Shown here in pieces: positions 1 to 64,000 of a DNA stretch of 64,000 nt. The stretch is from positions 1,860,001-1,924,000 of the forward strand of contig NZ_BLLN01000005.1 of the NCBI RefSeq assembly GCF_011170125.1, read 5' to 3'. This stretch comes from Streptomyces diastaticus subsp. diastaticus. Its GTDB lineage: Bacteria > Actinomycetota > Actinomycetes > Streptomycetales > Streptomycetaceae. A program made the translations under genes and the position numbers. Numbering within the stretch: position 1 is the first letter of the stretch; every line of letters starts with the position of its first letter. Below the pieces are notes generated by a model. It did not search any database, had not been told where the DNA came from, and saw only the letters and a program-made list of their open reading frames with translations.

Positions 1-2047
1 GCGGGGCGACACGCTCCTCCAGCAGCTCGTAGAGGGCGGCGGCCTCCAGCGCGTCGCGGCGCTCGGTCTCCTTGGCGGTGAGGTGGCCGTCGCCCTCGGC
101 GGTGGGGATGGCCCAGCCGAAGTCCGGGTCGTACCACTCGTCCCACCAGCCGTCGAGGACGGAGAGGTTGAGGCAGCCGTTGAGGGCGGCCTTCATCCCG
201 GAGGTGCCGCACGCCTCCAGCGGGCGCAGCGGGTTGTTGAGCCACACGTCGCAGCCCGGGTAGAGCTTCTGGGCCATCGCCATGCCGTAGTCGGGCAGGA
301 AGGCGATGCGGTGGCGGACCCCGGCGTCGTCGGCGAACCGCACCAGTTCCTGCACCAGCCGCTTGCCGCCGTCGTCGGCCGGGTGCGCCTTCCCGGCCAC
401 CACGATCTGCACCGGCCGCTCCGGGTGGAGCAGCAGCGCCCGCAGCCGGTCGCGGTCCTGGAGCATCAGCGTGAGCCGCTTGTACGAGGGCACGCGGCGG
501 GCGAAACCGATGGTCAGCACCGACGGGTCGAAGGCGGTGTCGATCCAGCCCAGTTCGGCCGGGCCCGCGCCGCGCTGGCGCCAGCCGGCGGCGAGCCGGG
601 TGCGGATCTCCTCGACCAGTTGCCCACGCAGGGTGCGGCGCAGCTCCCAGATCTCCTGGTCGGAGATCTGCCCGATGGCGTCCCACCGGTCGGGGCCGCC
701 GACACTGAGGGCCTCCTCGGCCCGGCCGGGGCCGATCCGGCGGGCGCCGAGCCGCAGCACCTCGGGGGCGACCCAGGTGGGCGCGTGCACGCCGTTGGTG
801 ACCGAGGTGATCGGCACCTCCTCGGCGTCGAAACCCGGCCACAGCCCGGCGAACATCTCCCGGCTGACCTGGCCGTGCAGGGTGGAAACGCCGTTGGCGC
901 GCTGCGCCAGGCGAAGGCCCATCACGGCCATGTTGAACAGGCCGGGGTCGCCGCCCGGGTACGTCTCGGTGCCCAGCGCCAGGACCCGCCCGGTGTCGAT
1001 GCCGGGCAGTTCCGCGCCCTCACCGAAATGACGGGCGACCAGGGAGCGGTCGAAGCGGTCGATCCCGGCGGGCACCGGGGTGTGGGTGGTGAAGACCGTT
1101 CCGGCGCGCACCACCTGGAGGGCCTGGTCGAAGTCGAGGCCGGGGCCGTCGGGCGCGGGCGCACCCAGTTCGTGGACGCGCTCCAGTCCGAGGAAGCCGG
1201 CGTGGCCCTCGTTGGTGTGGAAGACCTCGGGGGCCGGGTGGCCGGTGAGGCGGCAGTAGGCGCGCACCGCGCGGACGCCGCCGATGCCGAGCAGCATCTC
1301 CTGGTGCAGCCGGTGCTCGCTGCCGCCGCCGTAGAGCCGGTCGGTCACCTCGCGGGCCGCGGCGTCGTTGTCCTCGACGTCGGAGTCGAGCATCAGCAGC
1401 GGGACGCGGCCGACCCTGGCCTGCCAGACGCGGGCGCGCAGCACGCGGCCGCCGGGGAGGGCGAGGCGGATCAGGGTGGGACTGCCGTCGGCCTCACGCA
1501 GGAGGGTCAGCGGCAGCTCGTCCGGGTCGAGGACGGGGTAGTGCTCCTGCTGCCAGCCGTCCCGGGAGAGGGACTGGCGGAAGTACCCGTGGCGGTACAG
1601 GAGCCCGACGCCGATCAGCGGGACGCCGAGGTCGCTGGCGGACTTGAGATGGTCCCCGGCGAGGATGCCGAGGCCGCCGGAGTACTGCGGCAGGGCCGCG
1701 GTGACGCCGAACTCCGGCGAGAAGTAGGCGACGGCGGCGGGCAGGGAGCCCTCCTGGCGCTGGTACCAGCGGTCGCCTTGCAGGTAGTCGGTGAGGTCGT
1801 CGACGGCGGCGGCCACGCGGAGCCGGAAGCGCCGGTCGGCGGCGAGGGTGTCGAGGCGTTCGGGCGGGACGGCGGCGAGCAGCCGGACCGGGTCACCGGT
1901 GGCGGCCCAGCGGGCCGGGTCGACCGACTGGAAGAGCTCGCGGGTCTCCGCGTGCCAGGACCAGCGCAGGTTGCGGGCCAGGTCGCTGAGGGGGCGGAGG
2001 GGTTCGGGGAGGACGGGACGCACGGTGAATCGACGCATTGCCTTCAC
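1..2047 (-). CDS. glgP: Alpha-glucan (glycogen) phosphorylase, C-terminus cut by window edge
   Basis: Phosphorolyses alpha-1,4-glucan to glucose-1-phosphate in the cytosol. About 682 codons are visible. The C-terminal part, which should hold the pyridoxal-phosphate lysine, lies outside the window. The N-terminal region resembles the DUF3417 segment of the short-type phosphorylases, and the conserved stretch YFSPEFGV...LPQYSGGLGILAGDH falls at about residues 108-133. I prefer the GTG at 2047 over the in-frame ATG at 2038 because remembered streptomycete homologues begin V/M-K-A-x-R-R-F-T; an AAGGTGG-like ribosome site precedes it. It is divergent from the S8 protease and lies beside glgE-treS-mak-glgB, so it probably degrades the glucan those enzymes build. 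The assignment is firm; the start is fairly likely. Confidence 0.93.
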   Translation of the reverse strand, partial: MKAMRRFTVRPVLPEPLRPLSDLARNLRWSWHAETRELFQSVDPARWAATGDPVRLLAAVPPERLDTLAADRRFRLRVAAAVDDLTDYLQGDRWYQRQEGSLPAAVAYFSPEFGVTAALPQYSGGLGILAGDHLKSASDLGVPLIGVGLLYRHGYFRQSLSRDGWQQEHYPVLDPDELPLTLLREADGSPTLIRLALPGGRVLRARVWQARVGRVPLLMLDSDVEDNDAAAREVTDRLYGGGSEHRLHQEMLLGIGGVRAVRAYCRLTGHPAPEVFHTNEGHAGFLGLERVHELGAPAPDGPGLDFDQALQVVRAGTVFTTHTPVPAGIDRFDRSLVARHFGEGAELPGIDTGRVLALGTETYPGGDPGLFNMAVMGLRLAQRANGVSTLHGQVSREMFAGLWPGFDAEEVPITSVTNGVHAPTWVAPEVLRLGARRIGPGRAEEALSVGGPDRWDAIGQISDQEIWELRRTLRGQLVEEIRTRLAAGWRQRGAGPAELGWIDTAFDPSVLTIGFARRVPSYKRLTLMLQDRDRLRALLLHPERPVQIVVAGKAHPADDGGKRLVQELVRFADDAGVRHRIAFLPDYGMAMAQKLYPGCDVWLNNPLRPLEACGTSGMKAALNGCLNLSVLDGWWDEWYDPDFGWAIPTAEGDGHLTAKETERRDALEAAALYELLEERVAP

Positions 2048-2378
2048 GGTTCCACCTTCGCAGGATTCGTCCGCTTTTGCGGCGCGGCTCGCATCATCGG
2101 ACGTCAGGACCGGACGGCGACAGGGTGCTCGGGGGGAGCACGCCACGGCCTGACGGTGCGTCGGCGGCGACCGCGGGGGCGCTCGCCGCACGGGCTCGCC
2201 CACCCCGGCCGTCGCAACAATTGCACAACCTTTACCAGTGCTTCACGACGTATTCGCCCCGTTCTCCCCCTTCTTGGCCCGTTGCCCGGGCGGGGTCGGC
2301 CCGACACGCTGACGGGCAGACACCGCCGGGTCCGCGATGGGCGGGCCCGCGGCGTCGACAGGAGGAGGGGACTCGCAG
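2048..2378. other. Divergent intergenic region between glgP and S8 protease
   Basis: This 331-base gap should hold both promoters. Most of it is GC-rich, but about 2211-2255 is unusually AT-rich. That segment contains the small inverted repeat GCAA-CAA-TTGC at 2214-2224, which could be a regulator half-site pair for glgP. The protease ribosome site GGAGGAGGGG is at 2361-2370. I found no believable extra gene: the long reading frames across it are GC-bias shadows. Confidence 0.5.
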
Positions 2379-3599
2379 ATGAGCGAGGTCATACGTATGC
2401 CGCGCCGGACGGTGGCCGTGGCCGCCGCCGCGGTCGCGGCGCTGGCGGCGGGCACTCTGCCCGCCCAGGCGGCGCCCGCGGGGCCGGGGGGCCCGAAGCT
2501 GAGGCTGGGGACGGTCCGTCAGGCCGACAACCCCCGCGACGTGGTGCGCGGCAGTTACATCGTGACGCTGAAGTCCGGCACCAAGGCCCCGTCGGCCGCC
2601 GGTGCCCGGATCGCCGCCCGGTACGGCGGCAGGATCAGCCACACCTACACCCGCGCCCTCAACGGGTACGCGGTCGAGCTCGGCCCCGTCCAGGCCCGGC
2701 GGCTCGCGGCGGACCCCGCCGTGGCCTCGGTCGCCGAGGACGTCCGGCTGCGCGCCTCGGCCACGCAGACCGACCCGGTCTGGGGCCTGGACCGGATCGA
2801 CCAGCCGGCCCTGCCGCTGGACAGCCGGTACACCTCGCCGAACGGCGGCGGGGCGGGCGTCACCGTGTACGTCGTCGACACGGGCGTCCGGATCAGCCAC
2901 AAGGAGTTCGGCGGCCGGGCCCGCAACGGCTACGACTTCATCGGCAAGGACAAGGTCGCGCAGGACTCCAACGGCCACGGCACCCATGTCGCGGCCACCG
3001 CGGCCGGCGCCACCTACGGCGTGGCGAAGAAGGCCAAGGTCGTGGGCGTGCGCGTGCTCAACGCCAACGGCGAGGGCACCCTCGCGCAGGTCATCGCGGG
3101 CATCGACTGGGTGACCAAGAACGCCGTCAAGCCCGCCGTGGCCAACCTCAGCCTCGGTGGCGGGGTCAGCGTCGAGCTCGACAAGGCGGTCCGCGCCTCG
3201 ATCGCCTCCGGCGTCACCTACACGGTGGCGGCGGGCAACGAGGGGATTCCGGCCGGGGCGCTCTCGCCCAGCCGGGTGAAGCAGGCCATCGTCGTCGGGG
3301 CGACCAACCGCTGGGACGAGCGGTCGTACTTCTCGAACTGGGGTCCCGCGGTGGACCTGTTCGCGCCGGGTGAGGACATCAGGTCCGCCTCGCACAAGAG
3401 CGACACCGGCACCGTGTCGTTCGACGGGACCTCGATGGCGGCGCCGCACGCTGCCGGGGCGGCCGCGCTGTACCTCGCGGCCCACCCGAAGGCGACGCCC
3501 GCGACGGTCGAGAGGGGGCTCGTCGGCAAGGCCGCCGCGGGGCAGATCCGCGACAGCCGGATCGGGTCGCCCAACCGGCTGCTCCAGGTCTCGCCCTAA
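2379..3599 (+). CDS. Secreted subtilisin-like serine protease (S8 family)
   Basis: A 406-residue extracellular protease. A signal peptide (about residues 1-31, basic start, Ala-rich core, ending near AQA) is followed by an inhibitor-I9 type propeptide (about 55-125, with GSYIVTLK) and the S8 catalytic domain. The triad is visible: Asp167 in VVDTGV, His200 in NGHGTHVA and Ser352 in GTSMAAPH. The oxyanion Asn287 is in AAGNEG. It resembles proteinase K / extracellular alkaline proteases rather than membrane mycosins. The ATG at 2379 is chosen because GGAGGAGGGG sits eight bases upstream; the earlier in-frame start at 2337 would put a non-hydrophobic segment ahead of the signal peptide. A GC-rich hairpin follows the stop. 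Confidence 0.94.
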   Translation: MSEVIRMPRRTVAVAAAAVAALAAGTLPAQAAPAGPGGPKLRLGTVRQADNPRDVVRGSYIVTLKSGTKAPSAAGARIAARYGGRISHTYTRALNGYAVELGPVQARRLAADPAVASVAEDVRLRASATQTDPVWGLDRIDQPALPLDSRYTSPNGGGAGVTVYVVDTGVRISHKEFGGRARNGYDFIGKDKVAQDSNGHGTHVAATAAGATYGVAKKAKVVGVRVLNANGEGTLAQVIAGIDWVTKNAVKPAVANLSLGGGVSVELDKAVRASIASGVTYTVAAGNEGIPAGALSPSRVKQAIVVGATNRWDERSYFSNWGPAVDLFAPGEDIRSASHKSDTGTVSFDGTSMAAPHAAGAAALYLAAHPKATPATVERGLVGKAAAGQIRDSRIGSPNRLLQVSP

Positions 3600-4287
3600 G
3601 GGGCGGGCCGTCGGCCCGCGGGCCCGGGGGACGTCCAGCTCCCGGCCCGCGGGCCGTCGCCTGTTCCCCCTCCCGCCGGCCAGGACCGGGACCTCCCGGC
3701 CGGGCCCGGCTTCGACGCGCCCCCGCTGCGACCGGACGGTCACCGGTGGGCCCGGGGAGGCGCGCCGGGACGGCCCCCCGGACCGAAGCTCGCCGGCCGG
3801 CTCGGGCGTGCCTCCGGGCCCGGGGGCGGCGGGCGGCGGGCGGTGGCGCCTCTTCCGTCACCTCGGGCCCAGGGGGCACAGCGGTTTCCACCTGGAGTTC
3901 CTCCTGAGGGCACATGCCAGGGGCAGCGGAGGCCGCGGATTCCGGGGTACGTGTCAGCAGGCCGGCGGGAAGCGGATTGCCCGCCCTTCGGGTGGGGCAA
4001 GGCTGTTCCGTACTCCCGCGCACCGCTCTCCCGCGCGGCCCCGCCGGCCCCGTCCGGCCCGGTGCGGCGGTCTCGCCCCAGGCACCCGGCGCACGCCCCG
4101 GCGCGTCCCCCGACGCGCGGTCGCAGCCACCGGCAAGGAGCCTCCATGCCCCCAGCGCGTCCCCTCTTGAGAACCCCGGCCCTCCAGAGCGTCAAAGGGA
4201 CGGCGGAAGCTGCCGATACAGAGGTCGACGGCCGGGACGCCCGCGTGCCCGGCCACCCCCGTACCCGCACGATCCACAGGTGATGCC
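3600..4287. other. 688-base gap upstream of glgE
   Basis: It holds the protease terminator at its left end and probably the glgE promoter at its right end. Reading frames here overlap on both strands and none matches a family I know. A stem-loop with a TTCG loop is at 3977-4000 (arms 3977-3986 and 3991-4000, two internal mismatches). Otherwise I see nothing definite. The glgE ribosome site (AGGTGATG) is just before the GTG at 4288. Confidence 0.4.
3612..3656 (+). terminator. GC-rich hairpin after the S8 protease
   Basis: The left arm (3612-3628) and right arm (3641-3656) are complementary over about 16 pairs with a single bulged base, around a 12-base loop. There is no T-tract, as is common in Streptomyces. 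It starts 13 bases after the protease stop. Confidence 0.6.
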
Positions 4288-6287
4288 GTGAATTCCCCCA
4301 TTGGACGCATCCCCGTCCTCGACGTCCGGCCGCTCGTCCACGGCGGCAGACGCCCCGCCAAGTCGGTGAGCGGCGAATCCTTCGAGATCACCGCCACCGT
4401 CTTCCGCGAGGGGCACGACGCCGTCGCCGCCAACGTGGTGCTGCGCGGCCCCGACGGCCGCGGCGGCCCCTGGACGCCGATGCGCGAGCTGGCGCCTGGT
4501 ACCGACCGCTGGGGCGCGGTGGTCGCCCCCGTCGACGAGGGGCACTGGACGTACTGGGTGGAGGCGTGGGGCGACCCGCTGACCACCTGGCGCCGTACCG
4601 CCGCCGTGAAGGTCCCGGCCGGGATCGACACCGAACTGGTCCTGGAGGAGGGCGCGCGGCTGCACGAGCGGGCCGCCGATGGCGTGCCGAAGGCGAAGGG
4701 CCGCCGGGAGTCGGTGCTCGCCGTCGCCGACGCGCTGCGGGACACCTCGCTCGGCGCCGAGCAGCGCCTCGCGGCGGCCCAGGAGGCGCAGGCGGTGGCG
4801 GCGCTGGAGCGGTACCCGCTGCGGGAACCGCTGTCGGCCTCCGAGCCGCTGCCGCTGCTGGTGGAGCGCAGGCGGGCGCTGTTCGGCTCCTGGTACGAGT
4901 TCTTCCCGCGCTCCGAGGGCGCCGTGGTGCCCGAGGACGGCGGTCCGCCGGTCTCCGGCACCCTGCGGACGGCGGCGGCCCGGCTGCCCGCCGTCGCGGC
5001 GATGGGCTTCGACGTGGTCTACCTGCCGCCGATCCATCCCATCGGCACCACCCACCGCAAGGGACGCAACAACTCCCTCACCCCCGGCCCGCACGACGTG
5101 GGCGTCCCGTGGGCGATCGGCTCGGCCGACGGCGGGCACGACGCGATCCATCCGGAGCTCGGCACCTTCGAGGACTTCGACGCGTTCGTACGCACCGCCA
5201 CCGAGCTGCGGCTGGAGATCGCGCTGGACTTCGCGCTCCAGTGCTCGCCGGACCACCCGTGGGTGACGGAGCACCCGGAGTGGTTCCACCACCGGCCCGA
5301 CGGATCGATCGCGTACGCGGAGAACCCGCCCAAGAAGTACCAGGACATCTTCCCCATCGCCTTCGACAAGGACATGGACGGCCTGGTCGCGGAGACGCTG
5401 CGGGTGCTGCGGCTGTGGATGGGGCACGGGGTGCGGATCTTCCGCGTCGACAACCCGCACACCAAGCCGGTGGTCTTCTGGGAGCGGGTGATCACCGAGA
5501 TCAACCGGACCGACCCGGACGTCGTCTTCCTCGCCGAGGCGTTCACCCGGCCCGCGCTGATGCACGCGCTGGCCGCGGCCGGCTTCCAGCAGTCGTACAC
5601 GTACTTCACCTGGCGCAACGGCAAGCAGGAGCTGACCGACTACCTGACCGAGCTGAGCGGGGACGCGGCCGCGTACATGCGGCCGAACCTCTTCGTCAAC
5701 ACTCCGGACATCCTGCACGCCTACCTTCAGCAGGGGGGCCGGCCGGCCTTCGAGGCGCGGGCCGTGCTGGCGGCGACCCTCTCGCCGAGCTGGGGGGTCT
5801 ACGCCGGCTTCGAGCTGTGCGAGGCGCGTCCCCTGCGCGAAGGCAGCGAGGAGTACCTGGACTCGGAGAAGTACCAGCTGCGTCCGCGTGACTGGGCGGC
5901 GGCCGAACGGGAGGGCCGCACGCTGGCCCCGCTGCTGACCGCGCTGAACCGGATCCGGCGCCGCAATCCGGCCCTCCAGCAACTGCGCGACCTGCACTTT
6001 CATCACACCGACAATGACGCGCTGCTCGCCTACAGCAAGCATTCGGGTGGCAATACGGTCCTGACGGTCGTCAACCTCGACCCGCACCACACCCAGGAGG
6101 CGACGGTCTCGTTGGACATGCCGCGCCTCGGCCTCGGCTGGGACGACACCACACCGGTGCGCGACGAGCTCACCGGCGAGACCTATCACTGGGGCAGGGC
6201 CAACTACGTGCGTCTGGAGCCGGGCGTCTCGCCCGCGCACCTGTTCGTCCTGCGACCGTCCTCACCGATCGGAGGGTCACCCACACC

Positions 6288-6291
<4 letters not shown>
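4288..6291 (+). CDS. glgE: Maltosyltransferase GlgE (GH13_3)
   Basis: Transfers maltose from alpha-maltose-1-phosphate onto alpha-1,4-glucan ends, the chain-extension step of the GlgE pathway. 667 residues, the usual length. An N-terminal beta-sandwich (about 1-110) is followed by the GH13 barrel. The family block [15 protein letters not shown] is at 249-262. Candidate catalytic residues are Asp388 (FRVDNPH), Glu417 (FLAEAFT) and Asp474 (NTPDILH). All three sit six positions below the published S. coelicolor GlgE numbering (394, 423, 480), which supports orthology. The GTG start follows AGGTGATG. The stop overlaps the treS ATG by four bases (ATGA), so the two are translationally coupled. Confidence 0.97.
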
Positions 6292-8027
<1,736 letters not shown>

Positions 8028-8346
8028 CCGAGGCGCCGGCCGCCCGAGGTGTCCGGTGCGGGACGGTTACGGCCCTCCCGCACCGGGCACGCGTAACCGC
8101 ACACGCGCGCAGAATCCGGGCGCGGCGGGTTCGGGGAGCACCTTCCCGGACCCCGGCCCGGAGCACCGAGCCCGCCCCTCCCACGCTCCCCCGCCCCGCA
8201 CCGTCCGGGGCACCGTCACCGCCCCGTACGCCCGCGTCTGCGGCCGATGAGGGGACCGGGCGCACCGCCGGACCGTCAAATGCCGCAATCCGGGTCACTG
8301 GCAGGCGATATTGGGGTGTACCCGGGGAAAGGACGCGACGCCGCCA
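8028..8346. other. Gap between treS and mak
   Basis: Holds the treS hairpin and then about 250 bases in which I see no gene. The final part (8300-8346) is less GC-rich and includes a purine run GGGGAAAGGA (8324-8333) ahead of the mak ATG. It may carry a mak promoter, but no clear hexamers were found. Confidence 0.35.
8050..8089. terminator. Hairpin after treS
   Basis: Arms 8050-8063 and 8076-8089 pair over 14 bases (one G-T wobble) around a 12-base loop. It lies 22 bases after the treS stop and has no T-tract. Confidence 0.6.
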
Positions 8347-9804
8347 ATGTCGGATGCCTCCAGCACGCTCGTTCCTTCCCCAGCGTCCGGGGGGCTGCTC
8401 GCCTCCCTGGACCCGCTGCTGCGCCCCTGGCTGCCGAGGCAGCGGTGGTTCGCCGGAAAGGGCCGCCCCGTCACGGGCTTCACCCTGGTCGCCGCCACCG
8501 AACTGCTGCCGGGCGGCCCGTCCGGGCAGGACGGCCCCGGCCTGCTCCACCTCCTGGTCCGCGCCCAGCAGCCGGCCGGCCCCGGCCCGGGCGCCGCCAC
8601 CGACCCGGGCGACACCTACCAACTCCTCATCGGGGTCCGCCGGACCCTGCCGCCCCGCCTGGCCCCCGCGCTGATCGGCCGGCCGGCCGACGGGCCGCTC
8701 GCCGGCCAGGCCGTCTACGAGGCGCTGCACGACGCCCGCCTGACCGAGGTGCTGCTGGAGCGGCTGCGCCTGCCCGGGCGGCTCGGGGCGCTGCGCTTCG
8801 CCCGCGCCGGAAAGGCGGACATCCCGGCCGGGCTGCCGGCCCGGGTGCTCGGCGCCGAGCAGTCCAACTCCTCCCTCGTCTACGGCGAACGGCTGATCCT
8901 CAAGCTGTTCCGCCGGGTCGTCCCCGGCGTCAACCCGGACCTGGAACTGCCCCGCGCGCTGGCCGCGGGCCGTTCCACCCGGGTGCCCGCACCGCTGGCC
9001 TGGCTGGAGGCCGACGGGGGCGACGAGCCGCTGGTCCTCGGCGTCCTCCAGCCGTTTCTGCGCGGCTGCGAAGACGGCTGGGAACTGGCGCTCGGCGCGC
9101 TCGCCCGCGGCGAGGACTTCGCCGGCGAGGCGCGGGCGCTCGGCCGGGCCACCGCCGAGGTGCACGCGGCGCTGGCCGAGGCGCTGCCCACCGTGACGCT
9201 GGGCCCGGCCCGGCTGGCGGCGCTGGCCACGCAGATGGCCGAGCGGCTGGACGCGGCCGCGCAGGCGGTCCCCGCGCTCCACCGGCACGTGCCGGGTCTG
9301 CGTACCGCGTTCGAGGCGCTGGCCGGTCCGGGCGTGGCCGACAGCGCGCTGACCGCCCAGCGGGTCCACGGCGACCTGCACCTCGGGCAGTGCCTGCGCG
9401 GCCCCGACGGCCACTGGTCGCTGATCGACTTCGAGGGCGAGCCGGTGAAGCCGCTGGCCGAGCGCCGGCTGCCGCAGCCTCCGGTCCGCGACGTGGCCGG
9501 CATGCTCCGCTCCTTCGACTACGCCGCCCGCTCCCACCAGCCGTGGGCGCCCGAGTGGGCCGACCGCTGCCGGGACGCGTACTGCGCCGGCTACGCGGAG
9601 GCACACGGCCACGACCCGCGCGACGAACCGGTTCTCCTGCGCGCCTACGAGACCGACAAGGCGGTCTACGAAGCGCTCTACGAGGCCCGGCACCGGCCCG
9701 ACTGGCTGCCCGTCCCGCTGGCGGCGGTGGAGCGGCTGGCCGCCCCCGTCCCGGTGGGGGCGCGCGCCGCCACGGACGGACCGTTCGGCTACGGCCTGGA
9801 CTGA
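8347..9804 (+). CDS. mak: Maltokinase (Pep2/Mak type)
   Basis: Phosphorylates maltose with ATP to alpha-maltose-1-phosphate, the GlgE donor. About 485 residues, similar to mycobacterial Mak. The N-terminal cap has the family signature [10 protein letters not shown]. The C-terminal half is aminoglycoside-phosphotransferase-like, with the catalytic loop [12 protein letters not shown] and the metal-binding IDFEGEP. The ATG at 8347 is preferred to the upstream TTG at 8311 because the conserved N-terminus starts shortly after it, although the spacing from the purine-rich site is long. It lies between treS and glgB, completing trehalose to maltose to maltose-1-phosphate to glucan. Confidence 0.93.
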
Positions 9805-9968
9805 TCCGTACGGCCGGTGCCGCTCCCCCGCCCTCGTCGCGCCGGGTCCCCGCCCCGGTCTCCGCCGGAGCGGCCCGCCCGCGCGCCGCCCACCGCCCCC
9901 TGCCACCCGATCCGCCCCGGTCCGGCCCCGAGCCGGTCACCGCCCACCGTGCCGAGGAGGCCCTCCCC

Positions 9969-12842
9969 GTGACCCCCCGTCCGCCCGCCCCCGAACCCTC
10001 CGACGCGGCCGAGCCGCAGACTCCCCTGGTCCCCGCCCCGGCCCGTGGGGAGGACCGGGACACCGAGACGCCGGCCGCCGCCCCCGGCCCCGAGGGCGCC
10101 GCGAGCACCGGTACCGGTCCGACGGCCGCCACCGCCACCCGCACCCGCCGGGCCCCGGCTCCCGCACCCGGCACCGACAACGAGGACGTGGCCCGCGCGC
10201 GCACCGGCCGCCCCCGCTCCACCAGGTCCGGCAGCGCGGGCAAGCCCGCCGAGGCGGGCGCGGAGACGTCGCGCGAGCCGGCCTCGGCGCCCGGGGAGCC
10301 GGCCGCCGGGGACGCCGCCCCGAAGACCAGGACGACGTCGCGGACCAGGACCAGGACCACCGCCAAGGCCGGCACCGCGACCACCGCGAAGGCCGCCACG
10401 GCGGCCGGGGCGAAGGGCACCGCCAAGGCCACCGCGAAGAGCGGCGCCAGGACCGGTGCCCGGACGGGGGCGAAGACCGGCGCCAAGACGGCCGCGAAGG
10501 CCGGCGCCAAGGCCGAGGCCAAGGCCGGCCCGGAGCCGAAGGCCCCGGCCAGGTCCCGGGCCACGGCCCCGGCGACGCCCGGCCGCACGCCCGCCGCCCG
10601 TACCCGGCGCCCCCCGCTGGCGACCCCGCCACCCGCCTCCCCCTGCGCGCCGCACCCGGACGACCGGGACCGCCTGCTCCACGGCCACCACCACGACCCG
10701 CACAGCGTGCTCGGCGCGCACCCGGTCGAGGGCGGTGTCGTGGTCCGGGCGCTGCGCCCGTACGCCACCGGTGTCACGGTCGTCGCCGAAGGGGAACGCG
10801 TCGCGCTCACCGACGACGGGGACGGCTTCTTCTCGGGCCTGCTGCCGGCCGGCGCGGTGCCCGACCACCGGCTGGAGATCACCTACCCGGAGCCGGAGGG
10901 CGGCGGCAGCCACACCCTCACCACCCCCGACCCGTACCGGTTGCCGCCCTCGCTCGGCTCCTTCGACCTGCACCTGATCGGTGAGGGCCGGCACGAGGAG
11001 CTGTGGCGGGCGCTGGGGGCACGCCCGATGACCCACGAGGGGGTGACCGGCACCCGGTTCACCGTCTGGGCGCCGAACGCGCGCGGCGTGCGGATCATCG
11101 GCGACTTCAACTTCTGGGACGGCACGGCGTACCCGATGCGTTCGCTGGGCTCCAGCGGCGTCTGGGAGCTGTTCGTGCCCGGGGTCGGCGAGGGGGCGCT
11201 GTACCGGTTCGAGATCGCCCGGCCGGACGGCTCGCTGACCCGCCGCTCCGACCCGATGGCCCGCCGCACCGAGGTGCCCCCGGCCAACGCCTCCGTGGTC
11301 GCCGACTCGCACCACACCTGGGGCGACGGCGCGTGGCTGGCCCGGCGCGGGCAGACCCCGGTGCACGAGGCGCCGTTCTCCGTCTACGAGGTGCACCTCG
11401 CCTCCTGGCGGCCGGGGCTGACCTACCGCGAACTGGCCGAGCAGCTCCCCGCGTACGTCAAGGACCTCGGGTTCACCCATGTGGAACTGATGCCGGTCGC
11501 CGAGCACCCCTTCGGCGGCTCCTGGGGCTACCAGGTGACGGGCTTCTACGCGCCGACCGCCCGGCTCGGCACTCCGGACGACTTCAAGTACCTGATCGAC
11601 GCCCTGCACCAGGCCGGCATCGGGGTGCTGATGGACTGGGTGCCGGCGCACTTCCCGCGCGACGACTGGGCCCTGGCGGAGTTCGACGGGCGGCCGCTGT
11701 ACGAGCACCCGGACCCGCGGCGGGCGGCGCACCCGGACTGGGGGACGCTGGAGTTCGACTACGGCCGTACCGAGGTGCGCAACTTCCTGGTCGCCAACGC
11801 GGTGTACTGGTGCGAGGAGTTCCACATCGACGGGCTGCGGGTCGACGCCGTCGCCTCGATGCTCTACCTCGACTACTCGCGCGAGGACGGCCAGTGGTCG
11901 CCCAACGAGTACGGCGGGCGGGAGAACCTCGACGCGGTCGCCTTCCTCCAGGAGATGAACGCGACGGTCTACCGGCGGGCCCCCGGCGTGGTCACCGTCG
12001 CCGAGGAGTCGACGGCCTGGGACGGCGTCACCCGGCCCACCCACCTGACCGGCGAGGGCGGCCTCGGCGGCCTCGGCTTCGGGCTGAAGTGGAACATGGG
12101 GTGGATGCACGACTCGCTGGAGTACATGGCGAAGGAGCCGGTGCACCGCAAGTACCACCACGACGAGATGACCTTCTCGATGGTGTACGCCTACAGCGAG
12201 AACTACGTGCTGCCCATCTCGCACGACGAGGTGGTCCACGGCAAGCAGGCCCTCGTCTCCAAGATGCCCGGCGACTGGTGGCAGCAGCGCGCCGGCCACC
12301 GGGCCTATCTCGGCTTCATGTGGGCCCATCCCGGCAAGCAACTCCTCTTCATGGGGCAGGAGTTCGCTCAGGGCTCGGAGTGGTCGGAGGCGCACGGCCC
12401 GGACTGGTGGCTGCTCGACGAGGCGTACGGGGCGGCGGCCGACCACCGGGGCGTGCGCGACCTGGTCCGCGAGCTGAACACGGTCTACGGCGCCACTCCC
12501 GCGCTGTGGCAGCGCGACACCGACCCGGGCGGCTTCGCCTGGGTCGTCTCCGACGCCGCCGAGGACAACGTCCTCGCCTTCCTCCGCCTCGACCACCGGG
12601 GCGCGCCGCTGCTGGCGGTCAGCAACTTCTCCCCGGTGGTCCGCCACGGCTACGCCCTCGGCGTGCCGGACGCCCACACGGTGTGGCGGGAGGTCCTCAA
12701 CACCGACCAGGAGCGGTTCGGCGGCGGGGGCGTCGGCAACCCGGAGCCCCTCGGGGCCGAGGAGCCCGGCGCCCACGGCCGCCCGGCCGCCCTGCGGCTG
12801 ACCCTGCCGCCGCTGGCCACCCTCTGGCTGCGGCCGGCCTGA
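9969..12842 (+). CDS. glgB: 1,4-alpha-glucan branching enzyme with long Ala/Lys-rich N-terminal tail
   Basis: Makes alpha-1,6 branches in the GlgE-derived glucan. It is 957 residues, over 200 longer than a usual GlgB. The first ~230 residues are low-complexity, rich in Ala, Lys, Thr, Arg and Pro, with histone-H1-like repeats such as [13 protein letters not shown] around residues 148-190. From [13 protein letters not shown] onward it is a normal enzyme: two CBM48-like sandwiches, then the GH13 barrel with Asp626 ([10 protein letters not shown]), Glu679 (VAEEST) and [11 protein letters not shown]. The GTG at 9969 has GAGGAGG (9954-9960) eight bases upstream, so the tail belongs to the protein. 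The track-length frame further upstream is antisense noise over mak. The tail may bind polyanion or partner proteins; that is inference. Confidence 0.94.
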
Positions 12843-12855
12843 CCCGCCCGGTACG

Positions 12856-12899
12856 CGCGGCCCGGCCCCGCCCCGTCTCGGGCGCGGGGCCGGGCCGCG
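12856..12899. terminator. Bidirectional hairpin between glgB and the membrane protein gene
   Basis: Perfect 16-base inverted repeat, arms 12856-12871 and 12884-12899 with a 12-base loop, placed between two convergent stops. Confidence 0.78.
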
Positions 12900-12912
12900 G
12901 CGTGTGTCCAGG

Positions 12913-13848
12913 TCAGCGCCCGAGGGCGCGCCGCAGGGTGAGCCCGTGGTGGACGCGCAGGCGGCGCAGCTCCCACAGCGCCAGGCAGGTGACGGTGAGC
13001 GGACCGCCCCAGAGCAGGAAGGCGGCGACCTTCTCGGGGGCGTCGCCGTACTTGCCGGTCACCAGGTCGACCACGAGGTTCACCCAGACGAGGGCGACCG
13101 AGACCAGCGGAGGCACCACTTCGTGGACGTCGGCCGTGCGGAAGACGTTGGCCACGGAGTTGGCCAGGGCGCCGAGGCCGAAGAAGACCAGCCAGGCCAT
13201 GGCGAGGACCAGCCAGAGCCCGCTGCCGGTGACGTCGCCGCCCGGCTGGGTGAAGGCCACCGCGAGGACCGCGACGAGCGAGACGAGCAGCGAGAGCAGG
13301 ACGCAGAGCGGCCCACGCGCCCGGCGCAGGTAGATCCGGCGCAGCCCCGGCCGGGCCGCCTTGACGAAGACCGCGAGCGTCACGGGGACGACCAGGACCA
13401 GCACGACGCAGTTCTGCACCAGCTGGACCCAGGGCGCGGTGACCGCCTCGACGGCGTCGGCCACCTGGTAGACCAGCGCGACCCCGAGCACCACCACGAA
13501 CCCCGCGAACGCCCGCATCCGCTGGACCACCCGGGTCGCCGGGTCGTCGACCCGGTCGGGGCGCGAGGGCCGGCAGAGCCGCCGCGCGGCGACCGGCGGC
13601 AGCAGCCACCCCAGCCAGGTTCGCAGGAACCCGCCCCGGGAGGGCACCACCAGCGGGGCGTCGGCGGGACCGGGCGGCGCGTACGGGACCTGGGCCGGGA
13701 AGCCGTGGCCCGGGTAGCCGTGGTGCCCGCCGCCGGGAGGCCCGTAGGGGCTGCCCTGGCCGTACGGGGCGTACGGACCGTACGGATCGCCGCCGGGTGG
13801 GTAGGGTCCCGGCCCCGCTCCTGGTCCGTTCGTGGTGGGTCCCGCCAT
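12913..13848 (-). CDS. Polytopic membrane protein with Pro/Gly/Tyr-rich N-terminus
   Basis: 311 residues of unknown function. The first ~70 residues are rich in Gly, Pro and Tyr (repeats like PYGPYAPYGQ), a disordered cytosolic tail frequent in streptomycete membrane proteins. About six hydrophobic segments follow between roughly residues 110 and 300. No catalytic motif is evident. The ATG at 13848 follows GGGGGAACG. It is convergent with glgB and shares its hairpin; helD lies upstream on the same strand, separated by about 107 bases. It might be a Yip1/RDD-like protein, but I cannot support a family. Confidence 0.8.
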   Translation of the reverse strand: MAGPTTNGPGAGPGPYPPGGDPYGPYAPYGQGSPYGPPGGGHHGYPGHGFPAQVPYAPPGPADAPLVVPSRGGFLRTWLGWLLPPVAARRLCRPSRPDRVDDPATRVVQRMRAFAGFVVVLGVALVYQVADAVEAVTAPWVQLVQNCVVLVLVVPVTLAVFVKAARPGLRRIYLRRARGPLCVLLSLLVSLVAVLAVAFTQPGGDVTGSGLWLVLAMAWLVFFGLGALANSVANVFRTADVHEVVPPLVSVALVWVNLVVDLVTGKYGDAPEKVAAFLLWGGPLTVTCLALWELRRLRVHHGLTLRRALGR

Positions 13849-13955
13849 CGTTCCCCCGAGTCCGTGGCCGCCGTGCCGTGCCGTGCCGCGCCCGGGCCGC
13901 CTGACGGGGCGGTCGCGGACGCGGCCAGAGGATAGCGCGGGCGGCCGACGGGGCG

Positions 13956-16241
13956 TCAGCGGGTTTCGACCGTCCCCGGGTCGGCGAGGGCGGCGGGCAG
14001 GTCACCGGTGTGCAGCAGGCCCAGGGTGCGGGTGGCGCGGGTCAGCGCCACGTACAGGTCGCTGGTGGGGACGGCGGCCGGTTCCACCACGAGGACCGCG
14101 TCGAACTCCAGCCCCTTGGCCTGGCGCGGGGTCAGCAGCACCACCGGCCTGGTCAGGTCGGGCTCGCCCCCGGCGGTGACGTCCAGCCTGGCCGCGAGCG
14201 CCTCGTGCAGGGACGCCGGGGCGATCACCGCGAGCCGCCCCTCCTCGGGGGCGTCGGCGCGGGCCGCCTCGGCGACGGCCGCCGGGAGACCCTCGGGGGT
14301 GGTCCGGCGCGACCAGGGACGCCGGCCGGTGGAGCGGACCGAGGAGGGCGGGGTGAAGCCGGGGTCCTCGGCGCGCAGCAGGGCCCCGGCGACGGCCATG
14401 ATCTCCTCGGGCGTGCGGTAGTTGACGCCGAGCCGGGTGTACTCCCAGCGTCCGGGGACGTACGGGTCGAGGATGGCGCCCCAGTCGCCGAGGCCGCCCC
14501 CTTCGGCGGTCTGGGCGGGGTCGCCGACCAGCGTCATGGAGCGGGTCGGCGAGCGGCGCATCAGCAGTCGCCAGGCCATCGCGGAGAGTTCCTGCGCCTC
14601 GTCCACGATGATGTGGCCGAAGGCCCAGGTACGGTCGGCGGCGGCCCGCTCGGCGGCCGTGCGGTGGTCGGCCTCCTCGTGGCGTTCGGCCATCCGCTCG
14701 GCGTCGATGACGTCGTGGGCGCCGAGCACCTCGGAGTCCTCGTCGTCCTTGTCCTCGAACTCGTAGGTCCGGGAGGCGTAGGCGACCTCCAGGACGCCCT
14801 GGGCGTAGGCGATGCGTTCCTGCCGTTCGGCCTCGGCGGCGGCGCGGGCGGCCGAGTCGTCCTCGCCGAGGAGTTCGGCGGCCTCGTCCAGGAGCGGCAC
14901 GTCGGCCGGGGTCCACTCCCCGCCCTCGCGGCGGATCGCGGCGGCCTCGCCCTCGGGCAGGTGGGTGGGGTCGGCGAGATAGCCCGTGAGGAACTCCTCG
15001 GGGGTGAGCTGGGGCCAGAGCGAGCCGATGGCCGCGTGGACCTCCGGGCTGGCGGCGATCTCCTTGGCGAGCTGGGCCACGTCGGAGGCGTCCAGCAGGT
15101 TGGGGCCGCCGTAGGGATCGGCGCCGAGGCGGTCGGTGAGCTGGGCGGTGAGCGCGTCGATGATCCGGAAGGCGAAGTGCGGGCGGGCCAGGTTGTGCGG
15201 CAGTCCGGCGGCGCGGGCCCGCTCGCGCGCCTCGGTGGCCGTCGCGCGGTCCAGGTGGAGGGTGCCGTAGTCGTCGTGGTCGATCTCCAGCACCTCGTCC
15301 GGCACGGCCTGCCGGTCGGCGACGGCCCGGGCCAGCGCCTCGGCCATCTCCGGCCGCCCCTTGACCTCCGCGGCCCGGGCGGTGTCGGCGCCCCGTGCCT
15401 GGACGCCGGGGAACAGCTCGCCGAGGGTGGCGAGCCAGACGCCGGTCTCGCCGAGCGAGGGCAGTACCTCGCCGATGTAGCCGAGGAAGGCCGGGTTCGG
15501 GCCGACGACGAGCACGGCGCGGCGGGCCAGTTGCTCCCGGTGGGCGTACAGGAGGTAGGCGGCGCGGTGCAGGGCGACGGCGGTCTTGCCGGTGCCGGGG
15601 CCGCCCTCGACGACGAGGACGCCCTGGTGCGGGGCGCGGATGATGCGGTCCTGCTCCGCCTGGATGGTCTGCACGATGTCGGCCATCCGGCCGGTGCGGG
15701 CGGCGCCGAGCGCGGCGAGCAGGACGGCGTCGCCGTTGGGGTCCTCGTGGCCGGTGCGCCGCTCGTCGCCCAGGTCGAGGATCTCGTCGTGCAGCGCGGT
15801 GACCGCGCGGCCCTCGGTGGTGAGGTGGCGGCGCCTGCGCAGCCCCATCGGGGTGTGGCCGGTGGCCAGGTAGAAGGGCCGGGCGACCGGTGCCCGCCAG
15901 TCGATGAGGACCGGAGTGCGTTCGGCGTTCTCCTCCCGGATTCCGATACGGCCGATGTGCCGGCTGGTCCCGTCCCGGAAATCCAGCCGGCCGAAACAGA
16001 GCCCGGAATCCACGGCGTCCAGCGCCGCCGCGGTCAGCCCGTGCTCGGTGACCGCCACGTCCCGTTCGAGCCGGGCCTGCTGCCCCGTGGTGACCTGCGA
16101 CAACGACGTTCGGACGGCGTTGTCCTCAGCGGCGCGACGGGCGTCGAGGAGGGTGTACAGGTGGGTGACGAAGGACTGCTCCGCCCGCAATTCCGCGTCG
16201 TCCCCGCGCTCTGCGCGATTCCCCTGCCGCTCGGTTGACAA
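13956..16241 (-). CDS. helD: HelD-family RNA polymerase-associated helicase (HelR-like)
   Basis: A 761-residue UvrD/Rep-superfamily ATPase of the actinobacterial HelD type. This family enters the RNA polymerase channels to release stalled or rifamycin-bound enzyme. An N-terminal charged, probably coiled-coil arm (about 15-60) precedes Walker A GGPGTGKT (213-220). The Walker-B region IIVDEAQELSAMAW and LVGDPAQ, and a C-terminal helicase motif (RQAKGLEFDAVLVVEP), are all present. The start is TTG at 16241 with GAGGAG six bases upstream. Its 5' end overlaps a strong divergent promoter for a candidate small RNA. I saw no obvious rifamycin-associated element upstream, so inducible rifampicin resistance is not supported here. 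Confidence 0.9.
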   Translation of the reverse strand: MSTERQGNRAERGDDAELRAEQSFVTHLYTLLDARRAAEDNAVRTSLSQVTTGQQARLERDVAVTEHGLTAAALDAVDSGLCFGRLDFRDGTSRHIGRIGIREENAERTPVLIDWRAPVARPFYLATGHTPMGLRRRRHLTTEGRAVTALHDEILDLGDERRTGHEDPNGDAVLLAALGAARTGRMADIVQTIQAEQDRIIRAPHQGVLVVEGGPGTGKTAVALHRAAYLLYAHREQLARRAVLVVGPNPAFLGYIGEVLPSLGETGVWLATLGELFPGVQARGADTARAAEVKGRPEMAEALARAVADRQAVPDEVLEIDHDDYGTLHLDRATATEARERARAAGLPHNLARPHFAFRIIDALTAQLTDRLGADPYGGPNLLDASDVAQLAKEIAASPEVHAAIGSLWPQLTPEEFLTGYLADPTHLPEGEAAAIRREGGEWTPADVPLLDEAAELLGEDDSAARAAAEAERQERIAYAQGVLEVAYASRTYEFEDKDDEDSEVLGAHDVIDAERMAERHEEADHRTAAERAAADRTWAFGHIIVDEAQELSAMAWRLLMRRSPTRSMTLVGDPAQTAEGGGLGDWGAILDPYVPGRWEYTRLGVNYRTPEEIMAVAGALLRAEDPGFTPPSSVRSTGRRPWSRRTTPEGLPAAVAEAARADAPEEGRLAVIAPASLHEALAARLDVTAGGEPDLTRPVVLLTPRQAKGLEFDAVLVVEPAAVPTSDLYVALTRATRTLGLLHTGDLPAALADPGTVETR

Positions 16242-16264
16242 TGCGACTCCTCGCCGGTTAAGAT
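16235..16264 (+). promoter_or_regulatory. Near-consensus housekeeping sigma promoter inside the helD start region
   Basis: TTGACA at 16235-16240 is separated by 18 bases from TAAGAT at 16259-16264. This is a perfect -35 and a good -10, rare in GC-rich Streptomyces DNA. It points rightward, away from helD, and overlaps the helD start codon and ribosome site. Predicted transcription start is about 16271. Confidence 0.72.
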
Positions 16265-16270
16265 GGCTTC

Positions 16271-16366
16271 ATCAGGTGTTTTTCTGCGCCCATTCGAAGG
16301 AAAGCAGAAACATCGAATATACGCAGCGAAAGCCCCTGGACGTCAAATCGTCCGGGGGCTTTTTCT
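16271..16366 (+). ncRNA. Candidate small RNA of about 96 nt
   Basis: Bounded by the strong promoter at 16235-16264 and an intrinsic terminator ending in a T-run. Between them is AT-richer sequence with clear folding. CTGCG (16284-16288) pairs with CGCAG (16322-16326). ATTCGA (16292-16297) pairs with TCGAAT (16313-16318). The two stems stack around a 3/3 internal loop with a 15-base purine-rich loop (16298-16312). TTTCTGC (16281-16287) can instead pair with GCAGAAA (16304-16310), competing with the basal stem. No reading frame with a ribosome site lies inside. It is antisense to any helD leader starting beyond 16271. The family is unknown to me. Confidence 0.6.
16329..16366 (+). terminator. 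Intrinsic terminator of the candidate small RNA
   Basis: Arms 16329-16342 and 16349-16362 pair over 14 bases with one wobble, around a six-base loop. Five Ts at 16360-16364 follow or overlap the 3' arm. The T-run exists only in the rightward direction. Confidence 0.75.
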
Positions 16367-16497
16367 TCGCTCTTCGGCTCTTCCTCCCTCCGCCGCCCGC
16401 GCGAGCCGCCGGGTGTCCGCGACGCGGTCACCGGGGGCGGTGGGTGCGGGGTGCAGCTATCCTGCGCGGTCGGCTCCCTCGGGAAAGACGGGCCACC

Positions 16498-16957
16498 ATG
16501 GACGGGACCCCCGGCGACCGGCGCGGGCGCGTCGTCGCCGCGCTCGACGGCGCGAGCATGTCGCGCCACGCCACGGGCCAGACGGTCCTCGACAGCGTCG
16601 ACTGAACCGTCCGGGCCGGCGAGCACTGGTCTCTGCTCGGCCCCAACGGTGCCGGGAAGACCGGCATCCTGCGCCTCGTGGGCGCGACCGCCTTCCCCAC
16701 CACGGGCACGGTCGAGGTCCTCGGCGACCGCCTCGGCCGCGTCGACGTCCGGGAACTGCGGGCCCGCATCGGCCACGTCTCCACCTCGCAGCGCGTCCCG
16801 CGGGAACTGCCCGGCCACGCCGTGGTCCCTCACCGGGCACACCGGCACGGTCCAGCCGCTGTGGCGGAAGTACGGCGACGACGTCCGCGAGCGCGCCCGC
16901 GCGCTGCTCGCCGAGCTCCGGATCACGGAGCCGGCCGACCGGACGTACGGCGTGACG
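16498..16957 (+). pseudogene. Decayed ABC transporter ATP-binding protein
   Basis: Starts with ATG at 16498 (MDGTPGDRRGRVV...). An in-frame TGA at 16603-16605 stands where homologous ABC ATPases would be expected to have a codon, probably Trp, just before TVRAGEHWSLLGPNGAGKT. Walker A is intact after the stop. Near 16828 the frame shifts by one base: the sequence GHAVV continues in the next frame as LTGHTGTVQPLWRKYGDD. Homology ends near 16957 (ADRTYGV) and runs into the dctA terminator. The signature motif, Walker B and H-loop are therefore missing. Stop, frameshift and 3' truncation together mean it is non-functional. Confidence 0.85.
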
Positions 16958-16960
16958 CCA

Positions 16961-16998
16961 CGCGAACGCCCCCGGCGGGGGGTCCGGGGGCGTTCGCG
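16961..16998. terminator. Hairpin after dctA
   Basis: Perfect 15-base inverted repeat, arms 16961-16975 and 16984-16998 with an 8-base loop. It lies 80 bases past the dctA stop on the minus strand and abuts the broken end of the ABC pseudogene. Confidence 0.7.
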
Positions 16999-17077
16999 GG
17001 CCGGGCGGTGGGGGGGGATGCCCGGTCCGGGGCGCGCCGCGCCTCGGGGGGATGTGAGGCGCGGCGCGAGGTGTGGG

Positions 17078-18496
17078 TCAGGTGCTGGACTTCTGGAGGG
17101 GGACGCCGCCGTCGGCCGGTCCCGCGGCGGGCTCGGGGGTGTCCTGGGCCAAACCGTCCTTGACCGGCGGCGCCTCGACGTCCTCGGGGGCCGGACCGCC
17201 GTGGCCGTCGTCGACCAGGGTCTTCTCGTCGAAGGGGATCTCCCCGGCGAGGACCCTGGTGACGCGGTCGCGGTCGATCTCCTTGGTCCAGGTGCCGATG
17301 AGCAGGGTGGCCACGGCGTTGCCCGCGAAGTTGGTCATGGCGCGGGCCTCGGACATGAAGCGGTCGATGCCGACGATCAGGCCGACACCGTCGACCAGCT
17401 CGGGCCGGTGCGACTGGAGACCGCCCGCCAGGGTGGCGAGCCCGGCGCCGGTGACGCCCGCCGCGCCCTTGGAGGCGATGATCATGAAGAGGAGCAGGGA
17501 GACCTGCTCACCCACGGAGAGCGGGTTGCCCATCGCCTCGGCGACGAAGAGGGAGGCCATCGTCAGGTAGATGGCGGTGCCGTCGAGGTTGAAGGAGTAG
17601 CCGGTCGGGACGGTGATGCCGACGACGGGCTTGGAGATGCCCAGGTGCTCCATCTTGGCGATGAGGCGGGGCAGCGCCGACTCCGACGAGGAGGTGGAGA
17701 GGATCAGCAGGAACTCGCGGCCCAGGTACTTGAGCAGCTTGAGGATGTTGACCCCGGTGCAGATGCGCAGCAGCGCGCCGAGCACGACGACCACGAAGAC
17801 CAGACAGGTGACGTAGAAGCCGATCATGATGACGGCCAGCGACTTCAGCGCGTCGACGCCGGTCTCGCCGACCACCGCCGCGATGGCGCCGAAGGCACCG
17901 ACGGGGGCCGCCCACATGATCATGGCGAGGACCCGGAAGACCAGCCGCTGGATGTGGCCGATGCCGGCCAGGATCGGCTCACCGGACTTGCCGAGGGCCT
18001 GCACGGCGAAGCCGACCAGGAGAGCGATCAGCAGGGTCTGGAGGACCTCGCCGCCGGTGAAGGCGGAGACCATGGTGGTCGGGATGATGCCGATGAGGAA
18101 GTCGACGGTGGACTCGCTGCCGTCGCTGGCCTGGGCCTCGCCGGCGCCGCGCAGCTCGTCGGTGAGCTGCATACCGTGGCCCGGCTCCAGGAAGTTGCCG
18201 ACGACCAGGCCGATGGCGAGGGCGACGGTCGACATCACGATGAAGTAGCCGAGGGCGAGACCGCCGACCGCACCGACCTTCGCCGCCTTACGGACCGATC
18301 CGACGCCCAGCACGATCGTGCAGAAGATGATCGGCGAGATCATCATCTTGATGAGGTTGACGAAGCCGGTGCCGAGCGGCTTCAGCTCGACGGCCAGCGA
18401 CGGGGCGGCGAAGCCGACGAGGATGCCGAGCACCACCGCGGCGATCACGGCGATGTACAGGTAGTGGGTTCTGTCCCGTTTGGCGGCAGCAGCCAC
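17078..18496 (-). CDS. dctA: Cation:C4-dicarboxylate symporter (DctA/GltP family)
   Basis: 472-residue DAACS-family inner-membrane carrier importing succinate, malate or fumarate with protons or sodium. It has about eight membrane segments, the family motif SFNLDGTAIYLTMASLF and the Ser-rich re-entrant stretch STSSSESALPRLI. The GTG at 18496 is chosen because AAGGAGG (complement of 18502-18508) lies five bases before it; the longer frame adds a non-conserved Arg/Pro tail. The C-terminus is acidic and Pro-rich. It is divergent from a CitA/DcuS-like kinase and CitB/DcuR-like regulator, the classic arrangement for dicarboxylate-induced dctA. Confidence 0.92.
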   Translation of the reverse strand: MAAAAKRDRTHYLYIAVIAAVVLGILVGFAAPSLAVELKPLGTGFVNLIKMMISPIIFCTIVLGVGSVRKAAKVGAVGGLALGYFIVMSTVALAIGLVVGNFLEPGHGMQLTDELRGAGEAQASDGSESTVDFLIGIIPTTMVSAFTGGEVLQTLLIALLVGFAVQALGKSGEPILAGIGHIQRLVFRVLAMIMWAAPVGAFGAIAAVVGETGVDALKSLAVIMIGFYVTCLVFVVVVLGALLRICTGVNILKLLKYLGREFLLILSTSSSESALPRLIAKMEHLGISKPVVGITVPTGYSFNLDGTAIYLTMASLFVAEAMGNPLSVGEQVSLLLFMIIASKGAAGVTGAGLATLAGGLQSHRPELVDGVGLIVGIDRFMSEARAMTNFAGNAVATLLIGTWTKEIDRDRVTRVLAGEIPFDEKTLVDDGHGGPAPEDVEAPPVKDGLAQDTPEPAAGPADGGVPLQKSST

Positions 18497-18729
18497 GGGG
18501 GCCTCCTTGGACGTCGTCGTCGGGATGCGGACCTGCCTCGGGCGGCTGCCCGGCGCAGGACGTGCAAGCGACGCTCCAGGCCCGGGGCGGGTGAGCGGGA
18601 CATGCCTGCACAACGCTCAGTGCGTGCGGCTCACGTGCTGGCGGTGCCGCGACTCTTTCGCAGGCTGTGAGGGCGGTCACCCTTGCGTTCATTTAGTTCG
18701 CGCACTTCCGGCCAGGCAGACTGTCCGGC

Positions 18730-20412
18730 ATGCCCCTCCGTCGTCCCCGCAGCCTCGCCGGTCAGCTCTTCGCGATGCAGGTGTTCCTGGTGGGCCTGCT
18801 GATCCTCGGCTGTGTCCTGTTCGCGTTCCTCTCCGACCGGCGCCAGGCCGAGGAGGCGGCGGGCCGCCAGGCGGGCGCCACGGCCCGCGCGGTCGCCGAC
18901 TCCCCCTCGGTACGCGAGGCGATCCAGGCCGGCGGCGACCCCTCGCGCGTCCTCCAGCCGTACGCCGAGGAGGTCCGCCGGGACGCGGACGTCGACTTCG
19001 TCACCATCATGGACACCGACGGCATCCGCTGGACCCACCCGGACGAGGGGCAGATAGGCGAGCGCTTCCTCGGCCACACCGAGGAGGCACTGAGTGGCCG
19101 GACCCTCCAGGAGACGTACACCGGCACGCTCGGGCCCTCGGTGCGGGTGGTCACCCCGATCCGGGCCGACGGCGAGGTGATCGGGCTGGTCAGCGCGGGC
19201 ATCACGGTCGACCAGATCGCGGCCCGGCTGCGCGACCAGGTGCTGACGCTGCTCACGGTGGGCGGGCTGACCCTGGCGGTCGGCGGGGTCGGCACGTACG
19301 TCATCAACGCGCGGCTGCGCCGCCACACCCACGACATGGACGCCGCCCAGCTCAGCCACATGTACGCCTACCACCAGGCGGTCCTGCACGCCGTGCGCGA
19401 GGGCCTGGTGATGCTCGACGGGCAGCGCAGGATCGCGCTGATCAACGACGGGGCGCGGGAGCTGCTCGGGCTCGCCCCGGAGCACGGCGTCGGCGACCGG
19501 GCCGACGAGCTGGGCCTGCCCGCCCCGCTGACAGGGGCGCTGCTGGCGGCCGAGCCACGCGTCGACGAGGTGCACCTGAGCGCCGACCGGGTCCTGGTGG
19601 TCAACACCTCGCCGGTCGCCGCCGGTGAGCAGCGCGGCACCGTCGTCACCCTGCGCGACCACACCGAGCTCCAGGCGCTCACCGGCGAGCTGGACTCCGA
19701 GCGCGGCTTCTCGCAGGCGCTGCGCTCGCAGGCGCACGAGGCGGCCAACCGGCTGCACACCGTGGTCTCGCTGATCGAGCTGGGCCGGGCGGACGAGGCG
19801 GTGGAGTTCGCCACCGCCGAACTGGAGCTGGCCCAGACCCTCACCGACCAGGTGGTGCAGGCGGTCGGCGAGCCGGTGCTGGCCGCGCTGCTGCTGGGCA
19901 AGACGGCGCAGGCCAACGAGCGCGGCACCGAGCTGACCGTGCACGAGGACAGCCGCCTGGACGACGGGGTGCTCCCGCCGGAGCTGCCCGCCCGCGACCT
20001 GGTCACGGTGCTGGGCAACCTGATCGACAACGCGATGGAGGCCGTCTCCGCCACCCCGGGGGCCCGGATCGCGGTCACCGCCCGTGCCGAGGCCGACGGG
20101 CTGCTGCTGCGGGTCGCCGACAACGGCCCGGGCGTCCGCGACGGCGAGGAGGTCTTCCGCCGGGGCTGGTCGACCAAGGACGGCGGCGGCCGGGGCCTGG
20201 GGCTGGCGCTGGTCCGGCAGACGGCCGAACGGCACGGCGGTACGGTCAGCGTGGGCGAGGCCCCGGGTGGCGGCGCCTCCTTCGAGGTACGCGTCCCGTT
20301 CTCCTCCCCCTCGGCCGGGCCCCCCGCGCGCACCGGCGCGGGCCCGCCCGCGACGGCCCCGCAGCCGACCCCCGCCCCGACCGACGAAGCCCCCTTGGAG
20401 AGCCGCAGATGA
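18730..20412 (+). CDS. Sensor histidine kinase, CitA/DcuS family
   Basis: 560 residues. One membrane helix (about 13-34), an extracytoplasmic single-Cache sensor domain (about 40-165), a second helix (about 170-195), a PAS-like domain (about 215-310), then the kinase. The phosphoacceptor is His336 in SQAHEAANRLH, with N-box LGNLIDNAMEAV, DNGPGV and GRGLGLALV following. A Pro/Ala-rich tail ends the protein. The Cache domain and divergent dctA suggest it senses extracellular C4-dicarboxylate or citrate. Its stop overlaps the next ATG by four bases. Confidence 0.92.
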   Translation: MPLRRPRSLAGQLFAMQVFLVGLLILGCVLFAFLSDRRQAEEAAGRQAGATARAVADSPSVREAIQAGGDPSRVLQPYAEEVRRDADVDFVTIMDTDGIRWTHPDEGQIGERFLGHTEEALSGRTLQETYTGTLGPSVRVVTPIRADGEVIGLVSAGITVDQIAARLRDQVLTLLTVGGLTLAVGGVGTYVINARLRRHTHDMDAAQLSHMYAYHQAVLHAVREGLVMLDGQRRIALINDGARELLGLAPEHGVGDRADELGLPAPLTGALLAAEPRVDEVHLSADRVLVVNTSPVAAGEQRGTVVTLRDHTELQALTGELDSERGFSQALRSQAHEAANRLHTVVSLIELGRADEAVEFATAELELAQTLTDQVVQAVGEPVLAALLLGKTAQANERGTELTVHEDSRLDDGVLPPELPARDLVTVLGNLIDNAMEAVSATPGARIAVTARAEADGLLLRVADNGPGVRDGEEVFRRGWSTKDGGGRGLGLALVRQTAERHGGTVSVGEAPGGGASFEVRVPFSSPSAGPPARTGAGPPATAPQPTPAPTDEAPLESRR

Positions 20413-21146
20413 CCGCCCACCACGACCGGCCCGCCGGCTACGACGGCGCGGGCGCGCCCCGCGGCGGGCAAGGCGGTCCGGGCCCGGTACGGGTGCTGGT
20501 GGTGGAGGACGACCCGGTGGCGGCCGACGCGCACCGGACGTACGTGGAGCGGGTGCCCGGGTTCACCGTGGTGGGGGTGGCGCACTCGGGGGCCGAGGCG
20601 CAGCGCGCGCTGGAGCGGTTCCCGGTCGACCTGCTCCTGCTCGACCTGTACCTGCCGGACGGGCACGGTCTCCAGCTGGCCCGCTCCCTGCGGGCGGCCG
20701 GGCACCGGGCGGACGTGATAGCGGTGACCTCGGCCCGCGACCTGGCGATCGTCCGCGAAGGGGTGTCGCTGGGCGTGGTCCAGTACGTCCTCAAACCGTT
20801 CACCTTCGCGACGCTGCGGGACCGCCTGGCGCGGTACGCCCAGTTCCGCACCGCCGTCGGGGAGGCCAGCGGCCAGGCCGAGGTGGACCAGGCCCTGAGC
20901 GCCCTGCGGGCCCCGCAGCCGGCCGTCCTGCCGAAGGGCCTCAGCGCCCCCACCCTGGAACGGGTGACCAGCGCCCTGCGCGGGGCGCCCGAGGGCCTGA
21001 CGGCGGCGGCCACCGGCGAGGAGGTCGGGATCTCCCGCATCACCGCCCGCCGCTACCTGGAGCACCTGGTCACCGCGGGCCGCGCGGTACGCGCCCCGCA
21101 GTACGGCACCGTCGGGCGTCCGGAGCTGCGCTACCGCTGGCAGTGA
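20409..21146 (+). CDS. Response regulator, CitB/DcuR family
   Basis: 245 residues. A receiver domain (about 26-145) has the acidic pair VVEDD, phosphoacceptor Asp79 (LLLLDLYLPD) and Lys in YVLKPF. The C-terminal winged-helix type DNA-binding part includes AATGEEVGISRITARRYLEHL. It is coupled to the kinase by ATGA. The likely target is the 233-base divergent dctA promoter region. The first 25 residues are Gly-rich and poorly conserved. Confidence 0.92.
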   Translation: MTAHHDRPAGYDGAGAPRGGQGGPGPVRVLVVEDDPVAADAHRTYVERVPGFTVVGVAHSGAEAQRALERFPVDLLLLDLYLPDGHGLQLARSLRAAGHRADVIAVTSARDLAIVREGVSLGVVQYVLKPFTFATLRDRLARYAQFRTAVGEASGQAEVDQALSALRAPQPAVLPKGLSAPTLERVTSALRGAPEGLTAAATGEEVGISRITARRYLEHLVTAGRAVRAPQYGTVGRPELRYRWQ

Positions 21147-21181
21147 GCGCCACCCGGGCGTCCCGTGTTCGCGCACGCGAG

Positions 21182-21218
21182 GACGGCGGCGCACCGGACA
21201 TCCTGGCGCGCCGCCGTC
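21182..21218. terminator. Hairpin between response regulator and pfkA
   Basis: Perfect 11-base inverted repeat, arms 21182-21192 and 21208-21218, between two convergent genes. Confidence 0.6.
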
Positions 21219-21238
21219 GGCGGTGGTCGGGGAGCGGT

Positions 21239-22264
21239 TCAGAAGACCGATTCGGCCTCGTCCATGCGGTCCTGCGGGACGGTCTTGAGCTCGGTGACCG
21301 CCTCGGCCAGCGGGACCATCTCGACCCGGGTGCCGCGCAGCGCGGTCATCCGGCCGAACTCCCCGTGGTGCGCGGCCTCCACCGCGTGCCAGCCGAAGCG
21401 GGTGGCGAGGACGCGGTCGTAGGCGGTGGGGCTGCCACCGCGCTGGACGTGGCCGAGGATGACCGGGCGGGCCTCCTTGCCGAGGCGGTGCTCCAGTTCA
21501 CCGGCGAGCGCGTTGCCGATGCCGTGGAACCGCTCGTGGCCGTACTGGTCGATGGCGCCCTTGCCATAGGCCATGGTGCCCTCGGCCGGGTGGGCGCCCT
21601 CGGCGACGCAGATGACGGCGAACTTCTTGCCGCGCGCGAACCGCTCCTCGACCATCTTGACCAGGTCGGCCGGGTCGAAGGGCCGCTCGGGCAGGCAGAT
21701 GCCGTGGGCGCCGCCGGCCATGCCGGACTCCAGCGCGATCCAGCCGGCGTGCCGGCCCATCACCTCGACGACCATGACGCGCTGGTGCGACTCCGCGGTG
21801 GTCTTGAGCCGGTCGATGGCCTCGGTGGCGACACCGACGGCGGTGTCGAAGCCGAAGGTGCGGTCGGTGGCGGAGATGTCGTTGTCGATGGTCTTCGGTA
21901 CGCCGACGACCGGCATCCCCGCCTCGGACAGCAGCCGGGCCGCGGTGAGCGTGCCCTCGCCGCCGATCGGGATCAGCACGTCGATGCCGAGTTCGCGGGC
22001 CAGTTCCGGGGCGTTCTCGCAGGCCTCGGCGAGACGGCCGCGCTCCAGGCGGGCCGAGCCGAGGATGGTGCCGCCGCGGGCGAGGATGCCGCTGACGGCG
22101 TTGAGGTCGAGGGGTCGGTAGCGGCGGTCCAGGAGGCCCTTGTAGCCGTCCTCGAAGCCGATGACCTCGTCGCCGTGGTGCGTGACGGCGCGGTGCACGA
22201 CCGAGCGGATCACGGCGTTCAGGCCGGGACAGTCGCCGCCTGCGGTGAGGATTCCGATACGCAT
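21239..22264 (-). CDS. pfkA: 6-phosphofructokinase
   Basis: 341 residues, glycolytic phosphorylation of fructose-6-phosphate. Family motifs are GGDCPGLNAVIR (9-20), PIGGEGT (99-105), PKTIDND (123-129) and EVMGRHAGW. The residue after GGE is Gly104, typical of ATP users. Position 124 is Lys, as in PPi-linked enzymes; this mixed G/K pair is known in actinobacterial and some other ATP-dependent enzymes. Asp103 of the usual GGDG is Glu. ATP dependence is the best guess from family knowledge, not proven by sequence. The ATG follows AGGAGAG. It is divergent from pta-ackA and near pyk. Confidence 0.93.
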   Translation of the reverse strand: MRIGILTAGGDCPGLNAVIRSVVHRAVTHHGDEVIGFEDGYKGLLDRRYRPLDLNAVSGILARGGTILGSARLERGRLAEACENAPELARELGIDVLIPIGGEGTLTAARLLSEAGMPVVGVPKTIDNDISATDRTFGFDTAVGVATEAIDRLKTTAESHQRVMVVEVMGRHAGWIALESGMAGGAHGICLPERPFDPADLVKMVEERFARGKKFAVICVAEGAHPAEGTMAYGKGAIDQYGHERFHGIGNALAGELEHRLGKEARPVILGHVQRGGSPTAYDRVLATRFGWHAVEAAHHGEFGRMTALRGTRVEMVPLAEAVTELKTVPQDRMDEAESVF

Positions 22265-22752
22265 CGTGCTGTCTCTCCTGCTCGATACTGGCCGTTCGTC
22301 CGTGTCGCGGCCCGGGCCCGGGTCCGTCCGGCGCGGCTGCGGCGGAGCGGCCGCCGGGGAGACGGACCGGTGCGAATTCTGACACGGCGGCCTTCCCGTC
22401 CGTGTCCCAGGTCACGTGCGGCGCACCTGGCACCGCCCGGCCGGTCGCGCGGGGTCCGGGCTCCGCCGCGCTCCACCGGCCGCCTGCCCCGGCCGCGGGC
22501 CCTCACCCCTGACCGGCGGAGCGTCCACGCCGCCGAACAGGAGCCGCCGCCCGCACACCGGTATCGTCGGAGTGCATACCGTAGCAAAAGCGGCACCACT
22601 CCACTCCGGGTTCCGGAAGGCGGCCCCTCGTAAGGATCCGGCGGCGGCAGGGGTCGCGTCCGCCGAGGATGGGCAGGCGACCGGAGGAGCACAGACGTAC
22701 GCATCGGGCTCCCGGCCGGCTGCGGCGCGGGACCAGCGGAAGGAGCGGACGC
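22265..22752. other. Divergent region between pfkA and pta
   Basis: 488 bases that should contain both promoters. I see no gene. A short inverted repeat GGTAT...ATACC (22560-22564 and 22576-22580) lies in a locally AT-richer stretch (22558-22600), a possible operator or promoter for pta. The pta ribosome site GGAAGGAG precedes the GTG at 22753. The 5' extension of the pta frame to 22669 is Arg-rich and not conserved. Confidence 0.4.
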
Positions 22753-24828
22753 GTGGCACGCAGCGTGTACCTCGGCAGCACCGACCGGGGCGACGGCCGC
22801 CAGGTCTTCGAACTCGGTCTGATGGAGCTGCTGACCCGCCGGGTCGACCGGGTGGGGGTGTTCCGGCCCCTGGTGCACGACGGTCCCGACCGCCTCTTCG
22901 AGGTGCTGCGCGGCCGCTACCGGCTCAGCCAGGACCCGGCCACCGCCCACGGCATCGACTACCGCGAGGCCGCGGGCATCCAGGCCGAGCAGGGCACCGA
23001 CGCCCTGGTCTCGCGCCTCGTCGACCGCTATCTGGCCGTCGCCCGGGAGTACGAGGTGGTCCTGGTCCTCGGTACCGACTACGCCGACACCCAGCTCCCG
23101 GACGAACTGGCGCTCAACGCCCGTCTCGCCAACGAGTTCGGCGCCTCCGTGCTGCCGGTGGTCGGCGGGCGCGCGCAGAGCGCCGAGTCGGTCCGCGCGG
23201 AGGCCCGCAACGCCTACCGCGCCTACCACGCGCTCGGCTGCGACGTACTGGCCCTGGGCGTCAACCGGGTCGCGGCCGGGGACCGCGAGGCCGTCGAGGA
23301 GTGGCTGCGGGCCCGCCTCCCGGTGCCGTGCCACGTCCTGCCCGACGACCCGGCGCTCTCGGCGCCGACCGTCCGGCAGATCACCCGCGCCCTGGACGGG
23401 ACGGTCCTGCTGGGCGACGACACCGGGCTCGCCCGGGACGTGCTCGACTTCGTCTTCGGCGGCGCCACCCTGCCGACCTTCCTGCACGCGCTCACCCCGG
23501 GCTGCATGGTGGTGGCCCCCGGCGACCGGGCGGACCTGGTGGTGGGGGCGCTGGCCGCGCACAGCGCCGGCACCCCGCCGATCGCCGGGGTGCTGCTGAC
23601 CCTCGGTGAGCGGCCGGGGGCCGAGGTGCTGACCCTCGCCTCGCGGGTGGCGCCGGGCACGCCGGTCGTGTCCGTACCGGGCAACAGCTTTCCCACCGCG
23701 ACCCGCCTGTTCACCCTGGAGGGCCGGCTGGACGCGGCGACACCGCGCAAGGCGGAGACCGCGCTCGGCCTCTTCGAGTCCTGGGTGGACACCGAAGAGC
23801 TGCTGGACCGGATCTCGGTCGGCTCCACCGACCGGGTCACGCCGATGATGTTCGAGCACAAGCTGCTGGAGCGGGCCCGCGCCGACCGCCGCCGGGTGGT
23901 GCTCCCGGAGGGCACCGAGGAGCGGGTGCTGCGCGCCGCCGACGTGCTGCTGCGCCGTTCGGTCTGCGACCTGACCCTGCTCGGCCCGGTCGACACCATC
24001 CGCAAGAAGGCCGCCGACCTCGGCGTGGACATCGGCGGGGCGGAGCTGGTCGATCCCCAGGAGTCGGAGCTGCGGCGGCGGTTCGCCGAGCGGTACGCCG
24101 CGCTCCGCGCCCACAAGGGCGTCTCCGAGGAGCTGGCGTACGACGTGGTCGCCGACGTCAACTACTTCGGCACGCTGATGGTCGAGGAGGGGCTGGCCGA
24201 CGGCATGGTCTCCGGTTCGGCGCACTCCACGGCCGCCACCATCCGGCCCGCCTTCGAGATCATCCGGACCCGCCCGGACGCCACCCTGGTCTCCTCGGTC
24301 TTCTTCATGTGCCTCGCCGACCGGGTACTGGTCTACGGGGACTGCGCCGTCAACCCCGACCCGAACGCGGTGGAGCTGGCCGACATCGCCGTGCAGTCGG
24401 CGCTGACCGGCGCCCGCTTCGGTGTCGACGCGAAGATCGCGATGCTGTCCTACTCGACCGGCAGCTCCGGTGCGGGCGCCGACGTGGAGAAGGTGCGCGA
24501 GGCCACCGAACTGGCCCGCGAGCGGCGCCCGGACCTGCTGATCGAGGGGCCCATCCAGTACGACGCGGCCGTCGAGCCGACCGTGGCGGCGGCCAAGCTG
24601 CCCGGCTCCCAGGTGGCCGGGCAGGCGACGGTACTGATCTTCCCGGACCTCAACACCGGCAACAACACGTACAAGGCGGTGCAGCGTTCGGCCGGGGCGG
24701 TGGCGGTCGGCCCGGTCCTCCAGGGCCTGCGCAAACCGGTCAACGACCTCTCCCGGGGCGCGCTCGTCCAGGACATCGTCACCACCGTCGCGATCACCGC
24801 GGTGCAGGCCCAGGAGAGCGGCGCGTGA
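22753..24828 (+). CDS. pta: Phosphate acetyltransferase (long form)
   Basis: About 691 residues. Interconverts acetyl-CoA and acetyl phosphate. An N-terminal P-loop-like/BioD-type domain (starting VARSVYLGSTDRGDGRQVFELGL) and a central DRTGG-type domain precede the catalytic PTA_PTB domain, which begins near MMFEHKLLERA and includes GMVSGSAHSTA and SYSTGSSGAG. The GTG start is supported by GGAAGGAG eight bases upstream. It is followed 43 bases later by ackA, forming the acetate overflow/acetyl-phosphate operon. Confidence 0.95.
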   Translation: MARSVYLGSTDRGDGRQVFELGLMELLTRRVDRVGVFRPLVHDGPDRLFEVLRGRYRLSQDPATAHGIDYREAAGIQAEQGTDALVSRLVDRYLAVAREYEVVLVLGTDYADTQLPDELALNARLANEFGASVLPVVGGRAQSAESVRAEARNAYRAYHALGCDVLALGVNRVAAGDREAVEEWLRARLPVPCHVLPDDPALSAPTVRQITRALDGTVLLGDDTGLARDVLDFVFGGATLPTFLHALTPGCMVVAPGDRADLVVGALAAHSAGTPPIAGVLLTLGERPGAEVLTLASRVAPGTPVVSVPGNSFPTATRLFTLEGRLDAATPRKAETALGLFESWVDTEELLDRISVGSTDRVTPMMFEHKLLERARADRRRVVLPEGTEERVLRAADVLLRRSVCDLTLLGPVDTIRKKAADLGVDIGGAELVDPQESELRRRFAERYAALRAHKGVSEELAYDVVADVNYFGTLMVEEGLADGMVSGSAHSTAATIRPAFEIIRTRPDATLVSSVFFMCLADRVLVYGDCAVNPDPNAVELADIAVQSALTGARFGVDAKIAMLSYSTGSSGAGADVEKVREATELARERRPDLLIEGPIQYDAAVEPTVAAAKLPGSQVAGQATVLIFPDLNTGNNTYKAVQRSAGAVAVGPVLQGLRKPVNDLSRGALVQDIVTTVAITAVQAQESGA

Positions 24829-24871
24829 GCGCGCCCGGGACCCGGGGCCCGCACCGGGAAGGAGACAGCAC

Positions 24872-26149
24872 GTGAGTACCGAGCAGGGGCCGCTTCCCCG
24901 CCGCGTCCTCGTCCTCAACTCCGGATCCTCGTCGGTCAAGTACCAGCTCCTCGACATGACCGACGGCAGCCGGCTCGCGGTCGGCCTGGTGGAGCGGATC
25001 GGCGAGGCCGCCTCGCGGCTGGTCCACACGCCGCTGACCGGTGGGTCCGGCGAGCGGCGGGAGCGGTCCGGGCGGATCGGGGACCACCGTCAGGCGCTGG
25101 AGGCGGTCGCCGCCGAGCTGGCCGAGGACGGACTGGGCCTCGACTCCCCCGAACTGGCCGCGATCGGCCACCGGGTGGTGCACGGCGGGCGGCGGTTCAC
25201 CCGGCCGACCGTCGTCGACGACGCGGTGCTCGCCGAGATCGAGCGGCTGGTGCCGGTGGCTCCGCTGCACAACCCGGCCAACCTGATGGGCATTCGCACC
25301 GCCCGCGAGCTGCGCCCGGACCTGCCGCAGGTGGCCGTCTTCGACACCACCTTCCACACCACGATGCCGGAGTACGCAGCCCGGTACGCCATCGACCGGG
25401 AGACCGCCGACGCGCACCGGGTGCGGCGCTACGGCTTCCACGGCACCTCGCACGGCTACGTCACCCGCAAGACCGCCGAGCTGCTGGAGCGGCCTCCGCG
25501 GGAGCTGAACCTCATCACCCTCCACCTGGGCAACGGCGCTTCGGCGGCGGCGGTCCGCGGGGGCGTCTGCGTCGACACCTCGATGGGGCTGACGCCGCTG
25601 GAGGGGCTGATGATGGGCACGCGTTCGGGTGACATCGACCCGGCCGTCGTCTTCCACCTGAAGCGGGTCGCCGGGATGGAGACCGACGAGACCGACGCCC
25701 TGCTCAACCAGCGCAGCGGCCTGCTCGGCATCTGCGGGGACAACGACATGCGCGAGATCACCCGGCGCATGGACGAGGGGGACGAGGACGCCCGGCTCGC
25801 CTTCGACATGTACGTCCACCGGCTGAAGAAGTACATCGGCGCCTACGCGGCGGTCCTCGGCCGCCTCGACGCGGTGGTCTTCACCGCGGGAGTCGGGGAG
25901 AACGCGGCCGCGGTGCGCCAGGCGGCGGTGGACGGTCTGGAAGGGTTCGGGATGGCGGTGGACCCGGAGCTGAACGCGGTCCGCTCCGGCACCTCGCGGC
26001 TGATCTCGCCCGGCTCCTCGCGGGTGGCCGTCGCGGTGGTGCCGACCGACGAGGAGATGGAGATCGCCGAGCAGACCTACGCCCTGGTCGGACCGGATAC
26101 CCGGCCGGCGCCGGAGGGCGCCGACTCCCCCGCCCGACCGCCCGGCTGA
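24872..26149 (+). CDS. ackA: Acetate kinase
   Basis: 425 residues. Converts acetyl phosphate plus ADP to acetate plus ATP. Motifs are VLVLNSGSSSVKYQLLD near the start (phosphate loop), FDTTFHTTMPEYAARYAI, RRYGFHGTSHGYV, GNGASAAAVRGGVCVDTSMG and FTAGVGENAA. The GTG start follows GGAAGGAG (24857-24864). The C-terminus has a short Pro-rich extension. It is downstream of pta, almost certainly in one transcript. Confidence 0.96.
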   Translation: MSTEQGPLPRRVLVLNSGSSSVKYQLLDMTDGSRLAVGLVERIGEAASRLVHTPLTGGSGERRERSGRIGDHRQALEAVAAELAEDGLGLDSPELAAIGHRVVHGGRRFTRPTVVDDAVLAEIERLVPVAPLHNPANLMGIRTARELRPDLPQVAVFDTTFHTTMPEYAARYAIDRETADAHRVRRYGFHGTSHGYVTRKTAELLERPPRELNLITLHLGNGASAAAVRGGVCVDTSMGLTPLEGLMMGTRSGDIDPAVVFHLKRVAGMETDETDALLNQRSGLLGICGDNDMREITRRMDEGDEDARLAFDMYVHRLKKYIGAYAAVLGRLDAVVFTAGVGENAAAVRQAAVDGLEGFGMAVDPELNAVRSGTSRLISPGSSRVAVAVVPTDEEMEIAEQTYALVGPDTRPAPEGADSPARPPG

Positions 26150-26189
26150 GCACCCGTCCGCCCATATGTATCTTCCGCCAGATGGAATA

Positions 26190-26216
26190 TTCCGCACGGA
26201 AACAAACCGATAGGAT
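26190..26216 (+). promoter_or_regulatory. pyk promoter with inverted repeat, probable leaderless transcript
   Basis: TAGGAT at 26211-26216 is a good -10 only six bases before the pyk ATG at 26223, so transcription should begin at or beside the start codon. No ribosome site is visible. TTCCG-CA-CGGAA (26190-26201) is a perfect inverted repeat in the -35 to -22 zone, well placed for an operator. The surrounding 26163-26212 is AT-rich for this genome. Confidence 0.55.
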
Positions 26217-26222
26217 CGCCCC

Positions 26223-27647
26223 ATGCGCCGTTCCAAAATCGTCTGCACGCTGGGCCCCGCCGTCGACTCGTACGAGCAGCTGAAAGCGCTCATCGAGGCA
26301 GGCATGAACGTGGCCCGTTTCAACATGAGCCACGGCTCGCACGCCGAGCACGAGGACCGGTACCGCCGGGTCCGGCAGGCGGCCGCGGACACCGGCCGGG
26401 CGGTGGGCGTCCTCGCCGACCTCCAGGGCCCCAAGATCCGGCTGGAGACCTTCGCCGAGGGTCCGGTCGAGCTGGTGCGCGGTGACGAGTTCACCATCAC
26501 CACGGAGGACGTGGCCGGCGACAAGTCGATCTGCGGCACCACCTACAAGGGGCTGCCCGGCGACGTCGCCAAGGGCGACCCCGTCCTCATCAACGACGGC
26601 AACGTCGAACTGAAGGTCACCGCGGTCGACGGCTCCCGCGTCCGGACCATCGTCATCGAGGGCGGGGTCATCTCCGACCACAAGGGCATCAACCTGCCCG
26701 GCGCCGCCGTCAACGTCCCGGCCCTCTCCGAGAAGGACATCGAGGACCTGCGCTTCGCCCTGCGCATGGGCTGCGACCTGGTCGCCCTCTCCTTCGTCCG
26801 GGACGCCGAGGACGTCAAGGACGTGCACAAGGTGATGGACGAGGAGGGCCGCCGGGTCCCGGTCATCGCCAAGGTCGAGAAGCCGCAGGCGGTCGCCAAC
26901 ATGGAGGCGGTCGTCCTCGCCTTCGACGGCGTCATGGTGGCCCGCGGCGACCTCGCGGTGGAGTACCCGCTGGAGAAGGTCCCGATGGTGCAGAAGCGCC
27001 TGGTGAGCCTCTGCCGGCGCAACGCCAAGCCGGTGATCGTGGCGACCCAGATGATGGAGTCGATGATCACCAACTCCCGGCCGACCCGTGCCGAGGCCTC
27101 CGACGTCGCCAACGCCATCCTGGACGGCGCCGACGCGGTGATGCTCTCCGCCGAGTCCAGCGTCGGCGCTTACCCGATCGAGACGGTCAAGACGATGTCC
27201 AAGATCGTCGTCGCCGCCGAGCAGGAGCTGCTCTCGCGCGGCCTCCAGCCGCTGGTCCCGGGGAAGAAGCCGCGCACCCAGGGCGGCGCCGTGGCCCGCG
27301 CCGCCGCCGAGATCGCCGACTTCCTCGGCGCCCGCGCCCTGGTGGCGTACACCAAGTCCGGGGACACCGCCCGGCGGCTCTCGCGCTACCGCGCCGCCCA
27401 GCCGATCCTCGCCTTCACCACGGACGAGGCCACCCGCAACCAGCTCACCCTGAGCTGGGGCGTGGAGAGCCACGTCGTCGACTACGTCGACAACACCGAC
27501 GCGATGGTGACGCAGGTCGACGACGAGCTGGTCGGGCTGAAGCGGTTCAACGACGGTGACACGGTCGTCATGACCGCCGGTTCGCCCCCCGGTGTGCCCG
27601 GCACGACCAACATGGTCCGGGTCCACCACCTCGGCTCCCGCGGCTGA
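26223..27647 (+). CDS. pyk: Pyruvate kinase
   Basis: 474 residues. Phosphoenolpyruvate plus ADP to pyruvate plus ATP. N-terminal RRSKIVCTLGPA and NVARFNMSHG, the B-domain, the catalytic Lys region (VIAKVEKPQA), VMVARGDLAVE, the signature ATQMMESMI...PTRAEASDVANA, and the C-domain with AYTKSGDTARRLSRYR are all present. The Lys after TKSGD-type elements and the usual length fit a type II enzyme. The gene appears leaderless. It follows pta-ackA but has its own promoter region and ends at a strong bidirectional hairpin. Confidence 0.97.
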   Translation: MRRSKIVCTLGPAVDSYEQLKALIEAGMNVARFNMSHGSHAEHEDRYRRVRQAAADTGRAVGVLADLQGPKIRLETFAEGPVELVRGDEFTITTEDVAGDKSICGTTYKGLPGDVAKGDPVLINDGNVELKVTAVDGSRVRTIVIEGGVISDHKGINLPGAAVNVPALSEKDIEDLRFALRMGCDLVALSFVRDAEDVKDVHKVMDEEGRRVPVIAKVEKPQAVANMEAVVLAFDGVMVARGDLAVEYPLEKVPMVQKRLVSLCRRNAKPVIVATQMMESMITNSRPTRAEASDVANAILDGADAVMLSAESSVGAYPIETVKTMSKIVVAAEQELLSRGLQPLVPGKKPRTQGGAVARAAAEIADFLGARALVAYTKSGDTARRLSRYRAAQPILAFTTDEATRNQLTLSWGVESHVVDYVDNTDAMVTQVDDELVGLKRFNDGDTVVMTAGSPPGVPGTTNMVRVHHLGSRG

Positions 27648-27699
27648 CCCCCCGGCTCCGCCGGGCCGGCACTGCCCCGCTGGGCCCGGCGGCACGAGC

Positions 27700-27733
27700 G
27701 TGGCCCGCGTCCTCGGCTGAGGACGCGGGCCAC
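27700..27733. terminator. Bidirectional hairpin after pyk
   Basis: Perfect 15-base inverted repeat, arms 27700-27714 and 27719-27733 with a four-base GGCT loop, between convergent genes. Confidence 0.8.
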
Positions 27734-27774
27734 GGTCTTGTGCGGCTCCCGGACGGTCGGGGGCGACGGCCTGG

Positions 27775-29115
27775 TCAGTCGCCGTCGGTGAAGTAGTTCT
27801 GGAGGCCCGGCACGGTGAGCGTGCCGCCGAACTGACCGGCCTGGACCACCTTGACCTTGGTGAAGAAGGCGAAGGGCACGTTCAGCGGGGGCGGGCTCTC
27901 GGGGTTGAAGGTGATCGGGATGAGCCCGAAGAGGTTCCCCTTCAGCTCCTCGGTGTACATGGTGACCTCGCCGTCCCTGATCGTCGAGGTCGAGCCCGAC
28001 GCGGCCCGCACGTGGCCGGTCTGCCCCTTGGGACCGACGGTGAGCTGGTGCAGGTCCTTGATGTCCGTGGTCTTCGCCGTGAACTTCAGGACCGGCTTCA
28101 CCGTGCCGCTGTACGTCTTGACCTTGACCACGCCGTGGTAGTCGAGGCCCCCCAGCGTCAGCCGGCTGCTCTCCAGCCGCCACGGATCGTCCGGCAGGAG
28201 CGGGATGCCCGGCTCCAGGTCGAGGTCGGCGAGGGCCTTCGGGTCCGGCGCGCACGGGTCGTCGTCCGCACCGCCGACGGCACCCTGTGCCCCTGCCGCC
28301 AGCTCACTGACCGAGACGCCGTTCTTGCGGGCGGCCTCCTCGATCTCCTTCTTCAGCTGCTCGGCGGGGCTGAGAGCGGCCTCCTTCTCGGCCTCGGCCT
28401 TCTCAGCGGCCTCCTTCTCGGCCTTCGCCTTGTCGGCCGCCTTCTTCTCGGCGGCCTTCTTCTCGTCCGCCTTGTCGTCGGCCGCCTTCTTGTCCGCCGC
28501 GCCACCGGAGTCCGCCTGGCCGGCGTCCTTCTCCGGCTCCGCGGTACCGCCCGGGACGCCGTCGGCCTTCTCGGAGGCGGAGGGCTCCGGCTCGGGCTCC
28601 TCGGACTTCTTGTCCCCGGGGGTGAAGAGGTCCCTGAGCGCGTCGCCGACGCCCAGCGGGTCGAGCGGGTTGCGGGTCTTCTCCGGCTCCGGCTCGGCGG
28701 TGGGCTGCTCGTCCGCCGGATCGGGCGCCGGCTTCTTGCTCCCGGTGCCGCCGTCGGCCGGGGCCGACGCGGAGGCGGACGGGGTGGGCGTGGCGCCCGG
28801 CGAGGCCGGCTCGGAGGCGCCGGGCTCGGGGGTGGGCCTCGCGTCCGGCTCGGCCGACTCGGACGGCTCGTCGGAGCGGGTGACGCAGGGGCCCCCGCGC
28901 GGGATGTCCGCCTTGTCGTCGGCCAGGGCCAGCTTGGGTGTCAGTCCCATGCCCACGAAGACCGCCGTGGGCATCGCGGCCAGCGCGAACGCCTTGCCCG
29001 CGGGTATCTGGAGCTTCGTCAGCAGCGACTTCCGGGGGGCCGCGTGACGCGGCCCGGTTCTGCCGAGGGCTTTACCGCCCTCGCCGGCAGCCAGTTGCGC
29101 CTCGTCACCCCGCAC
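27775..29115 (-). CDS. Secreted low-complexity protein, third gene of the DUF6230-DUF6114 operon
   Basis: 446 residues, function unknown. A basic start and hydrophobic stretch (AGKAFALAAMPTAVFVGMGL) give a signal or anchor near residues 38-60. A Pro/Ser/Glu/Ala-rich linker (about 70-170) follows. Then comes a Lys/Glu/Ala-rich probable coiled coil (about 195-240, KKAAEKKAADKAKAEKEAAE). The C-terminal ~170 residues are globular and beta-rich (GGLDYHGVVKVKTYSGTVKP). The GTG at 29115 has GGGAGG close upstream and overlaps the end of the previous gene by 11 bases, so the two are coupled. The C-terminal domain resembles nothing I can name. Likely envelope-associated. Confidence 0.82.
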   Translation of the reverse strand: MRGDEAQLAAGEGGKALGRTGPRHAAPRKSLLTKLQIPAGKAFALAAMPTAVFVGMGLTPKLALADDKADIPRGGPCVTRSDEPSESAEPDARPTPEPGASEPASPGATPTPSASASAPADGGTGSKKPAPDPADEQPTAEPEPEKTRNPLDPLGVGDALRDLFTPGDKKSEEPEPEPSASEKADGVPGGTAEPEKDAGQADSGGAADKKAADDKADEKKAAEKKAADKAKAEKEAAEKAEAEKEAALSPAEQLKKEIEEAARKNGVSVSELAAGAQGAVGGADDDPCAPDPKALADLDLEPGIPLLPDDPWRLESSRLTLGGLDYHGVVKVKTYSGTVKPVLKFTAKTTDIKDLHQLTVGPKGQTGHVRAASGSTSTIRDGEVTMYTEELKGNLFGLIPITFNPESPPPLNVPFAFFTKVKVVQAGQFGGTLTVPGLQNYFTDGD

Positions 29116-29677
29116 GGTGCCTCCCGCCGTTGGTCTCAAGTGTCGTGCCGTCCACCGGGGCGCTCCCGCCTCCGGTGACCGGCTCCGGCTTCGGCGCGGC
29201 AGACTGGACGACCGGACCGGCCGGCTCCTGCTCCGGCCTGGCCTCGGCCGGCTGCGCGCCCTGCCCGCTCCCCTCGGGAGCGGTCGTGCCCGGAGCCCAG
29301 GAGATCGAGAGGGCCCCGCCGAACATGGCCAGCAGGAACCCGATCAGGAACCCGCCGAGGTTGGACACCGGTATGGAGACCAGCGCGAGCAGGATCGCCG
29401 CGACGCCCGCGAACACCCGGACGATGGACTGGAACCACATCGTCAGGCCGAGCGTGATCAGCAGCAGGCCGATGATCAGCGATCCCGCGCCCGTCGGGGT
29501 GCCCATCCGCAGGCTCAACTGCCCCAGCGTGAGCTGTGCGTACGGCAGATAGGCGATGGGGATGCCGCCCAGCATCGTCAGCAGGCCCGCCCAGAACGGA
29601 CGGGTGCCGCGCCACATCCGGAAGCGACGCCGCCAGTAGTGAAATCGGTCGCTCAGCCCTGGGGACTCGGCGCTCAT
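29105..29677 (-). CDS. DUF6114 membrane protein
   Basis: 190 residues. An N-terminal cytosolic patch (FHYWRRRFRMWRGTRPFW) is followed by four hydrophobic helices between about residues 28 and 125, then a Pro/Glu/Gly-rich tail. It matches my memory of the streptomycete DUF6114 family, of unknown function. The ATG follows AGGGAGCTG. It is the middle gene of a three-gene operon with a DUF6230 protein and a secreted protein; gap to the upstream gene is about 130 bases. Confidence 0.85.
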   Translation of the reverse strand: MSAESPGLSDRFHYWRRRFRMWRGTRPFWAGLLTMLGGIPIAYLPYAQLTLGQLSLRMGTPTGAGSLIIGLLLITLGLTMWFQSIVRVFAGVAAILLALVSIPVSNLGGFLIGFLLAMFGGALSISWAPGTTAPEGSGQGAQPAEARPEQEPAGPVVQSAAPKPEPVTGGGSAPVDGTTLETNGGRHRAG

Positions 29678-29807
29678 GGAAAACAGCTCCCTGGAACCGG
29701 CAATGCGTGGAGAGAAGTTGGAGTGGCGGGCGGGGAACCCGCCGCGGCGCTCCGGGGCTCACGCCCCGGGCGCGCCGCGGCCTGCTCCGCGCCCGCCGAG
29801 GGAGCGC

Positions 29808-30440
29808 TTAGTAGCACTCCTTGACGCCCTTGTGCAGCTTCATGCTGAGACCGCTCAGCTTGAAGGTTCCGGCGGTGGTCGCCCACGCCGTCTGCTTGAC
29901 GTTCTTCAGGGTGGCCGAGTCGGCCTCCTGCGAGAAGCCGTACGGGTTGGCCTGGTCACCCTTCTTGATGCCAGGGCCCTTGGTGCTCTCGCCGGCGGCC
30001 ACACCGATGTTGATGTTCTTGAACTCGGCGTCGGCGTCGAGCTGGGCGACGTCGATGTAGAGGTTCTCGGCCTCGACCGGCGCCTTGCCCGTACCGGCCT
30101 TCAGCTGGAGGCTGATGGTGCCGATGAGCGGCACGTCCGGCGTGACGACGGACTGGCACATGTTGTTGATCTGCGCGGTCTTGAACGCGGAGATCGCGAC
30201 CGGGTGGGCGCCCTTCTTGCCCTTCAGGTCGTAACCGGTGTCCACACCGCCGTACTGGACGAACCCGTTGCCGACGAGCTTGTCGGCCGACACCTTGAAC
30301 GACTGGCCGGACACGGCGAACGACGCCGCGAGCGCGCCCTGCGACACGGCCACGCCGATCGCCGCGGTAGCGGCGACGGTGGGCACCATGACGACGGCGA
30401 ACCGCTTCCATCTGGTCCCGCCACGAGCCACGGACTCCAT
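29808..30440 (-). CDS. DUF6230 family exported protein
   Basis: 210 residues. A signal-anchor (RFAVVMVPTVAATAAIGVAVSQGALAAS split near residues 13-38) is followed by a beta-rich domain with FAVSGQSFKVSADKL and two Cys (about residues 110 and 209, ending KECY) that could form a disulfide. Older annotations call such proteins cholesterol esterase, but no lipase motif is present, so I do not accept that. The ATG follows AGAAGGAGG. It is first in the operon; the 640-base region upstream carries clustered inverted repeats. Confidence 0.87.
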   Translation of the reverse strand: MESVARGGTRWKRFAVVMVPTVAATAAIGVAVSQGALAASFAVSGQSFKVSADKLVGNGFVQYGGVDTGYDLKGKKGAHPVAISAFKTAQINNMCQSVVTPDVPLIGTISLQLKAGTGKAPVEAENLYIDVAQLDADAEFKNINIGVAAGESTKGPGIKKGDQANPYGFSQEADSATLKNVKQTAWATTAGTFKLSGLSMKLHKGVKECY

Positions 30441-31075
30441 GACATTCCTCCTTCTCGGACGTACATCTCCGGCCTCTGACTGCTCCCGAATGGGCGGCTC
30501 AGCCGGGCAGGGATGGGAGAAGTGCTACGTCCTCGGCAAGGAGAGCGCCTACGACCGCGCACGCCACGCCTCGTGGGCGCGGGGTGTCCGGTTCGGCGGC
30601 GATCACCCCCGAGCGACAACCACTGGCCACGCCTCGCACGGGGATGCGCAGCCGGTTCGGACAGGCCCTGCCGTCGGCAGAGACCCCCCTGTCCAGGCCG
30701 GGACCCGCGGTCTCGACCTGCTCGGTGGGGACCCAGAGAACCCGTGACCCGGATGGCTGCCGGGGTGCGGGGAATGGACCGAGCGTCGCCGATCGTGGTG
30801 CATTCGGGGCCCGGGCACAAGGGGTTCGTTACCGGCTGGTAACGGCTGGACGGCCGGAGCGCGGCACAGCGGTACCGAGCGGGTACGGACGGTACCGCGA
30901 GGGCGGGTGACAAATCACCACTCGGGATGACAGAGCGGGATGGACGACGAGGCCGGACTTACTGCGAGTAACAGCGGCCGCGATTACCAAGTTTTGGTAA
31001 AGCGCGGCCGCTTGGGTCTCTCTGTCGTCAAATCGCTCCGCGCGCCACAGGAGCACGCGGAGACGGGTCAGGCAC
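30441..31075. other. 635-base non-coding region with clustered repeats
   Basis: Lies between the DUF6230 operon start and the 3' end of the thioredoxin-TPR gene. No family-supported gene was found on either strand. The right half (30820-31015) holds a striking set of repeats described separately. The rest is ordinary GC-rich sequence that probably includes the DUF6230 promoter. Confidence 0.5.
30828..31012. repeat. Cluster of inverted and direct repeats with TTACC/GGTAA half-sites
   Basis: Three elements are seen. (1) GTTACC-GGCT-GGTAAC at 30828-30843, a perfect inverted repeat. (2) Three GGTAC-centred copies (CGGTACCG at 30870-30877, GGGTACGG at 30881-30888, CGGTACCG at 30890-30897) spaced about one helical turn. 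(3) A nested perfect hairpin: AGCGGCCGCG at 30973-30982 pairs with 31003-31012, and inside it TTACCAA (30984-30990) pairs with TTGGTAA (30994-31000) around GTT. Elements 1 and 3 share TTACC/GGTAA half-sites. Element 3 could be a terminator for the thioredoxin gene or an operator; elements 1 and 2 look like protein-binding sites. Confidence 0.6.
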
Positions 31076-32050
31076 TCAGAACAGCACCCGCGCCAGGGCG
31101 GTACGGGCCGCGGTCACCCGCGGATCCTCGGCGCCGACCACCTCGAAGAGGTCGAGCAGATGGAGGCGGGCCTTGTTCCGGTCGTCCCCCGCGGTGACCC
31201 GCACGGTGTCGACCAGCCGGCCGAAGGCGTCCTCGACGTGGCCGCCCACCAGATCCAGGTCGGCGGCGGCGGTCTGCGCGGCGACGTCGGCCGGGCGCTC
31301 GGCGGCGTCCTGGCGGACCTGCTGCGGGTCCAGGCCGCCGACGCGGCGCAGCAGTTCGGCCTGGCCGAGGCCGAGCTTGGCCTCGGTGTTGGCCGGGTCG
31401 TCGGAGAGGACGTTCTGGTAGGCGCGGACCGCGCCGTCGAGGTCACCGGCGTCCAGCGCCTGGACGGCGGCCTCCAGCAAGGCGTCGTACGGCCCGGCGG
31501 GCTCCTCGGGGACGGCGGCGGGGTCGCCCGCGTCGGAGCCGGGGTCGACGGTGAGGCCGGTCAGACCGAACCGCTCCTCGCCCACCTGGATGAGCTGGTC
31601 GAGGGTCTCCCGGATCTGCGCCTCGGGGGCGGCGCCCTGGAAGAGGGGCAGGGCCTGGCCCGCGACGACGGCGAAGACGGCCGGGATGCCCTGGATGCCG
31701 AACTGCTGCATCAGCGTCTGGTTGGCGTCGACGTCGACCTTGGCCAGCAGGAAGCGGCCGTTGTACTCGTGCGCGAGGCGTTCCAGCAGGGGGCCGAGCT
31801 GCTTGCACGGCTCGCACCACTCGGCCCAGAAGTCGATGACGACCGGGACCTCGGTGGAGCGCTGGAGGACGTCGCGTTCGAAGCCGGCCTCGGTGACGTC
31901 GATGACCAGGCTCGACGCGGGTACCGCACCGGTTCCGCCCTGTCGGGCGGCTTCGGCGCGGGCCTGCTCGGCCTTGGCCTTGGCTTCCTGGGCCTGCTTC
32001 ACCGCGGCGAGGTCGACGACTCCGCTCATGGACATGTTCCGTGGCTGCAT
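31076..32050 (-). CDS. Thioredoxin-domain TPR protein (CnoX/YbbN-like)
   Basis: 324 residues. An Ala/Glu-rich N-terminal helix (about 15-40) precedes a thioredoxin fold (about 48-155) with WAEWCEPCKQ, so the CxxC pair is intact, unlike E. coli CnoX. TPR-like helices fill the C-terminal half (ALDAGDLDGAVRAYQNVLSDDPAN). Probably a cytosolic redox chaperone or holdase. The ATG at 32050 has GGAGGA seven bases upstream (complement of 32058-32063); the longer frame reads through the promoter. A candidate promoter with an operator-like repeat lies at 32245-32272. Confidence 0.88.
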   Translation of the reverse strand: MQPRNMSMSGVVDLAAVKQAQEAKAKAEQARAEAARQGGTGAVPASSLVIDVTEAGFERDVLQRSTEVPVVIDFWAEWCEPCKQLGPLLERLAHEYNGRFLLAKVDVDANQTLMQQFGIQGIPAVFAVVAGQALPLFQGAAPEAQIRETLDQLIQVGEERFGLTGLTVDPGSDAGDPAAVPEEPAGPYDALLEAAVQALDAGDLDGAVRAYQNVLSDDPANTEAKLGLGQAELLRRVGGLDPQQVRQDAAERPADVAAQTAAADLDLVGGHVEDAFGRLVDTVRVTAGDDRNKARLHLLDLFEVVGAEDPRVTAARTALARVLF

Positions 32051-32244
32051 GCGTACATCCTCCCCCCTCCGCGCGCGTGGTGGGAAACCCGTCGAACGGC
32101 GGACGGCGGCGATTCCCCTGCGCCGGTGAACCGGCGCCGTACTGCTGCCGCATGGCGTGCTGTCGTGCTGCTCCGGCCGGAGCCGGTCCGGCGCCGGGTC
32201 CCCACCCGCGCCTGTGGTTGTCGCCCGTGGATGCGCACGAGCTT

Positions 32245-32272
32245 TCGCTACGGGTCGTAGCGTAACTGCCAA
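32245..32272 (-). promoter_or_regulatory. Candidate promoter and operator for the thioredoxin-TPR gene
   Basis: On the minus strand TTGGCA (32272-32267) and TAGCGA (32250-32245) are 16 bases apart. The perfect inverted repeat CGCTACG-GGT-CGTAGCG at 32246-32262 covers the -10 and most of the spacer, an ideal repressor position. Confidence 0.5.
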
Positions 32273-32326
32273 AGGCACTCCGTGTCAGGACGGGGTGGGT
32301 GATCCGGGTCACGGCGCGGGCACATA

Positions 32327-32354
32327 CTGACCGTTCGGTAGCTCTGGATACAGT
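32327..32354 (+). promoter_or_regulatory. tetR promoter with probable autoregulatory operator
   Basis: CTGACC (32327-32332) and TACAGT (32349-32354) are 16 bases apart. ACCGTTCGGT at 32330-32339, an ACCG-TT-CGGT dyad typical of TetR-family operators, overlaps the -35. The predicted start is at about the tetR ATG (32362), so the message would be leaderless. Confidence 0.5.
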
Positions 32355-32361
32355 CGCTGCC

Positions 32362-32982
32362 ATGCAGAGCCGCACCCCTCCCGCCCGCACCGGGCGCCCG
32401 CGCAGCGCCACGGCGGACGCCGCGATTCTGGCCGCGACACGGGAGGCCCTCGTCGAGATCGGCTGGTCCCGGATGTCGCTCGGCGACGTGGCCCAGCGGG
32501 CCGGGGTCGCCAAGACCACGCTGTACCGGCGGTGGGCCGGCAAGAACGAGCTGGTGGTGGACGCGGTCGCGGAACTCTTCGACGAACTGGTGCTTCCGGA
32601 CGGCGACAGCCTCGCCGCCGACGTGGTCGGCGTCGTCCTCCAGTTCGGCGAACTGCTCCAGCGCCCCGAGACCCGCACGGCGCTCATGGCGGTGGTCGCC
32701 GAGTCCACCTCCGACCCGGCGCTCAGGCTGCGCATCCGCACCGCCATCGTGGACCGCCAGAAGCGGCTGGTCCTCCAGGGCCGCGAACGCGCCCAGCGCC
32801 GCGGCGAACTCCCCCACGACACCGAGCCGGCCGTCGCCGAGCAGCACGCCGACCTGATCTTCGACGTCATCGCCGGCACCGTGGTCCACCGGGTCCTGGT
32901 CAGCGCGGAGCCGGTGGACGAGGTGTGGGCCCAGGCGCTGGCCGGACTGCTGATCGCCGGGCTGCCGGCCGCGATGGGCTGA
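32362..32982 (+). CDS. TetR-family transcriptional regulator
   Basis: 206 residues. An N-terminal helix-turn-helix (about 15-62: ILAATREALVEIGWSRMSLGDVAQRAGVAKTTLYRRWAGKNELV) and a helical ligand domain. The ATG at 32362 is preferred over the in-frame start at 32299 because the latter would place its own promoter inside the gene. The dyad in the promoter suggests autoregulation. Possible additional targets are the divergent thioredoxin gene and the small membrane gene downstream. Ligand unknown. Confidence 0.9.
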   Translation: MQSRTPPARTGRPRSATADAAILAATREALVEIGWSRMSLGDVAQRAGVAKTTLYRRWAGKNELVVDAVAELFDELVLPDGDSLAADVVGVVLQFGELLQRPETRTALMAVVAESTSDPALRLRIRTAIVDRQKRLVLQGRERAQRRGELPHDTEPAVAEQHADLIFDVIAGTVVHRVLVSAEPVDEVWAQALAGLLIAGLPAAMG

Positions 32983-33057
32983 CCGGGCCCCGGATGCGGG
33001 CGGTGCCCAGGGGGCCGACGATGAGAACGTCCCCCTTTCCCTCTCCCAGGGAGCGCC

Positions 33058-33306
33058 ATGATCGTCAAGAAGCTGCACGACAAGGGGCTGAAGAGCGAGC
33101 ACGCCTACGCCGCCGCCTTCGCCTCCATCGGTCTCTCCGTCTGCTCGTGGGCGGCCTCGCTGAAGGCCGAGTCCCGCGGGATGGACCGGGCCGACCGGTG
33201 GGGGATCTACGTCGGCGAGTGGGCACCGACCTTCTTCGGCCTGGGGCTGGCGCTGGCCGGCTACGAGGCGGCCGAGGAGATCACCGTGGTCGACTTCGAG
33301 GCGTAG
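33058..33306 (+). CDS. Small membrane protein of unknown function
   Basis: 82 residues with two hydrophobic segments (about 18-35, SEHAYAAAFASIGLSVCSWAA region, and about 58-72, FFGLGLALAGYEAA), a short acidic C-terminus, and ATG preceded by CCAGGGAGCG. GC3 bias is normal for a real gene. It lies 75 bases after tetR, possibly under the same control. No family recognised. Confidence 0.72.
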   Translation: MIVKKLHDKGLKSEHAYAAAFASIGLSVCSWAASLKAESRGMDRADRWGIYVGEWAPTFFGLGLALAGYEAAEEITVVDFEA

Positions 33307-33319
33307 CGGTGCCGAGGCC

Positions 33320-33359
33320 CGAAGGCCGCCGCCCCCGGAGCGGGGAGCGGCGGCCTTCG
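33320..33359. terminator. Bidirectional hairpin between small membrane gene and icmA
   Basis: Perfect 13-base arms 33320-33332 and 33347-33359, extended inward by CCCCG/CGGGG, between convergent genes. Confidence 0.75.
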
Positions 33360-33380
33360 CACGGCCGCGCCGGGGGACGG

Positions 33381-35081
33381 TCAGAAGCCGGGCGGCTCGG
33401 TGTAGACGCCCCACTCGTCGCGCAGGGCGTCGCAGATCTCGCCGAGGGTGCCCTCGGCGCGGACCACGTCGAGCATCGGGGCGATCATGTTGGCGCCCGA
33501 GCGGGCCGCCTCGACCATCTCGGCGAGCCTCGCGCGGACCACCGCGTCGTCCCGGCGGGCCCGGCGCTCACCCAGCTCGCGCACCTGCTCACGCTCGACC
33601 TCGTGGCTGACCCGCAGGATCTCCAGGTCTCCGGTGACGGAGCCGGTGTGGGCGTTGACGCCGACGACGCGCTTGTCGCCCTTCTCCAGCGCCCGCTGGT
33701 ACTGGAAGGCCGACTCGGCGATCTCGCCGGTGAACCAGCCGTCGTCGATGCCGCGCAGGATGCCGGAGGTCATCGGGCCGATGGGGTGCTGGCCGTCGGG
33801 GTGGGCCAGGACGCCCCGGTCGCGGATGCGGTCGAAGATCTTCTCGGCGTCCGCCTCGATCCGGTCGGTGAGCTGCTCGACGTACCAGGAGCCGCCGAGC
33901 GGGTCGGCGACGTTGGCGACGCCGGTCTCCTCCATCAGGACCTGCTGGGTGCGCAGGGCGATCTCGGCGGCCTGCTCGCTGGGGAGGGCGAGGGTCTCGT
34001 CCAGAGCGTTGGTGTGCAGCGAGTTGGTGCCGCCGAGGACGGCGGAGAGCGCCTCGACGGCGGTGCGCACCACGTTGTTGTACGGCTGCTGGGCGGTGAG
34101 CGAGACCCCGGCGGTCTGCGTGTGGAACCTCAGCCACTGCGCCTTCTCGGTCCGCGCGCCGTAGACCTCCTTCATCCAGCGGGCCCAGATGCGGCGGGCG
34201 GCGCGGAACTTGGCGATCTCCTCGAAGAAGTCGAGGTGGGCGTCGAAGAAGAAGGAGAGGCCGGAGGCGAACTCGTCTATGTCCAGCCCGCGGCTGAGAC
34301 CCAGCTCCACGTAGCCGAAGCCGTCGGCGAGGGTGTACGCCAGCTCCTGGGCGGCCGTCGCCCCGGCCTCGCGGATGTGGTAGCCGGAGACGGAGAGCGG
34401 CTTGTAGGCGGGGATGGTCCGCGCGCAGTGCTCCATCAGGTCGCCGATGAGGCGCAGATGGGGCTCGGGCGGGAAGATCCACTCCTTCTGGGCGATGTAC
34501 TCCTTGAAGATGTCGGTCTGGAGCGTGCCGTTGAGCACCGCCGGGTCGACGCCCTGACGCTCGGCGGCGACGAGGTACATGCAGAAGACCGGCACGGCCG
34601 GGCCGGAGATCGTCATCGAGGTGGTGACGTCGCCGAGCGGGATGTCCCGGAAGAGGATCTCCATGTCGGCGGCGGAGTCGATGGCGACGCCGCAGTGGCC
34701 GACCTCGCCGAGCGAACGCGGATCGTCGGAGTCGCGGCCCATCAGCGTCGGCATGTCGAAGGCGACCGAGAGTCCGCCGCCGCCGTTGGCGAGGATCATC
34801 TTGTACCGCTCGTTGGTCTGCTCGGCGTTGCCGAAGCCGGCGAACTGGCGGATGGTCCAGGTGCGGCCCCGGTAGCCGGTGGGGTGCAGACCGCGGGTGT
34901 AGGGGTACTCCCCCGGCCAGCCGATCCGCTCGAAACCCTCGTAGGTGTCGCCGGGCCGGGGCCCGTAGACGGGCTCGACCGGGTCCCCGGAGAGCGTGGT
35001 GAAGTCGGCGTCCCGCTTGCGGGCCCGGTCGTAACGGGCCTGCCAGCGGCGGCGGCCCTCCTCGATGGCGTCAGCGTCCAT
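33381..35081 (-). CDS. icmA: Isobutyryl-CoA mutase large subunit (methylmalonyl-CoA mutase family)
   Basis: 566 residues, the same length as S. cinnamonensis IcmA. Interconverts isobutyryl-CoA and n-butyryl-CoA using adenosylcobalamin. It consists of the substrate-binding barrel only; the B12-binding subunit (icmB) is not in this window. The discriminating residues are visible: Phe80 in IRQFAGFG and Gln198 in EYIAQKEW, where methylmalonyl-CoA mutases have Tyr and Arg. This favours isobutyryl-CoA over methylmalonyl-CoA. The ATG at 35081 follows GAGGG. An 18-base palindrome overlaps the promoter. Links valine catabolism and butyrate to polyketide precursors. Confidence 0.92.
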   Translation of the reverse strand: MDADAIEEGRRRWQARYDRARKRDADFTTLSGDPVEPVYGPRPGDTYEGFERIGWPGEYPYTRGLHPTGYRGRTWTIRQFAGFGNAEQTNERYKMILANGGGGLSVAFDMPTLMGRDSDDPRSLGEVGHCGVAIDSAADMEILFRDIPLGDVTTSMTISGPAVPVFCMYLVAAERQGVDPAVLNGTLQTDIFKEYIAQKEWIFPPEPHLRLIGDLMEHCARTIPAYKPLSVSGYHIREAGATAAQELAYTLADGFGYVELGLSRGLDIDEFASGLSFFFDAHLDFFEEIAKFRAARRIWARWMKEVYGARTEKAQWLRFHTQTAGVSLTAQQPYNNVVRTAVEALSAVLGGTNSLHTNALDETLALPSEQAAEIALRTQQVLMEETGVANVADPLGGSWYVEQLTDRIEADAEKIFDRIRDRGVLAHPDGQHPIGPMTSGILRGIDDGWFTGEIAESAFQYQRALEKGDKRVVGVNAHTGSVTGDLEILRVSHEVEREQVRELGERRARRDDAVVRARLAEMVEAARSGANMIAPMLDVVRAEGTLGEICDALRDEWGVYTEPPGF

Positions 35082-35091
35082 ACCCTCAAAC

Positions 35092-35109
35092 TACTAGGAC
35101 GTCCTAGTA
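35092..35109. promoter_or_regulatory. Perfect 18-base palindrome in the icmA promoter
   Basis: TACTAGGAC followed by its exact reverse complement, centred 19 bases upstream of the icmA start codon, where it would overlap the core promoter. This is the size and symmetry of a homodimeric repressor operator. I cannot name the regulator; the downstream MarR gene at 35635 and the TetR gene at 32362 are the nearest candidates. Confidence 0.68.
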
Positions 35110-35165
35110 CCTGTCGATGGGGAACGGCCATCCGTGCGGGAGGCGCCCCCCCATGGGGAACGCCG

Positions 35166-35198
35166 GAGCCCCCGGAAGCGGCGGGCTTCCGGGGGCTC
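35166..35198. terminator. Hairpin after DUF3817 gene
   Basis: Perfect 14-base arms 35166-35179 and 35185-35198 around a five-base loop, 25 bases past the stop on the minus strand. Confidence 0.72.
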
Positions 35199-35222
35199 GG
35201 GGCGGTGCGTGGGACGCGGGCC

Positions 35223-35561
35223 TCAGGCGCGGGCCTTGGCCTCGGCCGGGACGCGGTCCTGGACCAGCGGCTCGACCTCGCGGGTGATCCTGCGCTCCAC
35301 GAAGAAGGCGACGAGGGGGATGGTGCCCGAGAGGAGCACCCACAGCAGCTTGCCGACCGGCCACTTCGCCTTGGCACCGAGGTCGAAGGCGAAGATCAGG
35401 TAGATGATGTACAGCAGGCCGTGGACCTGGGAGATCACGAAGGTGACGTCGGCCCCCTTGTCGAAGCCGTACTTGAACACCATGCTCACGCAGAGCACGA
35501 GCAACATGACTGCGGTGACATAGGCCATGACCCGGTACCGGGTCAGCACGCTGCGTTTCAT
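35223..35561 (-). CDS. DUF3817 integral membrane protein
   Basis: 112 residues, three hydrophobic helices (YRVMAYVTAVMLLVLCV, FVISQVHGLLYIIYLIF, LLWVLLSGTIPLVAFF) and the conserved HGLLYIIYL and ER-R end (FVERRI) of the DUF3817 family. Function unknown. The ATG at 35561 is preferred to the 10-residue extension. A paralogue is at 42417-42779, also next to a regulator or small-molecule-binding gene. It lies downstream of the MarR gene on the same strand, 73 bases apart. Confidence 0.88.
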   Translation of the reverse strand: MKRSVLTRYRVMAYVTAVMLLVLCVSMVFKYGFDKGADVTFVISQVHGLLYIIYLIFAFDLGAKAKWPVGKLLWVLLSGTIPLVAFFVERRITREVEPLVQDRVPAEAKARA

Positions 35562-35634
35562 GGCACCGAGCCTAACCGCACCGCCCACGCGATCTTGCGG
35601 CGCCCCGGGGCTTGTTCACCCCGTGGTGCGCGCC

Positions 35635-36153
35635 CTACGGAGCGTCCTCGAAATCCTGTGCGGCGACCCGCAGCGGGCGCAGCATCGCGAAGATCTCCGC
35701 GCACTCCTCGGCGTCGTAGGCGCCGAGGCCGAACTCCATCGCCATCAGGTCGCGGGTGGCCGCCTCGACCATCTCGCGGCCCTGCTCGGTGATGGCGGCG
35801 AGCGTGCCGCGACCGTCCTGCGGGTTGGGGCGCTTGGCGACCAGGCCGGAGCGGACCAGCCGGTCGACGGTGTTGGTGACCGAGGTCGGGTGGACCATCA
35901 GCCGCTCGCCGATCTTGGACATCGGCAGCTCCCCGGCGCGCGAGAAGGTCAGCAGCACCAGCGCCTCGTACCGCGCGAAGGTCAGGCCGTACGGCTTGAC
36001 GACGGCGTCGACCTCGGCCAGCAGGATCTGGTGGGCGCGCATGATCGAGGTGATCGCGGCCATGGCGGGCACGGGCCCCCACCGTTCCCGCCAGCTCTCG
36101 TCGGCGCGGGCGATGGGGTCGAAGGGGAGGCTGAGCGGCTTCGGCACGGGCAC
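35635..36153 (-). CDS. MarR-family transcriptional regulator
   Basis: 172 residues with the winged-helix core YEALVLLTFSRAGELPMSKIGERLMVHPTSVTNTVDRLVRSGLV and the wing (NPQDGRGTLAAIT). There are two possible GTG starts (36153 and 36147) and no strong ribosome site separates them. It precedes DUF3817 on the same strand and may regulate it. Effector unknown. Confidence 0.9.
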   Translation of the reverse strand: MPVPKPLSLPFDPIARADESWRERWGPVPAMAAITSIMRAHQILLAEVDAVVKPYGLTFARYEALVLLTFSRAGELPMSKIGERLMVHPTSVTNTVDRLVRSGLVAKRPNPQDGRGTLAAITEQGREMVEAATRDLMAMEFGLGAYDAEECAEIFAMLRPLRVAAQDFEDAP

Positions 36154-36431
36154 GACCCTACCGGCCGGTCATATCGCGGTCAGCCCCGTCTCGCCCTTCG
36201 GTCGGTCCGGGCTTCCCGGCCGGGCGGCGGGCGGCCTCGGGCCCGGCGGCGGGGCCGATCGGGGGGACTTGCCGCGCGGGGCCGCGGCCTCGCCCCTGAC
36301 CTGGGCCGTCCCGGTGCGAAGATCGCCCGGGCGTGCCCGTCCCCGCCGGGCGGCCCCGGTGTTCCGGGGACCCCGGGGCCTCGGCGGTCCGCCCCTTCGC
36401 ACGTCCGTCCGTCCCCCAAGGAGGCTGGGGA

Positions 36432-37469
36432 ATGTCCCGGCTGATGCGTCTGCCCGCCCGGCTCACCCGCCCGCTCCTGCCGCTCGGCCTGCTGACCCTG
36501 CTCGCCGCCACCCCCGCCTGCACCGGCGACGACTCCGCCCCCGACGGCCGCGAGGCGGAACCCTCCCGCTCGGCTGCGGCCGCGGTGGCCGCCCCCGAGT
36601 TCTGGGTCGACCCCGAGTCCCCGGCCGCCGTCGAGGCGGCCCGGCTGCGGGTCGAGGGCAAGGAGAACCAGGCGGCGCTGCTGGAGCGGATCGCCGAGCA
36701 GCCGGCCGCCGTCTGGCCGGCCGGGGACGACCCGGTGCCGGCGGTCCGCCGGGCCACCGCCGGGGCGGCGAGGTCCGGCTCCACCGCCGTGCTGGTCGCC
36801 TACAACGTGCCGCACCGCGACTGCGGCCAGCACTCGGCGGGCGGGGCCGCCGACCGGGCGGCGTACGGGGAGTGGATCGACGCGTTCGCCTCGGCGATCG
36901 GGGACAGCGAGGCCGTGGTGGTGCTGGAGCCGGACGCGGTGCCGCACATGGTGGACGGCTGCACCCCCGCCGAGTACCACGAGGAGCGGTCCACGCTGAT
37001 CTCCGGCGCCGTCGAGCGGCTGAAGCGGCAGCCGGGCGTCAAGGTCTACCTGGACGCGGGCAACCCGGCCTGGATCGAGGACCCGGAGAAGATCGCCGGG
37101 CCGCTGCGCCGGGCGGGGATCGCCGAGGCGGACGGCTTCTCGCTCAACGTCTCCAACTTCCAGACCGACACCGCCACCCGCGCCTACGGCAAGGCCCTCT
37201 CCGACCGGCTCGACGGCGCCCACTACGTGGTGGACACCAGCCGCAACGGCAACGGGCCGCTGGGCGCGGTGGGGCAGGACGCCTGGTGCAACCCGCCGGG
37301 CCGCGCCCTCGGCACCCCGCCGACCACCCGCACGGGCGACCCGCTGCTCGACGCGTACCTGTGGATCAAGCGGCCCGGGGAGTCCGACGGCGCCTGCCGG
37401 GGCGGCCCCTCGGCGGGCACCTGGTGGCCGGAGTACGCGCTGGGGCTGGCGCGCAACACCAAGGGGTGA
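36432..37469 (+). CDS. cslZ: GH6 endoglucanase-like exported protein (CslZ type)
   Basis: 345 residues. A hydrophobic signal (about 10-35) ends at LLAATPAC, a weak lipobox, so it may be a lipoprotein or simply secreted. The GH6 domain carries YNVPHRDCGQ (candidate acid Asp) and VVLEPDAVPH (second Asp), plus LDAGNPAW and SLNVSNF. AAGGAGG at 36419-36425 supports the ATG at 36432. It is convergent with glxA-cslA; in other Streptomyces, a GH6 protein, GlxA and CslA act together in making or processing a beta-glucan at hyphal tips. That partnership is family knowledge. Confidence 0.9.
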   Translation: MSRLMRLPARLTRPLLPLGLLTLLAATPACTGDDSAPDGREAEPSRSAAAAVAAPEFWVDPESPAAVEAARLRVEGKENQAALLERIAEQPAAVWPAGDDPVPAVRRATAGAARSGSTAVLVAYNVPHRDCGQHSAGGAADRAAYGEWIDAFASAIGDSEAVVVLEPDAVPHMVDGCTPAEYHEERSTLISGAVERLKRQPGVKVYLDAGNPAWIEDPEKIAGPLRRAGIAEADGFSLNVSNFQTDTATRAYGKALSDRLDGAHYVVDTSRNGNGPLGAVGQDAWCNPPGRALGTPPTTRTGDPLLDAYLWIKRPGESDGACRGGPSAGTWWPEYALGLARNTKG

Positions 37470-37506
37470 GCCGGGGCGGGCGCGTGCCCGGCCCCGGCCC
37501 GGAGGG

Positions 37507-39465
37507 TCAGCCGACCTTGATCCAGCTCGCCTCGGACGGCGTGCCGTCGGCGGTGTTGACGAAGACCATGTACCAGCCGGGCGGTACCAGGGTCGGGTCC
37601 TCCGGCACGGTGAAGGTGACCGAGTCCTCGGTCTTTCTCAGCTCCACGTCGATGGAGCGCTGCTCGACGTCGGTGGTGTGGGTGACGGCGCTCGGCCGCA
37701 TCAGCCGTGCCTTGGTGATGGCGCCGGCGTCCTTGGTCGGGAAGGTGGCGGTGGCGCCGTACTTCACCTCCTTCGGCCCCTCGCCGAGCGTGGGCCGCTT
37801 CCCGTCCGCCTTGTGCAGGTAGGGCGGGGTGAAGACCTCCATGCGCTGCTCGAAGGTGCCGAGCTTGGTGTTCTCCTTGTTGCCGAAGAGCGAGTCGGAG
37901 CCGAAGGTGGCCACCCGCCCGTCGGGGAGCAGCAGCGCCTCGGAGTGGTAGTTGCGGCCGACGGTCGGCTCGGCGGCCGGCGAGAAGGAGTTGGTCCGCG
38001 GGTCGTAGAACTGCGACTTGAAGATGTTGGAGGCGCCCCGGCCCCGGTAGTCGTAGGAGCCGCCGGTGGTGAAGACCGAGTCGTCGGGCATGATCACGCT
38101 GTTGAGGTACCGGGTGCCCTGCGGGAGGTCCGGGCCGGGCTTGAAGACCGGGTTCTCCTCCTTGAGGTCGATCACGGCGGTGCGGCGGGTGGACTTCTCC
38201 GACTCGCCGACTCCCCCGCCGCCGAGCACCATCACCTTCTGGTCCTGGGCGGGCGGCAGCAGCACGGAGGCGGAGGTCTCCGTCTGGTCGAGGTCGGTGA
38301 GGCCCGGAACCTTCTGGAAGGTGTTCTTCTCGATGTCCCAGATCCCCGGCTCGCGCCCCTTCTCGGCGGGGCCGTACCCGGCGTTGGAGGCGGGGTAGAA
38401 CAGCTTGCCGCCCTTGGTGAGGAAGAGCGCCGGGTAGGTCGGGAAGTAGCGGAAGGGACCCTTGGACCACTTCTTCGTACGGGGATCGTAGATCTCGTTG
38501 TCGCCGGGGTCGATCACGCCGACGTCGTCGAGGCCGGAGACGGCCAGGACCCGGCCGTCCTGGAGGGTGACGAGCGTCGGGTACCAGCGGGCCTTGTCCA
38601 TCGGGTCGACCGGGATGTACTTCTCGGCGACCGGGTCGAACTCGTAGGCCGAGCGGATGCCCTGGTAATCCTGCTTGTCGAGGCTGATCTTCTCGGCGAT
38701 GCCGTAGGTGTTGTCGGCGTCCTCGCCCTTCAGCCCGACGATCTCGTACTGGGCGGCGCCCTTGCTCGCGTACTCGTCGCCCTTGCCGGTGGCCTCCACC
38801 CACACCCGTGCCTCGCTCGCGGTGACGGTGACCTTGTCGGGGCCGCCACCGCCCTTGCGGCCGGCGCCGCCGCCCTCGACCTTCTTGACCGCCCTGGGGA
38901 CCGTCACGTCGAAGCTGCTGACGTACTCGACGCCGGTGGGTGAGCGGAACCGGGTGCCCTTCTTCAGGGTCACCTCCTTGTCCGGGTTCTCGTTCTTCAC
39001 CCGCATCCCGCCGCCGGCCCGCTCCACCGCGCCGTCCAGCACCTCGTAGCGGGCGGTGCCGCCGGCCACCAGGAGGCGGCCGTCGCCGAGCTGGGAGTGA
39101 CCGGAGCAGAAGAGGTCCTCCGGGGTCTCGACCTTTTTGAAGGTGTCGTCGCTCGGGTCCCAGAGCACGGTGTCGAAGGTGCCCTTGTCGAAGTTGGCCC
39201 GGTCGTTGCCGGACCCGGCCACGATGAGGACCTTGCCGGTGTGCAGCAGCGCCGCGTGGATGGCGTTGGTCTTGTACTCGTCGGGGATCGACACCTGCTT
39301 CCAGGAGCCGTACTTCTTCTGGTAGGCGGGCTGGGAGATCTTGTACTGGTGGTACTGGTCCTGCGCGAAGGAGATCGCGGCGGGGGCGTTCAGGCCGGCC
39401 AGGACGGCGACGCCGCCGACGCCGAGCGCGGTCTTCTTGAACTTCCCGGACGGCCGGTAGGCCAT
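37507..39465 (-). CDS. glxA: GlxA-type copper radical oxidase (galactose-oxidase-like)
   Basis: 652 residues. An N-terminal signal-anchor (about 10-35) is followed by a seven-bladed Kelch propeller and a C-terminal Ig-like domain (from about 560). The thioether Cys is Cys120 in LFCSGHS, one off the published S. lividans Cys121. Axial/equatorial ligands are expected in the YHSEALLL pair and the His of VTHTTDVEQR. KARWYPTLVTL and YFPTYPALFL are also typical. An insertion (about 205-225) is Gly/Lys-rich. Three bases separate it from the cslA stop, so they are coupled. Needs copper for cofactor maturation. Confidence 0.94.
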   Translation of the reverse strand: MAYRPSGKFKKTALGVGGVAVLAGLNAPAAISFAQDQYHQYKISQPAYQKKYGSWKQVSIPDEYKTNAIHAALLHTGKVLIVAGSGNDRANFDKGTFDTVLWDPSDDTFKKVETPEDLFCSGHSQLGDGRLLVAGGTARYEVLDGAVERAGGGMRVKNENPDKEVTLKKGTRFRSPTGVEYVSSFDVTVPRAVKKVEGGGAGRKGGGGPDKVTVTASEARVWVEATGKGDEYASKGAAQYEIVGLKGEDADNTYGIAEKISLDKQDYQGIRSAYEFDPVAEKYIPVDPMDKARWYPTLVTLQDGRVLAVSGLDDVGVIDPGDNEIYDPRTKKWSKGPFRYFPTYPALFLTKGGKLFYPASNAGYGPAEKGREPGIWDIEKNTFQKVPGLTDLDQTETSASVLLPPAQDQKVMVLGGGGVGESEKSTRRTAVIDLKEENPVFKPGPDLPQGTRYLNSVIMPDDSVFTTGGSYDYRGRGASNIFKSQFYDPRTNSFSPAAEPTVGRNYHSEALLLPDGRVATFGSDSLFGNKENTKLGTFEQRMEVFTPPYLHKADGKRPTLGEGPKEVKYGATATFPTKDAGAITKARLMRPSAVTHTTDVEQRSIDVELRKTEDSVTFTVPEDPTLVPPGWYMVFVNTADGTPSEASWIKVG

Positions 39466-39468
39466 GGC

Positions 39469-41262
39469 TCAGTTCCCTCCGGTCGGGGTGCTGGTGACGA
39501 GGGCGGCGGTGGCGGGTTCCACCTCGCCTGTGGTGGTCGCGGTGGCGGTGGCTGGGGCGCTCCGCACGGCGGCGAGGGCCGCGAACGCGCGGCGCCGCTC
39601 CAGCAGGCCGGTGCCGTACCAGACGGCGACCGGCGCCAGGGAGATCGCCAGGCCCAGGAACGCCCAGGTGCGCATCGCCACGTGGGTGTGGCCGAGGACG
39701 AAGGAGGCGGCCAGGGAGCCGGCCAGCACCCCGGCCCAGAAGAGGTGGATGCGGAAGGTCGCCGGCTGGTCGGCACTGGCGTCGGCGCCCTTGGGGGTGA
39801 TGACGAAGCGGCAGGGACGGCGCAGCAGGGCCGCGCCGAGCGACTTGAGGTAGATCGGCGCGCAGAGCGCGGACATCCCCATGCCGGCCAGCCCCCCGGA
39901 GCCGCGCGGCTCGTGCGGCGAGACGTTGTGCCGCCGGTTCCACAGGTACAGCCCCACCTGGAGGGCGGCGGCGTCGCTGTAGAGCATCAGCCAGACCGAG
40001 GCCGCGACCTCGGTGCCGGAGGCCCCGAACCAGAGGAAGAGCACGCAGCTCGTGACGCCGAGCAGCCAGTTGACGGCCGTCATCGGGTAGTAGACGAGCA
40101 TCAGCGTGTAGGACAGGAGCCGTCCCGGCGGCATCGAGAACGGCGCTTTCCGGTACTGCTTGAAGAGCGTCTCGTACGTCCCGCGCGACCATCGGAGCTG
40201 CTGGGTGAAGAAGTCCGTCCAGGAGGCGGGGCCCTCGCCGACGGCGAGCACGTCGGGGGTGTAGACGGAGCGCCAGTGACGGCCGGTGAGCGGGTTGCGG
40301 GTGCGGTGCAGCTCGAAGCCGGTGGCCATGTCCTCGGTGATCGAGTCGTAGAGGCCGCCGATCTGCTTGACGGCACTGACCCGCACCACGTTGTTGGTGC
40401 CGACGAACATCGGCGCCCGGTAGCCGTTCCCGGCCCGCTGGATCAGCGCGTGGAAGAGGAACTGCTGCGACTCGGCGGCCTTGGTGACCGGTGCCGTGTA
40501 GTTCCCGTAGACCTGCGGGCCGACGACGAAGGCGACGTCCGGATCGCGGAAGTAGCCGAGCATCCGCTCCAGGAACTCCGGCAGCGGCACGTGGTCGGTG
40601 TCGACGGAGGCGAAGAAGTCGTAGGAGTCGCCGTGCATGGCGATCCAAGCGTTGTAGTTCCCGTGCTTGGTACGGGCCTTGTGGACGCCCTCGGGCCGGT
40701 TCCACTCCGGGACGCCCCACCGGGTGAAGTGCCGCACGCCCAGCTCCGCGCAGAGCGCCCGGGCGTCGGGGGCGTTGCCCTCGTCGAGCAGCCAGACGTC
40801 CAGCGGACCGTCGTGCCGCAGCCGGACGGCGCCCTGGAGGGTGGCCCGCACCATGGCGAGCGGTTCCTTGCCGGGGACGTAGGTGGTGAGGAAGGCGACG
40901 CGGGTGCCGGGTTCGGGGGTGACCGGGACGGGGTCGCGGGCCATCAGCGTGGCGTGGGCGATGGAGACGACGTTGACGAGCATGAAGAAGCCGATGAGGC
41001 CGATCGCGGTCAGCATCGTCCGGTCGAGCACCACCAGCCAGGTCTCGCCGCCGTCGCGGTCGGTCCAGTGGCTGGGCCAGACCAGGTAGACCATGAGCAG
41101 CCCGGTCAGCAGCGGGGCCAGCGTCATCAGCAGGACCGCCCGTATCCGGTGCGGCTCGGCCGCCAGCAGCCTGCGGTACTCGACGCGGTAGTCGGAGGCG
41201 GGCTCGGTCAGGGGACCGGCTATTCGGCTGTGGGTGTCGTAGTCGTAACCGTCCGGCCGCAC
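39469..41262 (-). CDS. cslA: Cellulose synthase-like glycosyltransferase (CslA, GT2)
   Basis: About 597 residues. Two N-terminal helices, a GT2 domain with DEGNAPD, DTDHVP (DxD), the TED of SITEDMATG and QQLRWSRGT (QxxRW), then at least five more helices. Makes a beta-glucan, probably at the hyphal tip. The start is uncertain: the GTG at 41262 has GGAGGG upstream and begins the conserved VRPDGYDYD; the frame stays open to 41382 but the extra residues are Arg-rich. The C-terminal tail is Ala/Thr-rich. Operon cslA-glxA, convergent with cslZ. Confidence 0.92.
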   Translation of the reverse strand: MRPDGYDYDTHSRIAGPLTEPASDYRVEYRRLLAAEPHRIRAVLLMTLAPLLTGLLMVYLVWPSHWTDRDGGETWLVVLDRTMLTAIGLIGFFMLVNVVSIAHATLMARDPVPVTPEPGTRVAFLTTYVPGKEPLAMVRATLQGAVRLRHDGPLDVWLLDEGNAPDARALCAELGVRHFTRWGVPEWNRPEGVHKARTKHGNYNAWIAMHGDSYDFFASVDTDHVPLPEFLERMLGYFRDPDVAFVVGPQVYGNYTAPVTKAAESQQFLFHALIQRAGNGYRAPMFVGTNNVVRVSAVKQIGGLYDSITEDMATGFELHRTRNPLTGRHWRSVYTPDVLAVGEGPASWTDFFTQQLRWSRGTYETLFKQYRKAPFSMPPGRLLSYTLMLVYYPMTAVNWLLGVTSCVLFLWFGASGTEVAASVWLMLYSDAAALQVGLYLWNRRHNVSPHEPRGSGGLAGMGMSALCAPIYLKSLGAALLRRPCRFVITPKGADASADQPATFRIHLFWAGVLAGSLAASFVLGHTHVAMRTWAFLGLAISLAPVAVWYGTGLLERRRAFAALAAVRSAPATATATTTGEVEPATAALVTSTPTGGN

Positions 41263-41513
41263 AACGCCCTCCACATGTTCGACGACGGGCCAGCAAGCCC
41301 TACGAGACGTCACCCCCCTTGCCCTGTCGATCCGGACGCCGCCGTGCGGGCGGCGGGGGCTGGCAACCGGGTGACGGGTCACCCGGTCGCCGGGGGCGGG
41401 GCGGAGGAGGGGGTAGGGCGGGCGGCCGGGGCGAGGGAGTCCCGGTTTCCGGGTCGGTGGCGGTCGCGGGCGGGGCCGGACCGCTGTCGCGCCCGGATGA
41501 CACGCTGCCGCCC

Positions 41514-42182
41514 ATGGCTTCGACGCCTGACGCCGGACTCCGCGCGGAACCCGTGCGCGCCGCGCTGACCGGGGACGGCCTGGAGCACGACTGGATGCCG
41601 GGCGAGACGTATCCGGCGTGCGACTTGTGGCCGCCTGAGGCGCCGGGAACCGCCGGTGACCGGCCGGCCGGGCGGCAGCCGGCCGAGCGGCCGCCCCTCA
41701 TCGCGTGGGCGGTGACGACGGCGGGCGACCTGGTGTGCCGGCTGCCGGAGGAGGACGACCCGGATCAGTGGCCGTTCGCGGTACGGGGACGGCACGTGGG
41801 ACCCGAGCACCGGGTGATCGTCCCGCACGGGACGAGCGGCTTCCTCCTGGGCCTTTTCCACGCGGAACCGGACAAGGGCCCACTGAGCGACAGCGGCCTC
41901 CGGGACGAGCCGGGTCCTCGGTTCATCAGCGAAACGGCGAAGGAACGGAGGCGCGCCGAGGGCATCCACCCGTGGACGGGAGAACCCGGCCCGCTGGCCG
42001 GGATCTCGTTCGACGACTTCGTTCGACGACTGAGAGGGACGCTGCTCGTGGCGTCCACCGAATGCGAGGGCCCGGCCTCAGCGGCAGCACACCGCTGGGG
42101 CCGGGCCCTCGCCCGTGTCGCCGAGGTCACTCCCCCAGGTACCGCTCCACCGTCTCCACCTTGGAGACCAGCCCGCCGGTGA
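41514..42182 (+). CDS. Uncertain orphan, possibly SUKH/SMI1-like
   Basis: 222 residues from the ATG at 41514. The middle ([20 protein letters not shown]...[11 protein letters not shown] and the C-terminal [13 protein letters not shown]) has the feel of an SMI1/KNR4 (SUKH) domain, often an immunity protein, but this is weak. Codon bias is good to about 42060, then the frame runs through a hairpin terminator and overlaps the 3' end of the thiamine-binding gene by 56 bases. The natural C-terminus may therefore be eroded. No ribosome site is evident. Could be a degenerate gene. Confidence 0.42.
42066..42110. terminator. Hairpin after the thiamine-binding gene
   Basis: Perfect 12-base arms 42066-42077 and 42099-42110 with an inner AGCGG/CCGCT pairing, 17 bases past the minus-strand stop. 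It lies within the reading frame of the plus-strand orphan. Confidence 0.72.
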
Positions 42183-42420
42183 CGCCCGGGCGGATGTCGG
42201 CCTTCATGACGACCGAGACGCGGGGGGCTCGGGCCTCGACGGCGGCGACGGCGCGCTTGACGACGTCCATGACCTCGTCCCACTCGCCCTCGACCGAGGT
42301 GAACATGGCGTCGGTGCGGTTCGGCAGGCCCGACTCGCGGACCACGCGGACGGCGTCGGCGACGTACTCGCCGACGTCCTCACCGACGCCGAGCGGGGTG
42401 ACGGAGAAGGCGACGATCAT
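42127..42420 (-). CDS. Thiamine-binding / MTH1187 (DUF77) family protein
   Basis: 97 residues with the family start [11 protein letters not shown], and [19 protein letters not shown] and [10 protein letters not shown]. The family forms a ferredoxin-like fold tetramer, and members bind thiamine or HMP. The ATG overlaps the DUF3817 stop (ATGA), showing coupling. Role here is probably small-molecule sensing or buffering; inference. Confidence 0.85.
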
Positions 42421-42779
42421 GCCGTGGCCTCTTCCTGGCTCTTCTCCTGGCGGGCACGGGCGGCGATGGCGGCGTCCACGGCGCCCTGCGCCTCCTCCTT
42501 GAGCTTGCGCTCGGCGTAGAAGCCGCCGAACGGCACGACCGAGAGGGCGAAGTACATCGCGGCGCGGCCGAAGGACCACTTGGTGCGGTTCCAGGCGTCC
42601 AGCCAGAACAGGACGTAGAGGACGAAGAGGAGCCCGTGCAGCGCCCCCATGGCCGGGACCGCGTTGAAGTCGGTGGTGCGCTTGAGCACCGAGCAGACGA
42701 GCAGCAGCAGGAACGACACGGCCTCGGGGGCCGAGACGAGGCGCAGGCGGCGGAGTGCGGAAGCGGTCTTGATGTCCAC
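42417..42779 (-). CDS. DUF3817 integral membrane protein (second copy)
   Basis: About 120 residues with the family pattern [41 protein letters not shown] and [11 protein letters not shown], and a charged Ala/Glu-rich tail. The GTG at 42779 (VDIKTAS) is chosen over the 13-residue extension. A weak AAGG site lies 12 bases upstream. Paralogous to 35223-35561. Coupled to the thiamine-binding-family gene. Confidence 0.85.
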
Positions 42780-42991
42780 GAGGGGGCAACCTTCGAGGTC
42801 GGGGGCCGGGCAGAGCACGGACGGAACGGGCCGGACGGACGGAGCCCGCGGGACGATCTTGTGAACGCGTGCACAAGCTCCGGTGCCATTGTGGCAGCTT
42901 CCTTTGCCCGCTCTTGAACCAGGGGGCCCCGGGCGGGGCGGCGGAGTCGTGCGGCCTGTGCGCGGGGGCGCCGGACGGTTACGGTCGGGGC

Positions 42992-43630
42992 GTGGCTGAG
43001 TTCCGACTGCAAGGCAGCGCGATGCTGGTGGCCCGCCTGACCGGCGACACGGTCCGGGCGAAGAACGGGTCGATGGTCGCCTACGACGGGCGGATGACGT
43101 TCAAGAGGCTCACGGGAGGCGGCAACGGCCTGCGCGGCATGGTGACCCGGCGCCTCACCGGCGAGCAGATGGAGGTCATGGAGGTGAGGGGCGAGGGGAC
43201 CGTCTGGTTCGCGGACAGCGCCCGGGACGTCAGCCTGGTCCACCTCTCCGGCGAGACCCTGCACGTGGAGGCGGACAACCTGCTCTGCACCGACGGCGGG
43301 CTGCGCACCGGCACCTCCTTCACGGGGCTGGGGGGCGCCGCGCAGGGGAACGGGCTGTTCACCACGACCGTGGAGGGCACCGGGCAGGCGGCGGTGATGT
43401 CGGCCGGCCCGGTGGTGGCGCTGCGGGTGAGCGGCGCGTACCCGCTGACCGTCGACCCGGGGGCGTACATCGCGCACCAGGGCGGGGTACGGCGGAGTCT
43501 GCAGAGCGGGGCGGGGGCGCGGACGCTGTTCGGGGAGGGCGGCGGCGAGGCGTTCCAGCTGCGGTTCGAGGGCGAGGGCGTGGTGTACGTGCAGCCGAGC
43601 GAGCGGGCGACGTTCGGGGGTGACCTCTGA
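42992..43630 (+). CDS. AIM24 family protein (first of three)
   Basis: 212 residues, beta-helix-like AIM24/DUF124 domain with GSMVAYDGRMTFKR, TVWFADSARDV, LHVEADNLLC and HQGGVR. GTG at 42992. Function of the bacterial family is unknown. It is first of three tandem paralogues joined by one- and four-base overlaps, so they are probably made in fixed ratio and may form a heteromer. Confidence 0.88.
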   Translation: MAEFRLQGSAMLVARLTGDTVRAKNGSMVAYDGRMTFKRLTGGGNGLRGMVTRRLTGEQMEVMEVRGEGTVWFADSARDVSLVHLSGETLHVEADNLLCTDGGLRTGTSFTGLGGAAQGNGLFTTTVEGTGQAAVMSAGPVVALRVSGAYPLTVDPGAYIAHQGGVRRSLQSGAGARTLFGEGGGEAFQLRFEGEGVVYVQPSERATFGGDL

Positions 43631-44280
43631 TGGGGTTCCGCGAGGTGAACCACAAGATGATCGAGGCGACGGTGGTGCCGGGCACCCGGCTGTACAGCCA
43701 GCGCGGCGCGATGCTCGCCTACCGGGGCGAGGTCTCCTTCACCCCGGACATCGGGAGCGGCCAGGGCGGCGTCATGTCGATGATCGGCCGCCGGGTGGCG
43801 AACGAGGCGGCCCCGCTGATGACGGTGGAGGGCAGCGGCACGGTCCTCTTCGGCCACGGCGGCCACCACGTCCAGGTGGTGGAGCTGTCGGGGGACACGC
43901 TGTACGTCGAGTCGGACCGCCTGCTCTGCTTCGAGGGGAGCCTGCGCCAGCAGACCGTCTTCCTCGGCTCGCAGGGCGGGGTGAGGGGCATGGTGCGCGG
44001 CCAGGTCTCCGGACAGGGCCTGTTCACCACGGCGCTGACCGGGCACGGCGCGGTGGCGGTGATGGCGCACGGCGGCGTGGTCGAGGTGGAGATCGCGCCC
44101 GGGCGGCCGGTGCACGTCGACCCGCAGGCGTACGTCGCCCACCACGGGGACGTACGGAACAGACTGACGACCGCGATCGGCTGGCGGGAGCTGGTCGGCC
44201 GGGGCTCGGGCGAGGCGTTCCAGCTGGAGCTGTCGGGGAGCGGTGCGGTGCTGGTGCAGGCGTCGGAGGAGAAGCTGTGA
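43630..44280 (+). CDS. AIM24 family protein (second of three)
   Basis: 216 residues. The ATG shares one base with the preceding TGA (TGATG). Family motifs include GAMLAYRGEVSFT, TVLFGHGGHHVQVV, LYVESDRLLCFE and AYVAHHGDV. About the same length and layout as its neighbours, with clear sequence divergence, so duplication is old. Confidence 0.88.
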   Translation: MGFREVNHKMIEATVVPGTRLYSQRGAMLAYRGEVSFTPDIGSGQGGVMSMIGRRVANEAAPLMTVEGSGTVLFGHGGHHVQVVELSGDTLYVESDRLLCFEGSLRQQTVFLGSQGGVRGMVRGQVSGQGLFTTALTGHGAVAVMAHGGVVEVEIAPGRPVHVDPQAYVAHHGDVRNRLTTAIGWRELVGRGSGEAFQLELSGSGAVLVQASEEKL

Positions 44281-44999
44281 GCGCGTTCGCGACGGCCGGC
44301 GGGAGGGGGCCGGGGGTCTTCGACCCCGCCACCCTGCCGGGTGACGACAACGTCAACCCGTACACCTTCTGTGTGGAACTGGCGGGCGGCCGCTGGTTCC
44401 TCCAGAAGGGCAGGATGATCGCCTACTACGGGCAGATGTCCTTCAACGGTGTCGGGTACGGACCGCTGGACGCCCTGGTGCGCTCCGCGTTCCACTCGCC
44501 GATGCACGCCGCGGACTGGGTGGTGGCCGAGGGGACGGGGAAGATGCTGCTGGCCGACCGGGCCTTCGACGTGAACTCCTTCGACCTGGACGACGGCAAC
44601 CTGACGGTCCGTTCGGGCAACCTGCTCGCCTTCGAGCCGAGCCTCTCGCTGAAGCAGTCGATCATCCCCGGCTTCCTCACGCTGATCGGCACCGGGAAGT
44701 TCGTGGCCGCCTCGAACGGCCCGGTGGTCTTCATGGAGCCGCCGCTGCGGGTGGACCCGCAGGCGCTGGTGGGCTGGGCGGACTGCCCGTCGCCGTACCA
44801 CCACTACGATCACGGTTATCTGCGCGGGGTCCTCGGCGGGGTCCGGTCACTGACCGGGCTCGGCGGGGCCTCCGGGGAGGAGCACCAGTTCGAGTTCAGC
44901 GGGGCCGGGACGGTACTGCTCCAGTCGACCGAGAAACTGCTGGACGACCGGGCGACGGGAGCGGTGCCCGGCGAGGCCGGGGTGCCGCCCGGCCGGTGA
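44277..44999 (+). CDS. AIM24 family protein (third of three)
   Basis: 240 residues. GTG at 44277 overlaps the previous stop (GTGA). Motifs are GRMIAYYGQMSFNG, KMLLADRAFDVNSFDLD, LTVRSGNLLAFE and VDPQALVGW. It is longer than the other two at both ends, with a short acidic C-terminal tail. A 166-base gap then leads to a MarR gene. Confidence 0.87.
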   Translation: MSAFATAGGRGPGVFDPATLPGDDNVNPYTFCVELAGGRWFLQKGRMIAYYGQMSFNGVGYGPLDALVRSAFHSPMHAADWVVAEGTGKMLLADRAFDVNSFDLDDGNLTVRSGNLLAFEPSLSLKQSIIPGFLTLIGTGKFVAASNGPVVFMEPPLRVDPQALVGWADCPSPYHHYDHGYLRGVLGGVRSLTGLGGASGEEHQFEFSGAGTVLLQSTEKLLDDRATGAVPGEAGVPPGR

Positions 45000-45131
45000 G
45001 GGGAGGGGTGTGGCGTGCGGCATCCGGCGGCCGCGACGAGGTCTCCGCTCGGTGAGCGGTACCTTGCGGAGTGTGACGTCGAACGCCTGCTCGCCTCCCG
45101 GGCCGCGATGCACCCCTCGCCACCCTCATTC

Positions 45132-45159
45132 GTTGATCTTTCAACTTTTTAGGTAGAAT
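45132..45159 (+). promoter_or_regulatory. marR promoter and operator
   Basis: TAGAAT at 45154-45159 is a good -10 six bases before the ATG at 45166, suggesting a leaderless message. TTGATC (45133-45138) could be the -35 with a short 15-base spacer. GTTGA-TCTT-TCAAC at 45132-45145 is a perfect dyad of the TTGA-N4-TCAA type used by MarR proteins and covers the -35. Confidence 0.58.
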
Positions 45160-45165
45160 CCCCCT

Positions 45166-45642
45166 ATGGAGACCGAAACGGCGACGCGCTGGCTCAGCGA
45201 GACGGAGCAGTGCGTCTGGCGCACCCACCTGGATGTCAGCCGCCTGCTGATGCACGAGCTGGAGAAGGACCTCCAGCCGTTCGGCCTGACCAACAACGAC
45301 TACGAGATCCTCGTCAACCTCTCCGAGGCCGAGGGGCAGCGGCTGCGGATGAGTGACCTCGCCGAGGCCACCCGGCAGTCCAAGAGCCGCCTCTCGCACC
45401 AGATCACCCGGATGGAGAAGGCCGGCCACGTCCGCCGCGAGCACTGCGAGTCCGACCGGCGCGGCCTCTTCGCCGTCCTCACCGAGACCGGCGCCCGCAC
45501 CATGGAGGAGGTCGCCCCGCACCACGTGGCCTCCGTCCGCCGCCACTTCATGGACCACCTCTCCCCCGAGGCGCTGGCCGAGCTGAGCCGGGCGCTCACC
45601 CCCGTCGCCGAGCACCTGCGCGGCCGGCCCGCCCGGAGCTGA
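45166..45642 (+). CDS. MarR-family transcriptional regulator
   Basis: 158 residues with NNDYEILVNLSEAEGQRLRMSDLAEATRQSKSRLSHQITRMEKAGHV and wing CESDRRGLFAVLT. Unlike most MarR genes here it appears leaderless. The promoter dyad predicts autorepression. Downstream genes (YjdJ/YjdI-like pair) might be co-regulated. Confidence 0.92.
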   Translation: METETATRWLSETEQCVWRTHLDVSRLLMHELEKDLQPFGLTNNDYEILVNLSEAEGQRLRMSDLAEATRQSKSRLSHQITRMEKAGHVRREHCESDRRGLFAVLTETGARTMEEVAPHHVASVRRHFMDHLSPEALAELSRALTPVAEHLRGRPARS

Positions 45643-45743
45643 CCCGGGGCGGGCCGGTTCCCGGTCGCGGGCCCGGCGCGCCCGGGCCACGCTGGTGCCG
45701 GGCGGACCAGCCGGTCCGCCGTGAGCCCGTGGAGGACCGTGCC

Positions 45744-46085
45744 GTGAGTGAGCCGCCCACCACCGCCCCGCAGACCGTCGACGTCCGGGACGACACCACC
45801 GCGAACCGCTACGAGGCCCGTGTCGGGGACAGGCTCGTGGGCACCGCCCGGTACCTCCGCACGACCGGGCTCATCGCCTTCCTCCACACCGAGGTGGAGC
45901 CGGAGTACGAGAGGCGCGGGGTCGGCGGTGTCCTGGTGCGCCGCTCGCTGGACGAGGCCCGCGCGCAGGGCGCCGCCGTCCTCGCGGCCTGCCCGTTCTA
46001 CGCCGGGTGGATCTCCCGCCACCCCGCCTACCGGGACCTGCTCCACAGCGAGCGGAGCCGGGCCGCCGACCGGGGAAGGCCGTGA
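45744..46085 (+). CDS. Small GNAT-type acetyltransferase (YjdJ-like)
   Basis: 113 residues. Has the minimal GNAT fold of the YjdJ type: FLHTEVEPEYERRGVGGVLVRRSLDEAR (the RRGVGG acetyl-CoA loop) and CPFYAGWISRHPAYRDL. GTG at 45744 follows GGAGGA by seven bases. It is joined by GTGA to a (4Fe-4S)-type protein; E. coli yjdI-yjdJ is the same pairing. Substrate unknown. Confidence 0.85.
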   Translation: MSEPPTTAPQTVDVRDDTTANRYEARVGDRLVGTARYLRTTGLIAFLHTEVEPEYERRGVGGVLVRRSLDEARAQGAAVLAACPFYAGWISRHPAYRDLLHSERSRAADRGRP

Positions 46086-46351
46086 CTTCCGAGCCCGCCG
46101 CCCGCCCGGGCCCGGCCCGGCTCCCCGCCCCGGCGACCCGGTCCCTGGAGGGCGACGGCATCGTCGTCGGCCACGAGGTGTGCCGCCGGCCGCCGGCGGC
46201 CCGGTGTGTGCGCGGCCGGCCCGCCTTCCCCGCCGGGCGCGGGCGGTGGCTCCGGGCCCGTGACGCCCCCGCGGCCGGTCTGCCGGAGACGGTCGAACGC
46301 TGCCCGGCCGGCGCCCTGCGGCACCACCGCCCCGGCGCCGGCCGCGCCTGA
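46082..46351 (+). CDS. Divergent single-cluster Fe-S protein (YjdI/Fer4_19-like)
   Basis: 89 residues. GDGIVVGHEVCRRPPAARCVRG and VERCPAGAL supply three Cys in the order expected for Fer4_19 proteins, with WLRARD between. The N-terminus is Pro/Ala-rich. GTG start overlaps the GNAT stop. Cluster binding is inferred from family; three rather than four Cys is usual for this group. There may be an extra residue pair between the first two Cys relative to typical members. Confidence 0.75.
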   Translation: MTSEPAARPGPARLPAPATRSLEGDGIVVGHEVCRRPPAARCVRGRPAFPAGRGRWLRARDAPAAGLPETVERCPAGALRHHRPGAGRA

Positions 46352-46356
46352 CGCGG

Positions 46357-47787
46357 CTACGAGGACACCAGCGGCAGCCGGAGCTCGAACAGGGCGCCGC
46401 CCTCGGGGGCCTCGCGGACGTGCAGGGTGCCGCCGTGCCGGGCGGCCACGTCGCGGGCGATGGCGAGGCCGAGACCGGCGCCGCCGTCGTCGCGGCTGCG
46501 CGCGTCGTCCAGACGGACGAACCGCTCGAAGATCCGCTCCCGCTCCGGTCCGGGCACCCCCGCGCCGTCGTCCGCGACCGAGACGACCGCCTCCGGCCCG
46601 TCGGCCCGTACCCGTACCTCGACCCGGGAGGTGCCGTGCCGCTGGGCGTTGTCGACGAGGTTGCCGACCACCCGCGCCAGCTGGCCGCGCGACCCGGCCA
46701 CCTCCACGGCGGCCCCGCCGTGCACGGTGACCGGCAGCCGGTCACCGGCCCGCTGGGAGACCTCCTCGCGGACCAGCGCCCCGAGGTCGAGCCGCCCGCC
46801 GGTGGGCCGCTCCCCCGCGTCCAGCCTGGCCAGCAGCAGCAGGTCGGCGGCGAGCGCCTGGAGCCGTACGGTGTCCTCCACGGCGCCCGCCACGTCCAGC
46901 AGTTCGGGGTGGGCGAGGCCGACCTCGAGCTGGGTGCGGAGCGAGGCGATGGGGCTGCGCAGTTCGTGCGAGGCGTCGGCGACGAAGCTGCGCTGACGCT
47001 CGACGGACGCCTGGAGCGCGGTGAGGGTGGCGTTGGTGGCGCGGGCCAGCCGGGCGATCTCGTCGTGCGTGGCCGGTTCGGGGACCCGCCGCCCGAGGTC
47101 CTCCGACGCGGTGATCGCGGCCATCTCTCGGCGGATGCCCTCCACCGGCTTGAGGGCGCGCCCGGTCACGCCCCAGGTGACCCCGGCGACCACCACGAGC
47201 AGCAGGGGCAGGCCGATCAGCATGACCGTCTGCGCGGTGCTCACCGCACCCTGTTCGGCGGCGAGCGGGGCACCCGCCCAGACGGTGAGGCGGTCGTCGT
47301 CGTTCTCCACCTCGACCGCCGAGAAGCGGTAGTCGGCGGTGTGCCCGTCGACGGTGGCGGTGCCCTCGCCGCGCTCGACCTCGTCGGAGATCTCCCCCGC
47401 CTCCAGCCGGTCCCCGTCGTCGTCCTCGTCGTCGCCCCCGCCGCCCGGCTCGCGCAGCGCCCCGGGGTCGGGGTGGACCGCCCCGGTGCCCGTCCCGCTG
47501 ATCCGCTCCAGGTCGTCGCTGACGGCCAGCAGGCGGCCCTTGGAGTCGACCACCTGGACCGGACGGTCCTCGTCGTCGGGCAGGTCCAGGTCCTCGTAGG
47601 CGGTGCGCGCCGCCACCTTCGAGGCGACCTGACGGGCCGTGGCGTCGGCCTGGGCCGCGGCCTCCTGGATGAGGTTGGAGCGCAGCGACAGCAGCACGGC
47701 GGTGCCCGCGGCGACGAGCGCCACCGCCACCACGAGGGTCGCGCCGATGGTCGCCCGGGCCCGTACCGAACCGAAGAGCCGCTTCAC
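46357..47787 (-). CDS. Sensor histidine kinase, OmpR-system type
   Basis: 476 residues. Two membrane helices flank a periplasmic domain (about 35-175) that contains a very acidic stretch (GGGDDEDDDGD). HAMP, then the H-box RSFVADASHELRSPIASLR, N-box VGNLVDNAQRHG, DDGAGVPG and GGAGLGLAI. GTG at 47787 overlaps the regulator stop (GTGA). The acidic sensor loop, matching an acidic PepSY target protein, suggests cation or envelope stress sensing; inference. Confidence 0.92.
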   Translation of the reverse strand: MKRLFGSVRARATIGATLVVAVALVAAGTAVLLSLRSNLIQEAAAQADATARQVASKVAARTAYEDLDLPDDEDRPVQVVDSKGRLLAVSDDLERISGTGTGAVHPDPGALREPGGGGDDEDDDGDRLEAGEISDEVERGEGTATVDGHTADYRFSAVEVENDDDRLTVWAGAPLAAEQGAVSTAQTVMLIGLPLLLVVVAGVTWGVTGRALKPVEGIRREMAAITASEDLGRRVPEPATHDEIARLARATNATLTALQASVERQRSFVADASHELRSPIASLRTQLEVGLAHPELLDVAGAVEDTVRLQALAADLLLLARLDAGERPTGGRLDLGALVREEVSQRAGDRLPVTVHGGAAVEVAGSRGQLARVVGNLVDNAQRHGTSRVEVRVRADGPEAVVSVADDGAGVPGPERERIFERFVRLDDARSRDDGGAGLGLAIARDVAARHGGTLHVREAPEGGALFELRLPLVSS

Positions 47788-48449
47788 CGGCCCGCCTCCA
47801 GGCGGTACCCCATGCCGCGCACCGTGCGGATGGCCTGGGCGCCGAGCTTGCGGCGCAGGGCACTGACGTAGACCTCGACGATGTTGGGGTCGCCGTCGTA
47901 GGCGAAGTCCCAGACGTGCTCCAGGATGTCGGACTTGGAGACCACCTGACCGGCCCGGAGCACCAGTTGCTCCAGCACGGCGAACTCCTTGGCGGTCAGC
48001 GCGACCTCCTCGCCGTCGCGCTGCACCCGGCGGGCCGCGGTGTCCACGCGCAGCCCCCCGACGGTGTGCACCGGGGAGGCGCCGGCCCCGGCCCGGCGCC
48101 GCAGCAGGGCCCGCACCCGGGCGACCAGCACCACGTAGCTGAAGGGCTTGGTCAGGTAGTCGTCGGCACCCGTGTCGAGCCCCTCGGCCTCGTCGTACTC
48201 GCCGTCCTTGGCGGTCAGCATCAGGATCGGCACCTCGTTCCCGGCGGCGCGCAGGGCGGCGCAGACCCGGTAGCCGTTCATGCCGGGCAGCATGATGTCC
48301 AGGACCAGCAGGTCGTACGGGCTCTCGCTGGCCCGGTGCAGTCCTTCCAGCCCGTCGTGGACGACGTCCACGGCGTACCCCTCGGCGGTCAGCCCCTTCG
48401 CCAGGGACAGGGCCAGCCGCTTCTCGTCCTCCACGATCAACAGGCGCAT
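47784..48449 (-). CDS. Response regulator, OmpR/PhoB family
   Basis: 221 residues. Receiver with VEDEKR, phosphoacceptor Asp in DLLVLDIMLPGMNG, and LTKPF. C-terminal winged helix with LTAKEFAVLEQLVLRAGQVVSKSDILEHVW and RTVRGMGYRL. Translationally coupled to its kinase. Four CTTCAG-type repeats in the divergent promoter region are a likely binding site for tandem dimers. Confidence 0.94.
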   Translation of the reverse strand: MRLLIVEDEKRLALSLAKGLTAEGYAVDVVHDGLEGLHRASESPYDLLVLDIMLPGMNGYRVCAALRAAGNEVPILMLTAKDGEYDEAEGLDTGADDYLTKPFSYVVLVARVRALLRRRAGAGASPVHTVGGLRVDTAARRVQRDGEEVALTAKEFAVLEQLVLRAGQVVSKSDILEHVWDFAYDGDPNIVEVYVSALRRKLGAQAIRTVRGMGYRLEAGR

Positions 48450-48472
48450 ACGCCAAGCCTCCCAGAGCCTGC

Positions 48473-48520
48473 CTGAAGCCTTCTTCAGCCTCCTTCAGCG
48501 GGGCTTCAGCCTCCCTTCGG
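48473..48520. promoter_or_regulatory. Tandem CTTCAG repeats, probable response-regulator site
   Basis: CTTCAG occurs at 48483-48488, 48493-48498 and 48504-48509, with CTTCGG at 48515-48520. Start-to-start spacing is 10, 11 and 11 bases, one helical turn each. CTGAAG at 48473-48478 forms an inverted repeat with the first copy. Direct repeats with 11-base period are the classic binding pattern of OmpR/PhoB regulators. The block lies 24 bases before the regulator start and 48 bases before the PepSY gene. Confidence 0.7.
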
Positions 48521-48568
48521 CACAGTGTTGTCCGTACCGCAGACCACTGCCTTACGGGAGGAACCACC

Positions 48569-49180
48569 ATGAAGCGCAACGCCGTCATCGCCGCCCTCAC
48601 CGCCGTCGCCGTGATCGGTGGGGGCGCGGCCGCGGTCGCCGTCAGCTCCGGCGACGAGGCACCCGCCACCGCCGCCTCCGCCGACCGCGTCGGTCTCGTC
48701 TCCGAGCAGGGGCCGACCGCCACGGCCGACCGCGACGACGACCAGGACGACGACCGCGACGACCGCGACGACCGCGACGACAAGGGTGCCGCCGCCGGCC
48801 CGGGGAACGTCACGGCCGCTCAGGCCATCGCGGCGGCGCTGAAGCACACCTCCGGGACCGTGCTCTCCGCCGACCTCGACGACGACGGGGACGCCCGCTG
48901 GGAGGTCGAGGTCGCCACCGGCGGCAGCACGGTCCACGAGATCGACGTGGACTCCACCAGCGGGAAGGTCCTGCGGGCCGAGACCGACCGGGACGAGGAC
49001 GACGCGGCGGCGGAGCTCGCGGCCGTCAAGGGCGCCAAGGTGTCCGCCCGGGACGCCGTGGACGCCGTCGACGGGGCGGTGACCTCGGTCGAGTTCGACG
49101 ACGGGCGCTGGGAGGTCGAGGTCGGCGAGACCGACTGGACGGTGCCGCTGGACGCCCCGCGCGCCTCCCGCGAGGGGTGA
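48569..49180 (+). CDS. Exported PepSY-domain protein with Asp-rich linker
   Basis: 203 residues. Signal peptide (about 1-27). A strikingly acidic linker (about 55-72, repeats of DDRDDRDD) is followed by two PepSY repeats (about 83-135 and 147-200), each with the WEVEV motif. ATG follows GGGAGGA. It is divergent from the two-component pair and shares the CTTCAG repeat region. PepSY proteins next to OmpR-type systems are a recurrent pattern; metal or protease modulation is possible but unproven. Confidence 0.88.
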   Translation: MKRNAVIAALTAVAVIGGGAAAVAVSSGDEAPATAASADRVGLVSEQGPTATADRDDDQDDDRDDRDDRDDKGAAAGPGNVTAAQAIAAALKHTSGTVLSADLDDDGDARWEVEVATGGSTVHEIDVDSTSGKVLRAETDRDEDDAAAELAAVKGAKVSARDAVDAVDGAVTSVEFDDGRWEVEVGETDWTVPLDAPRASREG

Positions 49181-49343
49181 GCGGCCACCCAGGCGGCCCA
49201 CCGGGCGCGCGGACCGGCGCGCCCGGCGGCACAGTGGGGAGCGCGGTCGGCCCCGGCGCGCCGAAGCCACGGTCGGCTCCGCCCCCGACGGGTCCACGGA
49301 CCGGCCCCCGGGGAGGCATCGAGGGGGCTACCGGGAGGAAGTC

Positions 49344-49997
49344 GTGGACAAGACGCCATTGGGGAAGTTCGCGGAGAACCTGCTGCGCCGACGCTCGGGC
49401 GCCTCGCACGACGCCGAGCGGGCGGGCGAGCCGATCGCCTTCGGCCTGGAGGGCCCCCTGGTGCTCGGTTTCGTGGAAGGCGGGCTGGACACCGCCGACG
49501 AGGCCCGGCTGGCCGAGGAGGTCGCCAAGACCCTCCCGCTGCGCTGGTCCCTACCCTCCCGCGCCCTGGAGCGGCTGAACCTCCTCTCCAACCACCTCGG
49601 CGGCGAACGCGGGCTCCTGGAGTGGCTGGACGGGCACCCGGGTCTGCCCCGGCTAACGGCCCGCCTCCTGGTGCTGGTGGACGGTCTGGAGCGGTACACC
49701 GACGACCCGGCCGTCGTCACGGCGGTCCGCGACTTCCGGGCCGGGCACGGCCTCCCCGAGGAGTTGCGCGGCGTGCTGCCGCCCGCCACCAGCGCCGAGA
49801 CCCTCAGCGACCTCTCCTCCCGTCTCGACCGGCAGCTCTTCGACCACGATGTCGAGGGGGCGCGGAGCCTCGGGCTCGCGACGAGCCGGTGGCTGCGCGA
49901 CGCGGCCTCGGCCGCCACCTCGCCCTCCCCCGGGCTGACCGAGATGGGAGAGGTGATGGCGCGGCTGCACGAGGACCTCGCGGCGGCGTCCACCTGA
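49344..49997 (+). CDS. Hypothetical cytosolic protein
   Basis: 217 residues, no signal or membrane segment, mainly helical with repeated Leu/Arg heptads (ARLAEEVAKTLPLRW, RALERLNLLSNHLGGERGLLEWL, SDLSSRLDRQLFDHDVEGARSLGLATSRWL). GTG at 49344 has GGGAGGAA five bases upstream. GC3 bias is strong. No family recognised. It stands alone between the PepSY gene and a lipoprotein gene. Confidence 0.75.
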   Translation: MDKTPLGKFAENLLRRRSGASHDAERAGEPIAFGLEGPLVLGFVEGGLDTADEARLAEEVAKTLPLRWSLPSRALERLNLLSNHLGGERGLLEWLDGHPGLPRLTARLLVLVDGLERYTDDPAVVTAVRDFRAGHGLPEELRGVLPPATSAETLSDLSSRLDRQLFDHDVEGARSLGLATSRWLRDAASAATSPSPGLTEMGEVMARLHEDLAAAST

Positions 49998-50129
49998 CCG
50001 CGCGCGCTTGCCCCGTCCGGCCGCGCCCCGCTGGTCGGCGGGGCCGGACGGTGGTGCGATGGGGACCGCGGAGGGGGCGCCCGGGGCACCGGTCACCGGG
50101 TGGCGACCTGGCACCCCGGAGAGGCCCCC

Positions 50130-51017
50130 ATGAAGACGCACCGCCCGCCCCTGCCGCCGTTCCCCGGCTCAGTTCCCCCCGCCCCGGCCCGGCCCGTCGG
50201 GGCACGCGTCGGGCGCACCGCGCCCCGTCTCCTGACCGCCGTCGTGGCCACCGGCACGCTGCTGGCCACCGCCGCCTGCTCCGGCGGCCAGAGCGCCCCG
50301 GCCGCCCGCCAGAGCGCCGCCCCGGTGCGCCAGGCCGAGGACTCCCCGTCCCCGTCCCCCTCGGCGACACTGACGGACAAGAGCGCCCGCGAGGCGCTGA
50401 TCACCGAGGCCGACATCGAGGAGCAGTGGAGCAAGGCCAAGGACCCGGGGTCCTGGCGGGACTCCCTGCTCCTCGGCCAGGTGGACGCCGCCGAGTTCCT
50501 CACCGGCAAGAGCGACGCCAAGGAGTGCCAGGGCCTGGTGGACGCCCTGTACGACGACACGCTCCTCGGCAAGCCCTCGGGGCCGTCCGCGCTCGCCGGT
50601 TTCCAGCAGGGCGAGCAGCGGCTGCTCTACCAGGTCGGTGCCTACGACAGCACGGACCTTCAGAAGTCGATGAAGTGGCTCGGCACGCTCCCCGAGTCCT
50701 GTGACACGTTCACCCTCACCGGCGAGGGCGGCGGCAAGCGGTCCGTCGAGGTGGTCGAGGCGTCGCTGCCCAAGGTGGGCGAAGCCCGGCAGGGGTTGTC
50801 GGTGCGGGTGAAGGGGGACAGTGACGGCCAGCCGGTCACGCTCAGCCTGGACGTCGCCGCCGTGCGGATGGGCACGGACGCCTTCACCGTCATGAACGGC
50901 GGCGTGGACGGAGCGGACCCCTCCACCACGAAGAACGCGGTGCAGCAGGGCGCCCACCGGCTCGAGGAGGTCCAGGCGGGACGGACCCCCGCCCCCACGC
51001 CGAGCACCATCGAGTAG
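50130..51017 (+). CDS. Putative lipoprotein of unknown function
   Basis: 295 residues from the ATG at 50130 (GGAGAGG upstream). A long basic Pro-rich N-region precedes a hydrophobic stretch ending LLATAACSGG, a plausible though imperfect lipobox. A Ser/Pro linker follows. The mature domain (about 85-280) has two Cys (KECQGL and ESCDTF) that may pair. It resembles the many streptomycete sensor-like lipoproteins with no assigned role. Convergent with amt. Confidence 0.8.
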   Translation: MKTHRPPLPPFPGSVPPAPARPVGARVGRTAPRLLTAVVATGTLLATAACSGGQSAPAARQSAAPVRQAEDSPSPSPSATLTDKSAREALITEADIEEQWSKAKDPGSWRDSLLLGQVDAAEFLTGKSDAKECQGLVDALYDDTLLGKPSGPSALAGFQQGEQRLLYQVGAYDSTDLQKSMKWLGTLPESCDTFTLTGEGGGKRSVEVVEASLPKVGEARQGLSVRVKGDSDGQPVTLSLDVAAVRMGTDAFTVMNGGVDGADPSTTKNAVQQGAHRLEEVQAGRTPAPTPSTIE

Positions 51018-51048
51018 ACGGCGCCCCGGCCCGCCACGGCGCCGGGGA

Positions 51049-51103
51049 CGCCGAACGGCCCGTGCCGACCGGTGGTGAACCGGGCGGCACGGGCCGTTCG
51101 GCG
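51049..51103. terminator. Strong bidirectional hairpin between lipoprotein gene and amt
   Basis: Perfect 19-base inverted repeat, arms 51049-51067 and 51085-51103 with a 17-base loop, closing the nine-gene urea operon. Confidence 0.85.
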
Positions 51104-51110
51104 GTGCTGT

Positions 51111-52463
51111 TCAGCCCTCGCGGTTGTCGCGCAGGAGCCGGCGGATCTCGGTGAGCGTGCGCTCGTCGAGACCGCCCCGCCCGCCGGTTCCGGTCAGGGC
51201 GTCCACCTGCTCGGCGGTACGGATGTCGTAGGCCCGCTCCTCGTCCGCGCCCGGCACCGAGCGGTACGCCTCCTTGTCGGAGAAGCCGACGACCACGTCC
51301 ACCACCTTGGCGATGAGCCAGGTGACCACGAAGGAGTAGGCGGCGACCGCGAGGATGGCGACGACCTGGCGCCACAGCAGCGAACCACCGCCCCCGTAGA
51401 AGACGCCCTCCTTGCCGGCGACGCCCTCGGTGGCGAAGAAGCCGACCATGAGCAGGCCGACCAGGCCGCCGGCGCCGTGCACGCCGACGACGTCGAGGGT
51501 GTCGTCGACGTTGATGCGGTACTTCAGGGTGATGGCGAAGGCGCAGACCAGGCCGGCGACCAGACCGGTGATCAGCGCGCCGACGGGGTCGACCTCACCA
51601 CAGGCCGGGGTGATGGCGACCATCCCGGCCACCGCCGCGGAGCCGACCCCCGTCATGGTCACCTTGCGGGTGCGCCAGTACTCCACCAGCGGCCAGGTGA
51701 CCATCGCACCGGCCGCGCCGAGCTGGGTGTTGATGAACGCGGTCGCGGCGGTGCCGGTGTCGCGGACGGCGGAGCCGGCGTTGAAGGCCAGCCAGCCGAA
51801 CCACAGCAGCGCCACACCGATCATGACCAGCGGGATGTTGTTGGGACGCGGCTCCTGTCGCCGGAAGTCCCGGGGGCCCCGGACGACCAGGGCCGCGGCC
51901 AGCCCGGCGATCCCGGAGTTCATCTCCACCGGCAGACCGCCGGCGAAGTCGAGCGCGCCCAGGTGGTGCGTGATCCACCCGCTGTCGGTGTCGAAGACCC
52001 AGTGGGCGAGCGGCACGTACACGAGCAGCAGCCACAGGGCCGAGAAGACCAGCCACCCCCGCATGGTCGCCCGGCCGGCGATCGCCCCGCTGATCAGCGC
52101 CACCGTGACGATGGCGAAGCCCATCTGGAAGGTGGCGTAGATGTACGTCGGGAAGGAGCCGGTCAGGGTGTTCGGCTCGATGTCCCACATGAGGACGTGG
52201 TCGAGGTTGCCGATCAGCCCGAGGCCCCCGACGTCCGGGCCGAAGGCGAGCGAGTACCCGATGAGGAACCAGAGGATGGTCACGAAGCACAGCGAGGCGA
52301 AGCTCATCTTGAGCATCACCAGGACGTGCTTGGTCCTGACCATGCCCCCGTAGAAGAAGGCGAGAGCCGGTGTCATCAGCAACACCATCGCCGCGGCGGC
52401 CAACATCCAGGCGGTGTCGCCCGAGTCGTAGGCCGGCGGCATGGGCGCGGGGGCGGTGATCAT
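51111..52463 (-). CDS. amt: Ammonium transporter
   Basis: 450 residues, eleven membrane segments. Family signatures include PALAFFYGGMV, GLAAALVVRGPRD, MVAITPACGEVDPVGALITG and DDTLDVVGVHGAGGLVG with the twin-His type HG motif. The ATG at 52463 is chosen because AGGAG lies about nine bases upstream; a TTG at 52469 is also in frame but too close to that site. It is the last gene of the urease operon, 26 bases after ureD, and is not followed by glnK. Here it likely recaptures ammonium made by urease. The C-terminal tail (after helix 11) is long. Confidence 0.94.
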   Translation of the reverse strand: MITAPAPMPPAYDSGDTAWMLAAAAMVLLMTPALAFFYGGMVRTKHVLVMLKMSFASLCFVTILWFLIGYSLAFGPDVGGLGLIGNLDHVLMWDIEPNTLTGSFPTYIYATFQMGFAIVTVALISGAIAGRATMRGWLVFSALWLLLVYVPLAHWVFDTDSGWITHHLGALDFAGGLPVEMNSGIAGLAAALVVRGPRDFRRQEPRPNNIPLVMIGVALLWFGWLAFNAGSAVRDTGTAATAFINTQLGAAGAMVTWPLVEYWRTRKVTMTGVGSAAVAGMVAITPACGEVDPVGALITGLVAGLVCAFAITLKYRINVDDTLDVVGVHGAGGLVGLLMVGFFATEGVAGKEGVFYGGGGSLLWRQVVAILAVAAYSFVVTWLIAKVVDVVVGFSDKEAYRSVPGADEERAYDIRTAEQVDALTGTGGRGGLDERTLTEIRRLLRDNREG

Positions 52464-52489
52464 GGACAAGGTCTCCTGATCGACGGGAC

Positions 52490-53431
52490 CTACTGTTTAC
52501 GCAGGTCGGGGGCGGGATGGCCGAGGAGCAGGCGGCGCACCGCGTCCCAGGCCGTGTGGACCGCCGCCGTGACGCACGGCTGCTCGTGGCCGAGGATCCG
52601 GGTCCAGGCCCCGCACGCCTCGGGCAGGACGCTGGTGCCGTGCAGCACGTCGGCGTCCGCCAGCGACCGGTGCAGGGTGTCGGCGATCTCCTGGGCGGGC
52701 CGCCGGGTGCTGACCACGTGGACCGAGGCGACGTGGTCGTGCCCGGCGAACACCCCGGGCCCGGTCACCCCGCCGACGTCCTCGGGACGCAGCCTCATGG
52801 TGTCCACGGCCAGCAGCGTGCCGTCCGGACGCCGGATCTCCAGGTCGCTGGTGAACACGGTGTACTCGTGCCGTTCGCCCCGCGCCAGGCGCCCGCCGGT
52901 GACCGTCTCGGCGTAGACGACCGTGGCCGTCTCGTCGGCGGTCACCACCGAGCTCTGGTGGAAGCGGGACCCGGCGAAGGGGATGACGGCGTCGGGGAGG
53001 TACTCGACGTAGGCGCCCTCACCCGCGGTCAGGTGGACCCGCTGCGTCGCGTAGTCGTGCTCCATCCGGTAGACCTTGGTGGCGGCCTGGGTCGTGAACA
53101 GGGCCTGGGTCCCCGGGCCGCACACCAGGTCCTGGCGGTAGCGGTCGGCCTGGGCGACGCCGCCCCCGGTGGCCATCACATAGGTGAAGGCCATGCCGGG
53201 GACGGCCGGGTCGACGTAGAGCGGCCGCATGATCTGCAACGGCGTCTTCTGGTAGCGGCCGACCAGTTCCGTACGGTCGCCGCGCAGGGCGAACTCCAGG
53301 TCGAGGACGCCGACCTTGGCGGGAGAGCCCGGCCCGAGCGTGTCGGGCCGGGAGGCGAGAGCCGAGACCTCCGCGGGGAGGACGGCGATTTCGTAGTGCT
53401 CGGGGGCGAGCCGGTCGCGGACGGCCCTCAC
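52490..53431 (-). CDS. ureD: Urease accessory protein UreD (UreH)
   Basis: 313 residues. Scaffold that docks on apo-urease and carries nickel from UreG/UreF. Motifs visible are LVGRYQKTPLQIMRPLYVDP, GGVAQADRYRQDL, TTQAATKVYRM, VEYLPDAVIPFAGSRF and EYTVFTSDLEI. GTG at 53431 begins two bases after the ureG stop, so it is coupled. The frame is open further upstream but that part is the ureG shadow. Probable cytosolic complex UreD-UreF-UreG. Confidence 0.92.
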   Translation of the reverse strand: MRAVRDRLAPEHYEIAVLPAEVSALASRPDTLGPGSPAKVGVLDLEFALRGDRTELVGRYQKTPLQIMRPLYVDPAVPGMAFTYVMATGGGVAQADRYRQDLVCGPGTQALFTTQAATKVYRMEHDYATQRVHLTAGEGAYVEYLPDAVIPFAGSRFHQSSVVTADETATVVYAETVTGGRLARGERHEYTVFTSDLEIRRPDGTLLAVDTMRLRPEDVGGVTGPGVFAGHDHVASVHVVSTRRPAQEIADTLHRSLADADVLHGTSVLPEACGAWTRILGHEQPCVTAAVHTAWDAVRRLLLGHPAPDLRKQ

Positions 53432-53432
53432 G

Positions 53433-54053
53433 TCACACCAGTACCGTGCGCCGGGACTCCAGGTACGCGACGACCTCGTCCACGCCCTTGCCGGAGAGGC
53501 AGTCGGTGAGCTGCACCGGCCCCTCGCCGCGCACCCGGTGGGCGTCCGACTCCATGACGTTGATGTCGGTGCGCACGTACTGGGCGATGTCGATCTTGTT
53601 GATGACCAGCAGGTCGGAGTCGGTGATGCCCGGCCCGCGCTTGCGGGGCATCTTCTCGCCCTCGGCGGTGTCCAGGACGAAGATGAAGAGATCGACCAGG
53701 GCCGGGCTGAAGGTGAGGGTGAGGTTGTCGCCGCCGCTCTCGTACAGGAGGATGTCGATGTCGGGGTGGCGCTCCAGCATCTCGGCACCGGCGGCCAGGT
53801 TCATCGTCGGATCGTCGCGCACGGCGGTGTGCGGGCAGGCCCCGGTCTCGACACCCACGATGCGGTCGCCGTCCAGGAGTCCGTCGAGGGTGCGCCGGAT
53901 GTGCTGGGCGTCCTCCTGGGTGTAGATGTCGTTGGTGATGACCCCGGGCCGGCGCCCCTGGTCGATGAGGATCGGGACGATCGCCTCGATGAGGGCGGTC
54001 TTCCCGGAACCGACGGGTCCGCCGATCCCGACCCGCAGGACGTTGTCGCGCAT
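53433..54053 (-). CDS. ureG: Urease accessory GTPase UreG
   Basis: 206 residues. SIMIBI GTPase driving nickel insertion. P-loop GIGGPVGSGKTALIE, the metal-binding ETGACPHTA (Cys-Pro-His), ESGGDNLT and VINKIDIA are all intact. ATG follows GAGAGGAAG. Located between ureF and ureD. Confidence 0.96.
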   Translation of the reverse strand: MRDNVLRVGIGGPVGSGKTALIEAIVPILIDQGRRPGVITNDIYTQEDAQHIRRTLDGLLDGDRIVGVETGACPHTAVRDDPTMNLAAGAEMLERHPDIDILLYESGGDNLTLTFSPALVDLFIFVLDTAEGEKMPRKRGPGITDSDLLVINKIDIAQYVRTDINVMESDAHRVRGEGPVQLTDCLSGKGVDEVVAYLESRRTVLV

Positions 54054-54085
54054 GGTGCTTCCTCTCTGGTACCGGCAGGGCCGGT

Positions 54086-54832
54086 TCAGCTTGCGAAGAG
54101 CCGGGCCTCGGCCCGCTCGTGGCGGGCGGACATGACGTCCGCCGCGAAGGTGGTGGCCCCGAGGTCGCCGAGACCGCGGGCGAGTGCCCGGTCGGTGGTC
54201 TCCTCGATGACCGGGGCGGTCCGCCGCAGCAGGACCTGGGCCAGGCGGTGGTCGGTCAGCCGCAGCCGCAGCGCCGCGCCGGCGAAGCTCGCGCAGAACG
54301 CGAACAGGTCGGCGGCGACCGCCTGCCGGACGGGAACCCCCGTGGCCGCGTAGACGACTCCGGCGGCGACCGCCTGGGTCCCCGGCGCCCGGCGCGCCTC
54401 CACCTCGCGGTGGTAGCGGTCGATCCCCGGCTTCTGGAAGACCTCGGCGGCCAGGTCGAGCAGTTGGCGCCCGGTGCGGGTCGCCGCGCTGCGCATCTCG
54501 CGGTTGAGCTTGGTGGCGTTCAGCCGCTGGTCCACGGCGGTCACCGCCTCCCAGTCCCCCGCCGTCGCGGCCCGGTGGGCCAGAGCCAGCGCCGTGGCGT
54601 CGCAGGGGCCGACGCCGTGGCGCAGCAGGTCGTTCAGGAGGACCGGGAGGGATGCGCGGTCGACCGCGCCGGCCTGCGCGAACCCCTCCAGGCTGTGGGA
54701 CAGCGTGTAGAAGCCGCTGGGGAACGCCGAGTCGGTGAGCTGGAGGCTGGTCAGCAGGTGGCCCAGGGCCGTCACCGGCGTCCCCGGGCCGCGGGCGGAA
54801 CCGGCTCCCTCAGCACTCTCGTCGCGGTACAC
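54086..54832 (-). CDS. ureF: Urease accessory protein UreF
   Basis: 248 residues, helical. LQLTDSAFPSGFYTLSHSLEGF, LNATKLNREMRSAATRTGRQLL and the C-terminal R-L block fit UreF, the activator or checkpoint of UreG. GTG at 54832 is four bases after the ureC stop. A short acidic extension precedes the domain. Confidence 0.93.
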   Translation of the reverse strand: MYRDESAEGAGSARGPGTPVTALGHLLTSLQLTDSAFPSGFYTLSHSLEGFAQAGAVDRASLPVLLNDLLRHGVGPCDATALALAHRAATAGDWEAVTAVDQRLNATKLNREMRSAATRTGRQLLDLAAEVFQKPGIDRYHREVEARRAPGTQAVAAGVVYAATGVPVRQAVAADLFAFCASFAGAALRLRLTDHRLAQVLLRRTAPVIEETTDRALARGLGDLGATTFAADVMSARHERAEARLFAS

Positions 54833-54836
54833 GCGC

Positions 54837-56561
54837 TCAGGCCAGGAAGAAGAGCTGGTTGAGCGGCAGCTTCTGGGCCGGGTCGATGGTCACGACCTCG
54901 CCGTCCACCGTGACCTTGTACGTCTCGGGGTCCACCTCGATCTTCGGCAGGGTGTCGTTGCGGACCATCGAGTGCTTGCCGATGGTGCGGGTCTTGCTGA
55001 CGGGCAGCACCCTGCGTTCCAGACCGAGCCTCTCGGGCACCCCGGCCGCGATCCCGGCCTGCGACATGAAGGTGACGTGGGTGGCCTGCATCGCCTTGCC
55101 GTACTGGCCGAACGAGGGCCGGTAGTAGACCGGCTGCGGGGTGGGCAGCGAGGCGTTGGGGTCGCCCATCTGGGTCCAGGAGATGATGCCGCCCTTGATG
55201 ACCATCTTCGGCTTGGCCCCGAAGGAGTGCATGGGCCACAGGACGATGTCGGCGAGCTTGCCGGTCTCCAGCGAGCCGACGTGGTCGGAGATGCCGCAGG
55301 CGATGGCGGGGTTGATGGTGACCTTGGCCAGGTAGCGCAGCACCCGCTCGTTGTCGTTGCGCGCGGAGTCCTCGGGCAGCGGCCCGAACGCCTCCTTGCA
55401 CACGTGCGCGATCTGGAAGGAGCGGGTCACGGACTCGCCGACGCGGCCCATCGCCTGGGAGTCGGAGGAGACGATGCTGATGATGCCCCGGTCGTGCAGG
55501 ACGGTCTCGGCGGCGATCGTCTCGGCACGCACCCGGCTGTCGGCGAAGGCGACGTCCTCGGGGATGTCGTGGCTGAGGTGGTGGCAGACCATCACCATGT
55601 CGAGCAGCTCGTCCACGGAGTTCTTCGTGTACGGCAGCGTCGGGTTGGTGGAGGAGGGGAGCATGTTCGGCTCGCCGGTGACGCGCAGGATGTCCGGCGC
55701 GTGGCCGCCGCCCGCCCCTTCGCTGTGGAAGGTGTGGATGGTCCGGCCGTTGATCGCCGAGCGGGTGTCCTCGAAGAAGCCGCCCTCGTTGAGGGTGTCC
55801 GTGTGGATGGCCACCTGGACGTCGTGCCGGTCGGCGACGGAGAGCGAGTTGTCGATGACCGCGGGCGTCGAGCCCCAGTCCTCGTGGACCTTGAGCGCGG
55901 CGGCGCCGGCCACGATCTGTTCGTCGAGGGCCTCGGGGCGGCTGCCGTTGCCCTTGGCCATGACACCGAGGTTGACCGGCAGGTCCTCGGCGGACTGAAG
56001 GATGCGGGCCAGGTTGAAGGGGCCCGGGGTGCAGGTCGTGCCGTTGGTGCCGTCGGTGGGGCCGGTGCCGCCGCCGAAGAGCGTGGTGATGCCGTTGCTG
56101 AGGGCCTGCTCGCACTGTTGCGGCGAGATGAGGTGGACGTGGGAGTCCATCGCCCCGGCGGTGGCGATCAGGTGCTCCCCGGCGATGACCTCGGTGCCCG
56201 TGCCGACGACCAGGCGCGGGTGCACGCCGTCCTGGGTCTGCGGGTTGCCGGCCTTGCCGATGCCCGCGATGAACCCGTCCTTGACGCCGATGTCGCACTT
56301 GATCACGCCGAGCACCGGGTCCATGACCACGGCGTTGGTGATGACCAGGTCCAGGGCGCCCTGGGCGGCGGTGGCCTGGGGGTCGGAGGACATGCCGTCG
56401 CGCATCGTCTTGCCGCCGCCGTACACCACCTCGTCCCCGTACGAGCCCTCGCGCACGTCCTTCTCGACCTCTACGACGAGATTGGTGTCGGCGAGCCGGA
56501 ACCTGTCGCCCACGGTGGGGCCGAAGAGGTCGGCGTACTGCTTGCGGGAGAGGGTCGGCAT
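54837..56561 (-). CDS. ureC: Urease alpha subunit
   Basis: 574 residues, full length, hydrolyses urea to ammonia and carbamate. The carbamylated Lys is in [11 protein letters not shown]. Nickel ligands are the His pair of SHVHLI, IHTDT, the His of [14 protein letters not shown] and the Asp of SSDSQAM. The flap Cys is in [26 protein letters not shown] is conserved. ATG two bases after the ureB stop. Cytosolic, assembled with UreA and UreB. Confidence 0.98.
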
Positions 56562-56562
56562 G

Positions 56563-57030
56563 TCAGTGGGATCCCTTCTTGTTCTTCTTGGCCTCGCTCT
56601 TGTCCGAGTCCGCGCCCTTGTGGCCGGTGGGCCCGGCGTTGATCTGCCGGCCGTCGGCGCGGGCGCCGAGGAAGCCCAGCCGCTCGGCCCGGCTCACCGC
56701 CTCCGCGCAGGCGGTCTGCGAGCGGACGCTGCCGTTGAGCAGGCCGCTGAAGCCGTGCAGCCGGCCGGTGCCGGCGTAGGTGCACAGTTCGACCTCGTGG
56801 GTGCCGCCGGGCTCGAAGCGGACGGCGGTGCCGGCGGCGATGTTGAGGTGCATGCCGATCGTGGCGTCGCGGTCGAAGTCCAGCGCGGAGTTGGCCTCGA
56901 AGAAGTGGTAGTCGGAGCCCACCTGGACCGCGCGGTCACCGGTGTTGCGGACGGTGACCTTCAGGGTGGGGCGACCGGCGTTGATCTCGATCGGTTCGTC
57001 GGCGTACTGGTAGCGCGGGGGAAGCGTCAT
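56563..57030 (-). CDS. ureB: Urease beta subunit with Lys-rich C-terminal extension
   Basis: 155 residues, about 50 more than a standard UreB. The core has [53 protein letters not shown] and [12 protein letters not shown]. After that come about 50 residues with [19 protein letters not shown] and a charged end ([14 protein letters not shown]). The ATG overlaps the upstream His-rich gene stop (ATGA). The extension may be a docking tail; similar long forms exist in some Streptomyces, as I recall. Confidence 0.95.
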
Positions 57031-58061
57031 CGCGGACTCCTGTGTGAGGGGACGAGGTCGGGAGCGGATCCCTGATGCTCGACGGGGGACTCCCCCGCCG
57101 TCCTCGGTGCGGGGGACAGTGCCCGGTGGTGGTCGCCACCGCCGTCCGGGCCGTGGCCGTGGCCGTCGTCGGCACCGTGGGAGTGACTGTGGCCGTGCCC
57201 GTGCCCGTGCCCGTGGCTGTGCCCGTGGCCGTGGGCGTGGCTGTGGGCGTGACCGTGGCCATGGCTGTGGCCGTGCCCGTGGTCGTCCGGGCCGTGGCTG
57301 TGGGCGTGACCGTGGCCATGGCTGTGGCCGTGCCCGTGGTCGTCCGGGCCGTGGCTGTGGGCGTGACCGTGGTCGTGGTCCGCGGCCAGGGCGCGGTCCA
57401 CTCCGTCGTCGCCGGAGCGCTCGTACCGCTCCCGTGCCTGGCGGACCCGCGAGGCGAGCACCCCGGCGGCGGCGGACGCCGACAGCAGCGGCCCGCCGTA
57501 CTCGGCGTGCGCCACGCCCGCCGGCTCCGGCACCGCCCAGGCGGCCGGCAGCACGACGGCGCCCGGCGCGCCGAGCGCACGGCAGCGCCACACGCCCTCC
57601 GCCAGGTCCGGAGCGCCGCCGAGCAGGGCGACCTCGACGACGCGGTGCCGCCCGTACTGGCCCACCAGGCGGGCGGTGCGGAAGAGGTCGGCGTCGCTGA
57701 ACGGGTCGCCCGAGGGGGCGGTGACCAGCAGGGCCCGGTCGTCGGGGACCCGGTTGGCCAGCGTGCGCAGCCAGCCGACGAGGTGAGCGGTGGTGCCGAA
57801 CGGCTCGGCCAGCAGGGTGCCGGCCCGCTCTCCCGCGTCGAGGGCGAGCAGGGTGCGGGCGGCGTCGGCGACGAGGGAGGGATCCCGTCCGAGGGTCATC
57901 GGCACCACGCAGACCCGTTCCCCGGCGGCCCGAGCGGAGCGGACCTCGCGGACCAGCTCCCGCCCGCCGCCCACGCGGGTGACCTCGGGTCCCAGCACGC
58001 CGGCCAGGGCGGCCGCCCCGTCGCTCTCGTGACCGCCGACCGCGATCACCCGGTCGGTCAT
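57027..58061 (-). CDS. CbiX-like protein with poly-His tail, in the urease operon
   Basis: 344 residues. The N-terminal ~225 residues look like a CbiX/SirB chelatase fold: VIAVGGHES at the start, [31 protein letters not shown] and a repeat-like second half. The canonical chelatase His positions are only partly kept (His in GGHES). Residues about 228-315 are a His-Gly-His-Ser-rich tail with about 35 His, a strong divalent-metal binder. The start is one base after ureA and the stop overlaps ureB. No UreE is present in the operon, so it is the best candidate nickel store or chaperone. Chelatase activity is uncertain. Confidence 0.85.
57241..57372 (-). repeat. 57-base tandem repeat coding the His-rich tail
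   Basis: Two exact 57-base units (57241-57297 and 57298-57354) and a partial third (57355-57372). 57 is divisible by three, so each unit adds 19 residues, and loss or gain keeps the frame. Likely to vary in copy number by slippage. Confidence 0.9.
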
Positions 58062-58062
58062 C

Positions 58063-58368
58063 TCAGCCGCCGATGGGGTCGTGGCAGGAGACGAGCTTGT
58101 TGCCGTCGTCGAAGGTGGCCTCCACCTGGAGCAGCGGAAGCATCTCGCGCACTCCCGGCATGGTGCCGTCCTCGTCGACCACGTGCCGGCCCAGCTCCAT
58201 GCAGTCGGCGACGCTCTTGCCGTCGCGGGCCCCCTCCAGGATGGCTTCGGTGATCAGCGCCACGGACTCGCTGTAGTTGAGCTTCAGCCCACGTTCGCGG
58301 CGCTTGTGGGCCAGGTCGGCCACGACGTAGATGAGGAGCTTGTCGATTTCCCGGGGTGCAAGGTTCAT
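58063..58368 (-). CDS. ureA: Urease gamma subunit
   Basis: 101 residues, the normal length for UreA. Motifs [38 protein letters not shown] and [17 protein letters not shown] are intact. ATG 42 bases after the urea transporter stop; it is followed one base later by the His-rich CbiX-like gene. Confidence 0.97.
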
Positions 58369-58410
58369 GGCTGCCTTCCTCGATGGACGTGCCGCACGGT
58401 GTGCGGGGGC

Positions 58411-59388
58411 TCAGGACTTGTCGTCGGCGATCAGGGTGATCCGCGGCAGCAGCGGCACCGCCGCCAGCAGCGCCCAGGTGGTGATGTTGAAAGGCCAGGT
58501 GAAGGTGTGGCTGCCGAAGACCTTGAAGAGCACCGACAAGGAGGCCGTCAGGCCGGTGCTGGCAGCGGCGGCCACCACGGTGTAGAGGTGGTTCCACGGG
58601 GTGGACCGCAGCAGGACCACGCCGAAGGCGAGGCTGGTGAGGACGGCGTTGTAGCCGTAGATCCCCTCGCCGATCAGGGCCGCGGGGGCGCCGAGGGCCC
58701 ACGCGGTGAGCAGACCGACGACGCTGCCGATCACGGCGAAGATCCCGACTTTCCAGCCCGCGAGGAAGAGGCCGACCAGCATGATCAGGCCCACGTACCA
58801 GGTGCCGGCGAAGAAGATCTGCGAGAAGTTGGCGAAGAAGCCCTGCCACAGGTCGGTCCAGCTCACGACGGGGCTCTTGGGGACGGCCGGGGTGATCGCC
58901 GTCGCCGGAGTACCGTGCCAGACCCGCTCGAAGGACGGCGCCCCCAGGACCATGACGAGCGCCACGAAGCAGAAGGGCCCGGTGAACGCCTTCAGCCCGA
59001 AGGGGGCCAGCAGGCGGCCGAGGGTCGCGGTGACCAGGGTGCACATGACGGCGGCGACGACGGCCAGGACGTAGCTGGACGGGTGGTTCCCCAGGTAGAC
59101 CACGATCGCGATGGCGCCCAGGACACCGCAGTAGGACATCAGGCCCTGGGTGACGGTGTCGTGGTGGACGTTCAGGAACTGGGCGGTGAGCGTCGAGACC
59201 ACCGCGCCGATCGTCGCGAACAGGCCCATCTCCCAGCTCTCCACCCACAGGGCGGCCAGGATCAGCAGCGAGGTCCACACGCTGGGCTGGAAGTCCACCT
59301 GCCCCACGCCGCGCAGAGAACCGAGCCCGAACGGCTTCAGGCCGGTCGGGGCCGGAGCGGCCTCGGGCGTCACGGACGGTGAGGCCAC
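58411..59388 (-). CDS. Urea transporter (UT family)
   Basis: 325 residues, about ten membrane helices in two inverted halves. Typical segments are GVGQVDFQPSVWTSLLILAAL, GLMSYCGVLGAIAIVVYLG, GVGQ-like FFAGTWYVGLIMLVGLFLAG and GIYGYNAVLTSLAFG. GTG at 59388 has AAGGAG five bases upstream (complement of 59394-59399); the longer frame adds a non-membrane Arg-rich head. It is first in the nine-gene urea operon and provides passive urea entry. Confidence 0.9.
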   Translation of the reverse strand: MASPSVTPEAAPAPTGLKPFGLGSLRGVGQVDFQPSVWTSLLILAALWVESWEMGLFATIGAVVSTLTAQFLNVHHDTVTQGLMSYCGVLGAIAIVVYLGNHPSSYVLAVVAAVMCTLVTATLGRLLAPFGLKAFTGPFCFVALVMVLGAPSFERVWHGTPATAITPAVPKSPVVSWTDLWQGFFANFSQIFFAGTWYVGLIMLVGLFLAGWKVGIFAVIGSVVGLLTAWALGAPAALIGEGIYGYNAVLTSLAFGVVLLRSTPWNHLYTVVAAAASTGLTASLSVLFKVFGSHTFTWPFNITTWALLAAVPLLPRITLIADDKS

Positions 59389-59491
59389 TGATTCTCCTTC
59401 GATGAGCCGGAAATACGCCGAACGGGGTGCGCCCGCAGTGCCCCGGGCACGGCGAAGAAGCCAGACGAGGAGCACCGGATAGCGTGACCAT

Positions 59492-59998
59492 ATGCACCTT
59501 TTGGGCGGTACGCACCTCCATCCACACCCTGATCACTCACCCGGCTCACAACTCCCCGTCGTCGCCGTGGTCGCCCTCGGGGGGGCCGTGGGGGCCGCCC
59601 TCCGCTACGGCGCGGGCCGCATCTGGCGCAACGGCTCCGACGCCGCGCTGCTGTGGCACGAGGGCACGGCCGCCTTCCCGTGGACGACGCTGCTGGTCAA
59701 CGTCGTGGGCTGCTTCCTCATGGGCGTACTCGCCGTCGCCCTCAAGGAGCGCTTCACCGGCGCCCCCCGGCTGCTCAACCCGATGCTGGGCACCGGGGTG
59801 CTCGGCGGTTTCACCACCTTCTCCTCGTACACCGACGACGCACGGCGGCTCATCGAGAACGACCAGCCGCTGACCGCTGTCGGCTACCTGCTGCTGACGG
59901 TGGCCGCCTGTCTGGTGGGCATCGCCCTCGGGGTGGCGCTGACCCGCCTGGTGCTCACCGGCGCGGTGGCGGAGAACCGGCACGAGGGCGGTGCCTGA
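59492..59998 (+). CDS. crcB: Fluoride channel CrcB/Fluc (first subunit)
   Basis: 168 residues, four helices. Family features LVNVVGCFLMGVLA, GVLGGFTTFSSYTDDA and GALRYGAG-like GAALRYGAGRIW. A His-rich N-terminus (HLHPHPDHS) is unusual. TAGCGT at 59480-59485 lies six bases before the ATG, so the transcript is probably leaderless. Its stop overlaps the second crcB by one base; paired genes usually make a heterodimeric channel that exports F-. Confidence 0.93.
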   Translation: MHLLGGTHLHPHPDHSPGSQLPVVAVVALGGAVGAALRYGAGRIWRNGSDAALLWHEGTAAFPWTTLLVNVVGCFLMGVLAVALKERFTGAPRLLNPMLGTGVLGGFTTFSSYTDDARRLIENDQPLTAVGYLLLTVAACLVGIALGVALTRLVLTGAVAENRHEGGA

Positions 59999-60372
59999 TG
60001 GGTGAGTGGTTCCTCGTCCTGGCCGGCGGAGCCGTCGGCGCGCCCGCCCGCTACCTGATCGGCGTGGCGGCCCGCGACCGTCTGCCCGCCTCCTTCCACT
60101 GGGGCACCTTCCTGGCCAACATGGCCGCCGCCCTGCTCCTGGGCTTCCTCGTCCAGGCCGGGACCCAGGGCGCGCTCGGCGCGACCGGGCAGGCCCTGCT
60201 GTCCACCGGCTTCTGCGGCGCCCTGTCCACCTGGTCCACCTTCTCCAAGGAGGTGCTGGCCCTGACGGACGCCCGGCGCCTCGCCCGGGCCGGCGGCTAC
60301 CTGCTGGCCACGGTCGCCTTCGGGCTCGGCCTGTCGTTCGCGGGCGGTGCGCTGGCCCAGGCCATCTGGTGA
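59998..60372 (+). CDS. crcB: Fluoride channel CrcB/Fluc (second subunit)
   Basis: 124 residues. GAVGAPARYLIGV, GTFLANMAAALLLGFL and STGFCGALSTWSTFSKE. TGATG overlap with the first copy. The central channel asparagine is conserved as FLANM; the Phe and Thr/Ser tracks are present. Forms a pair with the preceding protein. The next gene starts in its stop codon. Confidence 0.93.
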   Translation: MGEWFLVLAGGAVGAPARYLIGVAARDRLPASFHWGTFLANMAAALLLGFLVQAGTQGALGATGQALLSTGFCGALSTWSTFSKEVLALTDARRLARAGGYLLATVAFGLGLSFAGGALAQAIW

Positions 60373-62321
60373 CCCCTCGCCCGGACGGCACGCTCCGGCG
60401 CGCGCTGCGCCGGCTGCCCCGGCCACCCTCGCTCGACCGGGGGCGCGCCGTCCGGGCCCTGCTCGCCTTCGCCCTCGCCTTCGGGAGCGTCACCGCGGTG
60501 GCGGGCGTGGAGTACGGCGCTTTCGCCGCGATGGGCTGCTACCTCGACGCCTACGGCAACCGCGACCCCTACCCGCGCCGGGCGACGCTGACGGCGCTGC
60601 TCACCGGCGGGTTCGTGCTGTCCTTCTTCGCCGCCTCGCTGGCGGCCGGGCACACCTGGGCGATGGTGGCCGTGCTCTCCCTGGTGGCGGTGGCCGCCAC
60701 CCTCTTCGTCGACACGCTGGACCTGAGCGGGCCCGGGGGCTACTTCGTCGTCCTCGTGGCCGCCCTCGGCGCCTTCCTGCCCCCGGCCGACCCCGCCGAG
60801 GCCGCCGTCCGCTCGGGCCTGGTCGGACTCGGTGCCGCCTGTGCCTGGCTGTTCGGGACGATCGGCACGCTCACCTCCCCCCACCGGCCGGAGCAACGGG
60901 CGGCCTCCACCGCGCTGAAGGACGTCGCGGCCTTCGCCCGGGCGGCGGCCGGGGCCGGGCCGGGCCCGCCGGACGGCCCGCTCGCCGACGCCCGGCAGCG
61001 CGCCTGCGCCTCACTCCACCGGGCGTGGACGGCACTGGACGAGACCCGGCCGGGGTGGCGCCGCCGCGGACCGGACGCCTTGCGACTCGCCCTGCACACG
61101 CTGCTGACCCGCCTCGAAGGCGTACTCGAGGTGGTGGAGGACAGCCTCTGCGAGGACGGCGCCCCTGTCCCGGGGCCGTGGCCGCGCCTGCTGCTGGACA
61201 CCGCGGGGCAGGTGCGCGCGGGCCGCGTCCCCGACCCGTGGCCCGGGCCGGCCGCCGCCCCGGGCGGACCCGCGCCGTGCGCGGCCACCGCGCCGTGGCC
61301 GGCGCCGTTGCCACCGCGCAGGAGACCGGGCGACGAGGTGCGGCGGCTGTACGCGCCCTCGTCGCCGTTCCCGGCCGTCGCGCTGCGGGTGGGCCTCGCG
61401 GTCGCGGGCGGCACCACCATCGCGGCCCTGGTGCCGGTCCTGCATCCGGCCTGGGTGGCGGTGGGCGCGGCGGCGGCGCTCCAGGGCGGCCCGTGGCGCC
61501 GGCCGACCTGGCGTTCCGGATGGCGGCTGGCCGGTACCGTCCTGGGCGTCGGGCTGACCGCTGCCGCCTTCCACTCCTACGAGCCCGGGGTCTGGGTGAC
61601 CGTCGCCCTGGCCTCGGCCGGCCACGCCCTGTACCGGGGCCTGCCCCGCTCCTCGCTCTTCGTCCGGACGATGCTGAGCACCCCCGTCGCCCTGCTGATC
61701 GCCGACGCCGCCACGCTGGGCAGACCCGGCCTCGGCGACCTCGCCACGTACCGTCTGCTCGACGTGAGCCTGGGCCTCGCCCTCGGGATGGCCACCACCC
61801 TCCTGGTGCGGGGCATCCCCGTCCGCCGGGTGCGCGCGGCGGTCCAGGGGGCCGTCGCGGCGACGGCTGCCGCGCTCCTGGACCGGCTGCGCACCGGCTC
61901 GGCCGATCCCCGGTCCCTGGGGAAGGCATGGGAGGCGCTGGCCGCGCTGTGGACGATGTACGCCGCGGTGCCCGCCGAGGAGATCCGCACCACCCGGACC
62001 GCCGCCCAGCTCTGGCCGACCCTGCTGGCCCTGCGCCGCCTGCTCGCCTGGAACCTGCTGGCCCCGCCCGGCCTCCTCGGGCCCGGGGAGGCCGACCGCA
62101 CCGGCGCCTACCTGGACGCCCTGTCCACCGCGGCCGGCGCCGGGCTGCCCGGTTCCCCCGAGATCCGCGCCGCCCTCCCCTCTCCCTCGCTCCCCGGCCA
62201 TCCGGACCTGGCCCGGCGGCTCGCGGACCTGCACCGCGCCCTCGCCTCCTCGCCGCCCGCCATCACCGGCCGGCGCCGGCGTGGCGGACACCTCTGGCGC
62301 CGCGTGCTCAGGCGCCGGTGA
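60369..62321 (+). CDS. FUSC/aromatic-acid-exporter-like membrane protein
   Basis: 650 residues. Two blocks of membrane helices (about 25-175 and 340-490) flank soluble regions, the YccS/FUSC layout. Segments include AFAAMGCYLDAYGNRDPYPRR and GGTTIAALVPVLHPAWVAVG. GTG at 60369 overlaps the crcB stop (GTGA), so it is made with the fluoride channels. Substrate unknown; organic acid or fluoro-compound efflux are possibilities. Its 3' end overlaps the convergent meaB by 14 bases. Confidence 0.85.
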   Translation: MTPRPDGTLRRALRRLPRPPSLDRGRAVRALLAFALAFGSVTAVAGVEYGAFAAMGCYLDAYGNRDPYPRRATLTALLTGGFVLSFFAASLAAGHTWAMVAVLSLVAVAATLFVDTLDLSGPGGYFVVLVAALGAFLPPADPAEAAVRSGLVGLGAACAWLFGTIGTLTSPHRPEQRAASTALKDVAAFARAAAGAGPGPPDGPLADARQRACASLHRAWTALDETRPGWRRRGPDALRLALHTLLTRLEGVLEVVEDSLCEDGAPVPGPWPRLLLDTAGQVRAGRVPDPWPGPAAAPGGPAPCAATAPWPAPLPPRRRPGDEVRRLYAPSSPFPAVALRVGLAVAGGTTIAALVPVLHPAWVAVGAAAALQGGPWRRPTWRSGWRLAGTVLGVGLTAAAFHSYEPGVWVTVALASAGHALYRGLPRSSLFVRTMLSTPVALLIADAATLGRPGLGDLATYRLLDVSLGLALGMATTLLVRGIPVRRVRAAVQGAVAATAAALLDRLRTGSADPRSLGKAWEALAALWTMYAAVPAEEIRTTRTAAQLWPTLLALRRLLAWNLLAPPGLLGPGEADRTGAYLDALSTAAGAGLPGSPEIRAALPSPSLPGHPDLARRLADLHRALASSPPAITGRRRRGGHLWRRVLRRR

Positions 62322-63279
62322 CCGTGCCCGGCGCGACCGCCGCCAGCAGGGCGTCCGCCGCGGCGTAAGGCGACAGCTCCCCGGCGGCCACCCGCCCGGC
62401 CAGCACCCCGGTCCGCGCGTCCCCGGCGAGATCCGCGATCCGCGACCGGAGCGCGGTCACCGCGATCGTCTCGATCTCGCGCGCGGCCCGCGCGGCCCGC
62501 CGCTCGCCGAGCACCCCGCGCTCCTCCATCCACCCCCGGTGCTTCTCCAGCGCCCCGACCAGCTCGTCGACGCCCACCCCCTTGGCCGCCACGGTCTTCA
62601 CGATCGGCGGCCGCCAGTCCCCCGCGGCGCGGGCCTCGCCGAGGCCGAGCATGTGGTTGAGTTCGCGCGCCGTGGCGTCGGCCCCGTCGCGGTCGGCCTT
62701 GTTGACCACGTAGAGGTCGCCGATCTCCAGGATCCCGGCCTTGGCGGCCTGGACGCCGTCGCCCATGCCGGGTGCGAGCAGCACCACGCTGGTGTCGGCC
62801 TGGGCGGCGATCTCCACCTCGGACTGCCCGACGCCGACGGTCTCCACCAGGACCACGTCGAACCCGGCCGCGTCCAGCACCCGGATCGCCTGCGGGGCCG
62901 CCCAGGCGAGACCTCCCAGATGGCCGCGGGTGGCCATGGAGCGGATGTAGACCCCGGGGTCGGAGGCGTGGTCGGACATCCGGATGCGGTCGCCGAGCAG
63001 GGCACCCCCGGAGAACGGCGAGGACGGGTCGACGGCGAGCACCGCCACCCGCTTCCCGGCCGCCCGGTAGGCGCTGACCAGCGCCGAGGTGGTGGTCGAC
63101 TTGCCGACGCCGGGCGAGCCGGTGAGCCCGACCACGTAGGCGTTGCCGGTGAACGGGGCGAGCGCGGCCATGACGTCCCGTAGTTGCGGCGAGGCCCCCT
63201 CGACCAGCGAGATCAGCCGGGCCACGGCCCGCGGCCTGCCCTGTCTGGCCTGGGCGACGAGGGCGGGGACGTCCTGCAT
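62308..63279 (-). CDS. meaB: Methylmalonyl-CoA mutase-associated GTPase MeaB
   Basis: 323 residues. G3E/SIMIBI GTPase that protects and reloads B12-dependent acyl-CoA mutases. P-loop GLTGSPGVGKSTTT, VLAVDPSSPFSGGALLGDRIRM, MATRGHLGG, VETVGVGQSE and VVNKADRDGA. The ATG at 63279 has GGAG close upstream; an in-frame GTG at 63294 is possible. It could serve the IcmA-like mutase at 33381. The C-terminal dimerisation helix is present. Confidence 0.95.
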   Translation of the reverse strand: MQDVPALVAQARQGRPRAVARLISLVEGASPQLRDVMAALAPFTGNAYVVGLTGSPGVGKSTTTSALVSAYRAAGKRVAVLAVDPSSPFSGGALLGDRIRMSDHASDPGVYIRSMATRGHLGGLAWAAPQAIRVLDAAGFDVVLVETVGVGQSEVEIAAQADTSVVLLAPGMGDGVQAAKAGILEIGDLYVVNKADRDGADATARELNHMLGLGEARAAGDWRPPIVKTVAAKGVGVDELVGALEKHRGWMEERGVLGERRAARAAREIETIAVTALRSRIADLAGDARTGVLAGRVAAGELSPYAAADALLAAVAPGTVTGA

Positions 63280-63330
63280 GGCTGCTCCGTTCACCTGACG
63301 ACGTACGACGAGGATCAGATCCCATCAAAA

Positions 63331-63367
63331 GCGCGGCCCGGCCCCTCGCACGGGGGCCGGGCCGCGC
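63331..63367 (-). terminator. Intrinsic terminator after the thiolase gene
   Basis: Perfect 15-base arms 63331-63345 and 63353-63367 with a 7-base loop, followed on the minus strand by TTTTGATG. It starts seven bases past the thiolase stop. Confidence 0.8.
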
Positions 63368-63373
63368 CGGTGC

Positions 63374-64000
63374 TCAGCTCCTGGGGACGCGGACGATCAG
63401 GGCGTCGCCCTGGCCGCCGCCGCCGCACAGGGCGGCCGCGCCGGTACCGCCGCCGCGCCGCTTCAGCTCCAGCGCGAGGTGGAGGACGAGGCGGGCGCCG
63501 GACATGCCGATGGGGTGGCCGAGCGCGATGGCGCCGCCGTTGACGTTGACCTTGTCGGAGGTGACCCCGAGGTCCTTCATGGACTGGACGGCGACGGCGG
63601 CGAACGCCTCGTTGATCTCGATGACGTCGAGGTCCCCGACGGTCAGGCCGTCCTTCTTCAGCGCGTGCGCGATGGCGTTGGAGGGCTGCGACTGGAGGGA
63701 GTTGTCGGGGCCGGAGACATTACCGTGGGCGCCGATCTCGGCGATCCACTCCAGACCCAGCTCCTCGGCCTTGGCCTTGCTCATGACCACCACGGCGGCG
63801 GCGCCGTCGGAGATCTGCGAGGAGGAGCCCGCGGTGATGGTGCCGTCCTTGGCGAAGGCGGGGCGCAGCTTGCCGAGCGACTCGGCGGTGGTCTCCGCGC
63901 GGATGCCCTCGTCCTTGGCGAAGACGACCGCGTCGCCCTTGCGCTGCGGGATCTCCACCGGGGTGATCTCGGCCTCGAAGACGCCGTTCTTCTGCGCGGC
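63374..64000 (-). CDS. Acetyl-CoA acetyltransferase (thiolase), N-terminus cut by window edge
   Basis: Only the last ~209 codons are in the window. Thiolase C-terminal signatures are present: [48 protein letters not shown] (catalytic His) and CGGGGQGDA (catalytic Cys). Condenses two acetyl-CoA or thiolyses acetoacetyl-CoA. It precedes meaB on the same strand but is separated by a strong terminator. In Streptomyces it often feeds the ethylmalonyl-CoA route. Confidence 0.94.

Follow-up and report, generated by a model that had tools for sequence, protein, structure and literature searches.

Urease is a nickel enzyme, and in the systems described elsewhere the nickel hand-over step is thought to be done by UreE or by a His stretch of UreG. 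UreE is encoded with the urease genes. SirB and CfbA, both class II chelatases, are among the closest known systems to the protein described here, and the metal-binding His pair of SirB is His10 and His76. His tails bind several metals. The passages on UreE in one paper describe nickel binding by a conserved His of the core, located at the dimer interface, and, in some species, a His-rich C-terminal tail, which in Klebsiella is unnecessary for activation (PMC7055735). UreE-less activation has been explained, with exceptions left over, by a His stretch on the GTPase UreG, proposed to make up for the missing UreE; the same published survey reported the stretch in all but two of its genomes without UreE (PMC2770081). 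CbiXL, the cobaltochelatase of Bacillus megaterium, is portrayed in the account of that enzyme as a two-lobed class II chelatase acting on sirohydrochlorin, with both active-site His in the N-terminal domain, an Fe-S centre in the extension, and a long His-rich C-terminal region for which a role in storing and delivering metal has been put forward (PMC7689651).

We analysed a window of 64,000 nucleotides from Streptomyces diastaticus subsp. diastaticus, in which a gene here called X lies within a urease operon. The ORF and its translation gave a protein of 344 aa encoded on the minus strand at 57027..58061, with an ATG start at 58061. The features of the locus are as follows.

51111..52469, minus strand: ammonium transporter (Pfam)
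52490..53380, minus strand: ureD, start not fixed (Pfam)
53433..54053, minus strand: ureG, without an N-terminal His stretch (Pfam)
54086..54832, minus strand: ureF (Pfam)
54837..56561, minus strand: ureC, urease alpha (Pfam)
56563..57030, minus strand: ureB, urease beta with a C-terminal extension (Pfam)
57027..58061, minus strand: X, His-tailed protein with a predicted class II chelatase fold, 344 aa (ORF, predicted structure match)
57037..57041, minus strand: AGGAG, likely ureB ribosome-binding site inside the 3' end of X, coding for most of the conserved C-terminal Arg-Ser
57126..57377, minus strand: His-rich tail, residues 229-312, 35 His in 84 aa, overlapping a 57-bp tandem repeat (sequence count)
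57420..58061, minus strand: X core, residues 1-214, predicted chelatase fold (predicted structure, profile comparison)
57783..57785, minus strand: His93, H in 74/74 urease-linked and 0/6 unlinked copies (alignment)
58029..58031, minus strand: His11, chelatase metal-ligand position kept, aligned with the first ligand His of canonical SirB/CbiX (alignment)
58063..58368, minus strand: ureA, urease gamma (Pfam)
58411..59475, minus strand: urea transporter (Pfam)

Pfam assigned ureA, ureB, ureC, ureF, ureG and ureD around X, with the urea transporter upstream and the ammonium transporter downstream of the urease genes. X is separated from ureA by one base (the last base of the ureA stop codon is at 58063), and its TGA stop (57027-57029) shares bases with the ureB ATG (57028-57030) as ATGA. 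The coordinates agree with an earlier sequence-only reading, which had placed X one base after ureA with its stop overlapping the ureB start. A whole-genome search showed a single urease (one UreC) in the 7.08-Mb host genome. With some UreE proteins, X shares a His-rich tail and encoding in the urease operon, a likeness in working features only; X has a predicted chelatase fold instead of the UreE domain.

The model of X residues 1-227 (pLDDT 95.5, pTM 0.91) matched SirB, CbiK, CbiX and CfbA, and the core is confidently predicted to have the two-lobed class II chelatase fold of these proteins. Profile-profile comparison of X with canonical SirB/CbiX gave an E value of 5e-6 and a probability of 86. 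The window X protein gave no CbiX family match at the thresholds used (the curated CbiX cut-off was not reached), and PF01903 was carried by two of the best 120 of 299 listed homologues (P0087 and P0117). Solved structures searched with the X profile yielded six weak matches, the best at E 0.11 and none a chelatase by name; the top ones fall on the His-rich part.

The first ligand His of the SirB pair is kept in X as His11, which was present in 72 of 74 urease-linked copies (the exceptions are one Tyr and one gap). All 20 canonical Streptomyces SirB/CbiX proteins in the alignment carry the second ligand His, whereas none of the 71 aligned X sequences, and none of the 80 loci described below, has His at the corresponding position of X (residue 62). 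With one ligand of the metal-binding pair missing throughout the 80 loci, tetrapyrrole chelation by X is unlikely. The CbiX/SirB label of the sequence-only reading thus stands for the fold, on the profile comparison and the model, and falls for the catalytic metal site. X shares with CbiXL the two-lobed class II chelatase fold, as predicted, and a long His-rich region at the C-terminus; unlike CbiXL, X is without the second His, carries a His93 and is located in a urease operon. His93 is specific to the family; in the model it is placed at the start of a helix, after the loop trailing a core strand. The X core as a whole was conserved across relatives. A separate canonical SirB/CbiX gene is present in the same genome (L001:1450-2223, with PF01903 twice); it follows an ORF that by eye resembles an ABC transporter permease.

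X contains 41 His in total, 35 of them in the 84-residue tail, close to the ~35 His in ~88 residues given earlier. At the DNA level the tail is a tandem repeat with a 57-bp unit (57183-57372, 3.4 copies, 91% matches), and close relatives named S. albidoflavus have shorter X proteins of 311-315 aa; the two observations together suggest that tail length may vary by slippage. Across relatives the tail was long, variable in length and built of repeats. At least 10 His in some 40-aa stretch were found in 115 of the best 120 of 299 listed homologues, and in none of 120 canonical SirB/CbiX proteins among the matches listed. Three X frames (L071, L161 and L162) have no usual stop and run through ureB, in a different frame, into ureC. 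The tail of L162 translates into Thr/Ala repeats, pointing to a frameshift in the His repeat or to an error in its sequence.

Among the best 120 of 299 homologues listed in the protein search, the named ones were mostly from Streptomyces, with some from Kitasatospora and Embleya, and those nearest to X were from Streptomyces albidoflavus. Their public names were mostly CbiX or sirohydrochlorin chelatase, with a few hypothetical proteins. A scan of named genomes gave 108 relatives, in hosts including Streptomyces, Kitasatospora, Catenulispora, Microtetraspora, Actinomadura, Rhodococcus and Prescottella, and the gene context was examined for the best 80 of the 108. X was linked to urease genes in 74 of these 80 loci. 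The order ureA-X-ureB was found in 64; seven more have ureA before X and then the contig end, one begins at X followed by ureB (L068), one is rearranged (L081), and one (L067) carries X with ureF, ureG and ureD and no ureABC. The remaining six copies lie away from urease genes. The L067 locus reads urea transporter-X-ureF-ureG-ureD-amt (L067:4895-10871), and in the same genome, that of Streptomyces sp. A 4/2, there is a complete X operon (L016) as well.

X overlapped ureB in 27 of the 64 ureA-X-ureB loci, in keeping with the earlier suggestion that X is made in step with the structural subunits. The C-terminus of all 27 overlapping X proteins is Arg-Ser-x-x (Gly-Ser-x-x in L028), read from an AGGAG stretch (GGGAG in L028) that resembles a ribosome-binding site ahead of ureB. 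In the 37 non-overlapping loci this ending occurred once, and His was found within the last three residues in 31. As the motif is encoded by the stretch ahead of ureB, its conservation at the C-terminus probably mirrors a DNA signal, not protein function. A chance or wrong-frame ORF is ruled out by conservation across loci, as both position and tail recur in related loci. Judged by sequence and gene context, X is a real urease-dedicated accessory protein family over several actinobacterial families, and it is probably misannotated. The data further suggest that the annotation as CbiX or sirohydrochlorin chelatase is wrong for many Streptomyces proteins.

The six copies outside urease operons, a small sample with four from one genus, come from Embleya (L033), Catenulispora (L064, L076, L078 and L082) and an uncultured actinomycete (L083). 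Their tails contain 1-4 His in 6/6 cases vs. 6-75 in 64/64 complete linked copies, a count that omits 10 of the 80 rows (seven truncated at a contig end, one containing N and two in which the frame runs on). Position 93 was His in 74/74 linked and 0/6 unlinked copies, which have L, Q or D instead. His93 was the sole core position invariant in the other 65 alignment rows, 43 of them proteins compared by sequence only, yet absent in all six unlinked copies; positions 30, 90 and 201 showed weaker shifts between unlinked and other rows. The earlier claim that X is devoted to urease is supported by the linkage and by the tail and core His kept in linked and absent in unlinked copies. A seventh unlinked copy, from Embleya (L159), has Gln at position 93 and no His tail; L160, with an X of the same length as that of L033, was left out of the unlinked count. 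The X tree, which is unrooted, implied at least three changes between linked and unlinked states, and the nesting of unlinked copies among linked ones suggests loss. Two Catenulispora species carry two unlinked copies each in their genome (L064:1103-1855, L076:4188-4940, L078:6001-6759 and L082:6001-6753); all four copies are without the His-rich tail and His93, and three have acidic residues at the C-terminus.

The operon had been noted as lacking UreE, and a normal ureE elsewhere in the genome that fully accounted for nickel delivery would have counted against the proposal. The whole genome, with all first-look candidates scored, gave no UreE_N match. HypB gave three matches in this genome, none above the cut-off and the best being ureG of the X operon, and no NicO nickel transporter was found there. 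The UreE family was not among the matches of X at E up to 1. We surveyed 150 Streptomycetaceae genomes and a class-wide sample of 296; for X and UreE only part of each genome's first-look candidates was scored, so that misses are possible in the following counts. The 150 Streptomycetaceae had UreE_N in none, urease in 144 and a strong X match (at least 198 bits) in 32, two of the latter being of the unlinked type. Some X match at E up to 0.001 was detected in 97 of 150; the weaker of these matches lie mainly on the C-terminal part, and we regard them as other chelatases. In the class-wide sample, X was found in two genomes (E up to 1e-15), urease above cut-off in 128, and UreE_N above cut-off in five (six at E up to 0.001). 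The absence of UreE alone therefore says little, as most Streptomycetaceae lack X as well. Missing UreE, on which the sequence-only reading had leaned, is not specific to X. A simple replacement of missing UreE by X was rejected on the same counts.

The N-terminus of UreG was more informative. In 65 of 67 X-operon UreGs, a start codon lies 9-13 residues ahead of the P-loop. At least three His in the 34 residues before the P-loop were found in 5/67 X operons, 0/5 UreE operons and 30/51 operons with neither. In the five X operons concerned (L018, L024, L028, L042 and L080), these His lie upstream of the P-loop-proximal start codon, and an upstream start is possible in L018 and L024. Three genomes have two ureases (L112/L140, L113/L139 and L114/L141); in each, UreG is short with 0-1 His in that region in the UreE operon, and extended with 3-4 His in the UreE-less one. 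By these counts X operons look like UreE operons in their short, mostly His-poor UreG. In the X operon a separate protein, instead of the GTPase, bears the His-rich part. The argument for X from a short UreG without His stretch is better than that from UreE absence. No general rule by which a urease operon must have UreE, X or a His-rich UreG holds: 21 of the 51 operons that have neither UreE nor X break it under the His count applied, and urease seems able to manage without all three.

In the UreC tree, all 30 X-linked rows (thinned by hand from the 66 available) fell in one clade with an SH-aLRT of 96, obtained by a quick method without bootstrap. Four X-less Streptomycetaceae UreC rows were nested inside this X-type clade. 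Two of them, the sisters L100 and L103, have a UreG with a His-rich extension. L101 and L102 have a UreG without one, in genomes with three and four UreC matches. Counted as cases, the four rows give one in which a His-rich UreG seems to compensate and one or two in which nothing of the kind is seen.

We lean towards reading X as a nickel metallochaperone for urease that descends from a sirohydrochlorin chelatase. The analysis shows the fold by prediction, the operon position, the missing second chelatase ligand, and that tail and His93 are both lacking outside urease operons; the ancestry, the identity of the metal as nickel, its transfer to UreG and the His11/His93 site are inferred. X would have kept the two-lobed chelatase fold and His11, without the second chelatase His and with the family-specific His93 in addition. 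The His tail would gather nickel, a core site proposed to consist of His11 and His93 would hold it, and the nickel would be handed to UreG within the UreD-UreF-UreG-apourease complex. The metallochaperone reading is supported by the linkage in 74 of 80 loci, including L067, by the split in tail and His93 between linked and unlinked copies, by the short, mostly His-poor UreG of X operons, by the lack of UreE_N and of HypB above cut-off in the host genome, and by the His-rich UreG extension in the X-less L100/L103 lineage. It is weakened by L101 and L102, which have neither X nor a His-rich UreG, by the 21 of 51 operons that show none of the three donors on the His count applied, by the two linked copies without His11, and by the small number of unlinked copies.

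A role of X limited to buffering nickel or storing it against toxicity, with X made together with urease and its core a scaffold without specific transfer to UreG, is unlikely in our estimate. A long, length-variable, repeat-built tail is what would be expected of a sponge, some UreE-less operons show no His-rich donor, and the UreE passages of PMC7055735 give the Klebsiella His tail as dispensable for urease activation. A store, however, leaves unexplained the core His93 of 74/74 linked vs. 0/6 unlinked copies, and the conservation of the core. Nickel specificity is weakened by the binding of several metals by His tails, and handling of zinc, cobalt or copper would fit such a tail. The position of X exactly between two small structural genes, with overlap of ureB in 27/64 loci, would suit a UreA/UreB assembly factor whose tail is secondary. 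Both proposals taken together are quite improbable, as urease is a nickel enzyme and the X of L067, next to ureF, ureG and ureD and without ureABC, fits a metal-delivery partner better than an assembly factor. The chelatase fold, the conserved His11 and the public names CbiX and sirohydrochlorin chelatase might point to a working sirohydrochlorin-type chelatase in an incidental operon position. This is very improbable, and tetrapyrrole chelation was rejected as the main reading: the second ligand His is missing in 71/71 aligned X sequences and in the 80 loci, a canonical SirB/CbiX gene lies elsewhere in the genome, and no tetrapyrrole gene was among the operon genes identified.

If it is a metallochaperone, X is a concrete candidate donor for one operon group with neither UreE nor a UreG His stretch; it would link chelatases to protein metallation, and His11, His93 and the tail are the residues of interest. 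We judge it evenly balanced whether a chelatase fold has been turned into a protein metallochaperone that loads nickel into urease via a tail-fed His11/His93 site, which would make X a third kind of urease nickel donor after UreE and the His-stretch UreG. We found no description of X in the open-licence papers searched, in line with the earlier claim that it was undescribed, and one may exist elsewhere.

Two minor observations concern the neighbours of X. The urease beta Pfam match of UreB (56563-57030) stops at residue 100 of 155, and the extension beyond it has a Lys-rich end. Beside the urea transporter, at 59492-60372, are two small tandem membrane proteins with a resemblance to CrcB fluoride channels.
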